Position numbers and translations under genes: made by a program | From: Herbaspirillum sp. RTI4 | GTDB lineage: Bacteria > Pseudomonadota > Gammaproteobacteria > Burkholderiales > Burkholderiaceae_D | Assembly: GCF_034313965.1 (NCBI RefSeq) | Contig: NZ_JAVIWQ010000002.1 | Location: forward strand, 1,302,001-1,366,000 | Direction: 5' to 3' | DNA: 64,000 nucleotides | Shown here: positions 1 to 64,000 of the stretch, piece by piece | How positions within the stretch are numbered: the stretch's first letter is position 1 | Layout of the letters: each line of letters opens with the position of its first letter | Notes under the pieces: generated by a model | Seen by the model: the letters and a program-made list of their open reading frames with translations, nothing else | Told to the model about the DNA's origin: nothing | The model's database searches: none

Positions 1-2
1 TG

Positions 3-80
3 CCAAAGAGCGGAGTGGGGAAAATATTAAGACGTGAATTGCGCGGTTTGGCACAGGCGATTTCGCAAAAAGCCGCATGA
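3..80 (+). CDS. C-terminal end of an AMP-dependent acyl-CoA synthetase (partial)
   Basis: Only the last 25 codons lie in the window. They read through PKSGVGKILRRELRG, which matches the A10 core motif (P-x-S/T-x-x-GKI-x-RR-x-LR) at the C-terminus of the ANL superfamily; its lysine is the adenylation-step lysine. Known members activate a carboxylic acid (fatty, aromatic or similar) as an acyl-AMP and then an acyl-CoA. The substrate cannot be told from this fragment. The frame is open from the window edge to TGA at 78-80. The convergent YciA-like thioesterase gene suggests, by inference only, an acyl-CoA context. Confidence 0.7.
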   Translation, partial: PKSGVGKILRRELRGLAQAISQKAA

Positions 81-109
81 AAAAATAGCGTCCTGCTTTG
101 TCCTGCCGG

Positions 110-158
110 GAGAGTGCCGCCAGGAAGCTTTTAATCGAGCTGCTGTGCGGCACTTCTC
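110..158. terminator. hairpin between convergent genes, possible weak terminator
   Basis: The arms gagagtgccgc (110-120) and gcggcacttctc (147-158) are complementary apart from one bulged base. The loop is 26 nt, and a short T run (gtttt) follows on the plus strand. It lies between the ligase gene end at 80 and the thioesterase end at 246, so it could serve either. The long loop makes it a weak candidate. Confidence 0.35.
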
Positions 159-245
159 GTTTTGCCTTACTGGCTCTGAGTAGATATCAGTTGCTCTGAA
201 TTGCTTTGAATCCCTCAGCGGGCTGCAGCATTCTTCAGTGGGGGC

Positions 246-671
246 TTACGACTTGCTCACCACAGGGTCCGATGCCAGCGGCGGCAAGGAACGTGGCTGG
301 CGGTCGCTGTCCGTGGCGACGTAAGTCAGCGTTGCCTCCGTGACTTTCACGATCTCTTCCGACAGGCGGTTACGCTCGGCATAGACCTCCACATTGATCG
401 TCACCGACGTCCTGCCCACCTTCACTATCTCGGCGTAAAAAGAAAGCAGATCGCCGACAAAAACCGGGTGCTTGAAAACGAAAGAATTGACGGCAATAGT
501 CGCCACGCGGCCATTGGCGCGTTTGGTTGCCGGCAGCGAGCCGGCGATATCGACCTGCGCCATGATCCAGCCGCCGAAGACATCGCCGTGAATGTTGGCG
601 TCAGCAGGCATGGGAACGACCCGCAGTTGCGGCATTTTGCCGGGCGGCAGTGAAAATTCTGGGGTTGTCAT
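246..671 (-). CDS. YciA-like acyl-CoA thioesterase (hotdog fold)
   Basis: The 141-residue product contains NIHGDVFGGWIMAQVD at residues 26-41, the signature of the YciA/BFIT-type hotdog thioesterases. Known members hydrolyse acyl-CoA esters to free acid and CoA in the cytoplasm, and D41 falls at the usual catalytic acid position. Length is normal for the family (about 130-150). There is no signal peptide. It is a single-gene unit on the minus strand, convergent with the preceding ligase. The acyl preference cannot be read from the sequence. It could be annotated simply as an acyl-CoA thioester hydrolase. Confidence 0.9.
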   Translation of the reverse strand: MTTPEFSLPPGKMPQLRVVPMPADANIHGDVFGGWIMAQVDIAGSLPATKRANGRVATIAVNSFVFKHPVFVGDLLSFYAEIVKVGRTSVTINVEVYAERNRLSEEIVKVTEATLTYVATDSDRQPRSLPPLASDPVVSKS

Positions 672-787
672 CGAGACGATTCTCCGGGCTCAGTAGGGTA
701 AAAGGGCTTTGCTTCTATAATGGCATGCCCGAAGGATAAACCATTATCAACTGACCGCTGGCGTTGTTGTATCGCTTTGTCGTGCTA

Positions 788-839
788 CTCGCAATGGCTA
801 TGACAATGCGCCGAAGCAGCAGTCTTTTGCGTCAGTTCT
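788..839 (+). repeat. copy A of a dispersed ~52-bp intergenic repeat
   Basis: This stretch aligns without gaps to 37094-37145; I count about 40 of 52 identical positions. The best conserved parts are tgcgcc and tcttttgcgt. Both copies lie just upstream of a plus-strand gene: the ABC exporter here, a response regulator there. Both are preceded by ccgctggcg, at different distances. It looks like an old dispersed extragenic element of unknown function. Confidence 0.5.
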
Positions 840-861
840 CACCACTCCGGATTTCCCATCT

Positions 862-2688
862 ATGCGACAGTACCGCGCTTCCTCCGAAGCGGAACCTCCG
901 GTTTCGCCCGTTCCACGCAATGACTGGGCCACGCTGAAGGTGCTGATTCCCTATCTCTGGGATTACCGCTGGCGCGTTTTGCTGGCGCTACTGTTTCTGA
1001 TTGCCGCCAAGGTCACCAATGTCGGCGTGCCACTGGTGCTGAAGCAACTGGTCGACCATCTCACGATCAGCCCCACGCACCCTCAGGCCTTGCTGGTACT
1101 GCCCTTGTCGCTGCTGGCCGTGTACGGACTGCTGCGGCTGGCCACGACCTTCTTTACCGAAATGCGCGAGTTCGTCTTTGCCCGGGTGACGCAGCGCACC
1201 GTGCGCACGATTGCCTTGAAGGTATTCCGACACCTGCATGCGCTCTCGCTGCGCTTTCATCTGGACCGCCAGACCGGCGGCATGACGCGCGACATTGAGC
1301 GCGGCACCCGTGGCGTATCGTCTCTGGTGTCGTATACGCTGTTTAGCATCTTGCCGACGCTGATCGAAATTTCGCTGGTGCTGGGTTATCTCTTGCTGCA
1401 CTACGATATCTGGTTCAGCGCGATTGCGGCGGGGGCATTGGTGACCTACATTACCTTCACCGTGACGGTGACCGAATGGCGGCTGCATTTCCGGCGCACC
1501 ATGAATGCCCTTGATTCCCGCGCCAATACCAAAGCCATCGATTCGCTGATCAATTACGAAACGGTCAAATATTTCGGTAACGAAGATTTTGAAGCCCAGC
1601 GTTACGACGATGGTTTGCGCAGCTATGAAACGGCGGCGATCAAATCGCAGACTTCGCTGTCGCTGCTCAATACCGGTCAATCGGCCATTATCGCTATCAC
1701 TGTCACCCTGATTTTGTGGCGCGCCACGCAAGGCGTCATCGACAGCAAAATGACGCTGGGCGATCTAGTGCTGGTCAATGCTTTCATGATCCAGCTTTAC
1801 GTACCACTGAATTTTCTTGGCGTGGTGTACCGGGAAATCAAACAGAGTCTGGCCGACATGGAGCGCCTGTTTTCTCTGATGCGCGAGCATCGTGAAGTCG
1901 CCGATGTGCCGGCGGCCAAGGAATTGATGGTCGGCCCTGCCGAAGTGCGGTTTACCGACGTTGGTTTCGGCTACGATCCGCAGCGCCAGATTCTGTTCGA
2001 TGTCGATTTCACGGTGGCGGCCGGTACGACGACGGCGGTCGTCGGGCATAGCGGCTCCGGCAAATCGACTATCGCTCGTCTGCTGTTTCGTTTTTACGAT
2101 ACGCAGACCGGCAGCATTGCCATCGATGGCCAGGATATCCGTCAGCTGACGCAGGCATCGGTACGCCGCGCAATCGGCATCGTGCCGCAGGACACGGTGC
2201 TGTTTAACGACACAATCGAATACAACATCGCCTACGGCAATCCCGGTAGCAGCAAAGAGCAGATCATCGCCGCCGCGCGCGCCGCCTACATTCACGACTT
2301 CATCGAATCGCTGCCGAAGGCTTATGCCACGCTGGTCGGCGAGCGCGGACTGAAATTGTCGGGCGGCGAAAAGCAGCGCGTCGCCATCGCTCGCGCCTTG
2401 CTGAAAAATCCCGCGATTCTGATTTTCGACGAAGCGACCTCGGCGCTCGACTCCAAAGCGGAGCAGGCAATACAAACCCAATTGCGCGAGATATCGCGTA
2501 ACCGGACCACGCTGGTCATCGCTCACCGGCTATCGACGATTGTCGATGCGGCGCAGATACTGGTGCTGGAAAAAGGGCGCATCATCGAGCGCGGAACGCA
2601 CACTGGTTTGCTGGCTGCCGGCGGCGCTTACGCGCAAATGTGGGAGCGGCAGCAAGCGCGGGAAGAAGAGCCTCTGCTATCGGCATAG
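862..2688 (+). CDS. Atm1/HMT1-type ABC exporter (fused permease-ATPase)
   Basis: The 608-residue half-transporter has a six-helix membrane domain (about residues 35-340) followed by an ABC ATPase domain. Walker A GHSGSGKST lies near 394-402, the signature LSGGEKQR near 499, Walker B ILIFDEATSALD near 518, and the H-loop VIAHRLST near 553. The overall look fits the bacterial Atm1 (ABCB7-like) subgroup, whose known members export glutathione conjugates or heavy-metal thiolates as homodimers in the inner membrane. MsbA-type lipid flippases are the main alternative. There is no clear Shine-Dalgarno at this ATG. The next gene starts 66 bp downstream on the same strand. Confidence 0.85.
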   Translation: MRQYRASSEAEPPVSPVPRNDWATLKVLIPYLWDYRWRVLLALLFLIAAKVTNVGVPLVLKQLVDHLTISPTHPQALLVLPLSLLAVYGLLRLATTFFTEMREFVFARVTQRTVRTIALKVFRHLHALSLRFHLDRQTGGMTRDIERGTRGVSSLVSYTLFSILPTLIEISLVLGYLLLHYDIWFSAIAAGALVTYITFTVTVTEWRLHFRRTMNALDSRANTKAIDSLINYETVKYFGNEDFEAQRYDDGLRSYETAAIKSQTSLSLLNTGQSAIIAITVTLILWRATQGVIDSKMTLGDLVLVNAFMIQLYVPLNFLGVVYREIKQSLADMERLFSLMREHREVADVPAAKELMVGPAEVRFTDVGFGYDPQRQILFDVDFTVAAGTTTAVVGHSGSGKSTIARLLFRFYDTQTGSIAIDGQDIRQLTQASVRRAIGIVPQDTVLFNDTIEYNIAYGNPGSSKEQIIAAARAAYIHDFIESLPKAYATLVGERGLKLSGGEKQRVAIARALLKNPAILIFDEATSALDSKAEQAIQTQLREISRNRTTLVIAHRLSTIVDAAQILVLEKGRIIERGTHTGLLAAGGAYAQMWERQQAREEEPLLSA

Positions 2689-2754
2689 TCGCCTCGCTGC
2701 GGGTGCGCGGCGAGAGATCGCGCTCCGAGACGGCGAATCGACTACCATAGCGGG

Positions 2755-3720
2755 ATGGAAAGCAAATGGCTGGAAGACTTTATTTCTCTTGTGGAAACAC
2801 GCAGTTTCAGCCGTTCGGCTGAATTGCGCCACGTCACGCAACCCGCATTTTCCCGGCGCATTCAATCGCTGGAAGCCTGGCTCGGTGCCGATCTGATCGA
2901 CCGTACCTCCTATCCGACCCGGCTGACTTCCGCCGGCGAAGTCTTTTACGAGCAAGCCGTTGAGATGCTGGGGCAAATCAACAATACCCGGGCATTGCTC
3001 AGAAGCAAACGGCCAACGTCGCAGACGACTGTCGATTTCGCCGTGCCGCACACACTGTCCCTGACCTTTATGCCGAAATGGCTCAGTACGCTGGAGAACG
3101 ATTTCGGTGCCTTGAGCACCCGTCTGATTGCCCTCAATGTCCACGATGCGGTGATGACTATCGTCGAAGGCGGTTGCGATTTACTGCTCTGCTATCACCA
3201 TCCGCGCCAGCCGGTGCAGCTCGACGCCAGCCGTTACGACATGCTGAAGATGGGCAGCGAAGTGCTGCGCGCCTATTCCCGCTGCGATCAGGACGGCCAG
3301 CCGCTCTACCGGCTACCGGGTACGCCTGAAGCGCCGTTGCCCTTTCTGTCCTATACCAACAATGCCTATCTGGGACGGATGGTGGAACTGATTCTGTCCG
3401 ATCTGAAAAAGCCGCTGCATCTGGAAAAGCGCTATGAAACCGATATGGCGGAGAGCCTGAAAATGATGGCGCTGGAAGGGCATGGCCTGGCGTTCCTGCC
3501 GGAATCCTCGCTTACGCGTGAAGTGCGTCAAAAGCAATTGGTGCGTGCCGACGGCGGGCAATCGGAATGGGAAGTGGAAATGGAAATTCGCTTGTATCGG
3601 GAGCGGCCCACTGTCACGCGTCCTGGCAAAGTTCTGATTAATCGTCTGTGGGAGTATTTGTCTGCTCAGCAAAATAAATCAGTCGCGGAAGACGTCCGTA
3701 GAAAAATTCGGGAAAAATAA
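2755..3720 (+). CDS. LysR-family transcriptional regulator (YjiE/HypT-like)
   Basis: The product is 321 residues. The N-terminal winged helix (about 1-62) contains FSRSAELRHVTQPAFSRRI, typical of LysR DNA-recognition helices, and a periplasmic-binding-type effector domain spans about 90-305. The ATKWLxDF-like start and an effector segment with LSYTNNAYLGR remind me of the E. coli YjiE/HypT subgroup; this is from memory and only moderately sure. LysR proteins commonly control a neighbouring gene; the gdh gene 183 bp downstream is on the same strand and is a possible but unproven target. An inverted repeat (ATAGG, 6 nt, CCTAT) follows the stop codon at 3722-3737. Confidence 0.85.
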   Translation: MESKWLEDFISLVETRSFSRSAELRHVTQPAFSRRIQSLEAWLGADLIDRTSYPTRLTSAGEVFYEQAVEMLGQINNTRALLRSKRPTSQTTVDFAVPHTLSLTFMPKWLSTLENDFGALSTRLIALNVHDAVMTIVEGGCDLLLCYHHPRQPVQLDASRYDMLKMGSEVLRAYSRCDQDGQPLYRLPGTPEAPLPFLSYTNNAYLGRMVELILSDLKKPLHLEKRYETDMAESLKMMALEGHGLAFLPESSLTREVRQKQLVRADGGQSEWEVEMEIRLYRERPTVTRPGKVLINRLWEYLSAQQNKSVAEDVRRKIREK

Positions 3721-3791
3721 GATAGGTCTGGGCCTATGATGATGGGCGGCGAAGGGCTGTCAGAGCAGGGTGTTACCTCATATACTTTTTT

Positions 3792-3807
3792 TGCATGTGT
3801 CCATGCA
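3792..3807. promoter_or_regulatory. palindrome upstream of gdh, possible operator
   Basis: TGCATG and CATGCA are perfectly complementary arms 4 nt apart, about 97 bp before the gdh start. Position and symmetry suit a regulator binding site. I cannot assign the protein. Confidence 0.3.
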
Positions 3808-3903
3808 CACAAAGCATTAGCCGGGCGAACTGGCTTGTCCTACGATGGCGCCACCGTATTTCAGCAACATCCGTACGCGATGAACCCATAGGAGCTATTG
3901 CAT

Positions 3904-5214
3904 ATGTCTACCCCGTCTGTCCCCTCGCAAGTCCCTCATCATGTTATTCCCTCATATCTTAATCACGACAACCTCGGTCCCTGGGGTGTGTATCTGGAGC
4001 AGATTGATCGCGTCACGCCGCATCTTGGCTCGCTGGCGCGCTGGGTCGAAACGCTCAAGCGCCCGAAGCGCGTCCTGATCGTCGATGTGCCAATTGAACG
4101 CGATGATGGCAGCATTGCCCATTTTGAAGGCTATCGCGTGCAGCACAATACCTCGCGCGGCCCGGGAAAAGGCGGCGTGCGTTTCCATCAGGATGTGACT
4201 TTGTCGGAAGTGATGGCGCTGTCGGGCTGGATGACGGTCAAAAATGCGGCTGTCAATGTTCCTTACGGCGGAGCCAAGGGCGGCATCCGCGTCGATCCCA
4301 AGACGCTGTCGCGTGGCGAGCTGCAACGCATGACGCGCCGCTACACGAGCGAAATCGGCATCATCATCGGGCCTAACAAAGATATTCCGGCACCTGATGT
4401 AGGCACCGATTCGCAAATCATGGCCTGGATGATGGATACCTACTCGATGAACCAGGGCAGCACGGCGTCGGGTGTTGTGACCGGTAAGCCGATTTCACTG
4501 GGCGGTAGCCTGGGACGGAATGAAGCTACCGGACGCGGTGTTTTCGTCGTCGGTTGCGAGGCAGCGAGCAAGCTCGGCCTTGAAATCAAAGGGGCTCGGG
4601 TGATTGTGCAGGGCTTCGGCAATGTCGGCGGTATCGCGGCGCGTTTGTTTGCCGACGCCGGTGCGCTGATTGTGGGCGTGCAGGACCATAAATCGACGGT
4701 GGTGCGCAGCAGCGGACTGGACGTCGCTGCATTGCAGGCGCATATTACGGCGACTGGTAGCGTTGCGGGTTTTGCCGGTGCGGATGAAATCAGCGACCGC
4801 TCCCAGTTTTGGGGCCTGGACTGCGACATTCTGGTGCCTGCTGCGCTGGAACAGCAAATTACGGCAGAGAACGCGCACCGCATTCGCGCCAAATTGATTC
4901 TGGAAGGTGCCAACGGCCCGACCACGCCGGAAGCCGACGATATCCTGCACGATAAGGGCGTACTGATTGTGCCGGACGTGATTGCCAATGCCGGTGGCGT
5001 GACCGTCAGCTATTTTGAATGGGTGCAGGATTTTTCCAGCTTCTTCTGGTCCGAAGATGAAATCAATCTGCGCCTGACGCGCCTGATGCGGGAGGCGCTT
5101 GCGGCAGTCTGGCAATTGTCGGTCGAAAAGAAGGTGTCCTTGCGCACAGCGGCTTTTATCGTTGCCTGTACACGGGTACTGGAAGCGCGCGAAATGCGTG
5201 GTTTGTACCCTTGA
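3904..5214 (+). CDS. gdhA: glutamate dehydrogenase (Glu/Leu/Phe/Val dehydrogenase family)
   Basis: The 436-residue enzyme catalyses reversible NAD(P)-dependent interconversion of glutamate with 2-oxoglutarate and ammonium. N-terminal segments [11 protein letters not shown] and PYGGAKGGI (near 120, holding the family's conserved lysine) form the substrate site, and GFGNVG near 238-243 is the dinucleotide-binding turn. I chose ATG at 3904 because GGAG lies 9 nt upstream (3891-3894); a TTG two codons earlier is less likely. Length (~430) suits the hexameric bacterial/archaeal type. It lies just ahead of the glutamate uptake operon, so the two probably work together in glutamate catabolism. Confidence 0.92.
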
Positions 5215-5708
5215 TGGTGTTCTGTTCGATATAAGGAAATAGGCAGGGAAAATAAGAGGTTGCACGGGAGGAGACAAGTGTATCGATGTTGAGCTGCCGA
5301 AAAAAATAGATCAATTTTCAGCTCGACGTTGTGACATCATGCAACGCGCATCGATGGTTTGCATGGCTGGCTTGGAATTTGCATAAGCATCAGTCAGAAA
5401 GGCAGCTGCCGGTTCCATTCGGGCATTCGGATCACAGAATACCTGGGGCCCGGCAATCGCCAGCGTATGCAATGATATGTGCTGTCGCCTTCCTGTTTCC
5501 CCTTCCCTTTGTTACTACCGGTACAATGCGCCGAATCCTGGCGTAATCGATTGTTGGAATGCGCATGTGGGAGCAAGTGATTTATCAGACGTAGCACGTA
5601 ACAGGCAAGCCGGTTCAAGCAACGCGCCTTTCGGCGTGGGTCGACAAAATCCACTGTAGTTGCAGGGGCTTTTGGTACACTAAGATAGTATTTTTTCAGG
5701 AGAATTAC
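5215..5708. other. 494-bp gdhA-gltI intergenic region
   Basis: I see no convincing gene here. It holds a long inverted repeat (GTTGAGCTG at 5288-5296 against CAGCTCGAC near 5320-5328, complementary with one G-T pair), a sigma-54-like promoter at 5368-5383 and the Shine-Dalgarno of gltI (AGGAGAA just before 5709). Small open frames in the interval have poor starts and no recognisable product. Confidence 0.5.
5368..5383 (+). promoter_or_regulatory. candidate sigma-54 promoter of gltIJKL
   Basis: TGGCTTGGAATTTGCA matches the RpoN consensus TGGCACG-N4-TTGCW at every fixed position except two, and the invariant GG and GC are separated by the required 10 nt. It would start a transcript with a ~310-nt leader before gltI. 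Known glutamate/aspartate transporters in pseudomonads are RpoN-dependent (the AauRS system), which makes this biologically sensible. The inverted repeat about 70 bp upstream could be an enhancer site; that is inference. Confidence 0.45.
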
Positions 5709-6659
5709 ATGAAGTTGTTCAAAATTGCAGGCGCAGTCATAGGTGCATCCTTATTAATGGGTTCTGTTCAGGCTCAGCAGCTGACAGGCACCCTGAAAAA
5801 AATTAAAGAGTCCGGTACATTGACCCTGGGCGTACGCGATGCTTCCATTCCTTTCTCGTACCTGGACGACAAGCAGTCTTACCAAGGTTATTCAGTTGAC
5901 CTGTGCATGAAGGCTGCGACAGCGATCCAGAAATCGTTGGGCCTGACTGCACTGAACGTCAAAATGGTGCCAGTGACTTCCGCTACGCGCATCCCACTGA
6001 TCGCCAACGGCACGATCGACATCTCTTGCGATTCCGCCACCAACAACCTTGAACGTCAGAAACAAGTCGCCTTTGCCGTGACCGAATTTGTGACCGCCAA
6101 TCGTTTCCTGTCGAAAAAATCATCGAACCTGAAGACGCTGGAAGACCTGAAGGGCAAGACCATTGTCTCTACCGCAGGTACCTCGAATCTGAAGCAGATC
6201 GCGACCCTCAATACTGAACGCAACCTTGGCCTCACAATCCTGAGCGCCAAAGACCATGCTGAAGCTTTCCTGATGGTGGAAACAGGTCGTGCCGTTGCTT
6301 TCGTGATGGATGACATCCTGCTGTCTTCGCTGGCCGCCACATCCAAAGCGCCTGCCGACTATGCGATCAGCTCAGAAGCCTTGTCGGTGGAGCCGTACGG
6401 CCTGATCCTGCGACGCGAAGATGCAGCGTTCAAGAAGGTGGTCGACGATGCGTTGACCGTGGTCTACAAATCCGACGACATCAAAAAGATCTATGCCAAA
6501 TGGTTCCTCTCGCCTATCCCTCCAAAGGGTGTCAACCTGAATGTTCCTATGAGTCCGCAACTGATGGCCGTGTTCGCCAAGCCTACCGATTCCGGCGATC
6601 CAGCTGCTTACGCAGCCGTGCCTGAAGCGCAAAAGCAAAGCTCGAAAAAAATGAAGTAA
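5709..6659 (+). CDS. gltI: glutamate/aspartate ABC transporter, periplasmic binding protein
   Basis: The 316-residue protein starts with a Sec signal peptide (cleavage expected after VQA, residue 22), followed by a family-3 solute-binding fold beginning LKKIKESGTLTLGVRDASIP. It would capture L-glutamate and L-aspartate in the periplasm and hand them to GltJK. AGGAGAA sits just before the ATG. It is first in a gltIJKL operon, with an intrinsic-terminator-like hairpin between it and gltJ that would let the binding protein be made in excess. It is closely related to E. coli GltI by gene order and N-terminal sequence. Confidence 0.9.
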   Translation: MKLFKIAGAVIGASLLMGSVQAQQLTGTLKKIKESGTLTLGVRDASIPFSYLDDKQSYQGYSVDLCMKAATAIQKSLGLTALNVKMVPVTSATRIPLIANGTIDISCDSATNNLERQKQVAFAVTEFVTANRFLSKKSSNLKTLEDLKGKTIVSTAGTSNLKQIATLNTERNLGLTILSAKDHAEAFLMVETGRAVAFVMDDILLSSLAATSKAPADYAISSEALSVEPYGLILRREDAAFKKVVDDALTVVYKSDDIKKIYAKWFLSPIPPKGVNLNVPMSPQLMAVFAKPTDSGDPAAYAAVPEAQKQSSKKMK

Positions 6660-6684
6660 GCAGGTGAACACGTGGCGACACGAG

Positions 6685-6713
6685 AAAACGGGGGGCGAAA
6701 GCGCCCCGTTTTT
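6685..6713 (+). terminator. intrinsic terminator between gltI and gltJ
   Basis: The stem acggggggc / gcgccccgt closes on a GAAA tetraloop and is followed by TTTTT. Its position inside the operon, 25 bp after gltI, suggests partial termination that lowers permease and ATPase expression relative to the binding protein. This is a common arrangement in uptake operons. Confidence 0.8.
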
Positions 6714-6877
6714 GCATCGAATGCATCAGAAGCAGGGCTGGACAGAATGCGTTTCCTACCTGTCCAGTGCAATGAGTAATTCGGAATCGCACCAAAGACA
6801 ATTAAATATAATCACTTTCCTGGATGGCAGCACATCGCGATCCTGGTTGACAGGCGGTTCGATAGAAGCGAGGGCAT

Positions 6878-7627
6878 ATGCATTACAACTGGAACTGGGG
6901 CATTTTCTGGGAGACCTCCCCGGATGGAATCCCCTACATCAATACTTTACTGATCGGCCTTGAATGGACGATTGCCACCGCCGCATTCGGTTGGATTATG
7001 GCCATGGTGCTGGGAACAATCGCCGGCACCGTCCTGACCACAGGGAATAAATGGGCGGTCAGACTGGCCACAGCGTATGTCGAATTATTTCGCAACATAC
7101 CGCTGCTGGTACAAATGTTTCTCTGGTACTTCGTCGTGCCGGAACTGCTGCCGGAAGCCGCCGGCAACTGGCTCAAGAGCCTGCCGAATGCGTCTTTCGT
7201 CACTGCTTTCCTGGCGCTGGGATTTTTCACTTCCTCGCGTGTTGCGATTCAGGTAGCGACCGGTATTAACGCCTTGCCACGCGGCCAACGCATGGCTGGC
7301 GCTGCATTAGGACTCACCCCGACGCAAACCTATCGCTATGTTCTCTTGCCGATGGCGTTTCGCATCATCATCCCCTCGCTGACCAATGAATTTGCCGCGA
7401 TCATCAAGAACAGTTCGGTGGCACTGACCATCGGTCTGGTCGAACTGACTGCTGCCACGTACTCGATGCGCGAATTCACTTTTCAGACTTTCGAGGCGCT
7501 GACCGGCGCGACGATCATCTACATCATCATTTCGATCATTGCTTTGCTGGTGGCGCGCTTCCTGGAAAAAGTAACCGCGGTACCGGGTTACATCACCACC
7601 GGCAGCGCCGGTTCGGGAGGGCATTAA
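6878..7627 (+). CDS. gltJ: glutamate/aspartate ABC transporter permease GltJ
   Basis: The 249-residue inner-membrane protein has about five hydrophobic helices and a HisM-type permease domain. The EAA-loop region (around ALGLTPTQTYRYVLLPMAFR) contacts the ATPase. The N-terminus (MHYNWNWGIFWE) is characteristic of GltJ. It pairs with GltK, whose gene begins 3 bp downstream, to form the translocation pore. A GCGAGGG ribosome site precedes the ATG. Confidence 0.9.
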   Translation: MHYNWNWGIFWETSPDGIPYINTLLIGLEWTIATAAFGWIMAMVLGTIAGTVLTTGNKWAVRLATAYVELFRNIPLLVQMFLWYFVVPELLPEAAGNWLKSLPNASFVTAFLALGFFTSSRVAIQVATGINALPRGQRMAGAALGLTPTQTYRYVLLPMAFRIIIPSLTNEFAAIIKNSSVALTIGLVELTAATYSMREFTFQTFEALTGATIIYIIISIIALLVARFLEKVTAVPGYITTGSAGSGGH

Positions 7628-7630
7628 TTC

Positions 7631-8326
7631 ATGTTCGCCAATTTCGATTTCAACGTCATCGAGCGCTCGTGGTACTACTTGTTTACCACGGGCCTCAAAT
7701 TCACACTGGTGCTGACGTTTTGCGCCATGGCTGGCGGCATCCTGATCGGCACCTTGCTGGCCATGATGCGCTTGTCCAGTAACAAAGCCATTTCCTTGCT
7801 TGCCACGGGCTACGTTAACCTGATCCGATCGGTACCTCTGGTACTGGTGATTTTCTGGTTTTACTTCCTGGTGCCTTACATCGGTGCCTGGATCATTGGC
7901 GCCAGCGAGCCGATACAAGTGGGTGCCTTTTCCTCAGCGATGATTACCTTCATCCTGTTCGAAGCGGCCTACTATTGCGAAATCATGCGTTCCGGCATTC
8001 AGTCGATACCACGCGGGCAAGTCTTTGCCGGCTACGCTATCGGTATGAACTACTGGCAAATGATGGGCAACATCGTGCTGCCGCAAGCCTTTCGCAATAT
8101 GACGCCCATCCTGCTGACCCAAACCATCGTGCTGTTCCAGGATGTCTCGCTGGTCTACGTGCTGGGTTCGGTACCGGAGTTCGTCACCAGCGCCGCGAAG
8201 ATCGCGCAACGGGATGGCCGGCTGGTCGAAATGTACCTGTTCGTCGCCGTGGTCTATTTCGTGCTCAGCTTCTTGCTGTCGCAACTGGTGAAGCGTTTCC
8301 AGAAACGCATCGCGATTATTCGATAA
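7631..8326 (+). CDS. gltK: glutamate/aspartate ABC transporter permease GltK
   Basis: The 231-residue second permease has a HisM-like fold. It contains IPRGQVFAGYAIGMNYWQMM, an EAA-type coupling loop, near residues 122-142. It follows gltJ after 3 bp with GAGGG as ribosome site, so translation is probably coupled. It forms a heterodimer with GltJ. Its N-terminus places the first helix after about residue 15. Confidence 0.9.
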   Translation: MFANFDFNVIERSWYYLFTTGLKFTLVLTFCAMAGGILIGTLLAMMRLSSNKAISLLATGYVNLIRSVPLVLVIFWFYFLVPYIGAWIIGASEPIQVGAFSSAMITFILFEAAYYCEIMRSGIQSIPRGQVFAGYAIGMNYWQMMGNIVLPQAFRNMTPILLTQTIVLFQDVSLVYVLGSVPEFVTSAAKIAQRDGRLVEMYLFVAVVYFVLSFLLSQLVKRFQKRIAIIR

Positions 8327-8365
8327 ATTTTGACGCGCGTCGTGCCGGTTCGGACGACATAGCTT

Positions 8366-8392
8366 TTGCGCCAGCCGGGCTGGTTGGCGCAA
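8366..8392 (+). other. strong hairpin in the gltK-gltL gap
   Basis: TTGCGCCA and TGGCGCAA (8366-8373 and 8385-8392) are perfectly complementary, with a partly paired GCC...GGT inside. There is no T run, so an mRNA-stabilising or REP-like role is more likely than termination. It sits in the 99-bp spacer before gltL. Confidence 0.5.
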
Positions 8393-8425
8393 TGCCCGCA
8401 CTGTATTAAGGAATGAGGGAAAAAA

Positions 8426-9154
8426 ATGATTGAACTTAAAAATGTCAGCAAATGGTACGGCACCTTTCAGGTACTGACCGATTGCACCACCAATGTCACC
8501 AAGGGCGATGTGGTGGTGGTGTGCGGCCCGTCCGGGTCCGGCAAATCCACGCTGATTAAAACCGTCAATGGTCTGGAGCCGTTTCAAAAGGGCGAGATCA
8601 TCGTCGATAATATTTCGGTCGGCGCGCCCAAGACCAATCTGTCCAAGCTGCGCGCGCGCATCGGGATGGTGTTCCAGAACTTCGAATTGTTTCCCCATCT
8701 GACCATTCGCGAAAATCTCACTATCGGCCAGATCAAGGTGCTGGGTCGCAGCGTCGATGAAGCGACTGAAAAGGGCTTGAAATATCTGGATCGCGTCGGC
8801 CTGATCGCGCAGCAAGATAAGTTTCCCGGTCAATTGTCGGGCGGCCAGCAACAGCGTGTGGCAATTGCCCGGGCGCTGTCGATGGACCCGATCGCCATGC
8901 TGTTCGATGAACCGACTTCGGCGCTCGATCCTGAAATGATCAACGAAGTGCTGGACGTGATGGTGACGCTGGCGCAGGAAGGCATGACCATGATGGTCGT
9001 CACGCATGAAATGGGCTTTGCCAAGAAGGTTGCCAACCGCGTGGTGTTCATGGACAAGGGCCTGATCATCGAGGACTGCACCAAGGATGAGTTTTTTGGA
9101 ACGCCGCGCTCTGACCGGGCGCGCGATTTCCTGGCAAAAATCATCCAGCATTAA
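8426..9154 (+). CDS. gltL: glutamate/aspartate ABC transporter ATP-binding protein
   Basis: The 242-residue ABC ATPase energises GltJK. Walker A GPSGSGKST lies near residues 34-42, the signature LSGGQQQRVAIARAL near 137, Walker B AMLFDEPTSALD near 157, and the H-loop VVTHEMGFA near 192; these make it a member of the polar amino acid (GlnQ/HisP) class. GGAATGAGGG precedes the ATG. The last codons CAG CAT TAA are the first part of a five-copy 14-bp tandem repeat that runs into the 3' flank. Confidence 0.92.
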   Translation: MIELKNVSKWYGTFQVLTDCTTNVTKGDVVVVCGPSGSGKSTLIKTVNGLEPFQKGEIIVDNISVGAPKTNLSKLRARIGMVFQNFELFPHLTIRENLTIGQIKVLGRSVDEATEKGLKYLDRVGLIAQQDKFPGQLSGGQQQRVAIARALSMDPIAMLFDEPTSALDPEMINEVLDVMVTLAQEGMTMMVVTHEMGFAKKVANRVVFMDKGLIIEDCTKDEFFGTPRSDRARDFLAKIIQH

Positions 9155-9215
9155 TAGTTCAGCCTCAATAGTTGAGCATTCATAGTTCAGCATTAATGGC
9201 GCAGTATTAAGGCCC
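9146..9215 (+). repeat. 14-bp tandem repeat x5 spanning the gltL stop codon
   Basis: Five consecutive 14-bp units, the first cagcattaatagtt, fill exactly 70 bp (starts at 9146, 9160, 9174, 9188, 9202). Unit 1 contains the last two codons and the TAA of gltL; later units drift by a few substitutions. This is duplication of the gene's own 3' end. Confidence 0.85.
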
Positions 9216-9245
9216 GACCGGCGCGTTTCGCCGGCCTTCTTTTTC
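9216..9245 (+). terminator. intrinsic terminator of the glt operon
   Basis: The core stem CCGGCG / CGCCGG with loop CGTTT is followed by a pyrimidine-rich tail CCTTCTTTTTC. It begins right after the tandem repeat downstream of gltL. Confidence 0.7.
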
Positions 9246-9256
9246 TGCCAGCCAAA

Positions 9257-9296
9257 TAAAAACCGGCCGTTGCTCATTGCAGCGGCCGGTTTTTTT
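9257..9296. terminator. bidirectional terminator between gltL and the TonB receptor
   Basis: AAACCGGCCG and CGGCCGGTTT form a 10-bp perfect stem with a 13-nt loop. It has A's before and a run of seven or more T's after, so it would work for gltL (plus) and for the convergent receptor gene (minus), whose stop codon is about 12 bp away. Confidence 0.85.
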
Positions 9297-9307
9297 GCGG
9301 CGAGGTG

Positions 9308-11461
9308 TTAGAGGTCCACCTGCACCGCCATCACCACGGTGCGCGGACGCCCGGGCCATACGCTGTTGTAATTGGCTGCGGCCCAATACCGTTTGTCAGT
9401 CAGATTTTCAATCCCGGCGCGTAGCGTCACTGCATAAGCGGCGATGCGGGTCAGGTAGCGCGCACCGATATCGAAGCGGGTATAGCTGCTCAGGAAGGGC
9501 GAATTTTGCGCATTCAGGGCGCGTCGGCCAACGTGGTACACGCCGCCGCTGAGATGCATGCCGGGTAAAGACCGCAGCCGGTAATCCGCAAATCCGCTCA
9601 ACTGGAATGCCGGTACATTGGCCGCGCGTTTGCCATTCGTGGCGGCATCGCCGGTATCGAGCAATTGCGTGCGTAGCCAGGCTACGCTGGCTAGCACTGA
9701 TAAATCTTTCCCCGCTTTGCCATTGAGATTGAGTTCCAGCCCGGTATGGCGTTGCTGGCCGCCGGCGACAAAGTAATTTTGCTCGTTGACGTATTGCAGG
9801 CCTTTCTCGATGCGAAACAGCGCGGCTGTCAGCGAGAGATCCGGCGCCGGATCGGCTTTGATGCCGGTTTCCCATTGGCGGCTGTGCAGAGGTGCCAGAT
9901 ACTGTCCGGCGTTCAAGGTGTTGTAAGCGGCCAGTCCGCCCGGCTCGAAACCCTTGGCGTAACTGACATAAGTGGATAGTTGCGGCTGCCATTTATAGAG
10001 CAGACCCAGTGCCGGGACGTTGACGCTGCTCCGGTCATGCATGGCGGCCTGTCCCGGCGGCGTGCTGTCGTTGCGATAGCGGACATGACGCCAACCCAGC
10101 ATGACGCTCCATTGCGGCCCTATATCGATCACATCACTGGCAAACAGACTGGTCTGGCTATTTTGAGTCAGGGTTTTGGGTGGGGCGGCGATGGTTGTCG
10201 GTTGCGGCGTATAGACCGGCTGATAGAGACTGCCGACCGTGATCGGCAGTATCGCAAAGCCCGATTCATTGGCCCGGTAGTGGCGGCTTGATAGCCCTGC
10301 AACCAGATGATGACGCAATGCACCCGTGCTGACTTTTCCGCTGACAAAGGTATTGGTCGAGCGCACCCGGAAACTCTGATCGCGTGAGAGATAGATATCG
10401 CCGCTGAGAATCGTGCCATTGGCGCTCAGCGTATAAATATCCGGGAAAGCCGCATCGCGCTCATTGAAAGACTGCGTTATCTGGCTGGTGAGCAACCAGT
10501 CTTTGTTCAATTGCAGGTCGATACGCGCGCCCAGATTGAAGCTCTTGCTGGCATATTGCAGCCACGGCTGCCCCAGCAGCGTGCGCGGATCGGCTTGCGG
10601 CGGCAGGCTGCCATCGGGCTGCAAACCCAGCATCGGTTGCGCTGCCAGACGGCTGTTCTGATAATCCGCGTCCAGTCTTAGCAAGGCGTCCGGCGACAGC
10701 CGCCAGTCCAGCGCCAGACTGGCGAATTCGCGACGGCGGTCGCCGTTGGCGCTGAAATCGCCGCGCTTTTCCTGCGCCAGATTGAGGCGATACCCTCGTC
10801 CCGGATCGCCCTCATCGCCCTTATTAAACGGGCCGCCGCTATCGATGCGCGCGTATTGGGTATAGCGCCCGGCATGCTCGCGCATTTCCATCGCGGCGGT
10901 ATGGAGGCTGTCCGGCGTCGGCCGTTTGAGGACGTAATTGACCGAGCCGCCCGGCGTATTGACACCGTACAGAAAGCCGGATGGCCCTTTCAGCACATCG
11001 ACCCGCTCGGTATTTTCCAGTGCGATATCAAAATAAGGCGCAACGGGCATGCCATCGCGTCGCAGGCTATTGCTCCAGTCGACGGGGAAGCCGCGAATGC
11101 TGATGTTATCCATGGCAGCACCCACTGCCGTGTCCTGAGTCGACGCATCGTTTTTCAGCACATCGGTCAGCGTGCGCGAGGCCTGCGCCTCAATCAGTTC
11201 GCTGCCATACGATTGCATCGAGAGCGGCAATTCTTTTACCGCTTTGCCGCCCAGCGTCTCGACCTGCACGTCGGGGGTCGCATAGGGAGAGGCGCGCGCG
11301 CCCTGCACGATCACGACGTCCATTTGCGCCTCCTGTTTGCGGCGGTCGGGATCGGTGTCTTCGATTTCTGATGCGGCGAGGGGGGCTGTCAGTGTCAGGC
11401 TGGCGACTGCCAGTATTATTTTCGAGGGATGACGGCGCAGGAGCGCGGGGAAATGCTGCAT
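9308..11461 (-). CDS. TonB-dependent outer-membrane receptor (siderophore type)
   Basis: The 717-residue protein has a signal peptide (to about residue 30), a TonB-box-like DVVIV at 48-52, a plug domain (about 65-180, including SIRGFPVDWSNSLRRDGMP and VDVLKGPSGFLYG) and a 22-strand barrel. Known relatives import ferric siderophores using ExbBD/TonB energy. It lacks the extra N-terminal signalling (STN) domain found in FecA/FpvA-type transducers. It ends in VDL rather than the common terminal aromatic residue. AAGGAG precedes the ATG. It follows the ECF sigma gene on the same strand with a 72-bp gap. The ligand is unknown. Confidence 0.9.
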   Translation of the reverse strand: MQHFPALLRRHPSKIILAVASLTLTAPLAASEIEDTDPDRRKQEAQMDVVIVQGARASPYATPDVQVETLGGKAVKELPLSMQSYGSELIEAQASRTLTDVLKNDASTQDTAVGAAMDNISIRGFPVDWSNSLRRDGMPVAPYFDIALENTERVDVLKGPSGFLYGVNTPGGSVNYVLKRPTPDSLHTAAMEMREHAGRYTQYARIDSGGPFNKGDEGDPGRGYRLNLAQEKRGDFSANGDRRREFASLALDWRLSPDALLRLDADYQNSRLAAQPMLGLQPDGSLPPQADPRTLLGQPWLQYASKSFNLGARIDLQLNKDWLLTSQITQSFNERDAAFPDIYTLSANGTILSGDIYLSRDQSFRVRSTNTFVSGKVSTGALRHHLVAGLSSRHYRANESGFAILPITVGSLYQPVYTPQPTTIAAPPKTLTQNSQTSLFASDVIDIGPQWSVMLGWRHVRYRNDSTPPGQAAMHDRSSVNVPALGLLYKWQPQLSTYVSYAKGFEPGGLAAYNTLNAGQYLAPLHSRQWETGIKADPAPDLSLTAALFRIEKGLQYVNEQNYFVAGGQQRHTGLELNLNGKAGKDLSVLASVAWLRTQLLDTGDAATNGKRAANVPAFQLSGFADYRLRSLPGMHLSGGVYHVGRRALNAQNSPFLSSYTRFDIGARYLTRIAAYAVTLRAGIENLTDKRYWAAANYNSVWPGRPRTVVMAVQVDL

Positions 11462-11533
11462 GGGAATCTCCTTATCAGTGGCGATACCTGTAAGACGTTT
11501 CCCGCGGTCATTTACCCTATCGCGGCGCTTAAA

Positions 11534-12088
11534 TTATTGTGTGAATAGCTGCTCGTCGCGCAGCACGGTGCGGCAGGTGGCGAGCATGCGTGTCATGTGC
11601 TTTTCCACGGCCTTGACGGAAATCGACAGCGACAGCGCTATTTCCCGATAGCTGCTTCCTTCCAGCCGGTGCATGAAAAAAATGTGTTGCGTGCGCAGGG
11701 GCATGGCTTCGATGGCGGTTTCCAGCCGCTGCATGGTTTGCCGTGCGCAGATCAGATCGGTGACATCTTCGGCGCGCAGAGTCTCGCATAGTCGGGCGTA
11801 ATCGCAGGCCAGGCGGCATTCGCATTGCTGTTGCCGGTGCCAGTCGATCGCGATATTGGCCGCCACCCGGAATACATAGGCCTTGGCAGACTGCAGCGGT
11901 GCCGGGGCGATGGCGCAGGCGAGTTTCAGATAGGTGTCTTGGGCGCAGTCTTGCGCAATATGGCGCGAACCCGTGCAGCGGGCTAAAAAATCGAGCAGCT
12001 CGGGGTAGTGCGTGATGAGGGCCTGAGTAGATGGGTGCACGGCGAGAGCGGGGTGACGAAGGAAAACAAGCACTATACCTGACGGCAT
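11534..12088 (-). CDS. ECF (FecI-like) RNA polymerase sigma factor
   Basis: The ~184-residue protein has sigma region 2 (about 15-85, with AQDCAQDTYLKLA and AYVFRVAANIAIDWHR) and region 4 (about 120-175, with SYREIALSLSISVKAVEKHM). This is the FecI-type iron-starvation sigma pattern. The start is uncertain: ATG at 12088 or GTG at 12097. The usual partner, an anti-sigma/FecR gene, is absent on either side, and the neighbouring receptor has no signalling domain. Control is therefore probably at the level of its own transcription, for example by Fur or the adjacent AraC protein (inference). Confidence 0.85.
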   Translation of the reverse strand: MPSGIVLVFLRHPALAVHPSTQALITHYPELLDFLARCTGSRHIAQDCAQDTYLKLACAIAPAPLQSAKAYVFRVAANIAIDWHRQQQCECRLACDYARLCETLRAEDVTDLICARQTMQRLETAIEAMPLRTQHIFFMHRLEGSSYREIALSLSISVKAVEKHMTRMLATCRTVLRDEQLFTQ

Positions 12089-12165
12089 TGATCGCACAGA
12101 GCTGCCGCCTTAGCGCTCGTCATTCAGTGGTGCCTGGCCGAATCAGCCGCTATCCCGGCAGAGAG

Positions 12166-12215
12166 GCGTGAATGTGCGCGAATGTGCGTGAATGTACGTG
12201 AATCGGCATCAATGT
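12166..12215 (-). repeat. 10-bp tandem repeat x5 just after the AraC gene stop
   Basis: Five 10-bp units related to gcgtgaatgt run back to back, with the last two degenerate. The array ends 3 bp from the stop codon of the minus-strand AraC gene (12219-12221), so it occupies the immediate 3' flank of that gene. Confidence 0.8.
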
Positions 12216-12218
12216 CCC

Positions 12219-13034
12219 TTAGCCCGCCAGCCACTGAGACGGCGACATCCCAACGCGGCGAGTGAATACCCGTGTGAGCGCTACCGGGCTGCTGTAGCCC
12301 ACCAGCGGGGCGATGAATTTCACCGCCTTGCCTTTTTTCAGCATGGCTTGGGCGAGGCTGATGCGCCAGTCGGTCAGGTAATTGAGTGGGGTAGCGCCTA
12401 TGGTCTGATGGAAGTGGGCGGCGAACCGCGCCCGCGACATACCGGCCGTACGGCCCAGCGACTCCAGCGACCATTCCTGTTCCGGGTGCTCGTGCATGGC
12501 GGCGATGGCCTTGGTCAGGCGCGGGTCTGCCAGTGCGGCAAGCACGCCGGCTTTGACCAGATTGGCGTGGATGACGTGCCTTAGCATCAGCACTAAGAAA
12601 TATTCCGTGAGCAGATTGATGGCTGTCTGGCGACCTTTCAAATCGGTAAAGGCTTCCTGGAACAGCAGAGCCAGCGTCGCATCGATCCCTTCGATGCTGG
12701 CCAGTGGAATCAGCAAAAAATCCGGCAGCGCCTGCAATAGGGGATTGCCCATTCCTGCGCCGAAGTCGATGGTGGCACAAACGAGTGTGGCACCGCCTGG
12801 CGCATCTGCATGGAAGCGGTGCTGGTGCGGCCGTGGATAGAACAGGAGTGAGGGCTCGGAGATGTCGAGTGTGGCTTTTCCCGGTCGCTGCACCTGTAAA
12901 TGCCCTTCTCGCATGACGTGCAGATGGCCTAGTCCGGGCTGCTCGTCGAAATCGACGATGCTGCATAAATTGCCGGTGTAAAACACGCGGGCATTGAGGC
13001 TGAAACGGGAAAAGAGAGAGGAGAGTGAGTCCAT
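12219..13034 (-). CDS. AraC-family transcriptional regulator with cupin-type sensor domain
   Basis: The 271-residue protein has a cupin-like N-terminal half (AraC_binding/Cupin_6 type, about 1-150, with the histidine-rich FYPRPHQHRFHAD) and two C-terminal AraC helix-turn-helix motifs (about 165-268, with SLESLGRTAGMSRARFAAHF and VGYSSPVALTRVFTRRVGMS). It is divergent from the AhpD-like gene with about 117 bp between starts, the usual layout for an activator and its target; regulators of this subclass often sit beside small alkylhydroperoxidase-like or oxidoreductase genes. It is also upstream of and co-directional with the sigma/receptor pair, so it could control those too. Confidence 0.88.
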   Translation of the reverse strand: MDSLSSLFSRFSLNARVFYTGNLCSIVDFDEQPGLGHLHVMREGHLQVQRPGKATLDISEPSLLFYPRPHQHRFHADAPGGATLVCATIDFGAGMGNPLLQALPDFLLIPLASIEGIDATLALLFQEAFTDLKGRQTAINLLTEYFLVLMLRHVIHANLVKAGVLAALADPRLTKAIAAMHEHPEQEWSLESLGRTAGMSRARFAAHFHQTIGATPLNYLTDWRISLAQAMLKKGKAVKFIAPLVGYSSPVALTRVFTRRVGMSPSQWLAG

Positions 13035-13151
13035 TCGGTACGATCAGTTTGTTTATGGAGATTTATTGTCATCAATAGTATCGGCCATTCTGTCAAAGTG
13101 TGTGTGTGGCCTGTCGCAATTTTGCACGGCACATTTTTCAAGGTGACTTTT

Positions 13152-13697
13152 ATGCAACGTATCTCCGCCCTCGACGTTTCCGCCGCTCCTGATGCTTCCA
13201 AGCCTATGCTGAATGCGGTTCAGGGAAAACTCGGCATGGTGCCGAATCTGTTCAAGACTTTGGCGCATTCGCCTGCCGTGTTGCAGTTTTATCTGAAGCA
13301 AAGCGAAGCGCTCTCCGGTGGTGTGTTGCCGGCTCCCTTGCGTGAGCAGCTGGCGCTGGTCGCAGCCGGTAAAAATGCCTGCGATTATTGTGCATCGGCG
13401 CATACGCTGATGGGCAAGGGCGCGGGTCTGAAAGCCGACGAAATGGCCCATAATTTGCGGGGCCGGGCAAGCGATGCAAAGGTACAGGCGGCGCTCGATT
13501 TTGCCAAGGCAATCATTGCTGATCGCGGTCATGTCACTGATCAACAAGTTCAGGCAGTCCGTGACGCCGGGTATAGTGAGGCGGAAGTGGTGGAAATCAT
13601 TGCCCATGTCGGCATGAATATGTTCACTAACTATTTCAATCACATCGCCGCTACGGTGGTGGATTTTCCACTGGTCAGTACCGCAGCGATTTCCTGA
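13152..13697 (+). CDS. carboxymuconolactone decarboxylase / AhpD-like family protein
   Basis: The 181-residue all-helical protein carries the AhpD-type redox centre CDYC (C77, C80) followed by H84 in CDYCASAHTLMGK. Known relatives act as alkylhydroperoxidases or thiol-dependent peroxidase partners; true carboxymuconolactone decarboxylases lack the CxxC. I chose ATG at 13152 over an earlier in-frame GTG because AAGGTG precedes it. The next gene begins 11 bp after the stop. Divergent pairing with the AraC gene suggests inducible expression. The exact substrate is unknown. Confidence 0.85.
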   Translation: MQRISALDVSAAPDASKPMLNAVQGKLGMVPNLFKTLAHSPAVLQFYLKQSEALSGGVLPAPLREQLALVAAGKNACDYCASAHTLMGKGAGLKADEMAHNLRGRASDAKVQAALDFAKAIIADRGHVTDQQVQAVRDAGYSEAEVVEIIAHVGMNMFTNYFNHIAATVVDFPLVSTAAIS

Positions 13698-13708
13698 AGA
13701 GATTAGCC

Positions 13709-14326
13709 ATGGCGTCCACGATCCCGTTCGTGCAATCTGCGACAGATACCCTTCTTGGGCAGGTACGCGCCTGCACGCTCTGCGCCGCGCATTTGCCGCA
13801 AGGAGTGCGCCCGGTGTTGCAAGTCCATGCCGATGCGCAAATCCTGATTGCCGGGCAGGCGCCTGGCAGTAAGGTGCATCAAAGCGGTATTCCTTTTGAC
13901 GATGCGAGTGGGGACAGGCTGCGCGATTGGATGGGGATCGACCGGGACACCTTTTACAATGCCAGTCGCATTGCTATTTTGCCGATGGGGTTTTGCTATC
14001 CGGGCACAGGAAAATCGGGGGATTTGCCGCCCCGTAAAGAATGCGCACCGGCGTGGCGGGATCAGCTGCTGGCGCTGATGCCAAAGATTAAACTGGTGCT
14101 GGTGATCGGGCAGTATGCGCAAGCCTGGCATTTGCGCGAAGCCTGTCAGCCCAGCTTGACGGAAAACGTCCGGGCCTGGGAAAGTTTTTGGCCGGACATG
14201 CTGCCGCTGCCGCATCCGAGTCCGCGCAATAATATCTGGCTCAAGCAGAATGACTGGTTTGCCGGGGAGGTATTGCCACCGCTGAAGGACCGGGTGCGTC
14301 GGATACTGGAAGGTAGTGCTGAGTAA
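13709..14326 (+). CDS. uracil-DNA glycosylase family protein
   Basis: The 205-residue protein belongs to the UDG superfamily (COG1573-like). GQAPGSKVHQSGIPFDDASG (about 50-69) gives the motif I loop and nucleotide pocket, and LPHPSPRNN near 170 is the motif II HPSxxN element. An N-terminal CTLC hints at part of a metal site, but a complete four-cysteine Fe-S cluster is not visible. The role could be base excision of deaminated bases, or a non-repair function; many proteins of this subgroup are untested. It follows the AhpD-like gene by 11 bp. Confidence 0.8.
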   Translation: MASTIPFVQSATDTLLGQVRACTLCAAHLPQGVRPVLQVHADAQILIAGQAPGSKVHQSGIPFDDASGDRLRDWMGIDRDTFYNASRIAILPMGFCYPGTGKSGDLPPRKECAPAWRDQLLALMPKIKLVLVIGQYAQAWHLREACQPSLTENVRAWESFWPDMLPLPHPSPRNNIWLKQNDWFAGEVLPPLKDRVRRILEGSAE

Positions 14327-14328
14327 TC

Positions 14329-14402
14329 GACTGTGTAAATAAGCGACTACGCAAATAAGCGACTATGTAAATAAGCGACTATGTAAATAAGCGACTATGT
14401 GG
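14329..14402 (+). repeat. 16-bp tandem repeat x4.6 just after the UDG-family stop
   Basis: Units of gactatgtaaataagc start at 14329, 14345, 14361, 14377 and 14393 (last one partial). The third and fourth are identical, while the first two carry two differences each. The array begins 2 bp after the TAA, and the stop-codon context itself resembles a shortened unit. Confidence 0.85.
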
Positions 14403-14460
14403 AGCAATCTCGGGGACGGGGGGATGTTCTTCAGACTTACTTAAAAAAACTACGCATTGC

Positions 14461-14486
14461 ATCCTGAGATTTGTTCAGGATTTTTA
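14461..14486 (+). terminator. intrinsic terminator of the AhpD/UDG unit
   Basis: ATCCTGA and TCAGGAT form a perfect 7-bp stem with a 7-nt loop and are followed by TTTTATC. Confidence 0.75.
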
Positions 14487-14503
14487 TCATGTTGCAGAAT
14501 GAT

Positions 14504-14541
14504 AAAGCGGGACTTCGTTATCACGAAGCTCCGCTTTTTTT
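14504..14541. terminator. bidirectional terminator between UDG-family gene and sodB
   Basis: AAAGCGG / CCGCTTT with an inner CTTCG / CGAAG stem is followed by a run of T's on the plus strand and preceded by A's. It could serve both converging transcripts. Confidence 0.7.
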
Positions 14542-14622
14542 ATGCGCTCACTATCGACGGTTTGTACTGTTTACGCCGGAAAAACCGGCGTTCAGAGCGA
14601 TAGCGATTTCTCAGGAAAATTC

Positions 14623-15201
14623 TCAGGCAAAGTTTTGCGCGGCGAAATCCCAGTTGACGATGCTCCAGAATGCTTCGACGTATTTAGCGCGGGCATTGCG
14701 GTAATCGATGTAATACGCATGTTCCCAAACGTCCATGGTCAGCAGCGCCTTGTCAGCGGTGGTCAGTGGTGTGGCGGCGTTGGCGGTGTTGACGATATCG
14801 ACGCTGCCGTCGGCTTTTTTCACCAGCCAGGTCCAGCCGGAACCGAAGTTGCCGAGGCCGGACTTGGTGAATTCTTCCTTGAATTTGTCGAACGAGCCCC
14901 ACTTCGCGTCAATGGCTGTGGCCAGTGCGCCGCTAGGCTTGCCCTGACCCTTAGGTGTCAGGCCGTTCCAGTAGAAGGTGTGGTTCCAGATTTGTGCTGA
15001 ATTGTTGAACACGCCGCCGGTCGATTTTTTGACGGTATCTTCGAGCGTGGCGTTTTCGAATTCGGTGCCGACGATCAGATTGTTCAGATTGGTGACGTAG
15101 GTTTGATGATGTTTACCGTAGTGGTATTCCAGCGTTTCCTTGGAAATGGTCGGTGCGAGTGCGTCGATTGCGTAAGGCAATGCCGGTAGGGTATGCGCCA
15201 T
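14623..15201 (-). CDS. sodB: superoxide dismutase (Fe type)
   Basis: The 192-residue cytoplasmic enzyme dismutates superoxide to peroxide and oxygen. H27 (in [12 protein letters not shown]), the histidine in WNHTFYW, and D and H of [11 protein letters not shown] are the metal ligands. Glutamine in [10 protein letters not shown] is the position typical of Fe-specific enzymes. I chose ATG at 15201, preceded by AAAGGAAA, over an upstream in-frame start that would add 13 untypical residues. Length is standard (~192). xseA lies 138 bp upstream on the same strand. Confidence 0.95.
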
Positions 15202-15338
15202 GGTGTTTCCTTTCAGGACTGTCATTAAATTACGGAACATTCAATTCTGTTGTATCTGAACTCAGACTATCCGTTCAGGGCAGTCCGTAATTCTAAAGCG
15301 GTTAGCGATTCTTTGCACTTAAGCTGCCGCGTTCGGGC

Positions 15339-16700
15339 TTATTCCAGCTTCGGCTGCACTGTGGCGACGCCGATGTCGGCGCTGCCTTCGGCCAGTCGCA
15401 GGCCGATTTGTGCCTGCGGTTTCAATTGGGCCGGTGAGCGCAGGATGCGGCCTTTGGCGTCGGTGACGATGGCGTAGCCGCGTTCCAGCGTGCGTTGCGG
15501 GTTGAGCATTTCCAGTTGTGTCTGCAAAGCGTGCAGGGCCTGACGTTGACCGGCGCGTGCGGCGCGGTCGGCACTGCTCAGGCGACGGGCATGGTCGGCC
15601 AGTTGCTGGCGCTGTGCGGCGCTGTCGGGGCGGCAGTGGCGCAGGCGGGTGTGCCAGTGTTGCAGTGCGTGCCTTGCCAGCGACAGCGGTTGGGCGGCTG
15701 CGTGCTGCAGTCGGGTTTGTGCGCCGACTAGCTTGAGACGCTCATGGCGGATGTAGGCGGCAGGGCTGATGAGGCGGTGCGCCAGCCAGTCGAGCTGCTG
15801 AGCATGATCCGATGCTTGGCGCTGCCAGGCGCGGCGCAGCGCCTGCGCGCCGGCATGCAGACTCTGGAACCAGTCGTCGCGCGCAGGAGCGGCAATTTCG
15901 GCGGCGGCAGTCGGTGTCGGTGCGCGCAGATCGGCGGCGAAATCGGCGATGGTGAAATCGGTTTCGTGGCCGATGCCGGCAATCACGGGCATAGGACTGG
16001 CGACGATGGCGCGTGCGACCTCTTCATCGTTGAAGGACCACAGGTCTTCGATGCTGCCGCCGCCGCGACACACCAGCAGCAGGTCGCACTCGGCCCGACG
16101 GGCGGCGAGACGGATGGCCTGGGCGATCTTCTGCGCCGCGCCTTCGCCTTGGACCGGGGTGGGGTAGAGGATGACGCGGACATGCGGTGCGCGGCGTTCC
16201 AGGGTGGTGAGGATGTCGCGCAGGGCGGCGGCCTGCAGGCTGGTGACGATGCCGATGCAGCGGGCGAAGGTGGGGACTGGTCGCTTGCGTTCAGGGGCAA
16301 ACAGACCTTCTGCTTCCAGTTTGGCTTTCAGGCGCAGAAAGGCCTCGTACAAATTGCCGACTCCGGCGCGGCGTATGCTTTCCACGCTGAGTTGATAATC
16401 GCCGCGTGGCGCGTAGAGCGTCACCAGTGTGCGTACTTCGACCTTGTCGCCTTCGCGCGGGAGGAAGTCGGCATACTGGGCGCGGCCGCGGAACATGACG
16501 CTGCGGACCTGTGCGGCGGCGTCCTTGAGGGTGAAGTACCAGTGGCCGGAAGCGGCGCGGGTAAAGTTCGATACCTCGCCGGCGACCCAGATCAGTGGGA
16601 AATTGCGTTCCAGTAAGCGCGCCACGGCTTGATTGAGCGCGGATACGGCGAGCACCGGGGCGGCGGCGGAAGAGCGGGGTTCGTTGTCGTCAAAATTCAT
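15339..16700 (-). CDS. xseA: exodeoxyribonuclease VII large subunit
   Basis: The 453-residue protein has an N-terminal OB-fold (about 12-110, starting [20 protein letters not shown], with GHWYFTLKD) and the catalytic core with [16 protein letters not shown] and [15 protein letters not shown]. Known function: with the small subunit XseB it degrades single-stranded DNA to oligonucleotides. Length is close to E. coli XseA (456). No xseB is in the window, as is usual since xseB normally sits elsewhere. Its 5' side faces the DnaA-box region shared with exbB. Confidence 0.93.
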
Positions 16701-16806
16701 GCGTGTGGGGGTAGAAAGCGGCCAGTCTGGTTATACTTGTTGCACGTTACTTGTTCATGTCTGAAAAGCAACATGAAATCAAGGACTTGGTGGTTTGCCA
16801 GTGGGC

Positions 16807-16841
16807 TTGTTCACAATCTTATCCACAGAAAGTGTGCGTAA
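16807..16841 (+). promoter_or_regulatory. DnaA-box cluster, copy 1
   Basis: TTATCCACA at 16819-16827 is a perfect match to the strong DnaA box. TTGTTCACA (16807-16815) upstream and TTACGCACA on the opposite strand (16833-16841) are two-mismatch relatives. The triad spans 35 bp. Confidence 0.6.
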
Positions 16842-16978
16842 GTTTGGATGACCCGGCGGGACGGATTAGCTTGCCGTCGGCGAAACAGTGATTCTACGCT
16901 GAACCAGCAGCTTGCACCTTAGTTGCTCAGGCTTGAAAAACGGTTTTAAATCAAGGGCTTGATTAATTGCCAGTGTGC

Positions 16979-17013
16979 TTGTTCACAATCTTATCCACAG
17001 AAATTGTGCGTAA
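16979..17013 (+). promoter_or_regulatory. DnaA-box cluster, copy 2
   Basis: It has the same layout as copy 1: TTGTTCACA at 16979-16987, perfect TTATCCACA at 16991-16999, and opposite-strand TTACGCACA at 17005-17013. Spacing differs from copy 1 by no more than 2 bp. Confidence 0.6.
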
Positions 17014-17201
17014 CTTTTTGCCGGGCGATGAATTTGACGGGCTGTGTAAAAACAGCGATTTAACGCCTAATTGCAGTGTGTTCCCTCATGCGGCTTGCCT
17101 GATGCGGCGCAACACGCTACATTTTGCATCCTTTTATTAAGTAAAGCCCTATTGCGGCCACCGAGGTATCGGCCGCTGTGGGTGTGACCGAGGAGTTCGT
17201 A

Positions 17202-17810
17202 GTGTTTGCCATTATTCAATCCGCAGGCTGGCCGATCTGGCCTTTGCTGATCGCTTCTGTTATCGGTTTGTCGCTGATCATCGAGCGCCTGATTTATCTG
17301 CGCCGCCGCCGTATCCTGCCGCCGCAACTTCTCAGCGAGGTGATTCGCGTCTATCAGCGCGGCAAAGTCACGTCAGAAGTGATCGATGAGCTGGAGCAGA
17401 ATTCGCCGCTGGGTCAGGTGCTGGCCGCCGGACTGCGCAACGTGGATGCGCCGCGTGAAGTGATGAAGGAGTCGATTCAGGAGGCCGGGCAGGGCACGGC
17501 GCACAAGCTGGAGCGGTTTCTGACTTCGCTGGGCACCATTGCTTCGCTGGCGCCGCTGATGGGGCTGTTCGGTACGGTGATCGGGATGATCGAGATTTTT
17601 GCCTCCCAGGATGCGGCGGGCATCAATCCGGCGCAATTGGCGCACGGTATTTCGATTGCCTTGTACAACACCGGTTTCGGCTTGGCCATTGCGATGCCGG
17701 CGCTGGTGTTTTATCGCCATTTCCGGGCGCTGGTCGATAGCTTTCTCATGGACATGGAACAGCAGGCGGTCAAGTTTGTGGACATCGTGCATGGCGTGCG
17801 CGAGCAATAA
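17202..17810 (+). CDS. exbB: ExbB/TolQ/MotA-family proton channel protein
   Basis: The 202-residue inner-membrane protein has three hydrophobic helices (about 10-30, 105-130, 150-175) and the family segment SLGTIASLAPLMGLFGTVIGMI. With ExbD it uses the proton motive force to drive TonB. I chose GTG at 17202 because GAGGAG lies 6 nt upstream; an earlier in-frame GTG would add eight polar residues. exbD follows after 57 bp. No tonB gene is nearby. Linkage to lpxK-kdsB is a common Burkholderiales arrangement. TolQ is unlikely without tolR/tolA/tolB. Confidence 0.88.
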   Translation: MFAIIQSAGWPIWPLLIASVIGLSLIIERLIYLRRRRILPPQLLSEVIRVYQRGKVTSEVIDELEQNSPLGQVLAAGLRNVDAPREVMKESIQEAGQGTAHKLERFLTSLGTIASLAPLMGLFGTVIGMIEIFASQDAAGINPAQLAHGISIALYNTGFGLAIAMPALVFYRHFRALVDSFLMDMEQQAVKFVDIVHGVREQ

Positions 17811-17867
17811 ACTCTTCGCTCCGCAGATGAATCAAGTTGCGGTCACTATTTTCCACCGGAAGAGAGT

Positions 17868-18296
17868 ATGAATTTTCGTAAAGGCAGGGGCAGGGAAGAT
17901 ATTGAGATCAACCTGATTCCCTTCATCGACGTGTTGCTGGTCATTGTCATTTTTTTGATGGTGACGACGACTTACAGTAAATTTACGGCGCTACAAATTA
18001 CGCTGCCTACCGCGAATGCGGAAAAAGCCTTGCAGCAGCCGTTTGAAATCAATGTCGCTATCGATGCGCAGGGGCGTTACGCCGTTAATAATGTGGCCGT
18101 GGCGTCACATAATGTGGCGGGGCTGACGCGGGATTTGAAAGCGGCGGCGGTCAAGGGGGGCAACCATCCTGATCCGATCATTATCATCAATGCCGATGCG
18201 ATGTCGGCGCACCAGACGGTGATTAACGTGCTGGAAGCAGCGCGTCTGGCCGGCTTCGTCAAGGTGACTTTTGCTGCGCAGGCCGGCACACAGTAA
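17868..18296 (+). CDS. exbD: ExbD/TolR-family biopolymer transport protein
   Basis: The 142-residue protein has a short cytoplasmic N-terminus, one membrane helix (about 20-42: FIDVLLVIVIFLMVTTTYS) with the conserved aspartate D21 that carries protons, and a periplasmic domain. It is the partner of ExbB just upstream. GGAAGAGAG precedes the ATG. Together they would energise TonB-dependent receptors such as the one at 9308-11461. Confidence 0.88.
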   Translation: MNFRKGRGREDIEINLIPFIDVLLVIVIFLMVTTTYSKFTALQITLPTANAEKALQQPFEINVAIDAQGRYAVNNVAVASHNVAGLTRDLKAAAVKGGNHPDPIIIINADAMSAHQTVINVLEAARLAGFVKVTFAAQAGTQ

Positions 18297-18349
18297 GCCG
18301 GACGATTTTTCCCGGACGACTTTTCTTTTCCTCTCTGATTGTTACCGCG

Positions 18350-19444
18350 ATGACGCGTTTCCCCTCTTTGACGCCCATGCGGGAAGCTGCGGGGATCTAC
18401 CTGATCAATGCATGGCAGCGCCGCGGCTGGCTGGCCGGCGCGCTTTGGCCGCTCTCGCAGCTGTATGCCGCCGTGACGGCGCTGCGTCGCGCATCGTACC
18501 GCCGTGGTTGCAAGCGGGGTGCGCGCCTGCCGGTACCGGTCATTGTGGTTGGCAATATTTTTGTGGGCGGCACAGGTAAAACGCCGTTGACGATCTGGCT
18601 GGTCGACCTTTTGCAACGCAATGGGTATACGCCGGGAGTGATTTCGCGCGGCTATGGCGGTACGGCGACCATGCCGCAACTGGCTTCCGGGGCGGCGCTG
18701 GCGGGCGAGGTGGGCGATGAGCCCTTACTGATCGCGGCGCGTAGCGGTGCGCCGGTGATGGTGGGGCGACGACGGGTCGAGGCCGGGCGGGCGTTGCTGC
18801 AAAGTTATCCGCAGGTCGATGTCATCATTTCAGACGACGGTTTGCAGCACTATGCGTTGGAACGCGATATTGAAATCGTCTTGTTCGATGTGCGTGGTAC
18901 CGGCAATGGCTGGTTGTTGCCGGCCGGGCCTCTGCGTGAGCCAGCGACGCGGCGGCGCGATTTTACTGTCCTCAATGTCGGCAATGCGCTTCCCGCGGAG
19001 GTGGACAATGCCGCTGCGCGTCTTGCCCCTAGCGGCGGACCGTTCGTTCGGATGAGGTTGTCGGGCGCGCATGCCGAGCAGTTGAGCGATCGTCGCAGAC
19101 AATTACCGCTGGCTGGTCTGGCGGAACTGGCGGCGAGCCAGGGGCATGGCATCGCGGCTGTTGCCGGGATTGGCAATCCGTCGCGTTTCTTTGCGATGTT
19201 GAGCAGTGCCGGTTTGCAGTGCGAGTGCGTGGCGCTGCCTGACCATTACAATTTTTTGCATAATCCATTTGCCGCGCTGACGGAGGGGCTGATACTGATC
19301 ACTGAAAAGGATGCAGTAAAATGCCAGTCTGTCGAGGCCATCAGAAACGATCCGCGTATTTGGATCGTCCCTGTAACAGCGCATATTGATGGTGCCTTTG
19401 CTGAACAATTACTGGAGAAACTCCGTGAATCCTCGTCTGCTTGA
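18350..19444 (+). CDS. lpxK: tetraacyldisaccharide 4'-kinase
   Basis: The 364-residue inner-membrane-associated kinase phosphorylates the 4' position of the lipid A disaccharide precursor. The P-loop GGTGKT lies at 73-78 within [14 protein letters not shown], followed by the LpxK signature [16 protein letters not shown] and [16 protein letters not shown]. The N-terminus has one hydrophobic segment. It overlaps the next gene by 20 bp, which suggests translational coupling, and is two genes from kdsB, another LPS gene. Confidence 0.93.
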
Positions 19445-19616
19445 TATCCTGGTTTGCCCGATTTGCAAAGGTCAGCTCGACTATGACAAAAAGGCACAGG
19501 AACTGATTTGTCACGCTGACAAACTCGCCTATCCGATCCGGGACGGCATTCCTACCATGTGGGCCGATCAGGCGCGTGACCTGATCCCTGCGCTGGCACA
19601 GGACGGTGCGGCCTGA
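19425..19616 (+). CDS. Trm112 family protein (YcaR-like)
   Basis: The 63-residue protein starts at GTG 19425 (GGAG 9 nt upstream) inside the end of lpxK. It has the zinc-ribbon-like pattern CPIC (C11, C14) and C29, and [10 protein letters not shown], diagnostic of the UPF0434/Trm112 family. Eukaryotic Trm112 activates methyltransferases; bacterial function is not settled. The lpxK - YcaR - kdsB order is the same as in E. coli. Confidence 0.88.
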
Positions 19617-19617
19617 C

Positions 19618-20421
19618 ATGACCTTTACCGTCATTATTCCCGCCCGGTTGGCATCGACTCGCCTGCCGGATAAGCCATTGGCCGATCTGGGCGGCAAGCC
19701 TATGATTGTGCGTGTGGCCGAGCGTGCGGCGCAGTCTGGCGCGGCGCGTGTCATTGTCGCGACCGACCATCGTGATATTTTTGCCGCGTGCGAGCAGCAT
19801 GGTGTGGCAGTGGCAATGACCCGCGCCGATCATCCCTCCGGCACGGACCGGATTGCCGAAGTGGCGATGACGCTGGATTTGTCACCGGACGCCGTGGTAG
19901 TCAATGTGCAGGGCGATGAGCCGCTGATCGATCCCGGTCTGATCGCGGCGACGGCAGCTTGCATCCAGGACGGTGTGCCGATGGCGACTGCCGCCCATCC
20001 GCTGCATGAGCTGGCCGAGGTATTCAATCCGAATGTGGTCAAGGTGGTGCTGGGCAAGGATGGCCGCGCTTTGTTTTTTTCACGCGCGCCGATTCCCTGG
20101 AATCGTGATGGGTTTTCGCTTTCGCGGGAAGCGCTGGCGGATGCGCATCGTGCCGATTACGCCCCCTTGCGTCACATTGGGCTGTACGCCTACTCGGCGC
20201 AATTCCTGCAGATTTATCCGACGCTGAGCGCTTCGCCGCTGGAGCGCATTGAGGCGCTGGAACAGCTGCGCGTGCTGTGGCATGGTTATCCGATCGCGGT
20301 GCATCTGACCTCGCTGATTCCGGAAGCGGGTGTGGATACGCCAGAGGATCTGGAACGGGTGCGGCGGCATTTTCAGGCGCCTCCTGATAGTCCTTTGGTG
20401 GCGGCGATTTCGGCTTTGTAG
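19618..20421 (+). CDS. kdsB: 3-deoxy-manno-octulosonate cytidylyltransferase
   Basis: The 267-residue enzyme activates KDO as CMP-KDO for LPS inner-core assembly. [19 protein letters not shown] opens the nucleotidyltransferase fold; [15 protein letters not shown] (metal-binding aspartate region) and [10 protein letters not shown] are KdsB hallmarks. ATG at 19618 follows the Trm112 stop by one base. Slightly longer than E. coli KdsB (248). Confidence 0.94.
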
Positions 20422-20535
20422 TAGGCCGTTCTGCTGCCGGACTTGCCTCTGCTCTTGCTTAAAAAATAGGCACTCTCTGCGATCTGACAATATTCTGTGG
20501 TAAGTTCTGTCCATAGCAGATGAGACCGGCAATAG

Positions 20536-21270
<735 letters not shown>

Positions 21271-21318
21271 TTTGATATTGCTGGCGGGGAAAGCCGGATA
21301 ATCTTGCCGGTATCAAAC

Positions 21319-21349
21319 AAAAAAGCGAACCTTCGGGTTCGTTTTTTTA
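21319..21349 (+). terminator. intrinsic terminator after adk
   Basis: CGAACC-TTCG-GGTTCG is a 6-bp stem on a stable UUCG tetraloop, with A's before and TTTTTTT after. This is a textbook terminator. Confidence 0.9.
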
Positions 21350-21456
21350 TGGGTGTCCCAGACTGCGTGATTCTGTGGGGCAGCAGTACGCCGTATTTTT
21401 TGTTACGGGGATTATTTTTGCTCCTCAAATAAGGAGAGGGCTGGTACTCTCTTGCG

Positions 21457-22662
21457 ATGGACCCCAATAAAGAAAAAACAGGCCTGATTCTGACCGGTGG
21501 CGGTGCGCGCGCGGCATATCAGGTGGGTGTGCTGGACGCAATCGGCACGATCCTGCGCGACGCAGATTGGCCTGAGGACAAAAACCCTTTCGATATTATT
21601 TGCGGCACGTCGGCCGGAGCGATCAATGCCACCGCGCTGGCTTGTCGTGCCGATCATTTCGCCGATTCGGTGCGGGAACTGGTCAGTATCTGGGAGCATT
21701 TCCGCGTCGAGCAAGTTTACCGCGCCGATTCGCTGGGCGTCATGCGCAGCGGTGCGCGCTGGCTGTCGCTGTTTTCTTTCGGCTGGCTGCTGAGGAAATG
21801 GCATGCCAGTCCGCCGCAATCGCTACTCGACAATACGCCGCTGGTGACCATGCTCCATCGTTTGCTGGATTTGCCCAGGCTGGACGCGGCACTGGCAAAC
21901 GGATATTTGCATGCCCTGGCGGTGACGGCGTCGTCCTATACCGGTGGTCAGCATGTGACTTTTTATCAATCCTCCGCTGACTTGGATCCCTGGAAACGGA
22001 TTCAGCGAACCGCAGTGCGTGATCAGATCGGTGTGCAACATTTATTAGCGTCATCGGCCATTCCTTTCATTTTTCCAGCCATGCCCATCTATTTCGAGGG
22101 GCACCGTGAATATTTTGGTGACGGCTCTATGCGCCAGACTGCGCCTATCTCGCCTGCGATTCATCTTGGTGCGAGGCGCATTCTGGTAGTTGGCGCCGGA
22201 CGCATGGGAGAGCAGCGCGATCCTGCTCTGCTGGAATCGGCCGAATACCCGAGTCTGGCGCAGGTAGCCGGCCATGCGATGTCCGGAATTTTCCTGGATG
22301 GGCTGGCGGTGGATATCGAGCGTCTGGAGCGCATCAACCAGACGCTCTCATGCCTGACCGAGGAGCAGCGGCAAAGAACGCCGCTCAAGCCGGTCAATAT
22401 CCTCGTGATCTCCCCCTCGCGGCGCATCGACGATATTGCCAGCCGGCATGTCGGGAGCTTGCCCCGGCCGATCCGGGCAATGTTGGGAGGCATCGGCGCG
22501 ACCGAACAGCGCGGATCGGCCCTGGCGTCCTATTTGCTGTTTGAGGAAAGTTTTACCAGGGAATTGATCGGGCTTGGACGGCAGGATACCTTCGCCAAAC
22601 GGCGGGAAGTTTTGGCGTTTTTCGGGCAAGACGATATAAATTCGACTCAGAAGAGGGCTTGA
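21457..22662 (+). CDS. patatin-like phospholipase
   Basis: The 401-residue protein has the patatin oxyanion loop GGGARAAYQVG (about 14-24), the nucleophile elbow GTSAG with S52, and the dyad aspartate in FGDGSM (D222). Known relatives are acyl hydrolases acting on phospholipids or other esters. There is no signal peptide, so it is likely cytoplasmic or membrane-attached and not a secreted ExoU-like toxin; this is inference. It is a stand-alone gene after the adk terminator. Confidence 0.88.
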   Translation: MDPNKEKTGLILTGGGARAAYQVGVLDAIGTILRDADWPEDKNPFDIICGTSAGAINATALACRADHFADSVRELVSIWEHFRVEQVYRADSLGVMRSGARWLSLFSFGWLLRKWHASPPQSLLDNTPLVTMLHRLLDLPRLDAALANGYLHALAVTASSYTGGQHVTFYQSSADLDPWKRIQRTAVRDQIGVQHLLASSAIPFIFPAMPIYFEGHREYFGDGSMRQTAPISPAIHLGARRILVVGAGRMGEQRDPALLESAEYPSLAQVAGHAMSGIFLDGLAVDIERLERINQTLSCLTEEQRQRTPLKPVNILVISPSRRIDDIASRHVGSLPRPIRAMLGGIGATEQRGSALASYLLFEESFTRELIGLGRQDTFAKRREVLAFFGQDDINSTQKRA

Positions 22663-22743
22663 CGCGGTTCCAGACTTGCTTCGTTTTGTGCAAAACGGTA
22701 CCCTATGCAATTACGTTCGCAAAAATTGCTGGTTTTACAAGGG

Positions 22744-22805
22744 GTGACCGAAGCAAGTGGTCACATTGGGTTGGGACTCTTAATCAGCAGAACAATCAGC
22801 GGAAC
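22744..22805 (+). promoter_or_regulatory. inverted repeat and 12-bp duplication upstream of the RNase gene
   Basis: GTGACC (22744-22749) and GGTCAC (22759-22764) are perfect arms 9 nt apart. aatcagcagaac and aatcagcggaac are adjacent 12-bp near-identical units (22782-22805), ending 5 bp before the ATG. These may shape expression of the RNase. No regulator can be named. Confidence 0.35.
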
Positions 22806-22810
22806 GTTGC

Positions 22811-23185
22811 ATGAACAAAAAATTGTTAAAAAATAGCTGCCTGTGGATTGCCGGCCTGCTGATATCGTTTTCGGTATTTGCCAAGGGTGGATTTGCCGGT
22901 GACGTGGTGGCCTTAAGTGCGCTGCCACCAGAAGCGCGCCAGACGCTGGTGCTGATCAATAACGGTGGTCCGTTTCCCTATGCCAAGGATGGCGCGGTAT
23001 TTGGTAATTACGAGCGCGTACTGCCGCAGCGAGGCCGTGGCTATTATCGCGAATTCACGGTGCCGACGCCGCGCGCCAAAAATCGCGGTGCCCGCCGGAT
23101 CATTAGCGGCGGTGAGCCGGCAGCCCGACGCGAATATTTTTACACCGACGATCATTATTCGAGCTTCAGACGCATCGAGGAATAG
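22811..23185 (+). CDS. secreted guanyl-type ribonuclease (barnase/RNase Sa family)
   Basis: The 124-residue protein has a Sec signal peptide (to A24) and then the microbial RNase fold. The complete catalytic set is visible: E68 in FGNYERVLP, R95/R96 in RGARRIISGG and H115 in FYTDDHYSSFRRI, matching barnase Glu73, Arg87 and His102. Known relatives cleave RNA 3' of guanosine. Export to the periplasm or medium is predicted. The following gene encodes a barstar-like inhibitor, so this is a nuclease/immunity pair. Confidence 0.88.
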   Translation: MNKKLLKNSCLWIAGLLISFSVFAKGGFAGDVVALSALPPEARQTLVLINNGGPFPYAKDGAVFGNYERVLPQRGRGYYREFTVPTPRAKNRGARRIISGGEPAARREYFYTDDHYSSFRRIEE

Positions 23186-23244
23186 CCGTATCGTATTCCT
23201 CGTCGCCCTATTTAACCGTAGCAGTATTTGATTTTGAGGGAGAA

Positions 23245-23643
23245 ATGAGTTTATTTAAAACGGTGTCGCCCAATGCGGTGCAGTCGATTCGTGCCTTTCG
23301 CGTTAGCGAATTGCAGGCAGAAGCCGCGCGCCTGGGGCAGCACTTTCTGTATGCGCATTGCGCAGAGGCATTGACCAAGCAGCAGGTGCTTGCCATGATT
23401 GCCGAGGCGTTCCATTTCCCCCGACATTTCGGTAAGAATTTCGATGCGCTGGCCGATTGCCTGACTGACCTGACGCATAAAGCAGGGCCGCAGCCCGGTT
23501 TTGTGATCGTGCTGGAGCAACTGCCGAATACTGCCAAATTCGACAAGGAGGCGCGTGAAATCCTGCTTGACGTATTTCGTGATGCCGCCGAATTCTGGGC
23601 CGATCACAAGGTGGCGTTCCGCGTCTTCTATTCATTTCAATAA
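23245..23643 (+). CDS. barstar-family ribonuclease inhibitor
   Basis: The 132-residue cytoplasmic protein contains FPRHFGKNFDALADCLTDL (about 57-75), which lines up with the barnase-binding helix and loop of barstar, including the acidic residue that plugs the RNase active site. GAGGGAG lies just before ATG. It starts 59 bp after the RNase gene. It should protect the producer from any RNase that fails to be exported. Confidence 0.88.
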   Translation: MSLFKTVSPNAVQSIRAFRVSELQAEAARLGQHFLYAHCAEALTKQQVLAMIAEAFHFPRHFGKNFDALADCLTDLTHKAGPQPGFVIVLEQLPNTAKFDKEAREILLDVFRDAAEFWADHKVAFRVFYSFQ

Positions 23644-23743
23644 GCATCGCCGCCTCCGGGTCGGATCTTAACGACAACTTGTCCTTCTCTTTTCCTTGAT
23701 GGAAATGTCAGGCCGCGGCCCGGCCGCAGGTACAATGCGTCCC

Positions 23744-24349
23744 ATGACCAGTATTGTTATCTTGATTTCCGGACGCGGCAGCAATATGCAAGCGATCGTC
23801 CGCGCGGCCGCCGCAGAGCAGTGGCCAGCCCATATTGCCGCAGTCATCAGCAACCGGCACGACGCTCAGGGACTCGAATTTGCTCGTGAGCATGGCATCC
23901 CCGTTGCGGTTGTCAGTAATAAAGACTATTCCACGCGAGATGCTTTCGATGCCGCGCTGCAAGAGGAAATTGAGCGTTTTTCTCCCGATTTGGTGGTGCT
24001 GGCAGGTTTTTTAAGAATATTGACTGGTGCTTTCGTGGCGCATTATGCGGGGCGCATGCTCAATATTCATCCTTCTCTGTTGCCCGCCTTTCCCGGTCTG
24101 GCCACGCACCGTCAGGCTTTAGTAGCCGGTGTGAAGAATCATGGCGCAACCGTCCATTTCGTTACTGCTGACCTGGACCACGGGCCGATTGTGGCGCAGG
24201 CAGTGGTGCCAGTTTTGTCTGGCGACACGGAAGAGACTCTGGCCTTGCGTGTGCTGGAGCAGGAACATGTGATTTATCCCGCAGCCGTACGCAGTTTTGT
24301 CGAAGGCAAACTGGCGCTGCACAATAATAAAGTGTGGTTCGGCGCGTAG
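23744..24349 (+). CDS. purN: phosphoribosylglycinamide formyltransferase (10-formyl-THF dependent)
   Basis: The 201-residue enzyme transfers a formyl group to GAR in purine synthesis. ILISGRGSNMQAI binds the ribose phosphate, NIHPSLLPAFPG contains the catalytic N/H region, and DLDHGPIVAQ holds the catalytic aspartate. ATG at 23744 gives the normal length; upstream in-frame starts at 23696 or 23735 add residues without homology. The next gene begins 54 bp later. Confidence 0.94.
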   Translation: MTSIVILISGRGSNMQAIVRAAAAEQWPAHIAAVISNRHDAQGLEFAREHGIPVAVVSNKDYSTRDAFDAALQEEIERFSPDLVVLAGFLRILTGAFVAHYAGRMLNIHPSLLPAFPGLATHRQALVAGVKNHGATVHFVTADLDHGPIVAQAVVPVLSGDTEETLALRVLEQEHVIYPAAVRSFVEGKLALHNNKVWFGA

Positions 24350-24403
24350 TTATTGCCCTATCCATTCCCCTTTCAGAAATACCCTTTATCCCAAGGACAC
24401 CGC

Positions 24404-25660
24404 ATGAGGTTGCCCCCCGCAATTATTCCCCATACTGAAGAAGTTCTACGCGAAATATTACGTTTTACTGCTCCGGCCGATAGCACCTTGTCGCGTTATT
24501 TCCGCGAACATCCCAAGCTGGGTTCGCGCGAACGCGGCGTGATTGCTGAGGCCATTTATGGCTTGTTGCGCAATAAAGCGGTCTATACGAATTTCACCGA
24601 GTCCGGCGTGGGTGCCATCATGCGCCGGATGACGTTGCTCGGCCTGACCGATGCCGTCGGCGCAGATTCACTGGGTGGTGTGTCGGAAGAGGAGCTGGAG
24701 TGGCTTAGCCGCATCGGACAGATCGACCGTGAGCAACTCCCACCGCTGATGCGTTCGAACTTGCCGCAGTGGTTGTTCGACAAGCTGGTGGCGCGTCATG
24801 GCGAAGAGTTCGTACTAAAGCTGGCAGCGGCGCTGAACCAGCCGGCACCGCTGGACTTGCGCGTCAATACGGTCAAGGCAACGCGGGAAGATGTCATCAC
24901 CGCTCTGGCCGCTGCGCCTATCCTGTGTGAGCCGACCCCTTATGCCCAGAATTGCTTGCGCGTAGTAAAAAAACCTTCATTGCAAAATTTACCCTCTTTT
25001 AAAGAAGGTGCGATTGAAGTGCAGGATGAGGGTAGTCAGTTGCTGGCGCAAATCGTGGGTGCCAAGCGTAGCGAAATGGTGGTCGATTTTTGCGCCGGTG
25101 CAGGCGGTAAGACGCTGGCGCTGGGCGCCATCATGCGCAATACCGGTCGTCTGTATGCCTTTGATATTTCCGAAAAGCGCCTGGCCAAGCTCAAGCCTCG
25201 CGTCGCCCGCAGTGGTTTGTCCAACGTGCATCCGGTGCTGATCGCGCATGAGAACGATGCCAAGGTCAAGCGACTGGCAGGGAAGGTAGACCGTGTTCTG
25301 GTCGATGCTCCTTGCAGCGGACTGGGTACCTTGCGTCGCAATCCAGATGTGAAATGGCGTCAGTTGCCGGAAGCCATTGCCGAAATGAATGTCAAGCAGC
25401 TCAGCATCCTCAGCAGTGCTGCCCGGTTGGTCAAGGGGGGCGGTCGACTGGTGTATGGCACTTGCAGTTTTCTGGATGAGGAAAACGAAGATATCGTGAC
25501 CGCGTTCCTGGCCAATCATCCCGATTTCTCCTTGGTTCCGATGAGCCAGGTTCTCGAAGAACAAAAAATCCCGCTTGAAATGGGGGATTATCTGAAACTG
25601 ATGCCGCATGTGCATCAGACCGACGGATTTTTCGCGGCGGTTCTGGAACGCAAAAAATAA
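24404..25660 (+). CDS. RsmB/NOP-family RNA (cytosine-5) methyltransferase
   Basis: The 418-residue protein has an N-terminal helical region and a class I SAM methyltransferase domain (about 215-415). VVDFCAGAGGKTLALG is the SAM-binding motif; VDAPCSGLGTLRRNPDVKWR and YGTCSFLDEENE supply the two conserved cysteines of rRNA/tRNA m5C methyltransferases. It is close to RsmB (16S rRNA) in fold, but the NusB-like N-domain is not clear, so the target RNA is uncertain. ATG at 24404 with AAGGAC upstream; it follows purN. Confidence 0.88.
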   Translation: MRLPPAIIPHTEEVLREILRFTAPADSTLSRYFREHPKLGSRERGVIAEAIYGLLRNKAVYTNFTESGVGAIMRRMTLLGLTDAVGADSLGGVSEEELEWLSRIGQIDREQLPPLMRSNLPQWLFDKLVARHGEEFVLKLAAALNQPAPLDLRVNTVKATREDVITALAAAPILCEPTPYAQNCLRVVKKPSLQNLPSFKEGAIEVQDEGSQLLAQIVGAKRSEMVVDFCAGAGGKTLALGAIMRNTGRLYAFDISEKRLAKLKPRVARSGLSNVHPVLIAHENDAKVKRLAGKVDRVLVDAPCSGLGTLRRNPDVKWRQLPEAIAEMNVKQLSILSSAARLVKGGGRLVYGTCSFLDEENEDIVTAFLANHPDFSLVPMSQVLEEQKIPLEMGDYLKLMPHVHQTDGFFAAVLERKK

Positions 25661-25708
25661 ATAGGCACCGTAGCTTATTTCTAACTATCAGCAGCGGTAG
25701 GGGGCGAC

Positions 25709-27043
25709 ATGGAAAATATCTCCAGCTTGTTGTTCGAGGTTGTTGACGATCTGGTGATTCAGGACATCCTGGTCCAGGCAGTGGCGATCCTTCTCTGCCT
25801 GGGATTGGCGATGGGATTGTCGCGCGGTTTGCGGAAATCCCTTGGTCCCGGTAGCGAACACCCGACCGTTTTGCAATTGGGCGTGCAAAGTTTTTTTCGG
25901 ATATTGACGCCGGTACTGGTGTTTTTTCTGCTGCTGCTAGCGCGTTGGATTTTGGTCAAATTGCATGCGCCGGCAGCGCTGGTGCGCTCGGCAATACCCC
26001 TGTCGATTTCACTGGCAGGAATACGTTTCGTATTTTATTTACTCCGCCGTATTTTCACCGACGACAGCGCAACCGGCGTCATGCTACGGTTTTGCGAAAA
26101 AACCATCGCTTTGCTTGTCTGGGTTGGGGTTGCTCTCTACCTGACGGGGCTGTGGCCTGAGTTGCTGGCCTTCCTCGATGAAACGGTACTGCCGTTTGGC
26201 CGCTACAAAGCCTCACTGCTGGAAGTTTTGCAGGCCAGTGTGTCGGTTTCCGTTACTTTGCTGATTGCCTTGTGGTGCGGCGCTCTGCTGGAAGATCGGC
26301 TTAATCGGGTCAGTCACATTCACACCTCCCTCAGAACTGTGGTGGCGCGTCTGGCACGGGCTTGCCTGGTTCTTCTCGCGATCCTGATCAGTCTGTCTCT
26401 GTTGGGGATCGATCTGACGGTGCTGTCTGTATTTGGTGGCGCCTTAGGCGTGGGTCTGGGTCTGGGTCTGCAAAAAATTGCCAGCAGTTATGTGTCGGGT
26501 TTCGTCATCCTTCTGGAGCGCAGCATGTCCATCGGCGACATGGTCAATGTCGATCGTTATTTTGGCAAGGTTACGCAGATCAATACCCGATATACGATCC
26601 TGGAGGGGCTGGACGGCATCGAATCCGTCTTGCCGAACGATATTTTCATGACGACGGCGGTACAAAATTACTCGCTGACGCACCGGATATTGAGATTGCA
26701 TACGCAATTAACCATTTTGTATCAGGATGACATTGAAGGTGTCTTGTTACTTCTGGAAAGTGCCGCACTTAGTGTGGAGCGCGTGTCGCAGAGCGTGTTG
26801 CCCCAGGCCTTATTAATCAAGATAGGTCCCGACGGACTGGAGTTGGAGTTGGGTTTCTGGATCACTGATCCAGAAAATGGTCGTCTTAATGTTTTATCTG
26901 ACGTCAACCGGGCCATCTGGCGCACGCTGCAAGCGGAGGGTATTCAAATTGCCCATCCCAAGCGTGATGTGCGGGTAATGGACCCGCGCAGTTTTGATCA
27001 GATGCCGTCCGTGACGCAAGGCAATTCGAGCAAAGAGCGATAA
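25709..27043 (+). CDS. MscS-family small-conductance mechanosensitive channel
   Basis: The 444-residue membrane protein has several N-terminal helices (about 20-210), then the pore helix (about 225-260, with LSVFGGALGVGLGLGLQK, the Gly/Ala-packed TM3) and the beta domain SSYVSGFVILLERSMSIGDMV. Known members release solutes during hypo-osmotic shock. It is larger than E. coli MscS (286) because of extra N-terminal helices. It is 48 bp after the methyltransferase gene. Confidence 0.9.
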   Translation: MENISSLLFEVVDDLVIQDILVQAVAILLCLGLAMGLSRGLRKSLGPGSEHPTVLQLGVQSFFRILTPVLVFFLLLLARWILVKLHAPAALVRSAIPLSISLAGIRFVFYLLRRIFTDDSATGVMLRFCEKTIALLVWVGVALYLTGLWPELLAFLDETVLPFGRYKASLLEVLQASVSVSVTLLIALWCGALLEDRLNRVSHIHTSLRTVVARLARACLVLLAILISLSLLGIDLTVLSVFGGALGVGLGLGLQKIASSYVSGFVILLERSMSIGDMVNVDRYFGKVTQINTRYTILEGLDGIESVLPNDIFMTTAVQNYSLTHRILRLHTQLTILYQDDIEGVLLLLESAALSVERVSQSVLPQALLIKIGPDGLELELGFWITDPENGRLNVLSDVNRAIWRTLQAEGIQIAHPKRDVRVMDPRSFDQMPSVTQGNSSKER

Positions 27044-27137
27044 TGCAGGTATAATGCAAACAAAATAATAGGCAATCAAAGATTTTCCCTGCTGAGAGGG
27101 AAAGATGAAGCAAGCTGGCAACCACCTGGAGTAGTTA

Positions 27138-28334
27138 ATGACCCTAGACGCAATTTTGAATTTTTTATCGCACGGTGTGCTGAACGCCAGCGGTTGGGAA
27201 GTGTTTTTTTATACCTTGGCTGTCACGCACATTACGATTGCGGCGGTCACTATTTACCTGCATCGTTGCCAGGCGCATCGAGCGCTGGATTTGCATGCCA
27301 TTCCTAGCCATTTTTTCCGTTTCTGGTTGTGGTTGACGACCGGCATGGTCACCAAGGAGTGGGCCGCGATTCATCGCAAGCACCACGCCAAATGTGAGAC
27401 CGTGGACGATCCGCACAGCCCGCAAACACGCGGTATCAAGAAGGTATTGCTTGAAGGTGCCGAGCTGTATCGCGCTGAGTCTAAGGTGCCTGAGACGATG
27501 GAGAAATTCGGTCACGGCACACCCGACGATTGGATCGAACATAATTTATATACCAAATATAGCTGGCAGGGTATTGCCGCCTTGTTGATCATTAATCTCA
27601 CTTTGTTTGGCGTCCTCGGTTTGACTGTATGGGCAGTACAAATGATCTGGATTCCGATTACTGCTGCCGGCATTATCAATGGCATCGGTCATTACTGGGG
27701 TTATCGCAACTACGGTTCCAATGACGCTTCTACCAATGTATTTCCAATTGGCATCCTCATTGGCGGCGAAGAGTTGCACAATAATCACCATACTTTCGGG
27801 ACGTCCGCAAAGCTGTCGTCGAAATGGTATGAGTTCGATATTGGCTGGATGTATATCCGCATTCTGGAAACGCTGAAGCTGGCGAAAGTAAAGAAAATTG
27901 CCCCTGAGCCACGTTTTGATCGTCAAAAGCTGGTGGCTGATTTCGATACCTTGCAATCAGTTGTTTCGAATCGCTATGATGTGATGTCGAAATATGCCAA
28001 GTCCTTGAAATCCACCTGGCGTGAAGAACTCGTTCATCTGGCGGAAAAAGCAAAGCTTGAGTCGCGTTTTCTGAAGACGTCCAAAAAACTGTTGCATTGT
28101 GAGCCTGCGAAGCTGGAAGTCGGGCAAAAGCAGCAGTTGACGGAATTGTTTATGCACAGCAAGCCTTTGCAAACGATGCATGAAATGCGCTCTGAATTGA
28201 GCATGTTGTGGGAGCGTTCTACATCCACGCGTGAACAACTGCTGCATCAATTACAGGACTGGTGTGTGCGGGCGGAAGCTTCCGGAATTCGTTCTTTACG
28301 TGAATTCTCACTGCGTTTGCGCAGCTACGCCTGA
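27138..28334 (+). CDS. membrane fatty-acid (acyl-CoA-type) desaturase
   Basis: The 398-residue integral-membrane di-iron enzyme has all three histidine boxes: HRCQAH (42-47), HRKHH (79-83) and HNNHH (214-218), with hydrophobic helices between. This is the delta-9 stearoyl-CoA desaturase type, which inserts a double bond into saturated acyl chains and adjusts membrane fluidity. The C-terminal ~130 residues are a helical, charged extension beyond the minimal enzyme. A terminator follows at 28454. Confidence 0.88.
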   Translation: MTLDAILNFLSHGVLNASGWEVFFYTLAVTHITIAAVTIYLHRCQAHRALDLHAIPSHFFRFWLWLTTGMVTKEWAAIHRKHHAKCETVDDPHSPQTRGIKKVLLEGAELYRAESKVPETMEKFGHGTPDDWIEHNLYTKYSWQGIAALLIINLTLFGVLGLTVWAVQMIWIPITAAGIINGIGHYWGYRNYGSNDASTNVFPIGILIGGEELHNNHHTFGTSAKLSSKWYEFDIGWMYIRILETLKLAKVKKIAPEPRFDRQKLVADFDTLQSVVSNRYDVMSKYAKSLKSTWREELVHLAEKAKLESRFLKTSKKLLHCEPAKLEVGQKQQLTELFMHSKPLQTMHEMRSELSMLWERSTSTREQLLHQLQDWCVRAEASGIRSLREFSLRLRSYA

Positions 28335-28453
28335 GTTGTCTAGTGAGTGAGTTGTCGGTGGCGGGTTCCTTCGACAACCACTTACTGCAGTTTTCCGTGT
28401 ACGGTATTTAAAATTGCTCTGTGTTCCGTTGTGATACTTTCGGAGCATAGATG

Positions 28454-28488
28454 TAAAAATGGCCTCGCTAAGCGAGGCCATTTTTTTT
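28454..28488. terminator. bidirectional terminator between desaturase and rpmG
   Basis: AAATGGCCTCGCT and AGCGAGGCCATTT form a long perfect stem with A's before and eight T's after, between convergent genes. Confidence 0.92.
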
Positions 28489-28501
28489 ACATCAAATGTA
28501 C

Positions 28502-28669
28502 TTATTTGATTTTTGTTTCTTTGTATTCCACATGCTTACGCACCTTAGGGTCGAACTTCATGATCGACATTTTTTCAGGCGTAGTACGCTTGTTTTTTGT
28601 GGTGGTGTAGAAGTGACCCGTGCCAGCGGTCGATTCGAGCTTGATTTTGTCGCGGCCTGATTTAGCCAT
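28502..28669 (-). CDS. rpmG: 50S ribosomal protein L33
   Basis: The 55-residue basic protein begins [20 protein letters not shown] and contains [14 protein letters not shown] and EYKETKIK. This is the cysteine-free (C-) form of L33. It follows rpmB by 22 bp on the minus strand, the common rpmB-rpmG order. Confidence 0.95.
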
Positions 28670-28691
28670 GATGCTTCCTTTATTCTGCTAG

Positions 28692-28928
28692 TTAGACTTT
28701 TTCGCCACGAGCACGCATATCGGTCAGCACGGCATCGATGCCGAGTTTGTCGATGATACGCAAGCCGGCGTTGGACAGACGCAGGGAAACCCAGCGATTT
28801 TCCGATTCAACGAAAATGCGACGATTTTGCAAGTTAGGCAAAAAGCGACGCTTGGTTTTGTTATTTGCATGGGAAACATTATTGCCTACCATCGGCTTTT
28901 TCCCAGTGACTTGGCAGACACGTGCCAT
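28692..28928 (-). CDS. rpmB: 50S ribosomal protein L28
   Basis: The 78-residue protein begins [20 protein letters not shown], the L28 signature, and continues with [26 protein letters not shown] precedes ATG. A near-consensus promoter lies at 28970-28998. It is first gene of an rpmB-rpmG unit. Confidence 0.96.
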
Positions 28929-28969
28929 GAAGTTGCTCCTTAATGATTTCCGAATCTGGAAAAACGTCG

Positions 28970-28998
28970 AGTATATCCAAAAATATTAGATTATTCAA
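28970..28998 (-). promoter_or_regulatory. sigma-70 promoter of rpmB-rpmG
   Basis: Read on the minus strand: TTGAAT (-35, 28993-28998), 17-bp AT-rich spacer, TATACT (-10, 28970-28975). It is about 42 bp upstream of the rpmB start. Confidence 0.75.
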
Positions 28999-29092
28999 GC
29001 ACTTGGGAAAAACAAGTGTGTCTAACGCGTTATTTCAACTCAACAATTTGATTCGGAAAGTGTTTCGCGACCGATCATTAGATGCGGGTCAC

Positions 29093-29785
29093 TCAGAGTT
29101 CGCCATGTTCGGCAAACGAGTAGCAATGTCGGCCTGCAATAACGACGTGATCTAGTACCCGGATCTCCACAAGCGCCAGGGCCTGTTTCAACAGTTGTGT
29201 GAGCGTGAGGTCTGCCGCGCTGGGTGTGGCGATGCCGGAGGGATGATTGTGCGCCAATATGAGTGCGGCCGCATTGTGGGTTAATGCCGATTTAACGATT
29301 TCGCGCGGATAAACGCTGGCATGGGTCAGTGTCCCTCGAAACATTTCTTCCGCAGTAATCAGTCGGTTGCGGACATCCAGAAACAACACCATAAATGACT
29401 CATGCTGCTTACTGCCCAGAAGTAGCTGCAGATAATGCCTGACCGTTTGAGGAGACGTCAGCAATTCCCCTTCTTGCAATTCTTCGCGAAGGGCGCGACG
29501 TGCAAGTTCCATCACTGCTTGCAATTGCGCAAATTTGGCGGGTCCAAGTCCGTGGATTACCAGAAATTCCTTCAGGGATGCAGAAAACATTTTGTTTAAT
29601 GAGCCGAAATGCTGAACCATTTCCCGCGCCAGGTCTACCGCACTCTTACCTGGCACACCCACGCGGAGAAACAGCGCCAGGAGTTCCGAATCGGATAATG
29701 CATCGGCGCCATGCAAGATCAGGCGTTCGCGGGGGCGTTGCTCTTCCGGCCAGTCGGTGATGGCGATGATATCTCTCCGATACAA
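29093..29785 (-). CDS. radC: RadC-family JAB/MPN-domain protein
   Basis: The ~230-residue protein has a helix-hairpin-helix part (about 30-95, [13 protein letters not shown]) and a C-terminal JAB/MPN metalloprotease-like domain with [16 protein letters not shown]. Despite its name, a role in recombination repair is not supported for E. coli RadC; function is open. The start is unusual: relatives begin about [10 protein letters not shown], but here the codon before AITDWP is ATC, with GGAGAG 5 nt upstream of it. The nearest standard start without a long untypical extension is TTG at 29785, which I used. It is divergent from fkpB. Confidence 0.85.
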
Positions 29786-29869
29786 AGTGGTTTCATGCCT
29801 TGCCGAAAACGAACCCGTTCCGGCAAGGTGGCTTACAATAAAGGCTTCTCGATTACGCCACAACTTTCC

Positions 29870-30325
29870 ATGTCCGATATTTCCGCTCTTCTCGTTACAG
29901 CCGATGCGCATCTCACTTTGCATTACCGACTAGCCACTGCTGACGGCGATAATATTGTCAGTACATTCGAAGATAAACCTGCGACGCTGCAAATCGGCGG
30001 CGGTCAGCTGGCTCCTTTTCTGGAAACCTGTCTGTTGGGATTGCCAGACGGCGCGCATCAGACATTTGAATTGACGCCTGAGCAAGCCTTCGGTGCGCGC
30101 AACCCGGATTTGCTGCAACGGGTTTCATTGACTACCTTGCGCGAAAATTCACAAGTCGGAGAAAACTACCGGATCGGTGATGTCGTTGATTTTGCCGCGC
30201 CAGGTGGCGGTCGTTTTGCTGGCGTGTTACGTGAAATCGACGCTGATGGCGCATTGTTCGACTTCAATCATCCGCTGGCAGGACAGATGGTGAAATTTGA
30301 AGTCAAGATCGTCGGAATTTTGTGA
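29870..30325 (+). CDS. fkpB: FKBP-type peptidyl-prolyl cis-trans isomerase (SlpA/FkpB-like)
   Basis: The 151-residue cytoplasmic protein has the FKBP core interrupted by an insert-in-flap domain. [17 protein letters not shown] and [20 protein letters not shown] are typical of SlpA/FkpB chaperone-isomerases. ATG at 29870 is preferred over an earlier in-frame start, which would overlap the divergent radC start. The gene lies directly before ispH, as in E. coli. Confidence 0.9.
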
Positions 30326-30336
30326 GCGAGATCAGC

Positions 30337-31296
30337 ATGACTCATCCAGAGCAACTCGAAGTATTGTTAGCGCAACCGCGCGGGTTTTGCGCCGGCGTAG
30401 ATCGCGCTATCGAAATTGTCGAGCGTGCGATCCAACAATTCGGAGCGCCGATCTACGTGCGTCACGAAATCGTGCATAACGCCTATGTTGTGCGGGATTT
30501 GCGCACCAAAGGAGCGATTTTTATTGAGGAGCTGCAGGACGTCCCGCCAGGAAATACTGTCATCTTTTCCGCGCACGGTGTTTCCCGGGCAGTTCAGGAT
30601 GAGGCAGTTCAGCGCGGACTGACGGTGTTTGACGCGACGTGTCCGTTAGTGACCAAGGTACACATGGAGGTCGCAAAAATGCGTCGCGAAGGACGCGATA
30701 TCGTGATGATTGGTCATGAAGGGCATCCGGAAGTAGAGGGTACGATGGGGCAAACCGATGGTGGCATGCACCTGGTCGAAACGGTCGACGATGTCGCGCG
30801 GTTGCAGGTGGGCAATGCAGAAATGCTCGCTTACGTGTCGCAAACAACGCTTTCTGTTGATGATACGGCGGAGATTATTGCCGCACTCAAAAATCGTTTT
30901 CCCTTGATCGTTGAGCCCAAAAAGGGAGACATTTGTTATGCCACGACCAACCGGCAGGAAGCCGTTAAATTCATGGCGCCACAATCGGATCTGGTTATCG
31001 TAGTGGGTAGTTCCAATAGCTCCAATTCCAATCGCTTGCGAGAAGTCGCCGAAAAAATGGGAGTTCCTGCGCATATGGTCGACAATGCGACTGAAATAGA
31101 TCCAGCCTGGCTTAAAAACAAACTACGCATCGGTGTGAGCGCGAGCGCATCCACACCTGAAATATTGGTGCAGGCAGTCATTGAGCGACTCAAGGAGTTG
31201 GGTGTAAAAAGCGTGCGCGCGCTCGATGGCCGTGAGGAAAGCGTCAGTTTCCCTATGCCCAAGGGACTCAGCGGCGTCAAGCCTGATCAGGTGTGA
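30337..31296 (+). CDS. ispH: 4-hydroxy-3-methylbut-2-enyl diphosphate reductase
   Basis: The ~319-residue [4Fe-4S] enzyme performs the last step of the MEP isoprenoid pathway, making IPP and DMAPP. The three cluster cysteines are C18 ([11 protein letters not shown]), C102 (FDATCPLV) and C200 (GDICYATTN). [10 protein letters not shown] and SAHGVS carry substrate-binding histidines. A GTG at 30322 overlaps the fkpB stop by 4 bp and is an alternative start adding five residues. Probably co-transcribed with fkpB. Confidence 0.95.
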
Positions 31297-31312
31297 CGTT
31301 AACGTAAAAAGA

Positions 31313-31340
31313 TTGCATGTCGTAACGGCTTCGGTATAAT
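31313..31340 (+). promoter_or_regulatory. sigma-70 promoter of the livHMGF leader
   Basis: TTGCAT (31313-31318) and a perfect TATAAT (31335-31340) are 16 bp apart, beginning 16 bp after the ispH stop codon. The predicted start near 31347 gives a ~375-nt leader ahead of livH. Confidence 0.75.
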
Positions 31341-31506
31341 CCGGCCGCTAGTAAGCTGGCAAACTGCTTCACGAGAGCAGTTGCGGGATTCAATGACATC
31401 CGAGGTAACACGACATTGTTCCGTGTGCGTTCATTCGCCACAATGCCGCCGTCAGCTACGCCGTTCGACAGCCTATGTTGACTGAATACCGAAAAGGAAT
31501 TTCGTT

Positions 31507-31581
31507 ATGCGGATTTTTCTGATTGTCTTTACCTTTCCGCAGCCATTAAACTGCGCGTCAGTTGTGTACCTCCCCAAATAG
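31507..31581 (+). CDS. putative leader peptide of livHMGF
   Basis: A 24-codon ORF with AAGGA 8 nt before ATG. Eight of its 24 residues are Ile, Leu or Val, with I-F-L-I-V at codons 3-7 and V-V near the end (codons 19-20). It ends at TAG 31579-31581, 16 nt before a terminator hairpin. Its composition, placement and distance to the hairpin match peptides that sense charged branched-chain tRNA in ilv attenuators. It was recognised from sequence only; no homologue can be checked here. Confidence 0.55.
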   Translation: MRIFLIVFTFPQPLNCASVVYLPK

Positions 31582-31635
31582 AATTGATCCGACCGCAACG
31601 GCATCTCTGACAGAGTCAGGGAGGCCGTTTTTATT
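31508..31635 (+). promoter_or_regulatory. candidate transcription attenuator ahead of livH
   Basis: Three mutually coherent pairings are visible. TGCGGA (31508-31513) with TCCGCA (31536-31541) forms an early stem inside the leader ORF. CCTCCC (31569-31574), in the last codons of that ORF, pairs with GGGAGG (31619-31624) as antiterminator. The latter belongs to the 3' arm of the terminator (31597-31635). A ribosome stalled on codons 3-7 would leave CCTCCC free; one reaching the stop codon would cover it. Confidence 0.5.
31597..31635 (+). terminator. intrinsic terminator in the liv leader
   Basis: ACGGC-A-TCTCTGAC and GTCAGGGA-G-GCCGT pair along their length (one G-T pair, one internal mismatch) around an AGA loop and run into TTTTATT. 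It lies 89 bp before livH. Confidence 0.8.
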
Positions 31636-31723
31636 ATCGGGAACGGTTTTTGCTGTGCTTTTGTGATGCCCGAGAATTTTGCGGGACATACCGACAATCT
31701 GGTTTTGACTTAAAAGGCTGCAC

Positions 31724-32653
31724 ATGGATATTTTTCTCCAACAATTGATCAATGGGCTCGTGCTTGGCAGCATGTATGCGCTGGTGGCACTGGGTTACAC
31801 GATGGTCTATGGCGTGTTGAACCTGATCAATTTTGCGCACGGCGATGTGCTAATGCTCGGAGCCATGGTCGGACTGAGTCTGTTGCGACTATTGCAAACG
31901 CATGCGCCGCATCTGCCAGGCATTGTGCAACTGGTCATTGCGATTCTGGGTGCCATCCCCGTGTGTATTGCCATCAGCCTGATTATCGAACGGGTTGCCT
32001 ATCGGCCCTTGCGCAATGCACCGCGTCTCGCGCCGCTGATTACCGCGATCGGGATATCCATTTTGCTGCAAACGCTGGCAATGATGATCTGGGGCCGTAG
32101 TCCCGTTTCCTTCCCGCAAGTGATGCCGTCCGAACCAATACATATCGGTGGCGCACTGATTTCGCCAACCCAGGTAATGCTGCTGGTGCTGGCGGTGGTC
32201 GCCATGGCTGGTCTGGTGCTGATGGTGGAAAAAACGAAAATGGGACGTGCCATGCGCGCCACTGCCGAGAACCCGCGGGTAGCCTCGCTGATGGGCGTGG
32301 ACTCCAATCGCGTGATCGTCGTCACTTTCGCCATTGGTGCGGGTTTGGCAGCACTGGCGGGTGTCATGTGGGCCGCAAATTATTCCACGGCACAGTTTGC
32401 GATGGGCTTTGTGCCGGGGTTGAAAGCATTTTCGGCGGCAGTCCTCGGCGGCATCGGCAATATCTACGGCGCGATGCTAGGTGGCATCCTTCTGGGAATT
32501 ATAGAAAGTCTGGGTGCCGGTTATATCGGCGACCTGACAGGGGACTTTTTGGGCAGCAATTACCAGGATATTTTTGCGTTCGTGGTGCTGATCATTGTCT
32601 TGACCTTACGTCCATCCGGCATCATGGGTGAACGTGTTGCCGACCGCGCCTGA
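31724..32653 (+). CDS. livH: branched-chain amino acid ABC transporter permease LivH
   Basis: The 309-residue inner-membrane permease has eight or so helices. It starts MDIFLQQLINGLVLGSMYAL and contains GYTMVYGVLNLINFAHGDV, characteristic of LivH. It pairs with LivM. It is first gene of livHMGF; the periplasmic binding protein (LivJ/K) is not in this window. It sits behind the attenuator-like leader. Confidence 0.93.
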   Translation: MDIFLQQLINGLVLGSMYALVALGYTMVYGVLNLINFAHGDVLMLGAMVGLSLLRLLQTHAPHLPGIVQLVIAILGAIPVCIAISLIIERVAYRPLRNAPRLAPLITAIGISILLQTLAMMIWGRSPVSFPQVMPSEPIHIGGALISPTQVMLLVLAVVAMAGLVLMVEKTKMGRAMRATAENPRVASLMGVDSNRVIVVTFAIGAGLAALAGVMWAANYSTAQFAMGFVPGLKAFSAAVLGGIGNIYGAMLGGILLGIIESLGAGYIGDLTGDFLGSNYQDIFAFVVLIIVLTLRPSGIMGERVADRA

Positions 32654-32703
32654 CCTTTCGGGTCCATCAGTATCCAACCTCGCACCCAGAGAAAGCTCGC
32701 ACC

Positions 32704-33921
32704 ATGTCCCTGCTTACCTTCGATCGGCAACGCCATCCGCGTCGCACCACAATCAGCTGCCTGTTGTTGCTGGCGCTATTGCTCAGTTTTCCTTTTGTTG
32801 TCAGCCAGTTTGGTAATTCCTGGGTGCGCATTATGGATGTCGCACTGCTCTATATCATGTTGGCGTTAGGACTCAATGTCGTTGTTGGTTTTGCCGGCTT
32901 GCTGGATCTTGGCTATATCGCTTTTTATGCAATCGGCGCTTACACAACCGCGTTATTGGCATCGCCGCAATTCGCCAGCGTACTGGAGTCCTTCGTCAAT
33001 ACCTACCCTGCACTAGGGGAATTCCTGGTCATGGTGTGCGGCCCCGATATCACGCAAAACGGCATTCATCTTTCACTGTGGGTGATTGTGCCGCTATCGG
33101 CCGCTGTCGCCGGACTTTTCGGTGCATTGCTGGGCGCGCCGACCTTAAAGCTCCGCGGTGATTACCTGGCCATTGTGACGTTGGGGTTCGGTGAAATCAT
33201 CCGAATTTTCATGAACAACCTGAATGCGCCCGTCAATATCACCAACGGTCCTCAGGGTATAAACCTGATCGATCCGATTCGTATATTTGGCGTGTCGCTG
33301 GCAGGTGAGCCTGGCAGCGGTTCTATCGTCAAGGTGTTCGGGATGGGGATGCCTTCCGTGAACGCCTACTACTTTCTGTTTCTGGCACTTTGCATCGCGA
33401 TCGTGTTTATCTCGGCGCGATTACATCACTCCCGTCTCGGGCGGGCATGGATCGCGATTCGGGAAGATGAAATCGCGGCCAAAGCGATGGGGATCAACAC
33501 GCGCAATGTCAAGCTGTTGGCTTTTGCAATGGGGGCGTCTTTTGGCGGAGTGGCCGGCGCCATGTTTGCGTCGTTTCAGGGCTTCGTCTCACCGGAATCA
33601 TTTTCACTGACCGAGTCGATTGCCGTACTGGCAATGGTCGTATTAGGTGGTATTGGTCATATCCCTGGAGTGGTACTCGGGGGCATCATCCTGGCGGCAT
33701 TGCCGGAAGTATTGCGCCATGTGGTGGAGCCGTTGCAAATGAGTTTGTTCGGCGCAGTGCTGATCGATGCCGAGGTGTTGCGCCAGTTGCTGTATGGTCT
33801 GGCAATGGTACTCATCATGTTGACCCGTCCTGCAGGATTATGGCCGGCGCCACGCCATGAGGACCGGCCAGAAGCGGAACATCCGCATTCTGACGACGCG
33901 GCAGGCATCGTTAAAGTCTAG
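32704..33921 (+). CDS. livM: branched-chain amino acid ABC transporter permease LivM
   Basis: The 405-residue second permease has helices throughout and the LivM family core GLNVVVGFAGLLDLGYIAFYAIGA (quoted in part: LLDLGYIAFYAIGAY) and the coupling loop GRAWIAIREDEIAAKAMGIN. It follows livH after 50 bp. The polar C-terminal tail (about 380-405) is rich in H, E and D. Confidence 0.92.
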   Translation: MSLLTFDRQRHPRRTTISCLLLLALLLSFPFVVSQFGNSWVRIMDVALLYIMLALGLNVVVGFAGLLDLGYIAFYAIGAYTTALLASPQFASVLESFVNTYPALGEFLVMVCGPDITQNGIHLSLWVIVPLSAAVAGLFGALLGAPTLKLRGDYLAIVTLGFGEIIRIFMNNLNAPVNITNGPQGINLIDPIRIFGVSLAGEPGSGSIVKVFGMGMPSVNAYYFLFLALCIAIVFISARLHHSRLGRAWIAIREDEIAAKAMGINTRNVKLLAFAMGASFGGVAGAMFASFQGFVSPESFSLTESIAVLAMVVLGGIGHIPGVVLGGIILAALPEVLRHVVEPLQMSLFGAVLIDAEVLRQLLYGLAMVLIMLTRPAGLWPAPRHEDRPEAEHPHSDDAAGIVKV

Positions 33922-33968
33922 CCGCAACAGCGGAATAAATTCAATCCGAAAAAGACAGCAGGGACAAC

Positions 33969-34781
33969 ATGAGCAAGCAAGAAATGACTCAACAGCCGAA
34001 TCAACAGTCGGCAACGCCGATATTGCTGAATATAGCCGACGTCAGCAAACGGTTCGGTGGATTGCAAGCCTTATCCGGTGTCAGTCTGCAAATCAGGCAA
34101 GGCCAGATTTACGGTTTGATTGGCCCGAACGGTGCAGGCAAGACGACATTTTTCAACGTCATTACCGGCCTTTATCAGCCCGACAGTGGCAGTTTTGAGC
34201 TGGCGGGAAAGCCCTATTCGCCGAGCGCGCCGCATCGCGTGGCGCAAGCGGGCATTGCCCGGACTTTCCAGAATATTCGTTTGTTTGGCGATATGAGCGT
34301 CCTGGAAAACGTCATGGTCGGTTGCCATGTCCGAACCCGACAAAATGTTTTCGGTGCAATTTTCCGGCATAAGGCGGCAAGGGTCGAGGAGGCGGCGATC
34401 ATGAAAAAATCGCAGCAATTACTGGAGTTTGTTGGCTTGGCAAGCATGGGTGGACGTACTGCGCGGCATTTGTCGTATGGCGATCAGCGTCGTCTTGAAA
34501 TTGCCAGAGCGTTGGCAACCGAGCCTCAATTACTGGCGCTGGACGAACCAGCAGCCGGTATGAACGCCACTGAAAAAGTCGCCTTGCGCGAATTGCTCGT
34601 GAAAATTCAGGCGGACGGAAAGACGATTCTTTTGATTGAACACGATGTCAAATTGATGATGGGTTTGTGCGACCGTCTGACCGTGCTTGATTATGGCAAA
34701 CCTATTGCGGAGGGCTTGCCCGCCGAGCTGCAGAAAAATCCCGCTGTTATCGAAGCCTATCTCGGTAGCGGCAGTCACTAA
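33969..34781 (+). CDS. livG: branched-chain amino acid ABC transporter ATP-binding protein LivG
   Basis: The 270-residue ABC ATPase has Walker A GPNGAGKTT, the LivG-type GIARTFQNIRLFGDMSVLENV segment (in part TFQNIRLFGDMSVLENV), the signature LSYGDQRRLEIARAL and Walker B LLALDEPAAGMN. SYGDQ in place of SGGQ is the usual LivG form. It energises LivHM together with LivF, 17 bp downstream. Confidence 0.93.
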   Translation: MSKQEMTQQPNQQSATPILLNIADVSKRFGGLQALSGVSLQIRQGQIYGLIGPNGAGKTTFFNVITGLYQPDSGSFELAGKPYSPSAPHRVAQAGIARTFQNIRLFGDMSVLENVMVGCHVRTRQNVFGAIFRHKAARVEEAAIMKKSQQLLEFVGLASMGGRTARHLSYGDQRRLEIARALATEPQLLALDEPAAGMNATEKVALRELLVKIQADGKTILLIEHDVKLMMGLCDRLTVLDYGKPIAEGLPAELQKNPAVIEAYLGSGSH

Positions 34782-34798
34782 GCGATCGGCGATTAAAC

Positions 34799-35581
34799 AT
34801 GACTCTCTCTTCCCCTGTTTCCCACCTTGATTCGGCATCGAACGATGCTTCGATTGCGGCACCGACCCTGTTGAAAATCAACCAGCTCAGCGTTGCCTAT
34901 GGCGGTATCAAGGCAGTCAAGGGCATCGACCTTGAAGTACGTGAGGGTGAGCTGGTGACCCTGATCGGCGCCAATGGCGCTGGTAAAACCACTACGCTCA
35001 AGGCAATTACCGGCACGCTCCCTGATTGCCGGGTAAGCGGTCATATTGATTACCTTGGCGTTAGCCTGAAAGGGCGAACTGCTTTTGCATTGGTACAGCA
35101 GAAGCTGGCTATGGTCCCCGAGGGACGCGGCGTATTTACCCGCATGAGTATCCGCGAAAACTTGATGATAGGTGCCTACACCAGCACCGACAAACATCAG
35201 GTTGAAAATGATATTGACTACTGGTTTTCAGTTTTCCCTCGCCTGAAGGAAAGATCGTCGCAAATGGCGGGTACCTTATCGGGTGGCGAACAGCAAATGC
35301 TGGCAATGGCGCGCGCCTTGATGAGTCATCCGCGTCTGCTGCTGCTGGATGAGCCGTCGATGGGACTGTCTCCCATCATGGTAGAGAAAATATTTGAAGT
35401 GATTCGCAACGTGTCGGCGCAGGGAGTCACGATCCTACTGGTCGAGCAAAACGCCAAGCTGGCGTTGGAAGCTGCACATCGCTGCTACGTGATGGAGTCG
35501 GGTTTGATCACCATGCAAGGCCAAGCCAGCGAGATGTTGAATGATCCCCGAATAAAGGCAGCCTATTTGGGCGAGAGCTAA
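34799..35581 (+). CDS. livF: branched-chain amino acid ABC transporter ATP-binding protein LivF
   Basis: The 260-residue second ATPase has Walker A GANGAGKTT, the LivF marker MVPEGRGVFTRMSIRENLMI, the signature LSGGEQQMLAMARAL and Walker B LLLLDEPSMGLSP. It has an N-terminal extension of about 23 residues before the ABC core. It is the last gene of the operon. The frame after its TAA stays open for about 60 more codons (serine-rich), noted separately. Confidence 0.93.
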   Translation: MTLSSPVSHLDSASNDASIAAPTLLKINQLSVAYGGIKAVKGIDLEVREGELVTLIGANGAGKTTTLKAITGTLPDCRVSGHIDYLGVSLKGRTAFALVQQKLAMVPEGRGVFTRMSIRENLMIGAYTSTDKHQVENDIDYWFSVFPRLKERSSQMAGTLSGGEQQMLAMARALMSHPRLLLLDEPSMGLSPIMVEKIFEVIRNVSAQGVTILLVEQNAKLALEAAHRCYVMESGLITMQGQASEMLNDPRIKAAYLGES

Positions 35582-36208
35582 CAGGTCTGGGCGGCTAAAT
35601 CGTCGTCCTCGTCCTTGTCCTCTTCGTATTCTTCGTATTCTTCGTCCTCTTCGTCCCGCTACGACGCCTTGTTGCGCCTAGGCACACCGCCTGACGCGCG
35701 TTCGCACTCGCAAATCGAACGTGAACACACCCTGGAGCAACGACTCATTGACCCAACACGCTGTTGTTGGAAGCCCATTCAGTAGATCGCTTCGCAAAAG
35801 AGCGTGTGAAATGGGTCGGATATTCCCCTCTGCGTTTTCTCCATTTCCCATGTCTCTGCGATAAATTCGGCTCCCATTGATGGATTTCGGATCAACTCCT
35901 ACGGCAAATGAATACCCTTGTTTCTGCTTGTCCTACAAGGTAATCAGGCGCATTCCTATGTCGCAATCTCTGGTTGGCCGATAAAATCAAACTCAATGAA
36001 TCAGATCTAAAAGGTTCACGGATTTATTTGCCGCGCGCTGACGCTCACATCGCTTTGCTTCTAGTGATTATTTATCGAAGCGAATCAAAGAGATTTGCTC
36101 AAGTGAAGCTGAGATACAGCGTGCCAAGCAGCGATATCCAATGGCTCTGGTGACGAAATGCCAAAGAATACGGGTCCCATTCCCATGATGCAATTGAAAG
36201 GAAACACA
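35582..36208. other. 627-bp gap after livF
   Basis: I see no confident gene. The first 180 bp, in the livF frame after its stop, read as an open serine-codon-rich tract then RYDALLRLGTPPDARSHSQ and a further ~23 codons to a TAG near 35782; there is no ATG or GTG in that stretch, so it may be a gene remnant or chance. The first part carries a 9-bp cttcgtatt-type repeat. The remainder is AT-richer, with the ribosome site AAAGGAAA of the DUF883 gene at its end. Confidence 0.4.
35605..35660 (+). repeat. low-complexity tcg/tcc-rich repeat after livF
   Basis: Repeats based on cgtcctcgt and ttcgtattc (9 bp) run for about 55 bp, starting some 25 bp after the livF stop. In the livF frame they encode mostly serine with some leucine and tyrosine. 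Confidence 0.6.
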
Positions 36209-36535
36209 ATGAACAAGACAATCACTACCGATTTGAGCGCCGTTCGCGGCGATGTGAAAAACCTGATCGACGATGCACGCAAGTTGTTTCAGGATGCGGC
36301 GGAATCGACCGGGAAGACTGCCGACGATCTACGCGCCAAAGGGCAAAAATTACTGGAAGACGCGATTAATAGCGCCTACGGAATACAAGCAACGACACTT
36401 GAGCGCAGCCGTGAAATAGCCACCGCGACCGATGGCTATGTGCATGAAAATCCTTGGCGCGCAATTGCTGTGTCAGCCGGCTTCGGCGTTCTTGTCGGAC
36501 TCGCACTATCACGCACCTGCAGCCGTTCTTCCTAA
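36209..36535 (+). CDS. DUF883 family protein (ElaB/YqjD-like)
   Basis: The 108-residue protein has a long amphipathic helix (about 10-75) and a C-terminal membrane segment (about 83-101, AIAVSAGFGVLVGLALS) preceded by the hallmark ENPWRA. E. coli relatives YqjD and ElaB are inner-membrane, ribosome-associated, stationary-phase proteins. ATG at 36209 follows AAAGGAAACACA; the earlier in-frame ATG lacks a ribosome site. Confidence 0.88.
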   Translation: MNKTITTDLSAVRGDVKNLIDDARKLFQDAAESTGKTADDLRAKGQKLLEDAINSAYGIQATTLERSREIATATDGYVHENPWRAIAVSAGFGVLVGLALSRTCSRSS

Positions 36536-36592
36536 TTCAAAGTTCGTTGTAACGCTCCCGCTAGTCTTATCCACAATATGAGGAATAACATC

Positions 36593-36904
36593 ATGACAAT
36601 ATCCAAACGCGTCGCCATATTTTTCTTTTCTCTCTGCATGCTCTCACTGGTCGGTTGTGCATCCACGTCAAGCCACGAAGGAACGGGTGAGTATGTTGAT
36701 GATGCCGTCATTACCACCAAGGTGAAGACCGCGATCCTCAACGAGCCTAATCTCAAATCGATGGAAGTCAATGTTGAGACTTACAAAGGCGTTGTTCAGC
36801 TGAGCGGCTTCGTATCCTCATCGTCAGCTGCCAGCCGTGCATCGGAAGTGGCCGCAACGGTTAAGGGTGTCAAGTCGGTCAAGAATGATTTGCGGATGAA
36901 ATAA
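36593..36904 (+). CDS. BON-domain lipoprotein (OsmY-like)
   Basis: The ~103-residue protein has a lipoprotein signal ending LSLVGC and one BON domain (about 38-103: DDAVITTKVKTAILNEP ... VQLSGFVSS ... VKGVKSVKNDL). BON domains bind phospholipid membranes; OsmY-type proteins respond to envelope or osmotic stress. GAGG sits 9 nt before ATG 36593; an ATG five codons earlier is possible. It follows the DUF883 gene by 57 bp and probably shares its transcript. Confidence 0.87.
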   Translation: MTISKRVAIFFFSLCMLSLVGCASTSSHEGTGEYVDDAVITTKVKTAILNEPNLKSMEVNVETYKGVVQLSGFVSSSSAASRASEVAATVKGVKSVKNDLRMK

Positions 36905-36916
36905 GGTTCTCATTTC

Positions 36917-36949
36917 AAACCGGATTTTCCCTCAGGGAGAATCCGGTTT
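36917..36949 (+). terminator. hairpin terminator after the BON gene
   Basis: AAACCGGATT and AATCCGGTTT form a perfect 10-bp stem, with an inner TCCCT / AGGGA pairing. Only TTT follows, so termination may be incomplete. Confidence 0.65.
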
Positions 36950-37065
36950 CGATGATGGAATGACTTTCTCGCAGGTCAATGCCGGTAAGCGGTGTTGCTG
37001 CCACTTTTCCGGCATAAGGTATATTGATTCAGTCAGATCGTGCTGAGCGTATAGAACAACACAAT

Positions 37066-37145
37066 AGGACTTACACAAAAGGCCGCTGGCGCGTTCGCAC
37101 TGTCTACGGCACTGCGCCTAGCCAGCAATCTTTTGCGTAAGTCCT
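37066..37145. repeat. 80-bp imperfect palindrome including copy B of the dispersed repeat
   Basis: The outer arms AGGACTTACACAAAAG (37066-37081) and CTTTTGCGTAAGTCCT (37130-37145) are complementary apart from one position, with further pairing inside (GCTGGCGC against GCGCCTAGCCAGC). Bases 37094-37145 align to 788-839. It looks like a small extragenic palindromic element (REP or MITE-like). Confidence 0.6.
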
Positions 37146-37227
37146 GCAGAAAATGTATGGGCATATCAAAGCCTCATCGCTAATTAGAAGCGTCGCCTCA
37201 CAGGCGGCCTTTCGCACATTGAATGTT

Positions 37228-37857
37228 ATGACGAAAATACTCGTAGTTGACGACCATGCAGTCGTAAGAGCCGGTGTCGCGCACTTCATTGCCGATATTC
37301 CCAATATGGAAATCGGCGGAGAGGCGAGTACGGCGGAAGATGCAATACGGCTGGTGCGCAATGACACCTGGGATATCGTGCTGCTCGACATTGCCATGCC
37401 GGACAAAAGCGGTGTTGAAGTATTGAAGCAGATCAAACGTGAAAAGCCGGAGCTTCCTGTGCTGATGTTGAGCATGCATCCTGAAAGTCGGTATGCGGTA
37501 CAGGTTTTACGCAGTGGCGCCAGTGGTTATCTGCAAAAAGAAGCATTGGCGACCGAACTGGTCGCGGCTATAAATACCGTCATGCGCGGCCACAAGTACA
37601 TTAGCTACGGTGTCGCCGAACTGCTGACAGCCGACCCGACCGACACGGATAAGCCACTGCATGAAACCTTGTCGCAGCGAGAATACGAAATTTTTTACAA
37701 GCTCGGTAAAGGCGAAGGTGTCACTAAAATCGCCGATGAATTGTGCCTGAGCGTTAAAACCGTCAGCACTTACCGCACGCGTGTTTTGCACAAGATGAGC
37801 ATGACCAATAATGCCGACATTATTTACTATGCCATCAAAAATAATTTAATCGATTGA
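37228..37857 (+). CDS. NarL/FixJ-family response regulator
   Basis: The 209-residue protein has a receiver domain (about 2-118; phosphoacceptor D54 in IVLLDIAMP, acidic pair DD near 8-9, lysine in GYLQKEA) and a LuxR-type helix-turn-helix (about 145-205: LSQREYEIFYKLGKGEGVTK ... LSVKTVSTYRTRVLHKM). ATG at 37228 is preferred to an earlier start that adds 25 untypical residues. It precedes a second receiver protein and a histidine kinase on the same strand, so it is probably the output protein of that kinase. Confidence 0.9.
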   Translation: MTKILVVDDHAVVRAGVAHFIADIPNMEIGGEASTAEDAIRLVRNDTWDIVLLDIAMPDKSGVEVLKQIKREKPELPVLMLSMHPESRYAVQVLRSGASGYLQKEALATELVAAINTVMRGHKYISYGVAELLTADPTDTDKPLHETLSQREYEIFYKLGKGEGVTKIADELCLSVKTVSTYRTRVLHKMSMTNNADIIYYAIKNNLID

Positions 37858-37917
37858 TGCCGCTTCAGTGCCGATTGGGAATATTTATATCGATTCCGCA
37901 AATTTCTCCGGAGCGTG

Positions 37918-38442
37918 ATGAGCGACCGGGAAAAGTTAACAACAGGTAAAGTCATGCCAGATTTATTAACCCAAACGCATGAAAATGACCGGACAACGGT
38001 CAGCTACCCCACGCGGATTTTTCTTGTAGAAGATTCGCCGGATGTGCGGGATTTGATCGTCGAAAATCTGGCAGAAATTCCTGGTGTGGAACTGGTTGGT
38101 TTTTCAGAAACAGAAGCCGATGCCGTGCAGCAGCTACAACATGCCCCATGCGATGTCGTGATTCTCGATATTCAGCTAAAAGAAGGCAATGGGATGCGCG
38201 TGCTGCAAACCTTATCCCGACTGGAACCATCGAGGTTGCAGGAGCCGATAAAAATCATTTTTAGCAATCACGTCAGCAGCACTTACCGTCAGGTCGGAAT
38301 GAAATATGGCGTTGAATTTTTTTTCGATAAGTCATCTGAAGCAAAGCAATTGCGTACTCTGATCGAACAAATCTGCCGACATGAATACCCGCTCGGCCAA
38401 GAAAAACCCTCCGATACCTCCTCCGCTTCCTGTGCCCAGTAA
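37918..38442 (+). CDS. single-domain response regulator (receiver only)
   Basis: The ~174-residue protein has one receiver domain (about 33-155) with phosphoacceptor D84 in CDVVILDIQLKEG and the acidic patch VEDSPD. After it comes only a ~20-residue Ser/Lys/Pro-rich tail and no DNA-binding domain. It may be a phosphate sink or shuttle between the kinase and the NarL-type regulator. CCGGAG lies just before ATG 37918; a GTG one codon earlier is also possible. The next gene starts 21 bp downstream. Confidence 0.85.
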   Translation: MSDREKLTTGKVMPDLLTQTHENDRTTVSYPTRIFLVEDSPDVRDLIVENLAEIPGVELVGFSETEADAVQQLQHAPCDVVILDIQLKEGNGMRVLQTLSRLEPSRLQEPIKIIFSNHVSSTYRQVGMKYGVEFFFDKSSEAKQLRTLIEQICRHEYPLGQEKPSDTSSASCAQ

Positions 38443-38463
38443 ACAGCGATACATCAGCCCGAC

Positions 38464-40494
38464 ATGCCTCCAACAAAGGGCAAGACAGACTTCGGACAAC
38501 AAGTAGCACGCCTGAAAAATACAATGTCTGACACTATAAAAAAATCTCCGGCGCAGGCCACACCAGCACAAACTACGCACACCCGCATGTTGTTGTTGAC
38601 AAAGGTGCTGGCGTTTCTCATCGCAGTGATGGCGATGACCGTTTTTTCTACCTACTATATAACGCCGGTCTATTCGTGGATGACACCCTGGCTGATGCCA
38701 TTGCACCGGGTAACTGCATTCGGATTTTTTCTCACGGCCGTCTGTCTTTTTTTACAAACCAGTCATGTATTTTTACTGCGCTGGATCAAAAATCTCCTGT
38801 CTCTGCTCATCGCTGGGACAGCGTTGACGTCACTGATTCTGGTGTTGGTGCAAAGTCTGTCAGCGATTCGTTTCGATCCCCTCCTGCTCATCCATCCGCA
38901 CTCTGCGATCAGTTTTATTATTGTGTCAGTCGCGCTGCTCGGGTCCGATTACGAAACCGAACAGAAGCGCCACCCGGCCGAATATCTGGCCTGCGTGCTG
39001 CTCGCCATCAACGCAATCCCATTGATGGGCTATTTTTACGACGTTGCCTTTTTTATTCAAATGGCCTATGCCACGCCGGTTCCTGTCCTCGGTTCCTTGC
39101 TGTTTATGCTGGTGGCGATCACCATACTGATGTCGCGCTCCTCGCACAGCATGATGGGAATCATCAGTCAGGAAGCGCCTGGCGGACAAATGTTGCGTCG
39201 CTCGCTACCGCAGATTATTGTCTTGTTGGTCATGCTGAGTTTGCTGGTCGATTACGGCGAACGCACGGGCGTTTATGGACATGCCTTGGTGGCGCCTGTT
39301 CTGACGCTGCTCAATTGCATTCTGGTACTGATCGTATTCTGGCGCGTCGCCGGCAAGCTTAACGATGAATATGGTGCGCGCATGACGAACGCGGCCAAAC
39401 TGACTGAAACCACCGCACTACTCGTCACGGTCAGTGACAATACCGACGACCTCATCTTCGTGAAAAATCGCCAGGGACAGATGATTTTCGCGAACCCCGC
39501 GACATTGCAATTCATAGGAAAATCGCGGGAAGATGCGATGAACCGCACCAACCTCGAACTGTATTCGGAACCGGAAGAAGCTACCGCAATGGATAGGGAA
39601 GAGGCGCGCATCATGGCCGCCGGGATGCCGGCCATTACAGAGCAGACGCTGCATGTGCCGCGAGGCGTATTTACCCATCAAACGACGATTGCCCCCTGGT
39701 TCGACAAAGATGCCAATGTCATGGGCGTGGTCGGCATTAGCACCGACATCACCCGTCGCAAGAAGGAAGAAAATTCATTGCGGGAGCGCGAATTGGCGCT
39801 AGAAAAAACGGTGATCGAACGCACCGCATTATTGCGTGAACTGACAAATCATTTGGAAATCGTGCGGGAAGAAGAAAAGCACGCGATTGCCCGAGAACTG
39901 CACGACAACATGGGGGCCGCATTAACTGCCCTGAGCATGCACCTCGATACGGTCTACAAGATTTTTCCTGAGGACGAAAAGTGGGGCGAGCGCAAGAGTC
40001 GCATGCAATCGGTATTGACTTCACTGGTCAGTACCACGCGCCGCATCCAGACCGAGTTGCGTCCCAATATGCTGGACCTGTTCGGATTAAAGGCGGCGAT
40101 TACCGAGCAGCTCGATGAACTGGCGCAGCGTTCCGGGCTGACTTGCACCACCAGTCTGCCCGACGAAGAGGTGGAAATAGGGCCTCAGATGGAAATTGCC
40201 TTATATCGCATGTTGCAGGAAATTTTGAATAATATTGTGAAGCACGCTCAGGCGACGACAGTTCGGGTCATTCTGGATGTGGATGAAGATCGCGTTGCCC
40301 TAACGGTGAAAGACAATGGCGTCGGTATGACAGCGGCGCGCAAGGACAACACCAAGTCTTACGGATTGCGTGGTTTGCGTGAACGCGCTGTGTATTTTGG
40401 TGGAACGATTGATATCGTTTCTTCGGCCGAAAAAGGGACGGTGATTGCCATCGCCTTACCGATCATGGCGGATTCTCAGACGCGGCCCGCCTGA
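38464..40494 (+). CDS. membrane sensor histidine kinase (PAS, HisKA_3 type)
   Basis: The ~676-residue protein has six or seven N-terminal membrane helices (about 45-300), a PAS domain (about 310-420: VSDNTDDLIFVKNRQGQMIF), a short coiled coil, the HisKA_3 dimerisation domain with phospho-H480 in ARELHDNMGAALTAL, and a HATPase_c domain (NNIVKHAQATTVRV, KDNGVGM, GLRGLRERA). This is the NarX/DegS-like class that pairs with NarL-type regulators, as found upstream. The signal is unknown. The start may instead be ATG 38524, which drops a 20-residue polar lead. Confidence 0.9.
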   Translation: MPPTKGKTDFGQQVARLKNTMSDTIKKSPAQATPAQTTHTRMLLLTKVLAFLIAVMAMTVFSTYYITPVYSWMTPWLMPLHRVTAFGFFLTAVCLFLQTSHVFLLRWIKNLLSLLIAGTALTSLILVLVQSLSAIRFDPLLLIHPHSAISFIIVSVALLGSDYETEQKRHPAEYLACVLLAINAIPLMGYFYDVAFFIQMAYATPVPVLGSLLFMLVAITILMSRSSHSMMGIISQEAPGGQMLRRSLPQIIVLLVMLSLLVDYGERTGVYGHALVAPVLTLLNCILVLIVFWRVAGKLNDEYGARMTNAAKLTETTALLVTVSDNTDDLIFVKNRQGQMIFANPATLQFIGKSREDAMNRTNLELYSEPEEATAMDREEARIMAAGMPAITEQTLHVPRGVFTHQTTIAPWFDKDANVMGVVGISTDITRRKKEENSLRERELALEKTVIERTALLRELTNHLEIVREEEKHAIARELHDNMGAALTALSMHLDTVYKIFPEDEKWGERKSRMQSVLTSLVSTTRRIQTELRPNMLDLFGLKAAITEQLDELAQRSGLTCTTSLPDEEVEIGPQMEIALYRMLQEILNNIVKHAQATTVRVILDVDEDRVALTVKDNGVGMTAARKDNTKSYGLRGLRERAVYFGGTIDIVSSAEKGTVIAIALPIMADSQTRPA

Positions 40495-40784
40495 TGATGT
40501 GATGCGCTATTCCGGTATTTTTCTTTTTACTTTTGATTTCGTAATGAGAGTTTCCATGCTGATCTGCCTCGCGTCCTACGCAGCAATCGGCGTATCTCCT
40601 ATATCGCCAGTTTGTTCCTTCTCGCATACTTGCGCCATACGCAGCGAGCAGCAATGTCAACACAATGATGCCCATCGTATGTCAATAAAGTAATTGATCT
40701 GCAAATGGGCGCGCAAGCACCAAATACAGCAAAAAAAATGGCTTCGTAATGATCAACAGGTAATATTTTTTAGGGAAAAATAAA

Positions 40785-41015
40785 ATGAAAAACATGACTA
40801 GATATGCGGTTATTTTAGCGAGCGTATGTGCGTTAACAACATTAAGCGCCTGTGCCGACATGAATTCGCGAGACAGGAATACGGCGGTCGGTGCGGGTAT
40901 CGGTGCGGTAGGTGGCGCAGTACTAACCGGCGGTAGCGCAATCGGAACGGTAGGCGGTGCGGCAGTCGGCGGAGTGATTGGTAATCAGACTGGCGGACGT
41001 GGTCGTGATCGCTGA
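40785..41015 (+). CDS. small glycine-zipper lipoprotein (OsmB-like)
   Basis: The 76-residue protein has a lipoprotein signal peptide with lipobox LSAC (cysteine near 23) followed by a glycine-zipper region (about 35-70, GAGIGAVGGAVLTGGSAIG) and a basic Arg/Gly end. Relatives such as OsmB are outer-membrane-attached osmotic-stress proteins. It is stand-alone, ~290 bp after the kinase gene, with its own terminator. Confidence 0.85.
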   Translation: MKNMTRYAVILASVCALTTLSACADMNSRDRNTAVGAGIGAVGGAVLTGGSAIGTVGGAAVGGVIGNQTGGRGRDR

Positions 41016-41041
41016 TTAACGGACGCGCTTGTTGTCCCAAT

Positions 41042-41075
41042 AAAAAAGCCAGGCGCTCCGCGTCTGGCTTTTTTA
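41042..41075. terminator. bidirectional terminator after the glycine-zipper gene
   Basis: AAAAAAGCCAGGCGC and GCGTCTGGCTTTTTT pair with one G-T around a short loop. Flanking A and T runs make it work in both directions between convergent genes. Confidence 0.9.
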
Positions 41076-41161
41076 ATTGTGCGAACTGTACCGCCGATAG
41101 TGCAAGAGATCACTGTTGATAGAAAGGGGAGGCGCACCGTCGGTACGCCAACCCCAGCCCG

Positions 41162-41464
41162 TCAGTTTTTCATCGTATGTTTTGCGCTCTTTACATCTTC
41201 ATCAAGTTGTTGCTTTGCTTCGCGCTTACAGCGGAGTAGCTCTTTGCCTTTATTGTTCATCTTGCAGTCGCCAAGCGCCTGCCGATAGGCGGCATTGGCT
41301 TCCTTGGTCAGGATTTGGACTTTTTCTTGCGGCGTAAATGTTTCCTGATGCCAACGCGCAGGATCTTTTTTCGAGACATCCTCTTCCGCATGAGCGTTGA
41401 GTGCCATGGCTCCGATAAAGGCGATCACTGCCTGCATCCCTAAGCGATTGAGTTTTTTGTGCAT
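41162..41464 (-). CDS. hypothetical exported protein
   Basis: The ~100-residue protein has a signal peptide ending ALNAHA, then a hydrophilic, Lys/Glu-rich helical region with two cysteines (LGDCKMNN and LLRCKREAK). I do not recognise a family. ATG at 41464 is chosen because GGAG lies 6 nt upstream; another ATG two codons earlier overlaps that site. It converges with the glycine-zipper lipoprotein. Likely periplasmic. Confidence 0.6.
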   Translation of the reverse strand: MHKKLNRLGMQAVIAFIGAMALNAHAEEDVSKKDPARWHQETFTPQEKVQILTKEANAAYRQALGDCKMNNKGKELLRCKREAKQQLDEDVKSAKHTMKN

Positions 41465-41923
41465 ATCCATCTCCGTGAAAATATAAATTCAGCGCAGAAT
41501 GCGCCGGCCGATGCTTATTGAACGATACACGCAACAAGTAGGGCTGTGTGTAGGTATCTGTAAGCAGGCATTGCTGTGGGTTAATGACCCTCTGAGTGCG
41601 CACTGTAAAGTACTGATCAGTGGTTCCTTAGTAGCGCGGACGACGCTCAACCCGAAGCTCCACCTGACCGAAGCTCCACCTGACGAGGTCGAGTGATTCT
41701 CGGGTTGTGAATCGTCGCGCCGTTACAGCAGAGTTTTCCTTAATAAAAAAGTTGCCGGTGTCATTATCTTTTCCATCTTAAATCGGTCAGGAACTTGTCT
41801 GCGGCAGACTTCGGAAAGACAGTCGGAAAATCGCCTGTCAGCGCTTGGCGGGTGGTTTAATTCTTGCGTGCAGTCATAGTGCGTAATAATAGAGGCCAAA
41901 TCTTTGATGTCAGGGTAGAAACA
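41465..41923. other. 459-bp gap between the hypothetical gene and nasT
   Basis: Apart from a perfect 16-bp tandem duplication (41652-41683), I see nothing that reads as a gene. A GTG at 41864 in the nasT frame could extend nasT by 20 residues, but those residues are untypical. Confidence 0.4.
41652..41683 (+). repeat. perfect 16-bp tandem duplication
   Basis: ccgaagctccacctga occurs twice in direct succession (41652-41667, 41668-41683) without mismatch, which suggests a recent slippage event. Confidence 0.85.
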
Positions 41924-42544
41924 ATGGGTAGTTTGCGCATCGTCGTCGTCAATTCCATCATCGAGGCCGATCAGGAAGATGATGAGCAATTGAGCGCCCA
42001 GGCGGTAAGGGGACGGGCGTTGCGCATTGGTCTACTCGAAGCAGGCTACGATATTGTGGCCTCCCTTCCCGCAGACATTTTTTTGCCCGAGCGCATCGCA
42101 CAGTTGCAGCCCGACATGATCATCGTCGATGCCGAATCGGATGCCCGTGATGTGCTGGAACATATCGTTATTGCCACGCGCGACGAGCGCCGCCCCATCG
42201 TTTTGTTCACCGAAGATGAAAAACGCTCCAGCATGGAAGCCGCGATGGCGGCTGGAGTATCGGCCTATATCGTTGCCGGATTACAAACTGCCCGCGTCAA
42301 GCCGGTGCTGGAGGTGGCGATGGCACGGTTCAATCAGGAGCAAAAGCTGCTGACGGAGTTATCCGACACGCGGCTCAAGCTGGCCGACCGGAAAATTATC
42401 GACCGCGCCAAAGGCCTGCTGATGGCGCGACAGAATCTGAGCGAAGAGCAGGCCTATCAAAAACTGCGTCAACTGGCGATGAATAAAAACATCAAACTGG
42501 CCGATGTCGCCCAGCGCATCGTCGATGTGGAAGATTTGCTCTGA
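41924..42544 (+). CDS. nasT: NasT-type ANTAR response regulator (RNA-binding antiterminator)
   Basis: The 206-residue protein has a receiver-like N-terminal domain (about 3-125, with IIVDAESDARDVLEHI) and a C-terminal ANTAR domain (about 138-200: ADRKIIDRAKGLLMARQNLS, EEQAYQKLRQLAMNKNIKLA). ANTAR domains bind tandem RNA hairpins with A1/G4 hexaloops and prevent termination. The nitrate transporter genes start 450 bp downstream behind exactly such hairpins. NasT normally works with the nitrate sensor NasS; none is adjacent. Confidence 0.9.
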   Translation: MGSLRIVVVNSIIEADQEDDEQLSAQAVRGRALRIGLLEAGYDIVASLPADIFLPERIAQLQPDMIIVDAESDARDVLEHIVIATRDERRPIVLFTEDEKRSSMEAAMAAGVSAYIVAGLQTARVKPVLEVAMARFNQEQKLLTELSDTRLKLADRKIIDRAKGLLMARQNLSEEQAYQKLRQLAMNKNIKLADVAQRIVDVEDLL

Positions 42545-42663
42545 CGGGCAGGGGCATGCCAATACCGCTCTGAACGGTGCAATCATAAGGACGCGTCAGT
42601 TCGATAGCGGCTGCTACCCGTAACATCCCCACCATCGCAGCTTATATTGGTGCATGGCACGAT

Positions 42664-42685
42664 GAGAGTGCATTTTTTGCATTCT
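42664..42685. promoter_or_regulatory. inverted repeat in the nasT-nrtA gap
   Basis: GAGAGTGCA and TGCATTCTC are complementary with one mismatch, separated by a short T run. It could be an operator upstream of the nrtA transcript. No protein can be named. Confidence 0.3.
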
Positions 42686-42892
42686 CCCGGACCATAAGCT
42701 GCATTGCTTGTGTGGCGACGACTCCCGCTTCTTAGTTCTTTTTCTGTCCTTTTTTCACGGCATTACTCCTCTGGCGTCCTGCCGGCCCCGGACTTGCCCG
42801 CAAGTTCACTCGCTTTCCGTATCTCCCACGCAAGGTCAGGCACGCTAATTGCTGAGTGTTCATCAGCGCGCAATGATTGCGCTCACTGGACA

Positions 42893-42970
42893 CGGCCAAC
42901 GGCGGTCGGGTCCGCTCAGACAACGGTGTCTTTTTCCCTGCTTCACTGCATGGAGGAGGCACTTTTTTTT
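42893..42970 (+). promoter_or_regulatory. ANTAR-responsive antitermination leader of nrtABC
   Basis: P1: CGGCC-AACGGC-GGTCG (42893-42908). P2: AGAC-AACGGT-GTCT (42918-42931). Both hexaloops have A at position 1 and G at 4, as known for NasR/NasT targets. The 3' half of P2 is also the start of the terminator 5' arm, so P2 and the terminator cannot coexist. nrtA begins 25 bp after the final T run. Confidence 0.75.
42926..42970 (+). terminator. regulated terminator upstream of nrtA
   Basis: GTGTCTTTTTC (42926-42936) pairs over 11 positions (four G-T) with GGAGGAGGCAC (42952-42962), leaving a 15-nt loop, followed by eight T's (42963-42970). It overlaps hairpin P2 at 42926-42931. Confidence 0.7.
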
Positions 42971-42994
42971 CGTCGATTGTCCAAGGAATCCGTG

Positions 42995-44305
42995 ATGAAC
43001 AGCAAAATCAAGCAGTCAATCAGCGACAGCGCCGCCGATCGTGCTGAATCGGGCGTTAGCCCTGTTGTGAACCCCATTAATGCCGGCCGGCGCAATCTCA
43101 TTCAAAGTGCTGGACTCGTAGCGGGAGCAAGTATGTTGGGAATCAACACATCAGGTGCCTGGGCTGCCGGCTCCGATAAGCCAGAAAAAGAAGAAGTACG
43201 CATCGGCTTTATTCCACTGACTGATTGCGCTTCCGTCGTCATGGCATCGGTGTTGGGCTTCGACAAAAAATACGGCATCAAAATCACGCTCAGCAAGGAA
43301 GCCTCCTGGGCCGGCGTGCGCGACAAGCTGGCCAATGGCGAACTGGATGCGGCGCATGTGCTGTGCGGATTGATCTACGGCGTGCAAATGGGCATAGGCG
43401 GTCAAAAGAAGGACATGGCGGTACTGATGGGCCTCAACAATAACGGCCAGGCCATCACGCTCTCGCGCGCGCTGGCGAGCAAGGGCGCAGTGGACGGCGC
43501 TTCGCTTTTCAAGCTGATGCAGCTTGAAAAGCGGGAATATACCTTTGCGCAGACATTCCCTACCGGCACCCATGCCATGTGGCTGTATTACTGGCTGGCG
43601 GCCAGCGGCATCAATCCGATGAAAGATGCCAAGGTGATCACCGTACCGCCGCCACAAATGGTGGCCAATATGCGGGTCGGCAATATGGACGGATTTTGCG
43701 TTGGCGAGCCCTGGGGGCATCGCGCCATTGTGGACGGCGTGGGCATTACCGCCATCACGACGCAAGACATCTGGAAAGATCATCCCGAAAAAGTACTCGG
43801 CACGACCGCCGATTTCGCCGCGAAAAATCCGAATACCTGCCGCGCGCTGATTGCCGCCGTGCTGGAGGCCAGCAAATGGATTGATGCCTCGCTGGCCAAC
43901 AAGAACAAGATGGCGGAAGTCATTGCCGGCAAGTCCTATGTCAACACCAGCAAGGACGTGATCGACCAGCGCATCATGGGGCGCTATCAGAACGGTCTCG
44001 GCAAAACCTGGGACGATCCGAATTACATGAAGTTTTACAACGAAGGCACGGTCAATTTCCCTTACCTCTCCGATGGCATGTGGTTCATGACGCAGCATCG
44101 CCGTTGGGGCTTGCTCAAGGATGATCCCGACTATCTGGCCGTCGCCAAAAAGGTCAATCAGATCGAGCTGTATAAAGAGGCCGCGACCATGACCAAGACT
44201 CCCGTCCCGAAAGATCCGCTGCGGACTTCCAAGCTGGTGGATGGCGTGGTGTGGGACGGCAAGAATCCGAAAGCGTACGCGGCATCGTTCAAGATCCACG
44301 CCTGA
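42995..44305 (+). CDS. nrtA: nitrate ABC transporter substrate-binding protein NrtA
   Basis: The 436-residue protein has a twin-arginine signal (R32-R33 in GRRNLIQSAGLVAGASMLG) and the NrtA/CmpA-type fold, with IGFIPLTDCASVVMASVLGF and VPPPQMVANMRVGNMDGFCV. It would bind nitrate (or nitrite) at the periplasmic face. ATG at 42995 is preceded by AAGGAA; the reading frame extends upstream but without plausible protein. The Tat signal separates it from the cytoplasmic sensor NasS. Transcription is probably gated by the ANTAR leader. Confidence 0.88.
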   Translation: MNSKIKQSISDSAADRAESGVSPVVNPINAGRRNLIQSAGLVAGASMLGINTSGAWAAGSDKPEKEEVRIGFIPLTDCASVVMASVLGFDKKYGIKITLSKEASWAGVRDKLANGELDAAHVLCGLIYGVQMGIGGQKKDMAVLMGLNNNGQAITLSRALASKGAVDGASLFKLMQLEKREYTFAQTFPTGTHAMWLYYWLAASGINPMKDAKVITVPPPQMVANMRVGNMDGFCVGEPWGHRAIVDGVGITAITTQDIWKDHPEKVLGTTADFAAKNPNTCRALIAAVLEASKWIDASLANKNKMAEVIAGKSYVNTSKDVIDQRIMGRYQNGLGKTWDDPNYMKFYNEGTVNFPYLSDGMWFMTQHRRWGLLKDDPDYLAVAKKVNQIELYKEAATMTKTPVPKDPLRTSKLVDGVVWDGKNPKAYAASFKIHA

Positions 44306-44310
44306 TGGCG

Positions 44311-44427
44311 GTGCATGAACTTGGTGTTTGAACTTAGTGCATGAACTTAGTGCATGAACTTAGTGCATGAACTTAGCGCATGAATTCGGCACCTGCATGC
44401 GGCACCCGAATGCGGCACCTGACCTGC
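44311..44427 (+). repeat. 13-bp tandem repeat x9 between nrtA and nrtB
   Basis: Nine 13-bp units fill 117 bp, beginning 5 bp after the nrtA stop. Units 3-5 are identical (gtgcatgaactta), and the last three have diverged to gcacctgcatgcg-like forms. It is the longest such array in the window and lies inside an operon. Confidence 0.85.
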
Positions 44428-44491
44428 CAGCCGACCTGACATGCGTCGGCTGGGTGAATGACTTGAATGCAACGCCTTTGAAGGAGATTTC

Positions 44492-45337
44492 ATGAAAGCA
44501 GCCGCCGTAACCGGAATGGACCATCCTCCCCGCATAACCGGCGTTCGTCGCCGCATGGTTTCCTATGCCTGGCTGAAGCCCGTCATTCCTGCGCTGACAG
44601 GCATTGCGACGCTGATACTCGTCTGGCAATTCATCGCCGCCAACACCGGCAATTTCCCGACACCCTGGGTGACTCTGCAAGAAGCGATCAAGCTGTTTGC
44701 CGATCCTTTCTATCGCAATGGCCCCAACGATCAGGGCATAGGCTGGAACATCCTGGCGTCGCTGCAACGGGTCGCCATCGGTTTCGGACTGGCGGCGCTG
44801 GTCGGCATTCCGCTCGGTTTCATGATCGGACGCTTCAAATTTTTATCCGGTATGTTTGGCCCCATCATTAGTCTGCTCAAGCCCGTCTCACCGCTGGCCT
44901 GGCTGCCGATTGGACTGCTGGTATTCAAGTCGGCCAATCCGGCGGCAATCTGGTCGATCTTTATTTGTTCGATCTGGCCGATGGTCATCAATACCGCCGT
45001 GGGCGTGCAGCGCGTGCCGCAGGATTACATGAACGTGGCGCGAGTGCTCAATCTGTCCGAATGGAAAATTCTGACCAAGATACTGTTTCCCTCCGTCCTG
45101 CCTTACATGCTGACCGGTGTGCGTCTGGCGATAGGAACGGCCTGGCTGGTGATCGTAGCGGCAGAGATGCTGACTGGCGGCGTCGGTATCGGTTTCTGGG
45201 TCTGGGATGAGTGGAATAATCTCAATGTCCCTCATATTCTCATCGCCATTGTTGTCATCGGCATCGTTGGCCTGCTGCTGGAACAGTTGCTCGTTGCGCT
45301 GGCCCGTGCCTTCACTTACGAACAAGTCAACACCTGA
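44492..45337 (+). CDS. nrtB: nitrate ABC transporter permease NrtB
   Basis: The 281-residue inner-membrane permease of the SsuC/TauC/NrtB type has about six helices (first at about 28-48) and the coupling loop [40 protein letters not shown] is typical of nitrate permeases. AAGGAG precedes ATG. It forms the pore for NrtA-delivered substrate. Confidence 0.9.
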
Positions 45338-45362
45338 CAACGCCGGATTCATGGAGCCGCAC

Positions 45363-46178
45363 ATGCAAAAGCACGATGAGAAGTTTATTAATATCAATCA
45401 GGTGGAAATGGTTTTCCATACCAAGAAAGGTGATTTCCACGCCTTGCGCGATATCGACCTGACCGTAGGCAAGGGCGAATTCGTGACCCTGATCGGCCAT
45501 TCCGGTTGCGGCAAATCGACCTTGCTCAATCTGATCGCCGGACTACTGCATCCGAGCGCCGGCATCCTGCTGTGCGCTAATCGCGAAATTGCCGGGCCAG
45601 CGCCGGAGCGCGCCGTGGTGTTTCAGAATCACTCGTTGCTGCCCTGGCTGACTTGTTACGACAATATTTATCTGGGCGTGGAGCGCGTATTCGGCGCGGT
45701 CGAAAGCCGCGCGCAGCTCAAAGAGCGCACCATGCAGGCGCTGGCATTGGTGGGTTTGGAAGCGGCCGAGCAAAAGCGGCCCAATGAAATTTCCGGCGGC
45801 ATGAAGCAGCGCGTCGGCATTGCCCGCGCACTGGCGATGGAACCCAAGGTTTTGCTCATGGACGAACCGTTCGGCGCGCTCGATGCGCTGACCCGCGCCC
45901 ATTTGCAGGATGAGTTGCTCAAAATCGTCGCCAAAACCGGTTCGACTGTGGTGATGGTGACGCACGATGTCGATGAAGCCGTGCTGTTGTCCGACCGGAT
46001 CGTCATGATGACCAACGGCCCGGCCGCCACCATCGGCGAAATCGTCGAAGTGGCGTTGCCACGGCCGCGTGAGCGCGTGGCATTGGCGCAGGATGCGGCC
46101 TATGCAGCCTACCGCAGCACTGTGCTGGAATTCCTGTATCGCAAGCAAGCACATCCTGCCGCAAAAATAAGCGCCTGA
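45363..46178 (+). CDS. nrtC: nitrate ABC transporter ATP-binding protein
   Basis: The 271-residue ABC ATPase of the NrtD/SsuB/TauB class has Walker [11 protein letters not shown]-loop [11 protein letters not shown], signature [15 protein letters not shown], Walker [17 protein letters not shown] and H-loop VTHDVDEAV. It lacks the C-terminal NrtA-like domain of cyanobacterial NrtC, so by length it corresponds to NrtD; the symbol follows the frequent proteobacterial nrtABC naming. ATG 45363 has GGAG upstream. Confidence 0.88.
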
Positions 46179-46236
46179 CAAAGCCGCCCGGTGTGCCGTC
46201 TTCGGCAGCACACCGGGCTTAGCGTTACAATCCGGG

Positions 46237-47148
46237 ATGCCCATCGCCCTCGTTTCCTCTCCCCCTCGCCGCGCCTACCTTGGCGGCCTGGCGCTGGCAG
46301 TGGTCGGTGCGATCTTTTTCTCCGCCAAGGCCATCGTCGCCAAACTGATGTATCGGTATCAGGTCGATGCCGTCATGGTCATCAGTCTGCGCATGATGTT
46401 CTCGCTACCGATGTTCGCCGTCGTGGCAATCTGGCAAGCGCGTTCCTCTCCATCGCTCTCCTGGCGCGACAGGGCGCGCATCGTATTTTTGGGTTTGATT
46501 GGGTATTACCTTTCCAGCTTCCTCGATTTTCTCGGTCTTCAATATATTTCAGCGGGACTGGAACGCCTGATTCTGTTTCTCACCCCATCCTTCGTACTGC
46601 TGATTTCCTTTGTCTTTTTCAAACGCAAAGTCGTCTTGCTGGAATGGGCTGCCTTGCTGGTGTCCTATATAGGTACGGCGCTGGTGCTGATGCACGACCT
46701 GCACGTCGGCGGGGATCATGTCGGACTGGGCAGTTTGCTGGTGCTCGGCGCAGCGATTACTTACGCGCTCTATCTGATTTTTTCCGGCGAACTGGTGCGA
46801 CGCGTGGGGCCGTTACGTCTGGTGGCGTATGCCATGTGCGTTTCCAGTGTCGCCTGCATCCTTCAGTTTTTCCTGTTGCGGCCGGTTGGCGCGCTGGTGC
46901 AGCCGATGGCGGTGTATCAGCTGTCCATGTTCAATGCGGTATTTTGCACGGTGTTGCCGGTATTTCTGACCATGATTGCTGTCGCCCGTATCGGCGCACC
47001 GACGGCGGCGCAGGCCGGACTGGTCGGGCCGGTATCGACACTGTTTATGGGCGCAGTGATACTGAATGAACCGATTACCGGGCTGCAACTGGCTGGTACT
47101 GCCCTCGTACTGTCCGGTATCTACATGCTCTCTCGCCGTAACCGCTGA
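46237..47148 (+). CDS. EamA/DMT-family transporter
   Basis: The 303-residue protein has ten hydrophobic helices in two EamA repeats (about 12-145 and 160-295). Internal features such as GLIGYYLSSFLDFLGLQYIS and NEPITGLQLAGTALVLSGIY are typical of the drug/metabolite transporter superfamily. The substrate cannot be inferred. It is 58 bp after the nitrate ATPase gene on the same strand, but a functional link is unproven. Confidence 0.87.
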   Translation: MPIALVSSPPRRAYLGGLALAVVGAIFFSAKAIVAKLMYRYQVDAVMVISLRMMFSLPMFAVVAIWQARSSPSLSWRDRARIVFLGLIGYYLSSFLDFLGLQYISAGLERLILFLTPSFVLLISFVFFKRKVVLLEWAALLVSYIGTALVLMHDLHVGGDHVGLGSLLVLGAAITYALYLIFSGELVRRVGPLRLVAYAMCVSSVACILQFFLLRPVGALVQPMAVYQLSMFNAVFCTVLPVFLTMIAVARIGAPTAAQAGLVGPVSTLFMGAVILNEPITGLQLAGTALVLSGIYMLSRRNR

Positions 47149-47161
47149 TTAAGCTCTGCGC

Positions 47162-47272
47162 GGCGCAATCTCAGGGCTGCAAGGGTTCACAATGGTCGTC
47201 GTACTTTGAGTACGACTGCGCGTCTTACCCCTGACCTTGCGTCGCTCGCTACGCTTACTCAGCGGTTCCGGT
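47162..47272 (+). repeat. direct repeat copy 1 (EamA-qor gap)
   Basis: ggcgcaatctcagggctgc (47162-47180) and, about 75 bp later, ctcagcggttcc recur as a compressed version at 48673-48715. The two copies bracket qor and the small gene after it. Confidence 0.45.
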
Positions 47273-47396
47273 GGTGTCGTTGGCGGGATGAAAAGCACGA
47301 TTGTGTGTTGGAATTCAGGGCTGCGCTTCTTACACAATGTCGTTCGGATTGAGTCTTGAATATCAACATTAAATAAATTACACAAGGAGACGGGAC

Positions 47397-48371
47397 ATGA
47401 GCAAAGCAATCAGGATGGCAAGAAACGGTGGGCCGGAGGTGATGGAGTACGTCGACGTTGAAGTGGGCGAGCCGGGTCCGGGGGAAGTGCGCGTGCGTCA
47501 TAAGGCGTGCGGGCTGAATTTTATCGATGTCTATTTCCGTAATGGCCAGTATCCGCAAGCGCTGCCGGGTGCGCTGGGACAGGAAGCTTCTGGCGTGATT
47601 GAGGCGGTCGGTGCGGGTGTCGTTGGTTTCCGCGAGGGCGACCGGGTGGCATATGCCGGCGGGCCGAATGGTGCGTATTCCGAAGTGCGGGTGATGGCGA
47701 CGACGTTTCTGGTGAAGTTGCCCGATACGATTGATTTCGAGACCGGCGCGGCCATGATGTTGCAGGGGATGACGGTGCAATATCTGCTGCGCTCGACCTT
47801 TCCGCTAAAGGGCGGCGAAACGATTTTGTTCCATGCCGCTGCCGGCGGTATCGGGCTGATTGCCTGCCAGTGGGCGAAGGCGCTGGGCGTGACCATGATC
47901 GGTACCGTCAGTTCGCCGGAAAAAGCGGCACTGGCCAAGGCCAATGGTTGCGCGCATGTGATTAACTACAAAACCGAGAATTTCGTTGAGCGGGTTAAAG
48001 AAATTACCGGAGGCAAGGGCGTGCCGGTAGTCTTCGATTCTATCGGTGAGGATACTTTCATCGGTTCGCTCGATTGTCTTTCTCCACGCGGCTTGATGGT
48101 CAGCTTCGGCAGTGCCTCCGGCCCGGTGTCGCCGTTCACGCTGAAAGAGCTGGTTTCGCGTGGTTCGCTGTACCTGACCCGTCCCTCGCTGGGAAGTTAC
48201 ATCGCCACTCGCGCTGAACTGGATAGCCGCTCCGGCGAGTTGTTTGAGATGGTCGCCAGCGGCAAGGTCAAGATCGATATCCATCAGCGCTATGCCTTGA
48301 AAGACGTGGCGCAGGCGCATGCCGATCTGGAAGCGCGCAAAACGACCGGATCGACGATTCTGATTCCGTAA
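47397..48371 (+). CDS. qor: NADPH:quinone oxidoreductase (zinc-independent MDR family)
   Basis: The 324-residue protein has a GroES-like N-domain (HKACGLNFIDVYFRNGQYP) and a Rossmann domain with LFHAAAGGIGLIACQWAKALG binding NADPH. It lacks the zinc cysteines of alcohol dehydrogenases, as usual for Qor. Known activity is one-electron reduction of quinones; related enzymes reduce crotonyl-type substrates. AAGGAGACGGGAC precedes the ATG. Confidence 0.9.
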   Translation: MSKAIRMARNGGPEVMEYVDVEVGEPGPGEVRVRHKACGLNFIDVYFRNGQYPQALPGALGQEASGVIEAVGAGVVGFREGDRVAYAGGPNGAYSEVRVMATTFLVKLPDTIDFETGAAMMLQGMTVQYLLRSTFPLKGGETILFHAAAGGIGLIACQWAKALGVTMIGTVSSPEKAALAKANGCAHVINYKTENFVERVKEITGGKGVPVVFDSIGEDTFIGSLDCLSPRGLMVSFGSASGPVSPFTLKELVSRGSLYLTRPSLGSYIATRAELDSRSGELFEMVASGKVKIDIHQRYALKDVAQAHADLEARKTTGSTILIP

Positions 48372-48434
48372 GAGTGTATTGACGTCAGCATATTAATTTG
48401 GGGGCCTTGGCCCCCATTGACCAGAAAGAGACGT

Positions 48435-48602
48435 ATGAACGACCCCGTTGAAAAACAGAACGCCGACGCTTTGCCGGATTCCACAGCGCAGAAAAAGGAA
48501 GGGGATGGCACTCCCAAGTTCGGTCGTTTGCTCATCGTCCTGGTTTCGGCGGTGATGCTCATTGGTGTGCTGACCTATGTCATGGAATCGATCTACGAGT
48601 GA
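48435..48602 (+). CDS. small single-span membrane protein
   Basis: The 55-residue protein has a hydrophilic N-terminus (about 1-30) and one membrane helix (about 32-50, LLIVLVSAVMLIGVLTYVM) followed by a short acidic tail. AGAAAGAG lies before ATG 48435. I do not recognise a family. It is 63 bp after qor and may be co-transcribed. Confidence 0.6.
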   Translation: MNDPVEKQNADALPDSTAQKKEGDGTPKFGRLLIVLVSAVMLIGVLTYVMESIYE

Positions 48603-48672
48603 AATTTAAGAACGCTCGTAATTTTGATTGGTAAAATCCCCGCTTTAGGAAGCGATGAATAAGTGCAGTATG

Positions 48673-48715
48673 CGGCGCAAGCTCAGGGCTGCGCGGTAAC
48701 TTAATCAGCGGTTCC
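48673..48715 (+). repeat. direct repeat copy 2 (before pepN)
   Basis: ggcgcaagctcagggctgc is followed by cttaatcagcggttcc. The first part matches 47162-47180 with one mismatch and the end matches near 47260-47272; here the middle is ~65 bp shorter. Confidence 0.45.
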
Positions 48716-48743
48716 CTCATTTCTTTTTCCCCGGATACTTTTC

Positions 48744-51434
48744 ATGCGCACTGATACGCCGCAAACGATTTATCGTAAAAATTACACGCCGCCGCACTAT
48801 CTGGTGCAGACCGTGGAAATGGGTTTCGATCTTGATCCCGCCTTGACGCGCGTGGCCACGCGTATCGTTTTGCAGCGCAATCCGGCCACGAAGAGCAAAG
48901 AGATCGTTCTGTACGGCGAAGAGTTGACGCTGGTGCAGTTGCGCATGAATGGCAAGACGCTGACCAAGCGCGCCTATACGCTCAAAAACGGCGTGCTGAC
49001 CATCCCCGCCGCGCCGGAACAGGTCACGCTGGAGATTGAGACCGCCATCCAGCCTGATCGCAATACGTCCCTGATGGGGCTGTATGTTTCCAGCGGTAAT
49101 TTTTTCACGCAATGCGAGGCGGAAGGTTTCCGCAAAATCACGTATTTCCCGGACCGCCCGGATGTGATGGCGCAATACACCATCATGTTGCGCGCCGACA
49201 AGAAAGCCTATCCGGTGCTGCTGTCGAACGGCAATCTGGTGGCGCAGGGCGATCTGCCCGATGGCCGCCACTATGCGACATGGGAAGACCCGTTCAAGAA
49301 GCCCTCTTACCTGTTTGCGCTGGTCGCCGGCCAACTGGTGTGTCAGGAGCAGACCCACCGTCTGCGATCCGGCCGCGAAGTGCTGTTGCAGGTGTGGGTG
49401 GAAAAGGGCAATCTGGACAAGACCGCCCATGCCATGGATTCGCTGGTCAACAGCATTCGCTGGGATGAGGAGCGTTACGGACTGGAACTGGATCTCGACC
49501 GCTTCATGATTGTCGCCGTCGGCGATTTCAACATGGGCGCGATGGAAAACAAGGGCCTTAACATTTTCAACACCAAATTCGTGTTGGCCAATCCGCGCAT
49601 TGCTACCGATATCGATTACGCCAATATCGAAGCAGTCGTCGGCCACGAATATTTCCACAACTGGACCGGTAACCGCGTGACTTGCCGCGACTGGTTCCAG
49701 CTGTCGCTGAAAGAGGGACTGACGGTCTTCCGCGATCAGGAGTTTTCCGCCGATATGGTCGGTACCGACAGCGGCCGCGCGGTCAAGCGCATCGATGATG
49801 TACGGGTGTTGCGACAAGCGCAGTTTCCCGAAGATGCGGGACCGATGGCGCATCCGGTGCGGCCCGATTCCTTTGTCGAAATCAATAATTTCTACACCGT
49901 CACCGTCTATGAAAAGGGCGCTGAAGTCGTGCGTATGTATCAAACCCTGCTGGGCCGCGATGGCTTCCGCAAGGGGATGGATCTGTATTTCGCGCGGCAT
50001 GACGGTCAGGCCGTGACCTGCGACGATTTCCGCGCCGCCATGGCCGATGCCAACGGGCGCGATCTCGATCTGTTTGGTCGCTGGTACAGTCAGGCCGGTA
50101 CACCCCGGGTTCAGGCGGAGATGACTTATGACGCCGCCGCCAAAACAGTGGCACTGACCCTTACACAGAGTTGCCCCGCAACGGTGGGACAAGCTGAAAA
50201 ATTAGCCTTCCATATTCCGGTTGCGGTCGGATTGTTGGGTGCCGATGGACGCGATCTGCCCTTGCATCTGGAAGGCGCAGCGGCGACCGGTGCCACGACG
50301 CAGGTGCTGGAGCTGACCGCTGCGCGGCAGACTTTCCGCTTTCTGGATGTTGAGCAAGCGCCGGTGCCGTCGCTACTGCGCGGTTTTTCCGCGCCGGTCG
50401 TACTGGAATATACCTATACGGACGCCCAACTGGCATTCCTGATGGCGCATGACAGCGATGCCTTCAATCGCTGGGAAGCCGGACAGCGGCTGGCGATGCG
50501 ACGTTTGCTGACGCTGACTTTGGCGGTGCAGGCAGGACGTCAGTCCGGTCATCGGATCGACACCGACGCGCTGCTGGCGAGTCTGGGTGTTGACGATGGC
50601 TTGGGTAATGCGCTGCGCGGAGTGTTGTCTGACCGTACGCTAGACCCGGCCTTTTGCGAGCTGGTGCTGACGCTGCCGTCGGAAACCATGATCGCGGAGC
50701 AGATGGACGAGATCGATCCGCAGGCAATCCATGCGGCGCGGCAATTCTTGCGGCGCAGTCTGGCACAGCAAGTGCAGCCTGAATTGCTGGCGGCTTATCG
50801 CTCGCATCGGGCATCGGCACCCTACAGTCCCGATGCGGCTTCTTCCGGCAAGCGCGCTTATCGGAATGCTGCGCTGTCTTATCTGGCCGAGCTGGACGAT
50901 GCGCAGGCGCACACGTTGGCGCAGCAGCAATACGACCGCGCAGACAACATGACTGACCGCATGGCATCGCTGGCGGCGCTGACCAATAGCAGCGCACCCG
51001 GCAAGGCGGCCGCTTTGGCTGGCTTCTATGCGGAATTTGAAGCCGAAGCCCTGGTGATCGACAAATGGTTCACCTTGCAAGCGACCGCACGCGACGCCGA
51101 TGTCGCCGCGATGCGGGTTTTGCTCAAGCACCCTGCGTTTTCACTGAAAAATCCGAATCGTGCGCGCAGCCTGATTTTCAGCTTCTGCAACGGCAATCCG
51201 GCGGCATTCCATGCGGCGGACGGCAGCGGTTACGATTTCTGGGCAGAGCAGGTGATTGCGCTTAATGCAGGTAATCCGCAAGTGGCCGCACGGCTGGCAC
51301 GCAGTCTTGATCGCTGGCGTAAATATGCCCCCGCCTTGCAGGGTAAAATGCGCGCCGCGCTGAAGCGGGTTGCTGCCGCGCCCAAGCTTTCACGCGACGT
51401 ACTGGAAGTGATAGGCAAGGCATTGGCTGATTGA
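48744..51434 (+). CDS. pepN: aminopeptidase N
   Basis: The 896-residue M1 zinc metallopeptidase removes N-terminal residues from peptides in the cytoplasm. The exopeptidase motif GAMEN is near 264-268 and the zinc site HEYFH (H301, E302, H305) has its third ligand E324 (LKEGLTVF). The C-terminal half is the helical M1 superstructure. Length matches E. coli PepN (870). Confidence 0.95.
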   Translation: MRTDTPQTIYRKNYTPPHYLVQTVEMGFDLDPALTRVATRIVLQRNPATKSKEIVLYGEELTLVQLRMNGKTLTKRAYTLKNGVLTIPAAPEQVTLEIETAIQPDRNTSLMGLYVSSGNFFTQCEAEGFRKITYFPDRPDVMAQYTIMLRADKKAYPVLLSNGNLVAQGDLPDGRHYATWEDPFKKPSYLFALVAGQLVCQEQTHRLRSGREVLLQVWVEKGNLDKTAHAMDSLVNSIRWDEERYGLELDLDRFMIVAVGDFNMGAMENKGLNIFNTKFVLANPRIATDIDYANIEAVVGHEYFHNWTGNRVTCRDWFQLSLKEGLTVFRDQEFSADMVGTDSGRAVKRIDDVRVLRQAQFPEDAGPMAHPVRPDSFVEINNFYTVTVYEKGAEVVRMYQTLLGRDGFRKGMDLYFARHDGQAVTCDDFRAAMADANGRDLDLFGRWYSQAGTPRVQAEMTYDAAAKTVALTLTQSCPATVGQAEKLAFHIPVAVGLLGADGRDLPLHLEGAAATGATTQVLELTAARQTFRFLDVEQAPVPSLLRGFSAPVVLEYTYTDAQLAFLMAHDSDAFNRWEAGQRLAMRRLLTLTLAVQAGRQSGHRIDTDALLASLGVDDGLGNALRGVLSDRTLDPAFCELVLTLPSETMIAEQMDEIDPQAIHAARQFLRRSLAQQVQPELLAAYRSHRASAPYSPDAASSGKRAYRNAALSYLAELDDAQAHTLAQQQYDRADNMTDRMASLAALTNSSAPGKAAALAGFYAEFEAEALVIDKWFTLQATARDADVAAMRVLLKHPAFSLKNPNRARSLIFSFCNGNPAAFHAADGSGYDFWAEQVIALNAGNPQVAARLARSLDRWRKYAPALQGKMRAALKRVAAAPKLSRDVLEVIGKALAD

Positions 51435-51470
51435 TTTATTAAGGGTGTCGCTGATCTGAGCTTGCGCTTG

Positions 51471-51506
51471 CATCCATTGCATCGATTGCATCGATTGCAT
51501 TGTTAG
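51471..51506 (+). repeat. 9-bp tandem repeat x4 between pepN and fbp
   Basis: gcatccatt, gcatcgatt, gcatcgatt and gcattgtta follow each other about 37 bp after the pepN stop and 77 bp before fbp. Confidence 0.75.
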
Positions 51507-51582
51507 CGTCACGGTATCGGCGGCTTCTTTTCCATTTTTTAACGATTTCATTTCGTTTTCCTTATTTTTACGAAAGCACACC

Positions 51583-52587
51583 ATGACCAAACGCATCAGT
51601 CTTACCCAGCATTTAATTGAGCAGCAACGCTTGCACAACAAGATTCCTTCCGAATTGCGTTTGCTCATTGAAGTTGTCGGCCGTGCCTGCAAGAGCATCA
51701 GCCATGCAGTCGGCAAGGGCGCGCTGGGTGAAGTGCTGGGCAGTGCCGAAAGTGAAAACGTGCAGGGCGAAGTGCAAAAAAAGCTGGACATCATTTCCAA
51801 TGAAATCCTGCTCGAAGCCAATGAGTGGGGCGGTCATCTGGCAGCGATGGCATCGGAAGAAATGGAAACCATCCATTTGATTCCTAACCGCTATCCGATG
51901 GGCGAATACATGTTGTTGTTCGACCCGCTCGATGGCTCCAGCAATATCGACGTCAATGTCTCGATCGGCACGATCTTTTCGGTACTGAAAGCGCCTGAAG
52001 GCATGGGTACGCCGACCGAGCAGGCCTTTTTACAGCCAGGTGCCAAGCAAGTCGCCGCCGGTTACGCTGTTTATGGGCCGCAAACCGTGCTGGTGCTGAC
52101 CACCGGCGATGGCGTTCACTGCTTTACGCTGGATCGTGAAATGGGTGCCTGGGTGCTGACGCAAAAGAATATTCAGATTCCGGCCGATACCAAGGAATTT
52201 GCGATTAACGTTTCCAACTCACGTCATTGGTACCCGCCTGTCAGTCGTTATGTCACGGAGTTGCTGGCAGGAAAAGAAGGCCCTTTGGGCAAAGATTTCA
52301 ATATGCGTTGGGTGGCGTCGATGGTGGCCGATGTGCATCGTATCCTGACGCGCGGCGGCATCTTCATGTATCCGGCCGATGCGCGGGAACCGGAAAAGCC
52401 GGGCAAGCTGCGTCTGATGTATGAAGCTAATCCGATGGCATTTATCGTCGAACAGGCGGGCGGCGCGGCGACGAATGGTCAGCAGCGGATTATGGATATC
52501 CAGCCGGAAAAATTGCACCAGCGTGTGCCGGTTTTCCTCGGATCGAAAAATGAGGTCGAGCGCGTGACGGCTTACCATCAGCAGTAA
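51583..52587 (+). CDS. fbp: fructose-1,6-bisphosphatase class I
   Basis: The 334-residue gluconeogenic enzyme hydrolyses fructose-1,6-bisphosphate to fructose-6-phosphate. The metal/phosphate site [20 protein letters not shown] starts near 113 (D114, D117), and [20 protein letters not shown] is the C-terminal family signature. The final codons and TAA are part of a 14-bp tandem repeat. Confidence 0.95.
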
Positions 52588-52619
52588 AGAGTCAGCAGTA
52601 AAGAGCCAGCAGTAAATAG
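52578..52619 (+). repeat. 14-bp tandem repeat x3 spanning the fbp stop codon
   Basis: tcagcagtaaagag occurs at 52578 and 52592 (identical), and ccagcagtaaatag at 52606. Unit 1 contains the last codons and TAA (52585-52587) of fbp. The repeats occupy most of the spacer to pyrC. Confidence 0.85.
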
Positions 52620-52659
52620 CTGGCCATCAATTGATCAAAATGCGGGAGAGGATTACTAC

Positions 52660-53697
52660 ATGACAGACAGTCTTACCATCACGCGCCCCGATGACTGGCA
52701 CCTTCACTTGCGTGACGGTGCCGTCATGGCAAGCGTCTTGCCGGATACCGCACGTCAGTTCGCGCGCGCCATCGTGATGCCGAACCTGAAACCGCCGGTG
52801 ACCACTACGGCGCAGGCGGGTGCTTATCGTGAACGCATTCTCGCGGCCTTGCCAGCTGGCCTTGATTTCACGCCACTGATGGCGCTGTACCTCACGGACA
52901 ACACTCCACCCGATGAAATTCGCCGCGCCGCCGACAGCGGTTTTGTGCATGCGGTTAAATTGTATCCGGCCGGTGCTACGACCAATTCCGACGCTGGCGT
53001 GAGCGATCTGAGCAAATGCAGCAAGACGCTGGAAGTCATGCAGGAACTCGGTATGCCCTTGTTAGTGCATGGCGAAGTGACCGATCCTCAGGTCGATATT
53101 TTCGACCGTGAGGCGCTGTTCATCGAGCGTGTGATGCAGCCGTTGCGGCGCGCTATGCCCGAGTTGAAAGTGGTGTTCGAACATATCACTACGCTGGAAG
53201 CGGCGCAGTATGTCAGTACGGCGGAGGGGCCGACGGCGGCGACGATTACCGCCCATCATTTGCTCTATAACCGCAATGAATTATTCAGGGGCGGCATCCG
53301 CCCACACTATTACTGTCTGCCGGTGCTCAAGCGTGAAACGCATCGGCTGGCCTTGGTGGCGGCGGCGGTTTCCGGCAATCCGCGCTTTTTCCTCGGTACC
53401 GATTCCGCGCCGCATGCCAAGGGCGTCAAGGAAAATGCATGCGGTTGTGCCGGTTGCTATACCGCTTCGCATGCGCTGGAGTTATACGCGCAGGCCTTCG
53501 ATCAGGCCGGTGCGCTGGATAAGCTGGAAGCCTTCGCCAGTTTCAATGGCCCTGCGTTTTATGGTTTGCCGCGCAACGCGGGGCAAGTCACGCTGGTACG
53601 CCAGTCGTGGATCGTACCGACTGAGTTGCCTATGGGCGACAGCAGCGTGGTGCCACTCAATGGCGGCGAGAACATCGACTGGAAGCTGCTGGCCTGA
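52660..53697 (+). CDS. pyrC: dihydroorotase (class II type)
   Basis: The 345-residue zinc amidohydrolase cyclises carbamoyl-aspartate in pyrimidine synthesis. H14 and H16 ([10 protein letters not shown]), the carbamylated K100 ([16 protein letters not shown]), and D248 ([11 protein letters not shown]) make up the binuclear site. Length and motifs match E. coli PyrC (348). It begins 72 bp after fbp on the same strand. Confidence 0.95.
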
Positions 53698-53768
53698 GTC
53701 GGGGGCGTCAGGATTGGTCTGCGTCGTGCAAACGGATCGTTTGGCCAAAAAATAAAAGGGGAAGTGAA

Positions 53769-54395
53769 ATGGGACTCTTCGATAAGCTGATCGTGGATAT
53801 GGACAAGGCGCTGCGGGTGATGAGCGGAGTGGCTGCTGCCAGCCGGGCGAATCCGGCGGGGCCAGTGCCGGACGGCGTGTTGAGCGAGACTGAAAAACGG
53901 CACAGTGCCGGTTTGATGCGCATCAACCATGTTGGTGAAGTGTGCGCGCAGGCGCTGTACGACGCTCAGGGGCGGTTTTCGCACAATCCTGCGCTGCGCG
54001 CGCAATTCGCGCATGCCAGCGTGGAAGAGGAAGACCATCTGGCGTGGACGGCGCAACGCTTGCGCGAACTAGGCTCGCGTATCAGCCTGCTTAATCCGAT
54101 CTGGTATGCCGGGTCGTATTTGCTGGGATATGCGGCAGCCAAGGCCGGCGATGCGCGCAACCTTGGTTTCGTGGTCGAAACCGAGCGGCAGGTTGCAGCG
54201 CATCTGGATAGTCACTTACAGGCCTTGCCGGAAGCGGATGTTCGTTCGCGCGCCATCGTGGAGCAGATGCGGCTGGATGAAATCGAACACGGTGCAGCAG
54301 CCCAGGCTTTGGGTGCGGCACCGGTGCCGGCGCTGGTGCGCAATGTGATGCAGGGCATGTCTAAAGTGATGACGACGCTGGCGTATCGCCTTTAA
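53769..54395 (+). CDS. coq7: ubiquinone biosynthesis hydroxylase Coq7
   Basis: The 208-residue di-iron carboxylate protein hydroxylates demethoxyubiquinone to the last ubiquinone intermediate. The ligand helices are MRINHVGEVCAQALYDAQ, EEEDHLAW and MRLDEIEHGAAA, giving the duplicated E...ExxH pattern. The membrane-associated face includes LLNPIWYAGSYLLGYAAAK. Coq7 is the alternative to UbiF in many betaproteobacteria. Confidence 0.93.
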   Translation: MGLFDKLIVDMDKALRVMSGVAAASRANPAGPVPDGVLSETEKRHSAGLMRINHVGEVCAQALYDAQGRFSHNPALRAQFAHASVEEEDHLAWTAQRLRELGSRISLLNPIWYAGSYLLGYAAAKAGDARNLGFVVETERQVAAHLDSHLQALPEADVRSRAIVEQMRLDEIEHGAAAQALGAAPVPALVRNVMQGMSKVMTTLAYRL

Positions 54396-54417
54396 TTTTC
54401 AATCCAAGCGGCAGGGA

Positions 54418-54870
54418 TTAAATGGCAACCACTTCCAGCGTCAGGTCGTCGATGATCTCGAACGAATGTGTGATGACCGCGGTTTTTTCGAGCATGATCG
54501 AGGCAGAGCAGTATTTCTCATGCGACAGCTTGATGGCGCGTTCGACGACGCTGGGTTTCAGGTTGACGCCCCGCACGGAAAAGTGGAAGTGGATGCTGGT
54601 AAAGACCTTCGGGTCTTTTTCGGCCCGCTCTGATTTCAGCGTCAGGTCGCAGCCGCGCACATCCTGGCCGCTTTTCCGCAATATCAGCACGACGTCGTAG
54701 GCAGTACAGCCGCCGGTGCCGGCCAGTACGACTTCCATTGGGCGCGGTGCCAGATCACGGCCGCCGCCGTCAGGTGCGCCATCCATCGTCAGCATATGGC
54801 CTGAGCCGGTTTCTGCCAAAAAACTCATGCCGGACAAGCCGGCCCAGCGCACGGTACATTCCATTTTCAC
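54418..54870 (-). CDS. OsmC-family protein (YhfA-like)
   Basis: The 150-residue protein has the OsmC/Ohr fold with the two reactive cysteines in VLAGTGGCTAYDVVLILRKS and HEKYCSASIML, giving thiol-dependent peroxidase chemistry in known members. PMEVVLAGTGGC points to the YhfA subgroup rather than classical OsmC or Ohr. It converges with coq7 and is divergent from the rplM promoter. Confidence 0.88.
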   Translation of the reverse strand: MKMECTVRWAGLSGMSFLAETGSGHMLTMDGAPDGGGRDLAPRPMEVVLAGTGGCTAYDVVLILRKSGQDVRGCDLTLKSERAEKDPKVFTSIHFHFSVRGVNLKPSVVERAIKLSHEKYCSASIMLEKTAVITHSFEIIDDLTLEVVAI

Positions 54871-54942
54871 TCCTGCAAGTAATTAATCTGTTGTTATTGT
54901 AATGGTTCCTCCGGTGCGGGAGGGCCGAGGGGGATGAAAGTT

Positions 54943-54971
54943 TTGACGGTCAGCGGTAGAAAGGCTATAAT
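54943..54971 (+). promoter_or_regulatory. sigma-70 promoter of rplM-rpsI
   Basis: TTGACG (54943-54948), 17-bp spacer, TATAAT (54966-54971): near-perfect consensus. The ~180-nt leader to rplM contains hairpins CTTTCC/GGAAAG (near 54979-54998) and GGCAAG/CTTGCC (55076-55091), possible L13 autoregulatory structures by analogy with E. coli (inference). Confidence 0.85.
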
Positions 54972-55156
54972 TTCGGGCTTTCCTTTCGCTCGGAAAGATA
55001 ACAAGGAAGAGTCTGCCTATGTTGCGGCTCGTCGAAATCCGGTCAGTGCAGCAGTTTGCATCTCTCGGACGGACGGGCAAGATGGCTTGCCATCAGGTGC
55101 GGCGACAGCGGAACCACCCCATTGAGCGTTTATTTTTAACATTAGGAATTGTCAAC

Positions 55157-55585
55157 ATGAAAACCTTTTCCGCCAAGGCACATGAGGTGCAGCGCGAGTG
55201 GTTCGTGATTGACGCGACGGACAAAGTCCTCGGACGTGTTGCCAGCGAAGTGGCACTCCGACTGCGCGGCAAACACAAACCGGAATTTACCCCTCACGTC
55301 GACACGGGCGATTTTATCGTCGTGATCAATGCAGGCAAGCTGCGCGTCACTGGCACCAAGGCTACTGACAAGACGTATTATCGTCATAGCGGCTACCCAG
55401 GCGGTATCTACGAAACCAATTTCCTGAAAATGCAACAGCGTTTTCCGGGTCGCGCGCTGGAAAAAGCGGTCAAGGGCATGCTGCCTAAGGGCCCGCTCGG
55501 CTACGCGATGATCAAGAAGCTGAAAGTGTATGCCGATGGAACGCATCCGCACGCTGCACAGCAACCTAAAGCACTTGAACTGTAA
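55157..55585 (+). CDS. rplM: 50S ribosomal protein L13
   Basis: The 142-residue protein starts [20 protein letters not shown] and contains [20 protein letters not shown] and [20 protein letters not shown], which are L13 hallmarks. ATG at 55157 is chosen from homology; the frame extends upstream without relevance. It pairs with rpsI 9 bp downstream. Confidence 0.97.
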
Positions 55586-55594
55586 GGAATAGAC

Positions 55595-55987
55595 ATGATC
55601 GGTAACTACAATTACGGAACCGGCCGTCGCAAAAGTGCAGTGGCTCGCGTGTTCATCAAATCTGGTTCAGGTCAGATCGTGGTCAACGGCAAACCAGCTA
55701 ACGAGTATTTTTCGCGCGAAACCGGTTTGATGGTGATTCGTCAGCCATTGGAACTGACCAATAATGTCGAGCGTTTCGACATCATGGTCAATGTCCACGG
55801 CGGCGGCGAGTCTGGCCAGGCTGGCGCAGTACGTCACGGCATTACTCGTGCACTGATCGACTACGATGCGACGCTCAAGCCTGAGCTGTCGAAAGCAGGC
55901 TTCGTTACTCGTGATGCACGTGAAGTCGAGCGTAAAAAAGTTGGTTTGCGCAAGGCACGTCGCGCAAAACAATTCTCCAAGCGCTAA
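55595..55987 (+). CDS. rpsI: 30S ribosomal protein S9
   Basis: The 130-residue protein has [20 protein letters not shown] at the start and ends in the basic tail [16 protein letters not shown] that reaches the P-site tRNA. GGAATAGAC lies before ATG. It is second gene of the rplM-rpsI unit. Confidence 0.97.
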
Positions 55988-56008
55988 TCCGCGTTTTCGG
56001 AAAATCGA

Positions 56009-56040
56009 AAAGCCGCTGGCATTATGCTGGCGGCTTTTTG
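56009..56040 (+). terminator. intrinsic terminator after rpsI
   Basis: AAAGCCGC and GCGGCTTT form the main stem, followed by TTTTG. It lies about 20 bp after the stop codon. Confidence 0.85.
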
Positions 56041-56196
56041 CATTGTTGCACTGGATTTGTGGACAGGTCTCAAATAAAAAAGCTAGTTCCGCTGGTAAAA
56101 TCAACTTTTTGCGCATCGCCTGAGGGCGCGGCGTCTTTATCTCCGCTGCGTGGTTGCGTCGCGGTAATGTCCATGCATAGTTAGTAAGGAGTCCAC

Positions 56197-57234
56197 ATGA
56201 TCAAGGTCGGTATCGTCGGGGGAACGGGCTACACAGGAGTCGAGTTGTTGCGTTTGCTTTCCATGCATCCACAGGCGCGCGTGCAAGCCGTGACTTCTCG
56301 CAAGGAAGACGGCATGCCGGTTGCTGATATGTACCCATCGTTGCGTGGGCATGTCGATGTCGCGTTCAGTTCTCCCGAAAAAGCGGCGCTGACAGATTGT
56401 GACGTAGTATTTTTTGCGACGCCACACGGCGTGGCGATGGCCCAGGCACCGGAATTGCTCGCGGCTGGTGTCAAAGTGATCGATCTGGCAGCCGATTTCC
56501 GTTTGCAGGATACGGCAGTGTTCGAAAAATGGTACAAAATGCCGCACAGTTGCCCGGAGCTGCTGAAAGAAGCCGCTTACGGCTTGCCCGAACTCAATCG
56601 GGCGCAGATCAGAAAAGCGCGTTTGGTCGGCAACCCTGGTTGTTATCCGACGACCATGCAATTGGGCTTGGCCCCATTGCTTCGTGCTGGCGTGGTGGAT
56701 GCTACGCGTCTGATCGCCGATTGCAAATCGGGCGTATCCGGCGCTGGCCGCAAGGCCGAAATATCGATGCTGTTTTCTGAAGCGTCGGATAATTTCAAGG
56801 CCTATGGCATATCGGGACACCGGCATTTGCCCGAAACCGTGGAGCAACTGACGAAGCTGACGGCAGAAAAAGTTGGACTTCTATTTTCACCGCATCTGGT
56901 GCCGATGATACGCGGTATGCACTCCACAATTTACGCACGGCTTACCTCAGAAATTGACAACGCAAGCCTGCAAGCCTTGTTCGAAGATGCTTACCGTGAC
57001 GAGCCTTTCGTCGATGTGATGCCCTTTGGTTCTCACCCCGAAACCCGTAGTACGCGTGCTTCCAATATGCTGCGCATCGCCTTGCATCGGCCTGAGGACG
57101 GCGACACCGTGGTAGTGCTGGTGGTTCAGGATAATCTGGTCAAGGGCGCTGCGGGGCAAGCGGTGCAATGTATGAATCTGATGTTTGGTATTCAGGAGAC
57201 GGCTGGCCTGATGCACGTGCCGGTTATGCCGTGA
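56197..57234 (+). CDS. argC: N-acetyl-gamma-glutamyl-phosphate reductase
   Basis: The 345-residue NADPH enzyme makes N-acetylglutamate semialdehyde in arginine synthesis. [18 protein letters not shown] binds NADP; the catalytic cysteine is C149 in [22 protein letters not shown] holds the base histidine. GTAAGGAG precedes the ATG. The stop overlaps the next gene's GTG. Confidence 0.95.
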
Positions 57235-57965
57235 AGTACCGTTTATGGGTGCGGCGGATGTCAGTGTCGGCACCGCGCATGACCATTCGCCGTCATTTGC
57301 CGTGGCCTTTGCGCGCGGTGATCTTCACTGCCTTGATCGCTCTGGGCGGCGTACTCGCCAAGTGGGCTTACGACATTGATGTTCGTTTGCACGAACATTT
57401 GCCTGCAGGGACCTCTTCGGGGCGAATGGAAGAACTCACGGGACAGGTGAAAGCACTGAGCGAAGAGCGAGATCGCCTGGTCAGTGCTGCGGATGCTGCG
57501 GAGAGCCAGCTAAGCATTGAGCGGGCGAGCGGCGCGCAGTTAGCGACGCAGGTCAAGGCGCTTGAGAGCGGGAATGCAAAGTTAAAAGAAGATCTGGCAT
57601 TTTTTGAGAAATTGCTCCCGACCAATATCGGTGCCAGAGGTATTTCGATTCAAAAATTGCATGCCAACATGACTACCCCTAGTCAGCTGCATTATCAGAT
57701 GCTGGCAGTGCAGGGCGGTAAAGGTAGTGGGGAGTTTGTTGGTAACTTGCAGCTTGTGTTAACCGTTATTCAAAATGGCAAAAGTGCTATGATCACCTTC
57801 CCAGAGGCGAATACCGCCGATGCTGCCCAGTACAGGTTGTCATTCCGATACTATCAGCGGCTCGATGGCGCATTAACGCTGCCACAGGGCGCCGTCGTCA
57901 AGGCCATCCAGGCACGCGTACTTGAAAAAGGTCAGATTCGCGCCCAGGAATCCGAAAATTTGTGA
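57231..57965 (+). CDS. DUF6776-like membrane-anchored coiled-coil protein
   Basis: The ~244-residue protein has a basic N-terminus, one membrane helix (about 22-42, [17 protein letters not shown]), a coiled coil (about 60-115) and a C-terminal beta-rich domain. I recall such proteins as DUF6776, of unknown function, in the same position before bactofilin in betaproteobacteria. GTG at 57231 overlaps the argC stop by 4 bp; ATG at 57258 is an alternative. The bactofilin gene follows after 9 bp, suggesting a shared envelope or cytoskeletal role. Confidence 0.7.
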
Positions 57966-57974
57966 GGATTCATC

Positions 57975-58430
57975 ATGTTTCGACGTAAAAGCAAGGCGGT
58001 CATAGAGAGTCTTATCGGTATTTCCACCAGTATTAAGGGCGACGTTCGCTTCAAAGGTGGATTGCGTATCGACGGGCATATCGAAGGTAATTTGTGTTCC
58101 GAGGTCGATGCCGCTTCAATGCTGGTGATTTCCGAGCATGCGAAAATTGTCGGCGATGTCCACGCGGCGCATTTGATCGTCAACGGCGAAATTGTTGGCG
58201 ATGTTTATTCCGGAGAGTTTCTTGAGTTGCAGCCGCGCGCCAGAATAACTGGCAATGTGTACTACAAGGCCTTGGAAATGCATGGCGGCGCGATTGTCGC
58301 CGGTCAGCTTAGCCACTCGCTGGAGGTCGTTGAGGAAGTCCGCGCCATAGCGAAAAATGCGACCCAAAGCATCGAACAAACTATCGAAGAAACACCCATG
58401 CTAAAGCTGGCGGTGTCCGGCGAAGCATGA
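57975..58430 (+). CDS. bactofilin (polymer-forming cytoskeletal protein)
   Basis: The 151-residue protein has the bactofilin beta-helix (about 20-115), with short repeats such as KGDVRFKGGLRIDGHIEGN and IVNGEIVGDVYSGEFLEL, flanked by disordered ends. Known bactofilins form filaments at the membrane that organise cell-wall enzymes. It is co-directional with the preceding coiled-coil membrane gene and erpA. Confidence 0.9.
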   Translation: MFRRKSKAVIESLIGISTSIKGDVRFKGGLRIDGHIEGNLCSEVDAASMLVISEHAKIVGDVHAAHLIVNGEIVGDVYSGEFLELQPRARITGNVYYKALEMHGGAIVAGQLSHSLEVVEEVRAIAKNATQSIEQTIEETPMLKLAVSGEA

Positions 58431-58483
58431 AAATTGTCTAAGGCCTATAATAGGTCCATTGTTTTCCTAAGCAGGAGCCTGAA

Positions 58484-58852
58484 ATGAATGCTATTACCGA
58501 ATCGCTAGACCTTTCCACCATGCCCGCCCCCATCTTATTCAGCGACAGCGCTGCTGCTAAAGTGGCGCAACTGATCGAAGAAGAAGGAAATAATGACCTC
58601 AAATTGCGCGTGTTTGTGCAAGGTGGTGGTTGTTCCGGTTTTCAGTACGGTTTCACGTTCGATGAAATCGTCAACGAAGACGATACGACGATGTCCAAGA
58701 ACGGCGTGCAGCTGCTCATCGATTCGATGAGCTACCAGTACCTCGTTGGTGCAGAGATCGATTACAAAGACGATCTTGAGGGCGCGCAATTTGTGATCAA
58801 GAATCCGAACGCGACCAGCACTTGCGGCTGCGGCTCATCGTTTTCTGCCTGA
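58484..58852 (+). CDS. erpA: iron-sulfur cluster insertion protein ErpA
   Basis: The 122-residue A-type carrier has the three cluster cysteines C50 ([11 protein letters not shown]), C114 and C116 ([11 protein letters not shown]). It delivers Fe-S clusters to apo-targets such as IspH, which is encoded in the same window. AGGAGCC precedes ATG. A TATAAT inside a small palindrome (CCTATAATAGG, 58444-58454) lies ~35 bp upstream and could be its promoter. Confidence 0.94.
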
Positions 58853-58929
58853 TTCCAGTTGTTTCAGAGGGCTGGATGGCTTTGAATTGCTTGTATAGTT
58901 AGCATCCATGCCGACTCTATCGCACGATT

Positions 58930-58962
58930 AAAAAAACCACATTCAATCGATGTGGTTTTTTT
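58930..58962. terminator. bidirectional terminator after erpA
   Basis: AAACCACAT and ATGTGGTTT form a 9-bp perfect stem with flanking A and T runs. Confidence 0.92.
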
Positions 58963-59081
58963 ATGTGTGCGGCGCAGTGTAGCCTATGCGACCGCCCGAT
59001 ACCGTAGTCGTAATGCACCTGTACCGGTTGGATTTTCATTACTTGTACAACTTGCTAGTATTACCTATTTCTTTCGATATG

Positions 59082-59098
59082 GTTGCATAGCTAATTAA
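59082..59098 (+). promoter_or_regulatory. operator-like repeat upstream of the MarR gene
   Basis: GTTGCATAGCTAATTAA matches 59551-59567 at 15 of 17 positions. It lies 18 bp before the MarR start, where autoregulation by MarR proteins is usual. Confidence 0.55.
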
Positions 59099-59116
59099 TT
59101 GAATGTATGATTATTT

Positions 59117-59533
59117 ATGTTTGAACATTGCCTCTATTTCAATACAAACGCACTCGCCAGAAGATTGGATCGTGAGTGGGTACGCGCATTTAAGCCGTTT
59201 GATTTGACTCCACCGCAGGCTTTTATGTTGCGTGCGATTCTTAACAAGCCCGGCTTGCTGCAGTGGGAGCTGGCGAAAGAAATGGGTATATCGAGGCCCA
59301 CTGCCACGCGCAGCATAGACGGTTTAGTAATGAAACAATTAATTGAACGAAAAGATTCCGATCGGGATGGGCGGGAATCTTGTGTCGTCCCGTTGCAGGC
59401 TGCACTTGATTTGCATCAGTGTCTTGATGCGGCAAGTGGAGAGGTTACCCGCCGCCTGAAAAATCTGCTTGGAGTGGATGTATTCGTGGAAACAGTTGGC
59501 AAAATTCGGGATGTTCGAACAGTGATGGATTAA
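59117..59533 (+). CDS. MarR-family transcriptional regulator
   Basis: The 138-residue protein has a MarR winged helix (about 28-100: LTPPQAFMLRAILNKPGLLQ, ELAKEMGISRPTATRSIDGL, wing ERKDSDRDGRES) and flanking dimerisation helices. MarR proteins are usually repressors released by small phenolic or oxidising ligands. It precedes a tautomerase-like gene by 45 bp, and the same operator-like sequence precedes both genes. Confidence 0.9.
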   Translation: MFEHCLYFNTNALARRLDREWVRAFKPFDLTPPQAFMLRAILNKPGLLQWELAKEMGISRPTATRSIDGLVMKQLIERKDSDRDGRESCVVPLQAALDLHQCLDAASGEVTRRLKNLLGVDVFVETVGKIRDVRTVMD

Positions 59534-59550
59534 ATTTTTTTAATATTATA

Positions 59551-59567
59551 GTTGCATAACTAACTAA
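59551..59567 (+). promoter_or_regulatory. operator-like repeat between MarR and tautomerase genes
   Basis: GTTGCATAACTAACTAA repeats the sequence at 59082-59098. Here the flanks complete an inverted repeat TAGTT-GCAT-AACTA. It lies 11 bp before the tautomerase ATG. Confidence 0.55.
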
Positions 59568-59578
59568 AAGAGGCCCAA

Positions 59579-59977
59579 ATGCCAATCCTTAACGTAAAAG
59601 TAAGTGCGCAGCGTTCAAATTTATTGACGCAATCAATTTCAGAAATGCTGCTCGACCTGACCACGCGAATATTGCGTAAAAGGAGGGAGCTTATTGCCAT
59701 TGCAATTGATTATATTGATCCGGAAGATTGGATCATTGGAGGTAGTTCTCTATTAATACAAAACAAAAACAGTTTTTATTTTGATATTAAGATAACTGAT
59801 GAGTCGAATACTAAAGAGGAAAAGGCTGAATATATAAAAGCAGTATTTGAGGCATTTTCAACATTATTGGGTAATTTGCATGATGTCAGCTACATCTATG
59901 TGCAGGATGTGCGGGGTAGTGCCTACGGTTATGAGGGCGAAACACAAGAGTACCGCTTCCATCATCCGGTCGAATGA
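59579..59977 (+). CDS. tautomerase-superfamily protein
   Basis: The 132-residue protein begins Met-Pro (MPILNVKVSAQRS), so after Met removal Pro1 would be the general base typical of 4-oxalocrotonate tautomerase/MIF enzymes. Two beta-alpha-beta units appear to be fused, as in the longer (~130 aa) members. Base composition is AT-richer than its neighbours (many aat/ata codons), which suggests transfer. Substrate unknown; linked to the MarR regulator. Confidence 0.7.
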   Translation: MPILNVKVSAQRSNLLTQSISEMLLDLTTRILRKRRELIAIAIDYIDPEDWIIGGSSLLIQNKNSFYFDIKITDESNTKEEKAEYIKAVFEAFSTLLGNLHDVSYIYVQDVRGSAYGYEGETQEYRFHHPVE

Positions 59978-60027
59978 AGAGCTCGGGGCATTGAGTGAAT
60001 TGACCCCGGAAAATAGGTACGACTAAC

Positions 60028-60061
60028 CTGCAGTCAGGTCACTAATAACATCTGACTGCAG
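60028..60061. terminator. hairpin between convergent tautomerase gene and hemL
   Basis: CTGCAGTCAG and CTGACTGCAG are perfect 10-bp arms 14 nt apart, directly before the hemL stop codon. There is no T run, so termination strength is uncertain. Confidence 0.5.
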
Positions 60062-60073
60062 CTGCAAACCGGT

Positions 60074-61363
60074 TTAGTTCCGAGCAAACGCTGCGGAGGC
60101 CAGCGCAATCGTCGTGTTGATAATCGCCTCGTCGTGCTGAGCCGAAACAAATCCGGCTTCAAATGCTGACGGTGCCAAATACACCCCCGCATCCAGCATC
60201 AAGTGGAAAAAGCGATTGAAGCGCTCCTTGTCGCCCTGCATGACCGTCGCGAAACTATTGGGAATCGAATCGGCAAAATACAAACCGAACATGCCGCCAA
60301 TCGCATCCGCGCAAAATGCCACGCCGGCGCTCTGCGCGGCCGCCGTCAGTCCTTGGGCCAATTGCGCCGTACGGGCCGACAAAGCCGTGTAGAAGCCCGG
60401 TTCCTGAATTAATTTAAGGGTCGTCAGGCCCGCCGCCACAGCGATCGGGTTGCCCGACAGCGTCCCCGCCTGATACACCGCGCCCAGCGGCGCCAGATGC
60501 GCCATGATGTCAGCGCGGCCGCCGAATGCGGCAACCGGCAAGCCGCCGCCGATAACTTTACCCAGCGCCGTCAAATCGGGCGTAATGCCGTACAAAGCCT
60601 GAGCGCCGCCCAGAGCAACCCGGAAGCCGGACATGACTTCATCGAAAATCAGGATCGCCCCGTGTTTGGTACAAAGGCGGCGCATGGTGTGCAAAAACTC
60701 AGCATTGCCGCGTACCAGATTCATATTGCCGGCAACCGGTTCCACGATCACGCAGGCAATTTCGTCGCCAGAAGTACGGAACGCCTCTTCCAGTTGTTCG
60801 GAATTGTTGTAATCCAGCACCAACGTATGTTTGACGAAATCCGCCGGCACGCCTGCCGAAGTCGGATTGCCAAACGTCAGCAAGCCGCTGCCAGCCTTCA
60901 CCAACAGCGAGTCGGCATGGCCGTGATAGCAACCCTCAAACTTGATGATCTTGTCCCGACCGGTAGCGCCGCGCGCCAGGCGCAGTGCGCTCATGGTGGC
61001 TTCGGTACCACTAGAGACCAGGCGTACCTGTTCGATGGAGGGAACCAGTTTGCAAATTTCTTCCGCCATCAGGATTTCACCTTCGGTCGGCGCGCCAAAA
61101 CTCAGTCCGCGCAGGGCCGCTTGCTGCACGGCTTCAACGACTGTCGGATGGGCATGGCCGACAATCGCCGGCCCCCAGGAACCGATGTAATCGATATAGC
61201 GTCGACCTTCCACATCCCAGAAATAGGGGCCTTCGGCGCGCGCGATAAAGCGCGGTGAGCCGCCCACCGAGCGGAATGCCCGCACCGGCGAATTGACGCC
61301 GCCAGGAGTGGTCAGTTGTGCGCGTGCAAACAGGCTGTCGTTAGTATGGGCGGTAGAAGTCAT
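60074..61363 (-). CDS. hemL: glutamate-1-semialdehyde 2,1-aminomutase
   Basis: The 429-residue PLP enzyme makes 5-aminolevulinate in the C5 heme pathway. The PLP lysine is K269 in [28 protein letters not shown] and [15 protein letters not shown] are family signatures. ATG at 61363 gives the usual start ([12 protein letters not shown]); an in-frame extension of 13 residues upstream is less likely. It follows thiD on the minus strand after 81 bp. Confidence 0.95.
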
Positions 61364-61444
61364 GCGAGAGGGCAATCTAAAAATAGGGGAAGGCACGAAC
61401 AAGGGGACGCACAGTGCGGCATCTCCTTGTCGGGGAAGGGGAGT

Positions 61445-62320
61445 TTAGGAGGCGGCTTCGGGGGATGCGTCGTTGTCCTTGCTTTCGCTTTCATGCTCGT
61501 CCTCGTCCTCATCCGAGTCACGCGCCCAAAAATAACGGTCCGGCACCAGCTTGCCCATGCCGAGACGCTGCGCATGATTGATGGCGGCAATGGTGAATTC
61601 CTGCGCTTCAGCAACGGCTTCCGGGACTTCCAGTCCATTGGCAAGCATCGCCGTCAACGCCGCCGACAAGGTCGAGCCAGCGCCGTAAAACGAACCGCCG
61701 ATACGCGGCCAGTTAAATTGCTGCACCACGCCGGTTTCGTTGAACAGAGTGTTCGATACTTCATGCGTCTCGTTCGGTGTGCCGGTCACCAGCATGTATT
61801 CACAGCCCAATTCGGCAATCCGGGCTGCATCGATGAGCAGCGTATCGGCAGTTGAGATATCGTCGTCGGCCAGCGGTTCGCGCCAGGTTTCGGCCAGGCG
61901 GGACAATTCGACCGTGGACAGCACCAGTACCGTCGTTTGTGGAATCAGCAATTCGCGGATGGCGATCAGCATATCCTCACTGTCGAGGCCCTGGTCCGGC
62001 ATGGCCGAAATGAAGGGGTCAAGGACCAAAGGCAGGTCAGGGTAGTCGGAGACGATTTCTGCGATGGCAGAAACATTTTCGATGCTGGCGACAGCCCCCA
62101 CTTTGAATGCCGCGACGGGCATGTCTTCCAGCACGACGCGCGCCTGATCGGCGACCCATTCGACATCGATGACCTGGATGTCTTCAATCCGCGCGGTATC
62201 GCCTATCAGCAGAGCCGTGACGACGGATAAGCCGTGACAACCCATCGCGGAAAACGTCGCCAGGTCGGCCTGGATACCGATGGCGCCGACCGGATCAGCC
62301 GGGCCAAAAGTTAAAATCAT
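61445..62320 (-). CDS. thiD: hydroxymethylpyrimidine/phosphomethylpyrimidine kinase
   Basis: The ~291-residue ribokinase-fold protein has the ThiD N-terminal segment (DPVGAIGIQADLATFSAMGC) and the C-terminal anion hole GAGSTLSAALTAML. Relative to classical ThiD (GGAGIQADL, G-x-GCTLSAA) the glycine-rich segment is altered and the cysteine is serine; I believe betaproteobacterial relatives share this. The tail is strongly acidic (DSDEDEDEHESESKDND). The start may also be GTG 62341. Known role: two phosphorylations of HMP in thiamine synthesis. Confidence 0.8.
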   Translation of the reverse strand: MILTFGPADPVGAIGIQADLATFSAMGCHGLSVVTALLIGDTARIEDIQVIDVEWVADQARVVLEDMPVAAFKVGAVASIENVSAIAEIVSDYPDLPLVLDPFISAMPDQGLDSEDMLIAIRELLIPQTTVLVLSTVELSRLAETWREPLADDDISTADTLLIDAARIAELGCEYMLVTGTPNETHEVSNTLFNETGVVQQFNWPRIGGSFYGAGSTLSAALTAMLANGLEVPEAVAEAQEFTIAAINHAQRLGMGKLVPDRYFWARDSDEDEDEHESESKDNDASPEAAS

Positions 62321-62496
62321 CTGAGAAGTTTCGTTTTGCACAGTAGGTTAGTTTAAGATATCTGGTTTTCTATTTTACTAGAACTGATTTCAACCACCCG
62401 AGAGATGTGATCTTGGTGGGCCTGTTACTTCAATGCAACTGAGGGGCAGGCTCTTGCAAGTGGCCGTTGACCGTTAGATTTAAAGGATCGTGCTCC

Positions 62497-62682
62497 GTGA
62501 GTAATACCCAAACCGAATATAAAACCTGGATGTGCCTGATTTGCGGCTGGATCTACGATGAAGAAGCCGGCTTACCGGAAGAGGGCATCGCTGCCGGAAC
62601 ACGGTGGGAAGATGTGCCCATCAACTGGACTTGTCCTGAATGCGGGGCGCGCAAAGAAGATTTTGAAATGATCGCATTCTGA
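62497..62682 (+). CDS. rubredoxin
   Basis: The 61-residue electron-transfer protein binds one Fe through two CxxCG motifs: C13-LI-C16-G and C46-PE-C49-G. Start GTG 62497 has AAAGGA upstream. It is divergent from thiD. In this position rubredoxins are common in betaproteobacteria; the partner (for example an alkane hydroxylase or an oxygen-stress reductase) is not in the window. Confidence 0.92.
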   Translation: MSNTQTEYKTWMCLICGWIYDEEAGLPEEGIAAGTRWEDVPINWTCPECGARKEDFEMIAF

Positions 62683-62702
62683 TCAATAGTAATCAAAGCA
62701 GC

Positions 62703-62723
62703 AATTCAGCAAAATTCAGCAAC
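62703..62723 (+). repeat. 10-bp tandem duplication after rubredoxin
   Basis: aattcagcaa occurs twice in direct succession about 20 bp after the rubredoxin stop, a small instance of the 3'-flank repeat pattern. Confidence 0.5.
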
Positions 62724-62738
62724 TAAGTTGGAAATCCT

Positions 62739-62776
62739 CAACGGGATGGGAGTGGCACTGCCGCCCCATCCCGTTG
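62739..62776. terminator. long hairpin between rubredoxin and sulfurtransferase genes
   Basis: CAACGGGATGGG and CCCATCCCGTTG are perfect 12-bp arms with a 14-nt loop between convergent genes. There is no clean T run, but the stem is very stable. Confidence 0.65.
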
Positions 62777-62808
62777 ATTCATTCAGGCCTGCGCACTGAT
62801 CGAATCAC

Positions 62809-63672
62809 TTATGCGCCGGTAGCCACCGGCCGCGCAGGATCGGCGCACCACTCGCTCCATGAACCGCCGTACAGCGCAGCACCATGCAGACCCGCGATTT
62901 CCAACGCCAGCAGGTTATGGCACGCCGTTACTCCCGAGCCGCACTGCATGACGCTGTTTTGCGGCGCATTGCCGATCAGCGGCTCAAAATCGGCGCGCAA
63001 TTGAGCGCCCGGTTTGAATCGGCCTTCGGGCAGCAGGTTGTCCTTGAAGAAACGATTGCCGGCACCGGGGATATGGCCTCCCACCGGGTCCATTGTTTCA
63101 TTTTCGCCACGAAACCGATCGGGGGCGCGCGCATCGATAATGATTTGCGAGGGCTGTCCCAGTGACGCCAGTACTTGCTCCGCATTCACCGTACGCGTCA
63201 GGCTGTCGGCAAGCGCTAGATTCCCGGGGTTTTCCGGCAGCAATGGTGGTCCGCTAAGCAAAGGCCCCTCCAGCGCCTGCCACGCCTGCAAGCCGCCGTC
63301 CAGCACGGCCACCTGGGCATGACCAATCCAGCGCAACAGCCACCACAGGCGGGCCGCAAACATGCCGCCGTGGGCGTCATACGCCACCACCTGAGAATCC
63401 GATTGAATACCCAGATTTTGCAGCGTGTTCAACAAGTCGGCAGGTGTCGGCAGCGGATGCCGACCGAGAAAACGCCCATCAGCGGCATGTTTCGGTCCCG
63501 ACAGATCCCTATCCATAGACGCAAAGCGCGCCCCCGGAATATGTCCTGCGGTGAAGGCCAGGAGTCCGGCATCGGCTTGCGCCAGATCATGACGGCAATC
63601 GATCACGACATAGCCCGGTTGCTGGTAATGCTGCAAGAGATTGGAAGCGGAAATCAGTGTGGTGTAAGACAT
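62809..63672 (-). CDS. sseA: two-domain rhodanese, 3-mercaptopyruvate sulfurtransferase type
   Basis: The 287-residue protein has an inactive N-terminal rhodanese domain (about 5-130) and a catalytic C-terminal one (about 155-280). The loop CGSGVTA with C244 is the form found in mercaptopyruvate sulfurtransferases; thiosulfate rhodaneses have CRKGVT. ATG at 63672 is preceded by AAGGATC; an ATG ten codons upstream is less likely. Cytoplasmic sulfur transfer or cyanide detoxification. Confidence 0.88.
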   Translation of the reverse strand: MSYTTLISASNLLQHYQQPGYVVIDCRHDLAQADAGLLAFTAGHIPGARFASMDRDLSGPKHAADGRFLGRHPLPTPADLLNTLQNLGIQSDSQVVAYDAHGGMFAARLWWLLRWIGHAQVAVLDGGLQAWQALEGPLLSGPPLLPENPGNLALADSLTRTVNAEQVLASLGQPSQIIIDARAPDRFRGENETMDPVGGHIPGAGNRFFKDNLLPEGRFKPGAQLRADFEPLIGNAPQNSVMQCGSGVTACHNLLALEIAGLHGAALYGGSWSEWCADPARPVATGA

Positions 63673-63758
63673 CGCAAGATCCTTATTGAACAAAGCCAAC
63701 ACAAAATGAAGCAGGGCGCTAAACGAAATGGGCGGACAGTTGAAAAAAGACCTGTTCC

Positions 63759-64000
63759 TTACACTTCGCTGGCGATAGGATCGGCTGCCGGCAGATTTTT
63801 CGATGCGGGCGCAGAGCGCTGATTATAAAACGTCGACATCATGCCGCTGATGAGAATGATGCTGATGCCTAGCCAACCACTCCAACCCAGCACATCGCCC
63901 CAGACCAGAATGCTCCACATGCTGGCAAACACAATCCCGCTGTATTGCAGATTGGCCGTCACCAGCGTATTGCCGAGCCGGTAGGCGCGCGTCATCGCCA
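63759..64000 (-). CDS. EamA/DMT-family transporter, C-terminal part (partial)
   Basis: At least the last 78 residues of a membrane transporter: two or three helices with LQYSGIVFASMWSILVWGD and WLGISIILISGMMSTFYNQR, the end of the second EamA repeat. The gene continues beyond the window edge; the methionine near 63995 is probably internal. It is a second DMT exporter besides the one at 46237-47148. Substrate unknown. Confidence 0.75.
   Translation of the reverse strand, partial: AMTRAYRLGNTLVTANLQYSGIVFASMWSILVWGDVLGWSGWLGISIILISGMMSTFYNQRSAPASKNLPAADPIASEV

Follow-up and report, generated by a model that had tools for sequence, protein, structure and literature searches.

Does the spacer between ispH and livH in Herbaspirillum sp. 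RTI4 hold an attenuator for the livHMGF operon and, if so, which amino acid would it sense? A sequence-only reading of the window, by which we mean the whole stretch of 64,000 nucleotides analysed, had proposed an ilv/leu-type leader-peptide attenuator at this place. Its leader ORF and terminator proved to be conserved and its appeal to isoleucine codons gained ground, whereas the specific RNA switch and the leucine and valine parts of the signal were not upheld. The flanking genes were as it had named them: ispH (30322–31296, forward strand; NCBIfam TIGR00216 above cut-off) lies upstream, and livH (31724–32653, forward strand; best model LivH at 234 bits, under the strict cut-off of 379) is followed on the same strand by livM, livG, and livF (32704–35581; best models LivM, LivG, and LivF, each under its strict cut-off). 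This gene order, ispH then livH, is retained across the family. All leader elements fall in the gap between the two genes (31297–31723), in the order TATAAT, 24-codon ORF, terminator, GG-N10-GC motif, and then livH.

The predicted leader promoter (31313–31340, forward strand) is of the sigma-70 type and had been called consensus, which is true of its −10 element (TATAAT, 31335–31340) but not of its −35 element (TTGCAT, 31313–31318, 16 nt away), in which only three of six positions agree with the general −35 consensus. It was absent from a consensus promoter scan of the window because of this weak −35 element. Among the relatives, 22 of 24 tabulated loci have TATAAT or a five-of-six −10 match upstream of the ORF. 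The leader ORF (31507–31581, forward strand; MRIFLIVFTFPQPLNCASVVYLPK) indeed comprises 24 codons plus TAG and has positional counterparts in relatives; its ribosome site, said to be good, is present (AAGGAA, 31494–31499) but moderate in strength, at −5.6 kcal/mol. Comparable ORFs (ATG start, 15–35 codons, ribosome-site energy of −5.5 or below, stop 13–19 nt before the hairpin) arose at the window position in just 2 of 5000 shuffles. The intrinsic terminator (31597–31633, forward strand; a 6 + 8 bp stem and a T run) begins 15 nt beyond the stop and is as strong as had been claimed, the hairpin at 31597–31630 with its T run reaching −20.0 kcal/mol against a shuffle mean of −6.7, with 0 of 1000 shuffles as low.

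A DNA search with the 427-base leader returned its own genome as the sole match among 61, the 60 others giving none. Because the leader was unmatched by DNA while the ispH–livH order is kept, gaps in relatives were compared by position. Loci came from LivH and IspH searches, from a motif search, and from a genome scan in which 80 of 537 loci were retained; they amounted to 200 with a LivH start, or 144 after duplicate removal. Eight Oxalobacteraceae groups have a short ORF that is preceded by a ribosome site and ends 14–18 nt before a terminator. These groups are the window's species, Herminiimonas, Oxalicibacterium, Collimonas, Glaciimonas, Undibacterium, the UBA5157 lineage, and the genus with handle g37. 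We then considered an unselected set of 79 loci, that is, those not chosen for the −24/−12 motif described below and with an ispH–livH gap of at least 140 nt; 59 of these had a called terminator no closer than 140 nt to the start of the gap. Of the 36 loci with both motif and terminator, 21 had the ORF–terminator arrangement (expected, 0.12); of the 23 with a terminator but no motif, none did (expected, 0.06). Among the 21 are the window itself, L034, whose hit falls in a different frame from the ORF chosen there, and two pairs of near-duplicates, L095/L096 and L131/L132. For this count the ribosome-site cut-off was set at −5.5 after the window, at −5.6, had failed the earlier limit of −6.0. 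Under that stricter limit, and with the loci selected for the motif counted as well, the ORF was present in 35 of 76 loci (expected, 0.15). All 20 Undibacterium ORFs used were 18 codons long. In these eight groups, a leader ORF ahead of a terminator before livH is a real, conserved, and non-random arrangement.

The arrangement also has exceptions. Four Collimonas loci (L111, L115, L177, and L188) have an ORF frame that runs into the terminator, and the automatically called distance from stop to hairpin is 8–9 nt in L154, L155, and L157. In Herbaspirillum the ORFs are at least 29 nt away from any called hairpin or overlap one, and at several loci of this genus the called hairpin sits behind the −24/−12 motif. 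Loci of Massilia, Rugamonas, and Janthinobacterium have the terminator, with ORF and motif absent. Inspection by eye of the region upstream of ilvB in the window's own genome revealed no ORF–terminator pair.

The codons of the ORF bear on which amino acid might be sensed. The five clustered Ile/Leu/Val codons reported at codons 3–7 read I-F-L-I-V, hence four of that kind and one Phe, and four in any five-codon stretch have a P of 0.12; the total of 8 in 23 codons (P 0.13) is likewise within the range of chance when the window is taken by itself, and Ile itself accounts for 2 of 23 (P 0.17). Across relatives, Ile codons made up 15.4% of the leader ORFs vs 7.2% in dinucleotide shuffles (mean of 14 clades, without Herbaspirillum; z 6.5, 0 of 500), an excess that persisted on leaving out any single clade and stood at 12.8% vs 6.6% (0 of 400) with four Herbaspirillum clades added. 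The other two reading frames had 2.7% and 0.9% Ile. The supposed enrichment in all three branched-chain residues thus holds for Ile, along with a smaller one for Ala (12.0% vs 7.8%; z 3.2, 0 of 500; 14 clades), but not for Leu (z −1.4) or Val (z 1.3) in the same 14 clades. The peptides are mostly unalignable between genera, and a C-terminal likeness (MTRLFG, VIRLAG, VKRLIG) recurs in three groups. Pairwise differences at codon positions 1, 2, and 3 were 0.346, 0.280, and 0.410 in Undibacterium and 0.179, 0.150, and 0.131 in Collimonas, where third positions are no freer than first or second. Selection on the peptide as a protein is therefore weak or absent, which fits a leader peptide and is no proof of translation.

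We next turned to the switch. The earlier proposal paired CCTCCC in the last codons (31569–31574) with GGGAGG in the 3′ arm of the terminator (31619–31624). Both hexamers are present and complementary, with a predicted duplex of −12.4 kcal/mol, but a six-nucleotide match is at chance level (P 0.21 when ORF and gap are both searched, 0.063 for the last 12 codons only), a complement of the 3′ arm forms no pattern in 24 relatives (mean P 0.55), and the terminator outcompetes the duplex. With Leu and Val not enriched either, a classical ilv-type attenuator that senses Ile, Leu, and Val through these hexamers is very improbable. Conservation in close relatives of both the ORF and the alternative pairings was what that proposal had staked itself on; the position of the ORF is conserved and the pairings are not, such that half of what it had named as contrary evidence was found.

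Folding of the window with ribosome footprints at 11 positions, in equilibrium models that can miss kinetic effects, formed the terminator in each of the 12 states considered (pairing 0.81–0.84 at the T run). A further candidate antiterminator at 31451–31465, a mimic of the terminator 3′ arm, was rejected (P 0.07–0.11; wrong ribosome dependence in the model). It paired with the 5′ arm only when the modelled ribosome was late (codons 16–24; 0.48–0.66), the reverse of the proposed logic, in which the pairing segment is masked only once the ribosome has reached the stop. Among relatives, no excess over shuffles was detected for the 3′ half of the ORF with the terminator 5′ arm (mean z 0.01; 33 loci entered and 32 scored, L216 being without a call and the hairpin of L146 mis-set), nor for a hairpin spanning the stop (mean z −0.24; 13 clades, 36 loci), where the strongest values were those of Herminiimonas L025 (z −2.3) and Collimonas (z −1.05). 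Pairing of the 5′ UTR with the terminator 5′ arm likewise had no excess overall (mean z −0.52; 25 loci), and two other pairings of the 5′ UTR or ribosome site with arm or gap gave mean z values of 0.17 and 0.21 (25 loci). Across relatives, no alternative antiterminator pairing rose above shuffles. RNAalifold returned predicted consensus structures for Undibacterium (20) and Collimonas (13), and known RNA families had no match in the window at 30500–32200 (E up to 1) or in the loci of 11 relatives (E up to 0.5). We do not file the module with the classical attenuators, because one of their defining features, alternative pairing, was searched for and not found, and it may still work like one.

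Three of the five Collimonas loci do exceed shuffles (z −2.1, −3.4, and −2.7) in pairing between the ribosome-site region and the segment that separates ORF stop from terminator. At L110, L178, and L179, GTCTCC between ORF stop and terminator complements GGAGAC at the ribosome site, a match that is lost in L114. Such pairing would suit a control that is coupled to translation and reads another signal, for example a nascent-peptide or general translation-speed sensor, in which the short distance from stop to hairpin, just outside a terminating ribosome, would be the working part. The 14–18 nt spacing in the unselected set, the C-terminal likeness, and the Ala excess point the same way. However, peptides that mostly defy alignment between genera, the missing pairing in L099 and L114, and the broken spacing of the four Collimonas loci all speak against a sensor of this sort, which we regard as improbable.

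The sequence-only reading had missed a −24/−12 motif of the sigma-54 type at 31640–31653 (forward strand; GG-N10-GC inside GGGAACGGTTTTTGCT), directly behind the terminator. The pattern GGAAYG-N4-TTGC, in which ten bases separate GG from GC, was present 60–150 nt ahead of livH at 72 of 102 loci, or at 49 of 79 when only the unselected loci are counted; reversed and reverse-complemented stretches matched in 0 of 204 cases. The invariance of GG and TTGC is no evidence here, because the search pattern fixes both. In its exact 16-base form the motif occurred 53 times, in 52 of 392 genomes of the family, vs 2 times for the reversed pattern, and 43 of the 52 sites fetched stand 30–200 nt before livH, with nine lacking that placement. 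We take the motif, with TTGC at −12, to fit the sigma-54 consensus, and rpoN is encoded in the genome (442.4 bits; cut-off 277.35). With a putative sigma-54 promoter behind the terminator, livHMGF could therefore be transcribed in a way that bypasses the leader terminator, and the leader can be regarded as not the sole gate to the operon.

This promoter opens the main rival reading, in which the leader is a separate short transcript, either a small mRNA or a small RNA, the terminator insulates the sigma-54 promoter against transcription arriving from upstream, livHMGF is transcribed from that promoter only, and the ORF serves RNA stability or another non-sensing role. The motif starts 6–7 nt past the T run in the window and adjoins the terminator in 38 loci of the set that includes motif-selected ones; this closeness, the lack of a detected antiterminator, a terminator that is strong in every modelled state, and the complete absence of the ORF from the 23 motif-less loci would all be expected of such a transcript. 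Yet it predicts neither the isoleucine enrichment nor the narrow spacing between terminator and ORFs that cannot be aligned with one another, and in Massilia-type loci the terminator stands between livH and the sole promoter seen by eye, with no motif behind it, and therefore some read-through seems to be needed there. We consider a stand-alone leader transcript a plausible account, if clearly short of probable.

Order, spacing, and conservation of the parts, like the isoleucine excess, are directly visible in the DNA, and we prefer an attenuator reading because a conserved ORF–terminator module carries an excess of codons for an amino acid that is among the substrates of the transporter encoded behind it. 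Our tentative choice, which we put slightly below an even chance, is that livHMGF is preceded by an attenuator tuned to isoleucine and, in tandem with it, a sigma-54 promoter. The sigma-70 promoter would yield a leader RNA with the short ORF and the intrinsic terminator; the ORF would be translated in a manner that depends on charged isoleucine tRNA, and this translation would set how much transcription passes beyond the terminator into livH; and the sigma-54-type promoter behind it would start livHMGF independently, presumably in nitrogen limitation. We infer from the sequence features that the ORF is translated, that translation alters termination, that isoleucine is the signal, and that the −24/−12 motif is used. 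Against this explanation stand the absence of an antiterminator above shuffles, termination in all model states of the window, the mere two Ile codons of the window ORF, and the parallel Ala excess, as well as the Collimonas codon positions, the four Collimonas frames that enter the terminator, the Herbaspirillum ORFs, and the Massilia-type loci. The fuller proposition, an attenuator of this kind head to tail with a sigma-54 promoter that integrates supply of the operon's own substrate, through the ribosome, with nitrogen status, through RpoN, and whose terminator is released without a textbook alternative hairpin, is rather unlikely as a whole.

Ribosome-mediated leader-peptide attenuators are known for the trp, his, thr, ilv, and leu biosynthesis operons, and older work has dealt with leucyl-tRNA and leucine transport in E. 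coli. An attenuator for any liv transporter was not found in the open-access literature searched, outside of which most subscription journals lie. The liv leader shares with the leader-peptide attenuators a promoter, a short ORF with a ribosome site, a leader terminator, and an operon for the amino acid of the enriched codons. Unlike them, it precedes a transporter operon, has no run of cognate codons in the window, places the stop only 14–18 nt before the terminator, has no detected alternative pairing, and is followed by a second predicted promoter behind the terminator. With usual sigma-54 (RpoN) nitrogen-control promoters it has in common the GG-N10-GC spacing, TTGC at −12, the position 60–150 nt before livH, and rpoN in the genome, and differs from them in that the predicted promoter is in tandem with an upstream leader terminator. 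A thr operon attenuator with Thr and Ile codons is cited in PMC9792984. The 'ABC-leaders', premature-terminator attenuators of ABC transporter operons, resemble the liv leader, as far as the relevant sections of PMC2965389 describe them, in having a terminator in the leader of such an operon; the examples in those sections come from Firmicutes and use T-box, riboswitch-like, or other antiterminators, unlike the liv leader, and the word liv is absent from the same text. If true, the model would carry leader-peptide attenuation beyond amino-acid biosynthesis, to the uptake of branched-chain amino acids in beta-proteobacteria, and would be a compact example of one operon on which inputs from translation and from nitrogen status converge. 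It is also directly testable, since the leader ORF is short, easily mutated, and found in many genera.

Several minor observations were made at the related loci. Four Herbaspirillum loci (L005, L008, L010, and L034) have short ORFs with good ribosome sites upstream of livH, Arg/His-rich or of other make-up, and no terminator at the usual distance. In loci of the Massilia/Rugamonas type (L035, L049, L074, L141, L143, L147, L164, L165, L167, and L172), the terminator is placed right before livH behind a short leader with no ORF and no −24/−12 motif, and a promoter-like stretch, CGATATTAGTTTTT..AAAACATCGCTATNAT, is conserved. Upstream of the leader promoter in Undibacterium L123, L146, and L131, a dyad (GGTGG, T-rich, ACCAC) precedes the −10 element and is a possible operator. 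Finally, a second livH was found in the five Herbaspirillum genomes compared (L046/L089, L052/L082, L044/L083, L043/L090, and L008/L084), 98.7–100% identical to the ispH-linked copy; identity begins at the ATG, within a few bases, and the two copies have the coding sequence in common, whereas the leader and the −24/−12 region are not shared.
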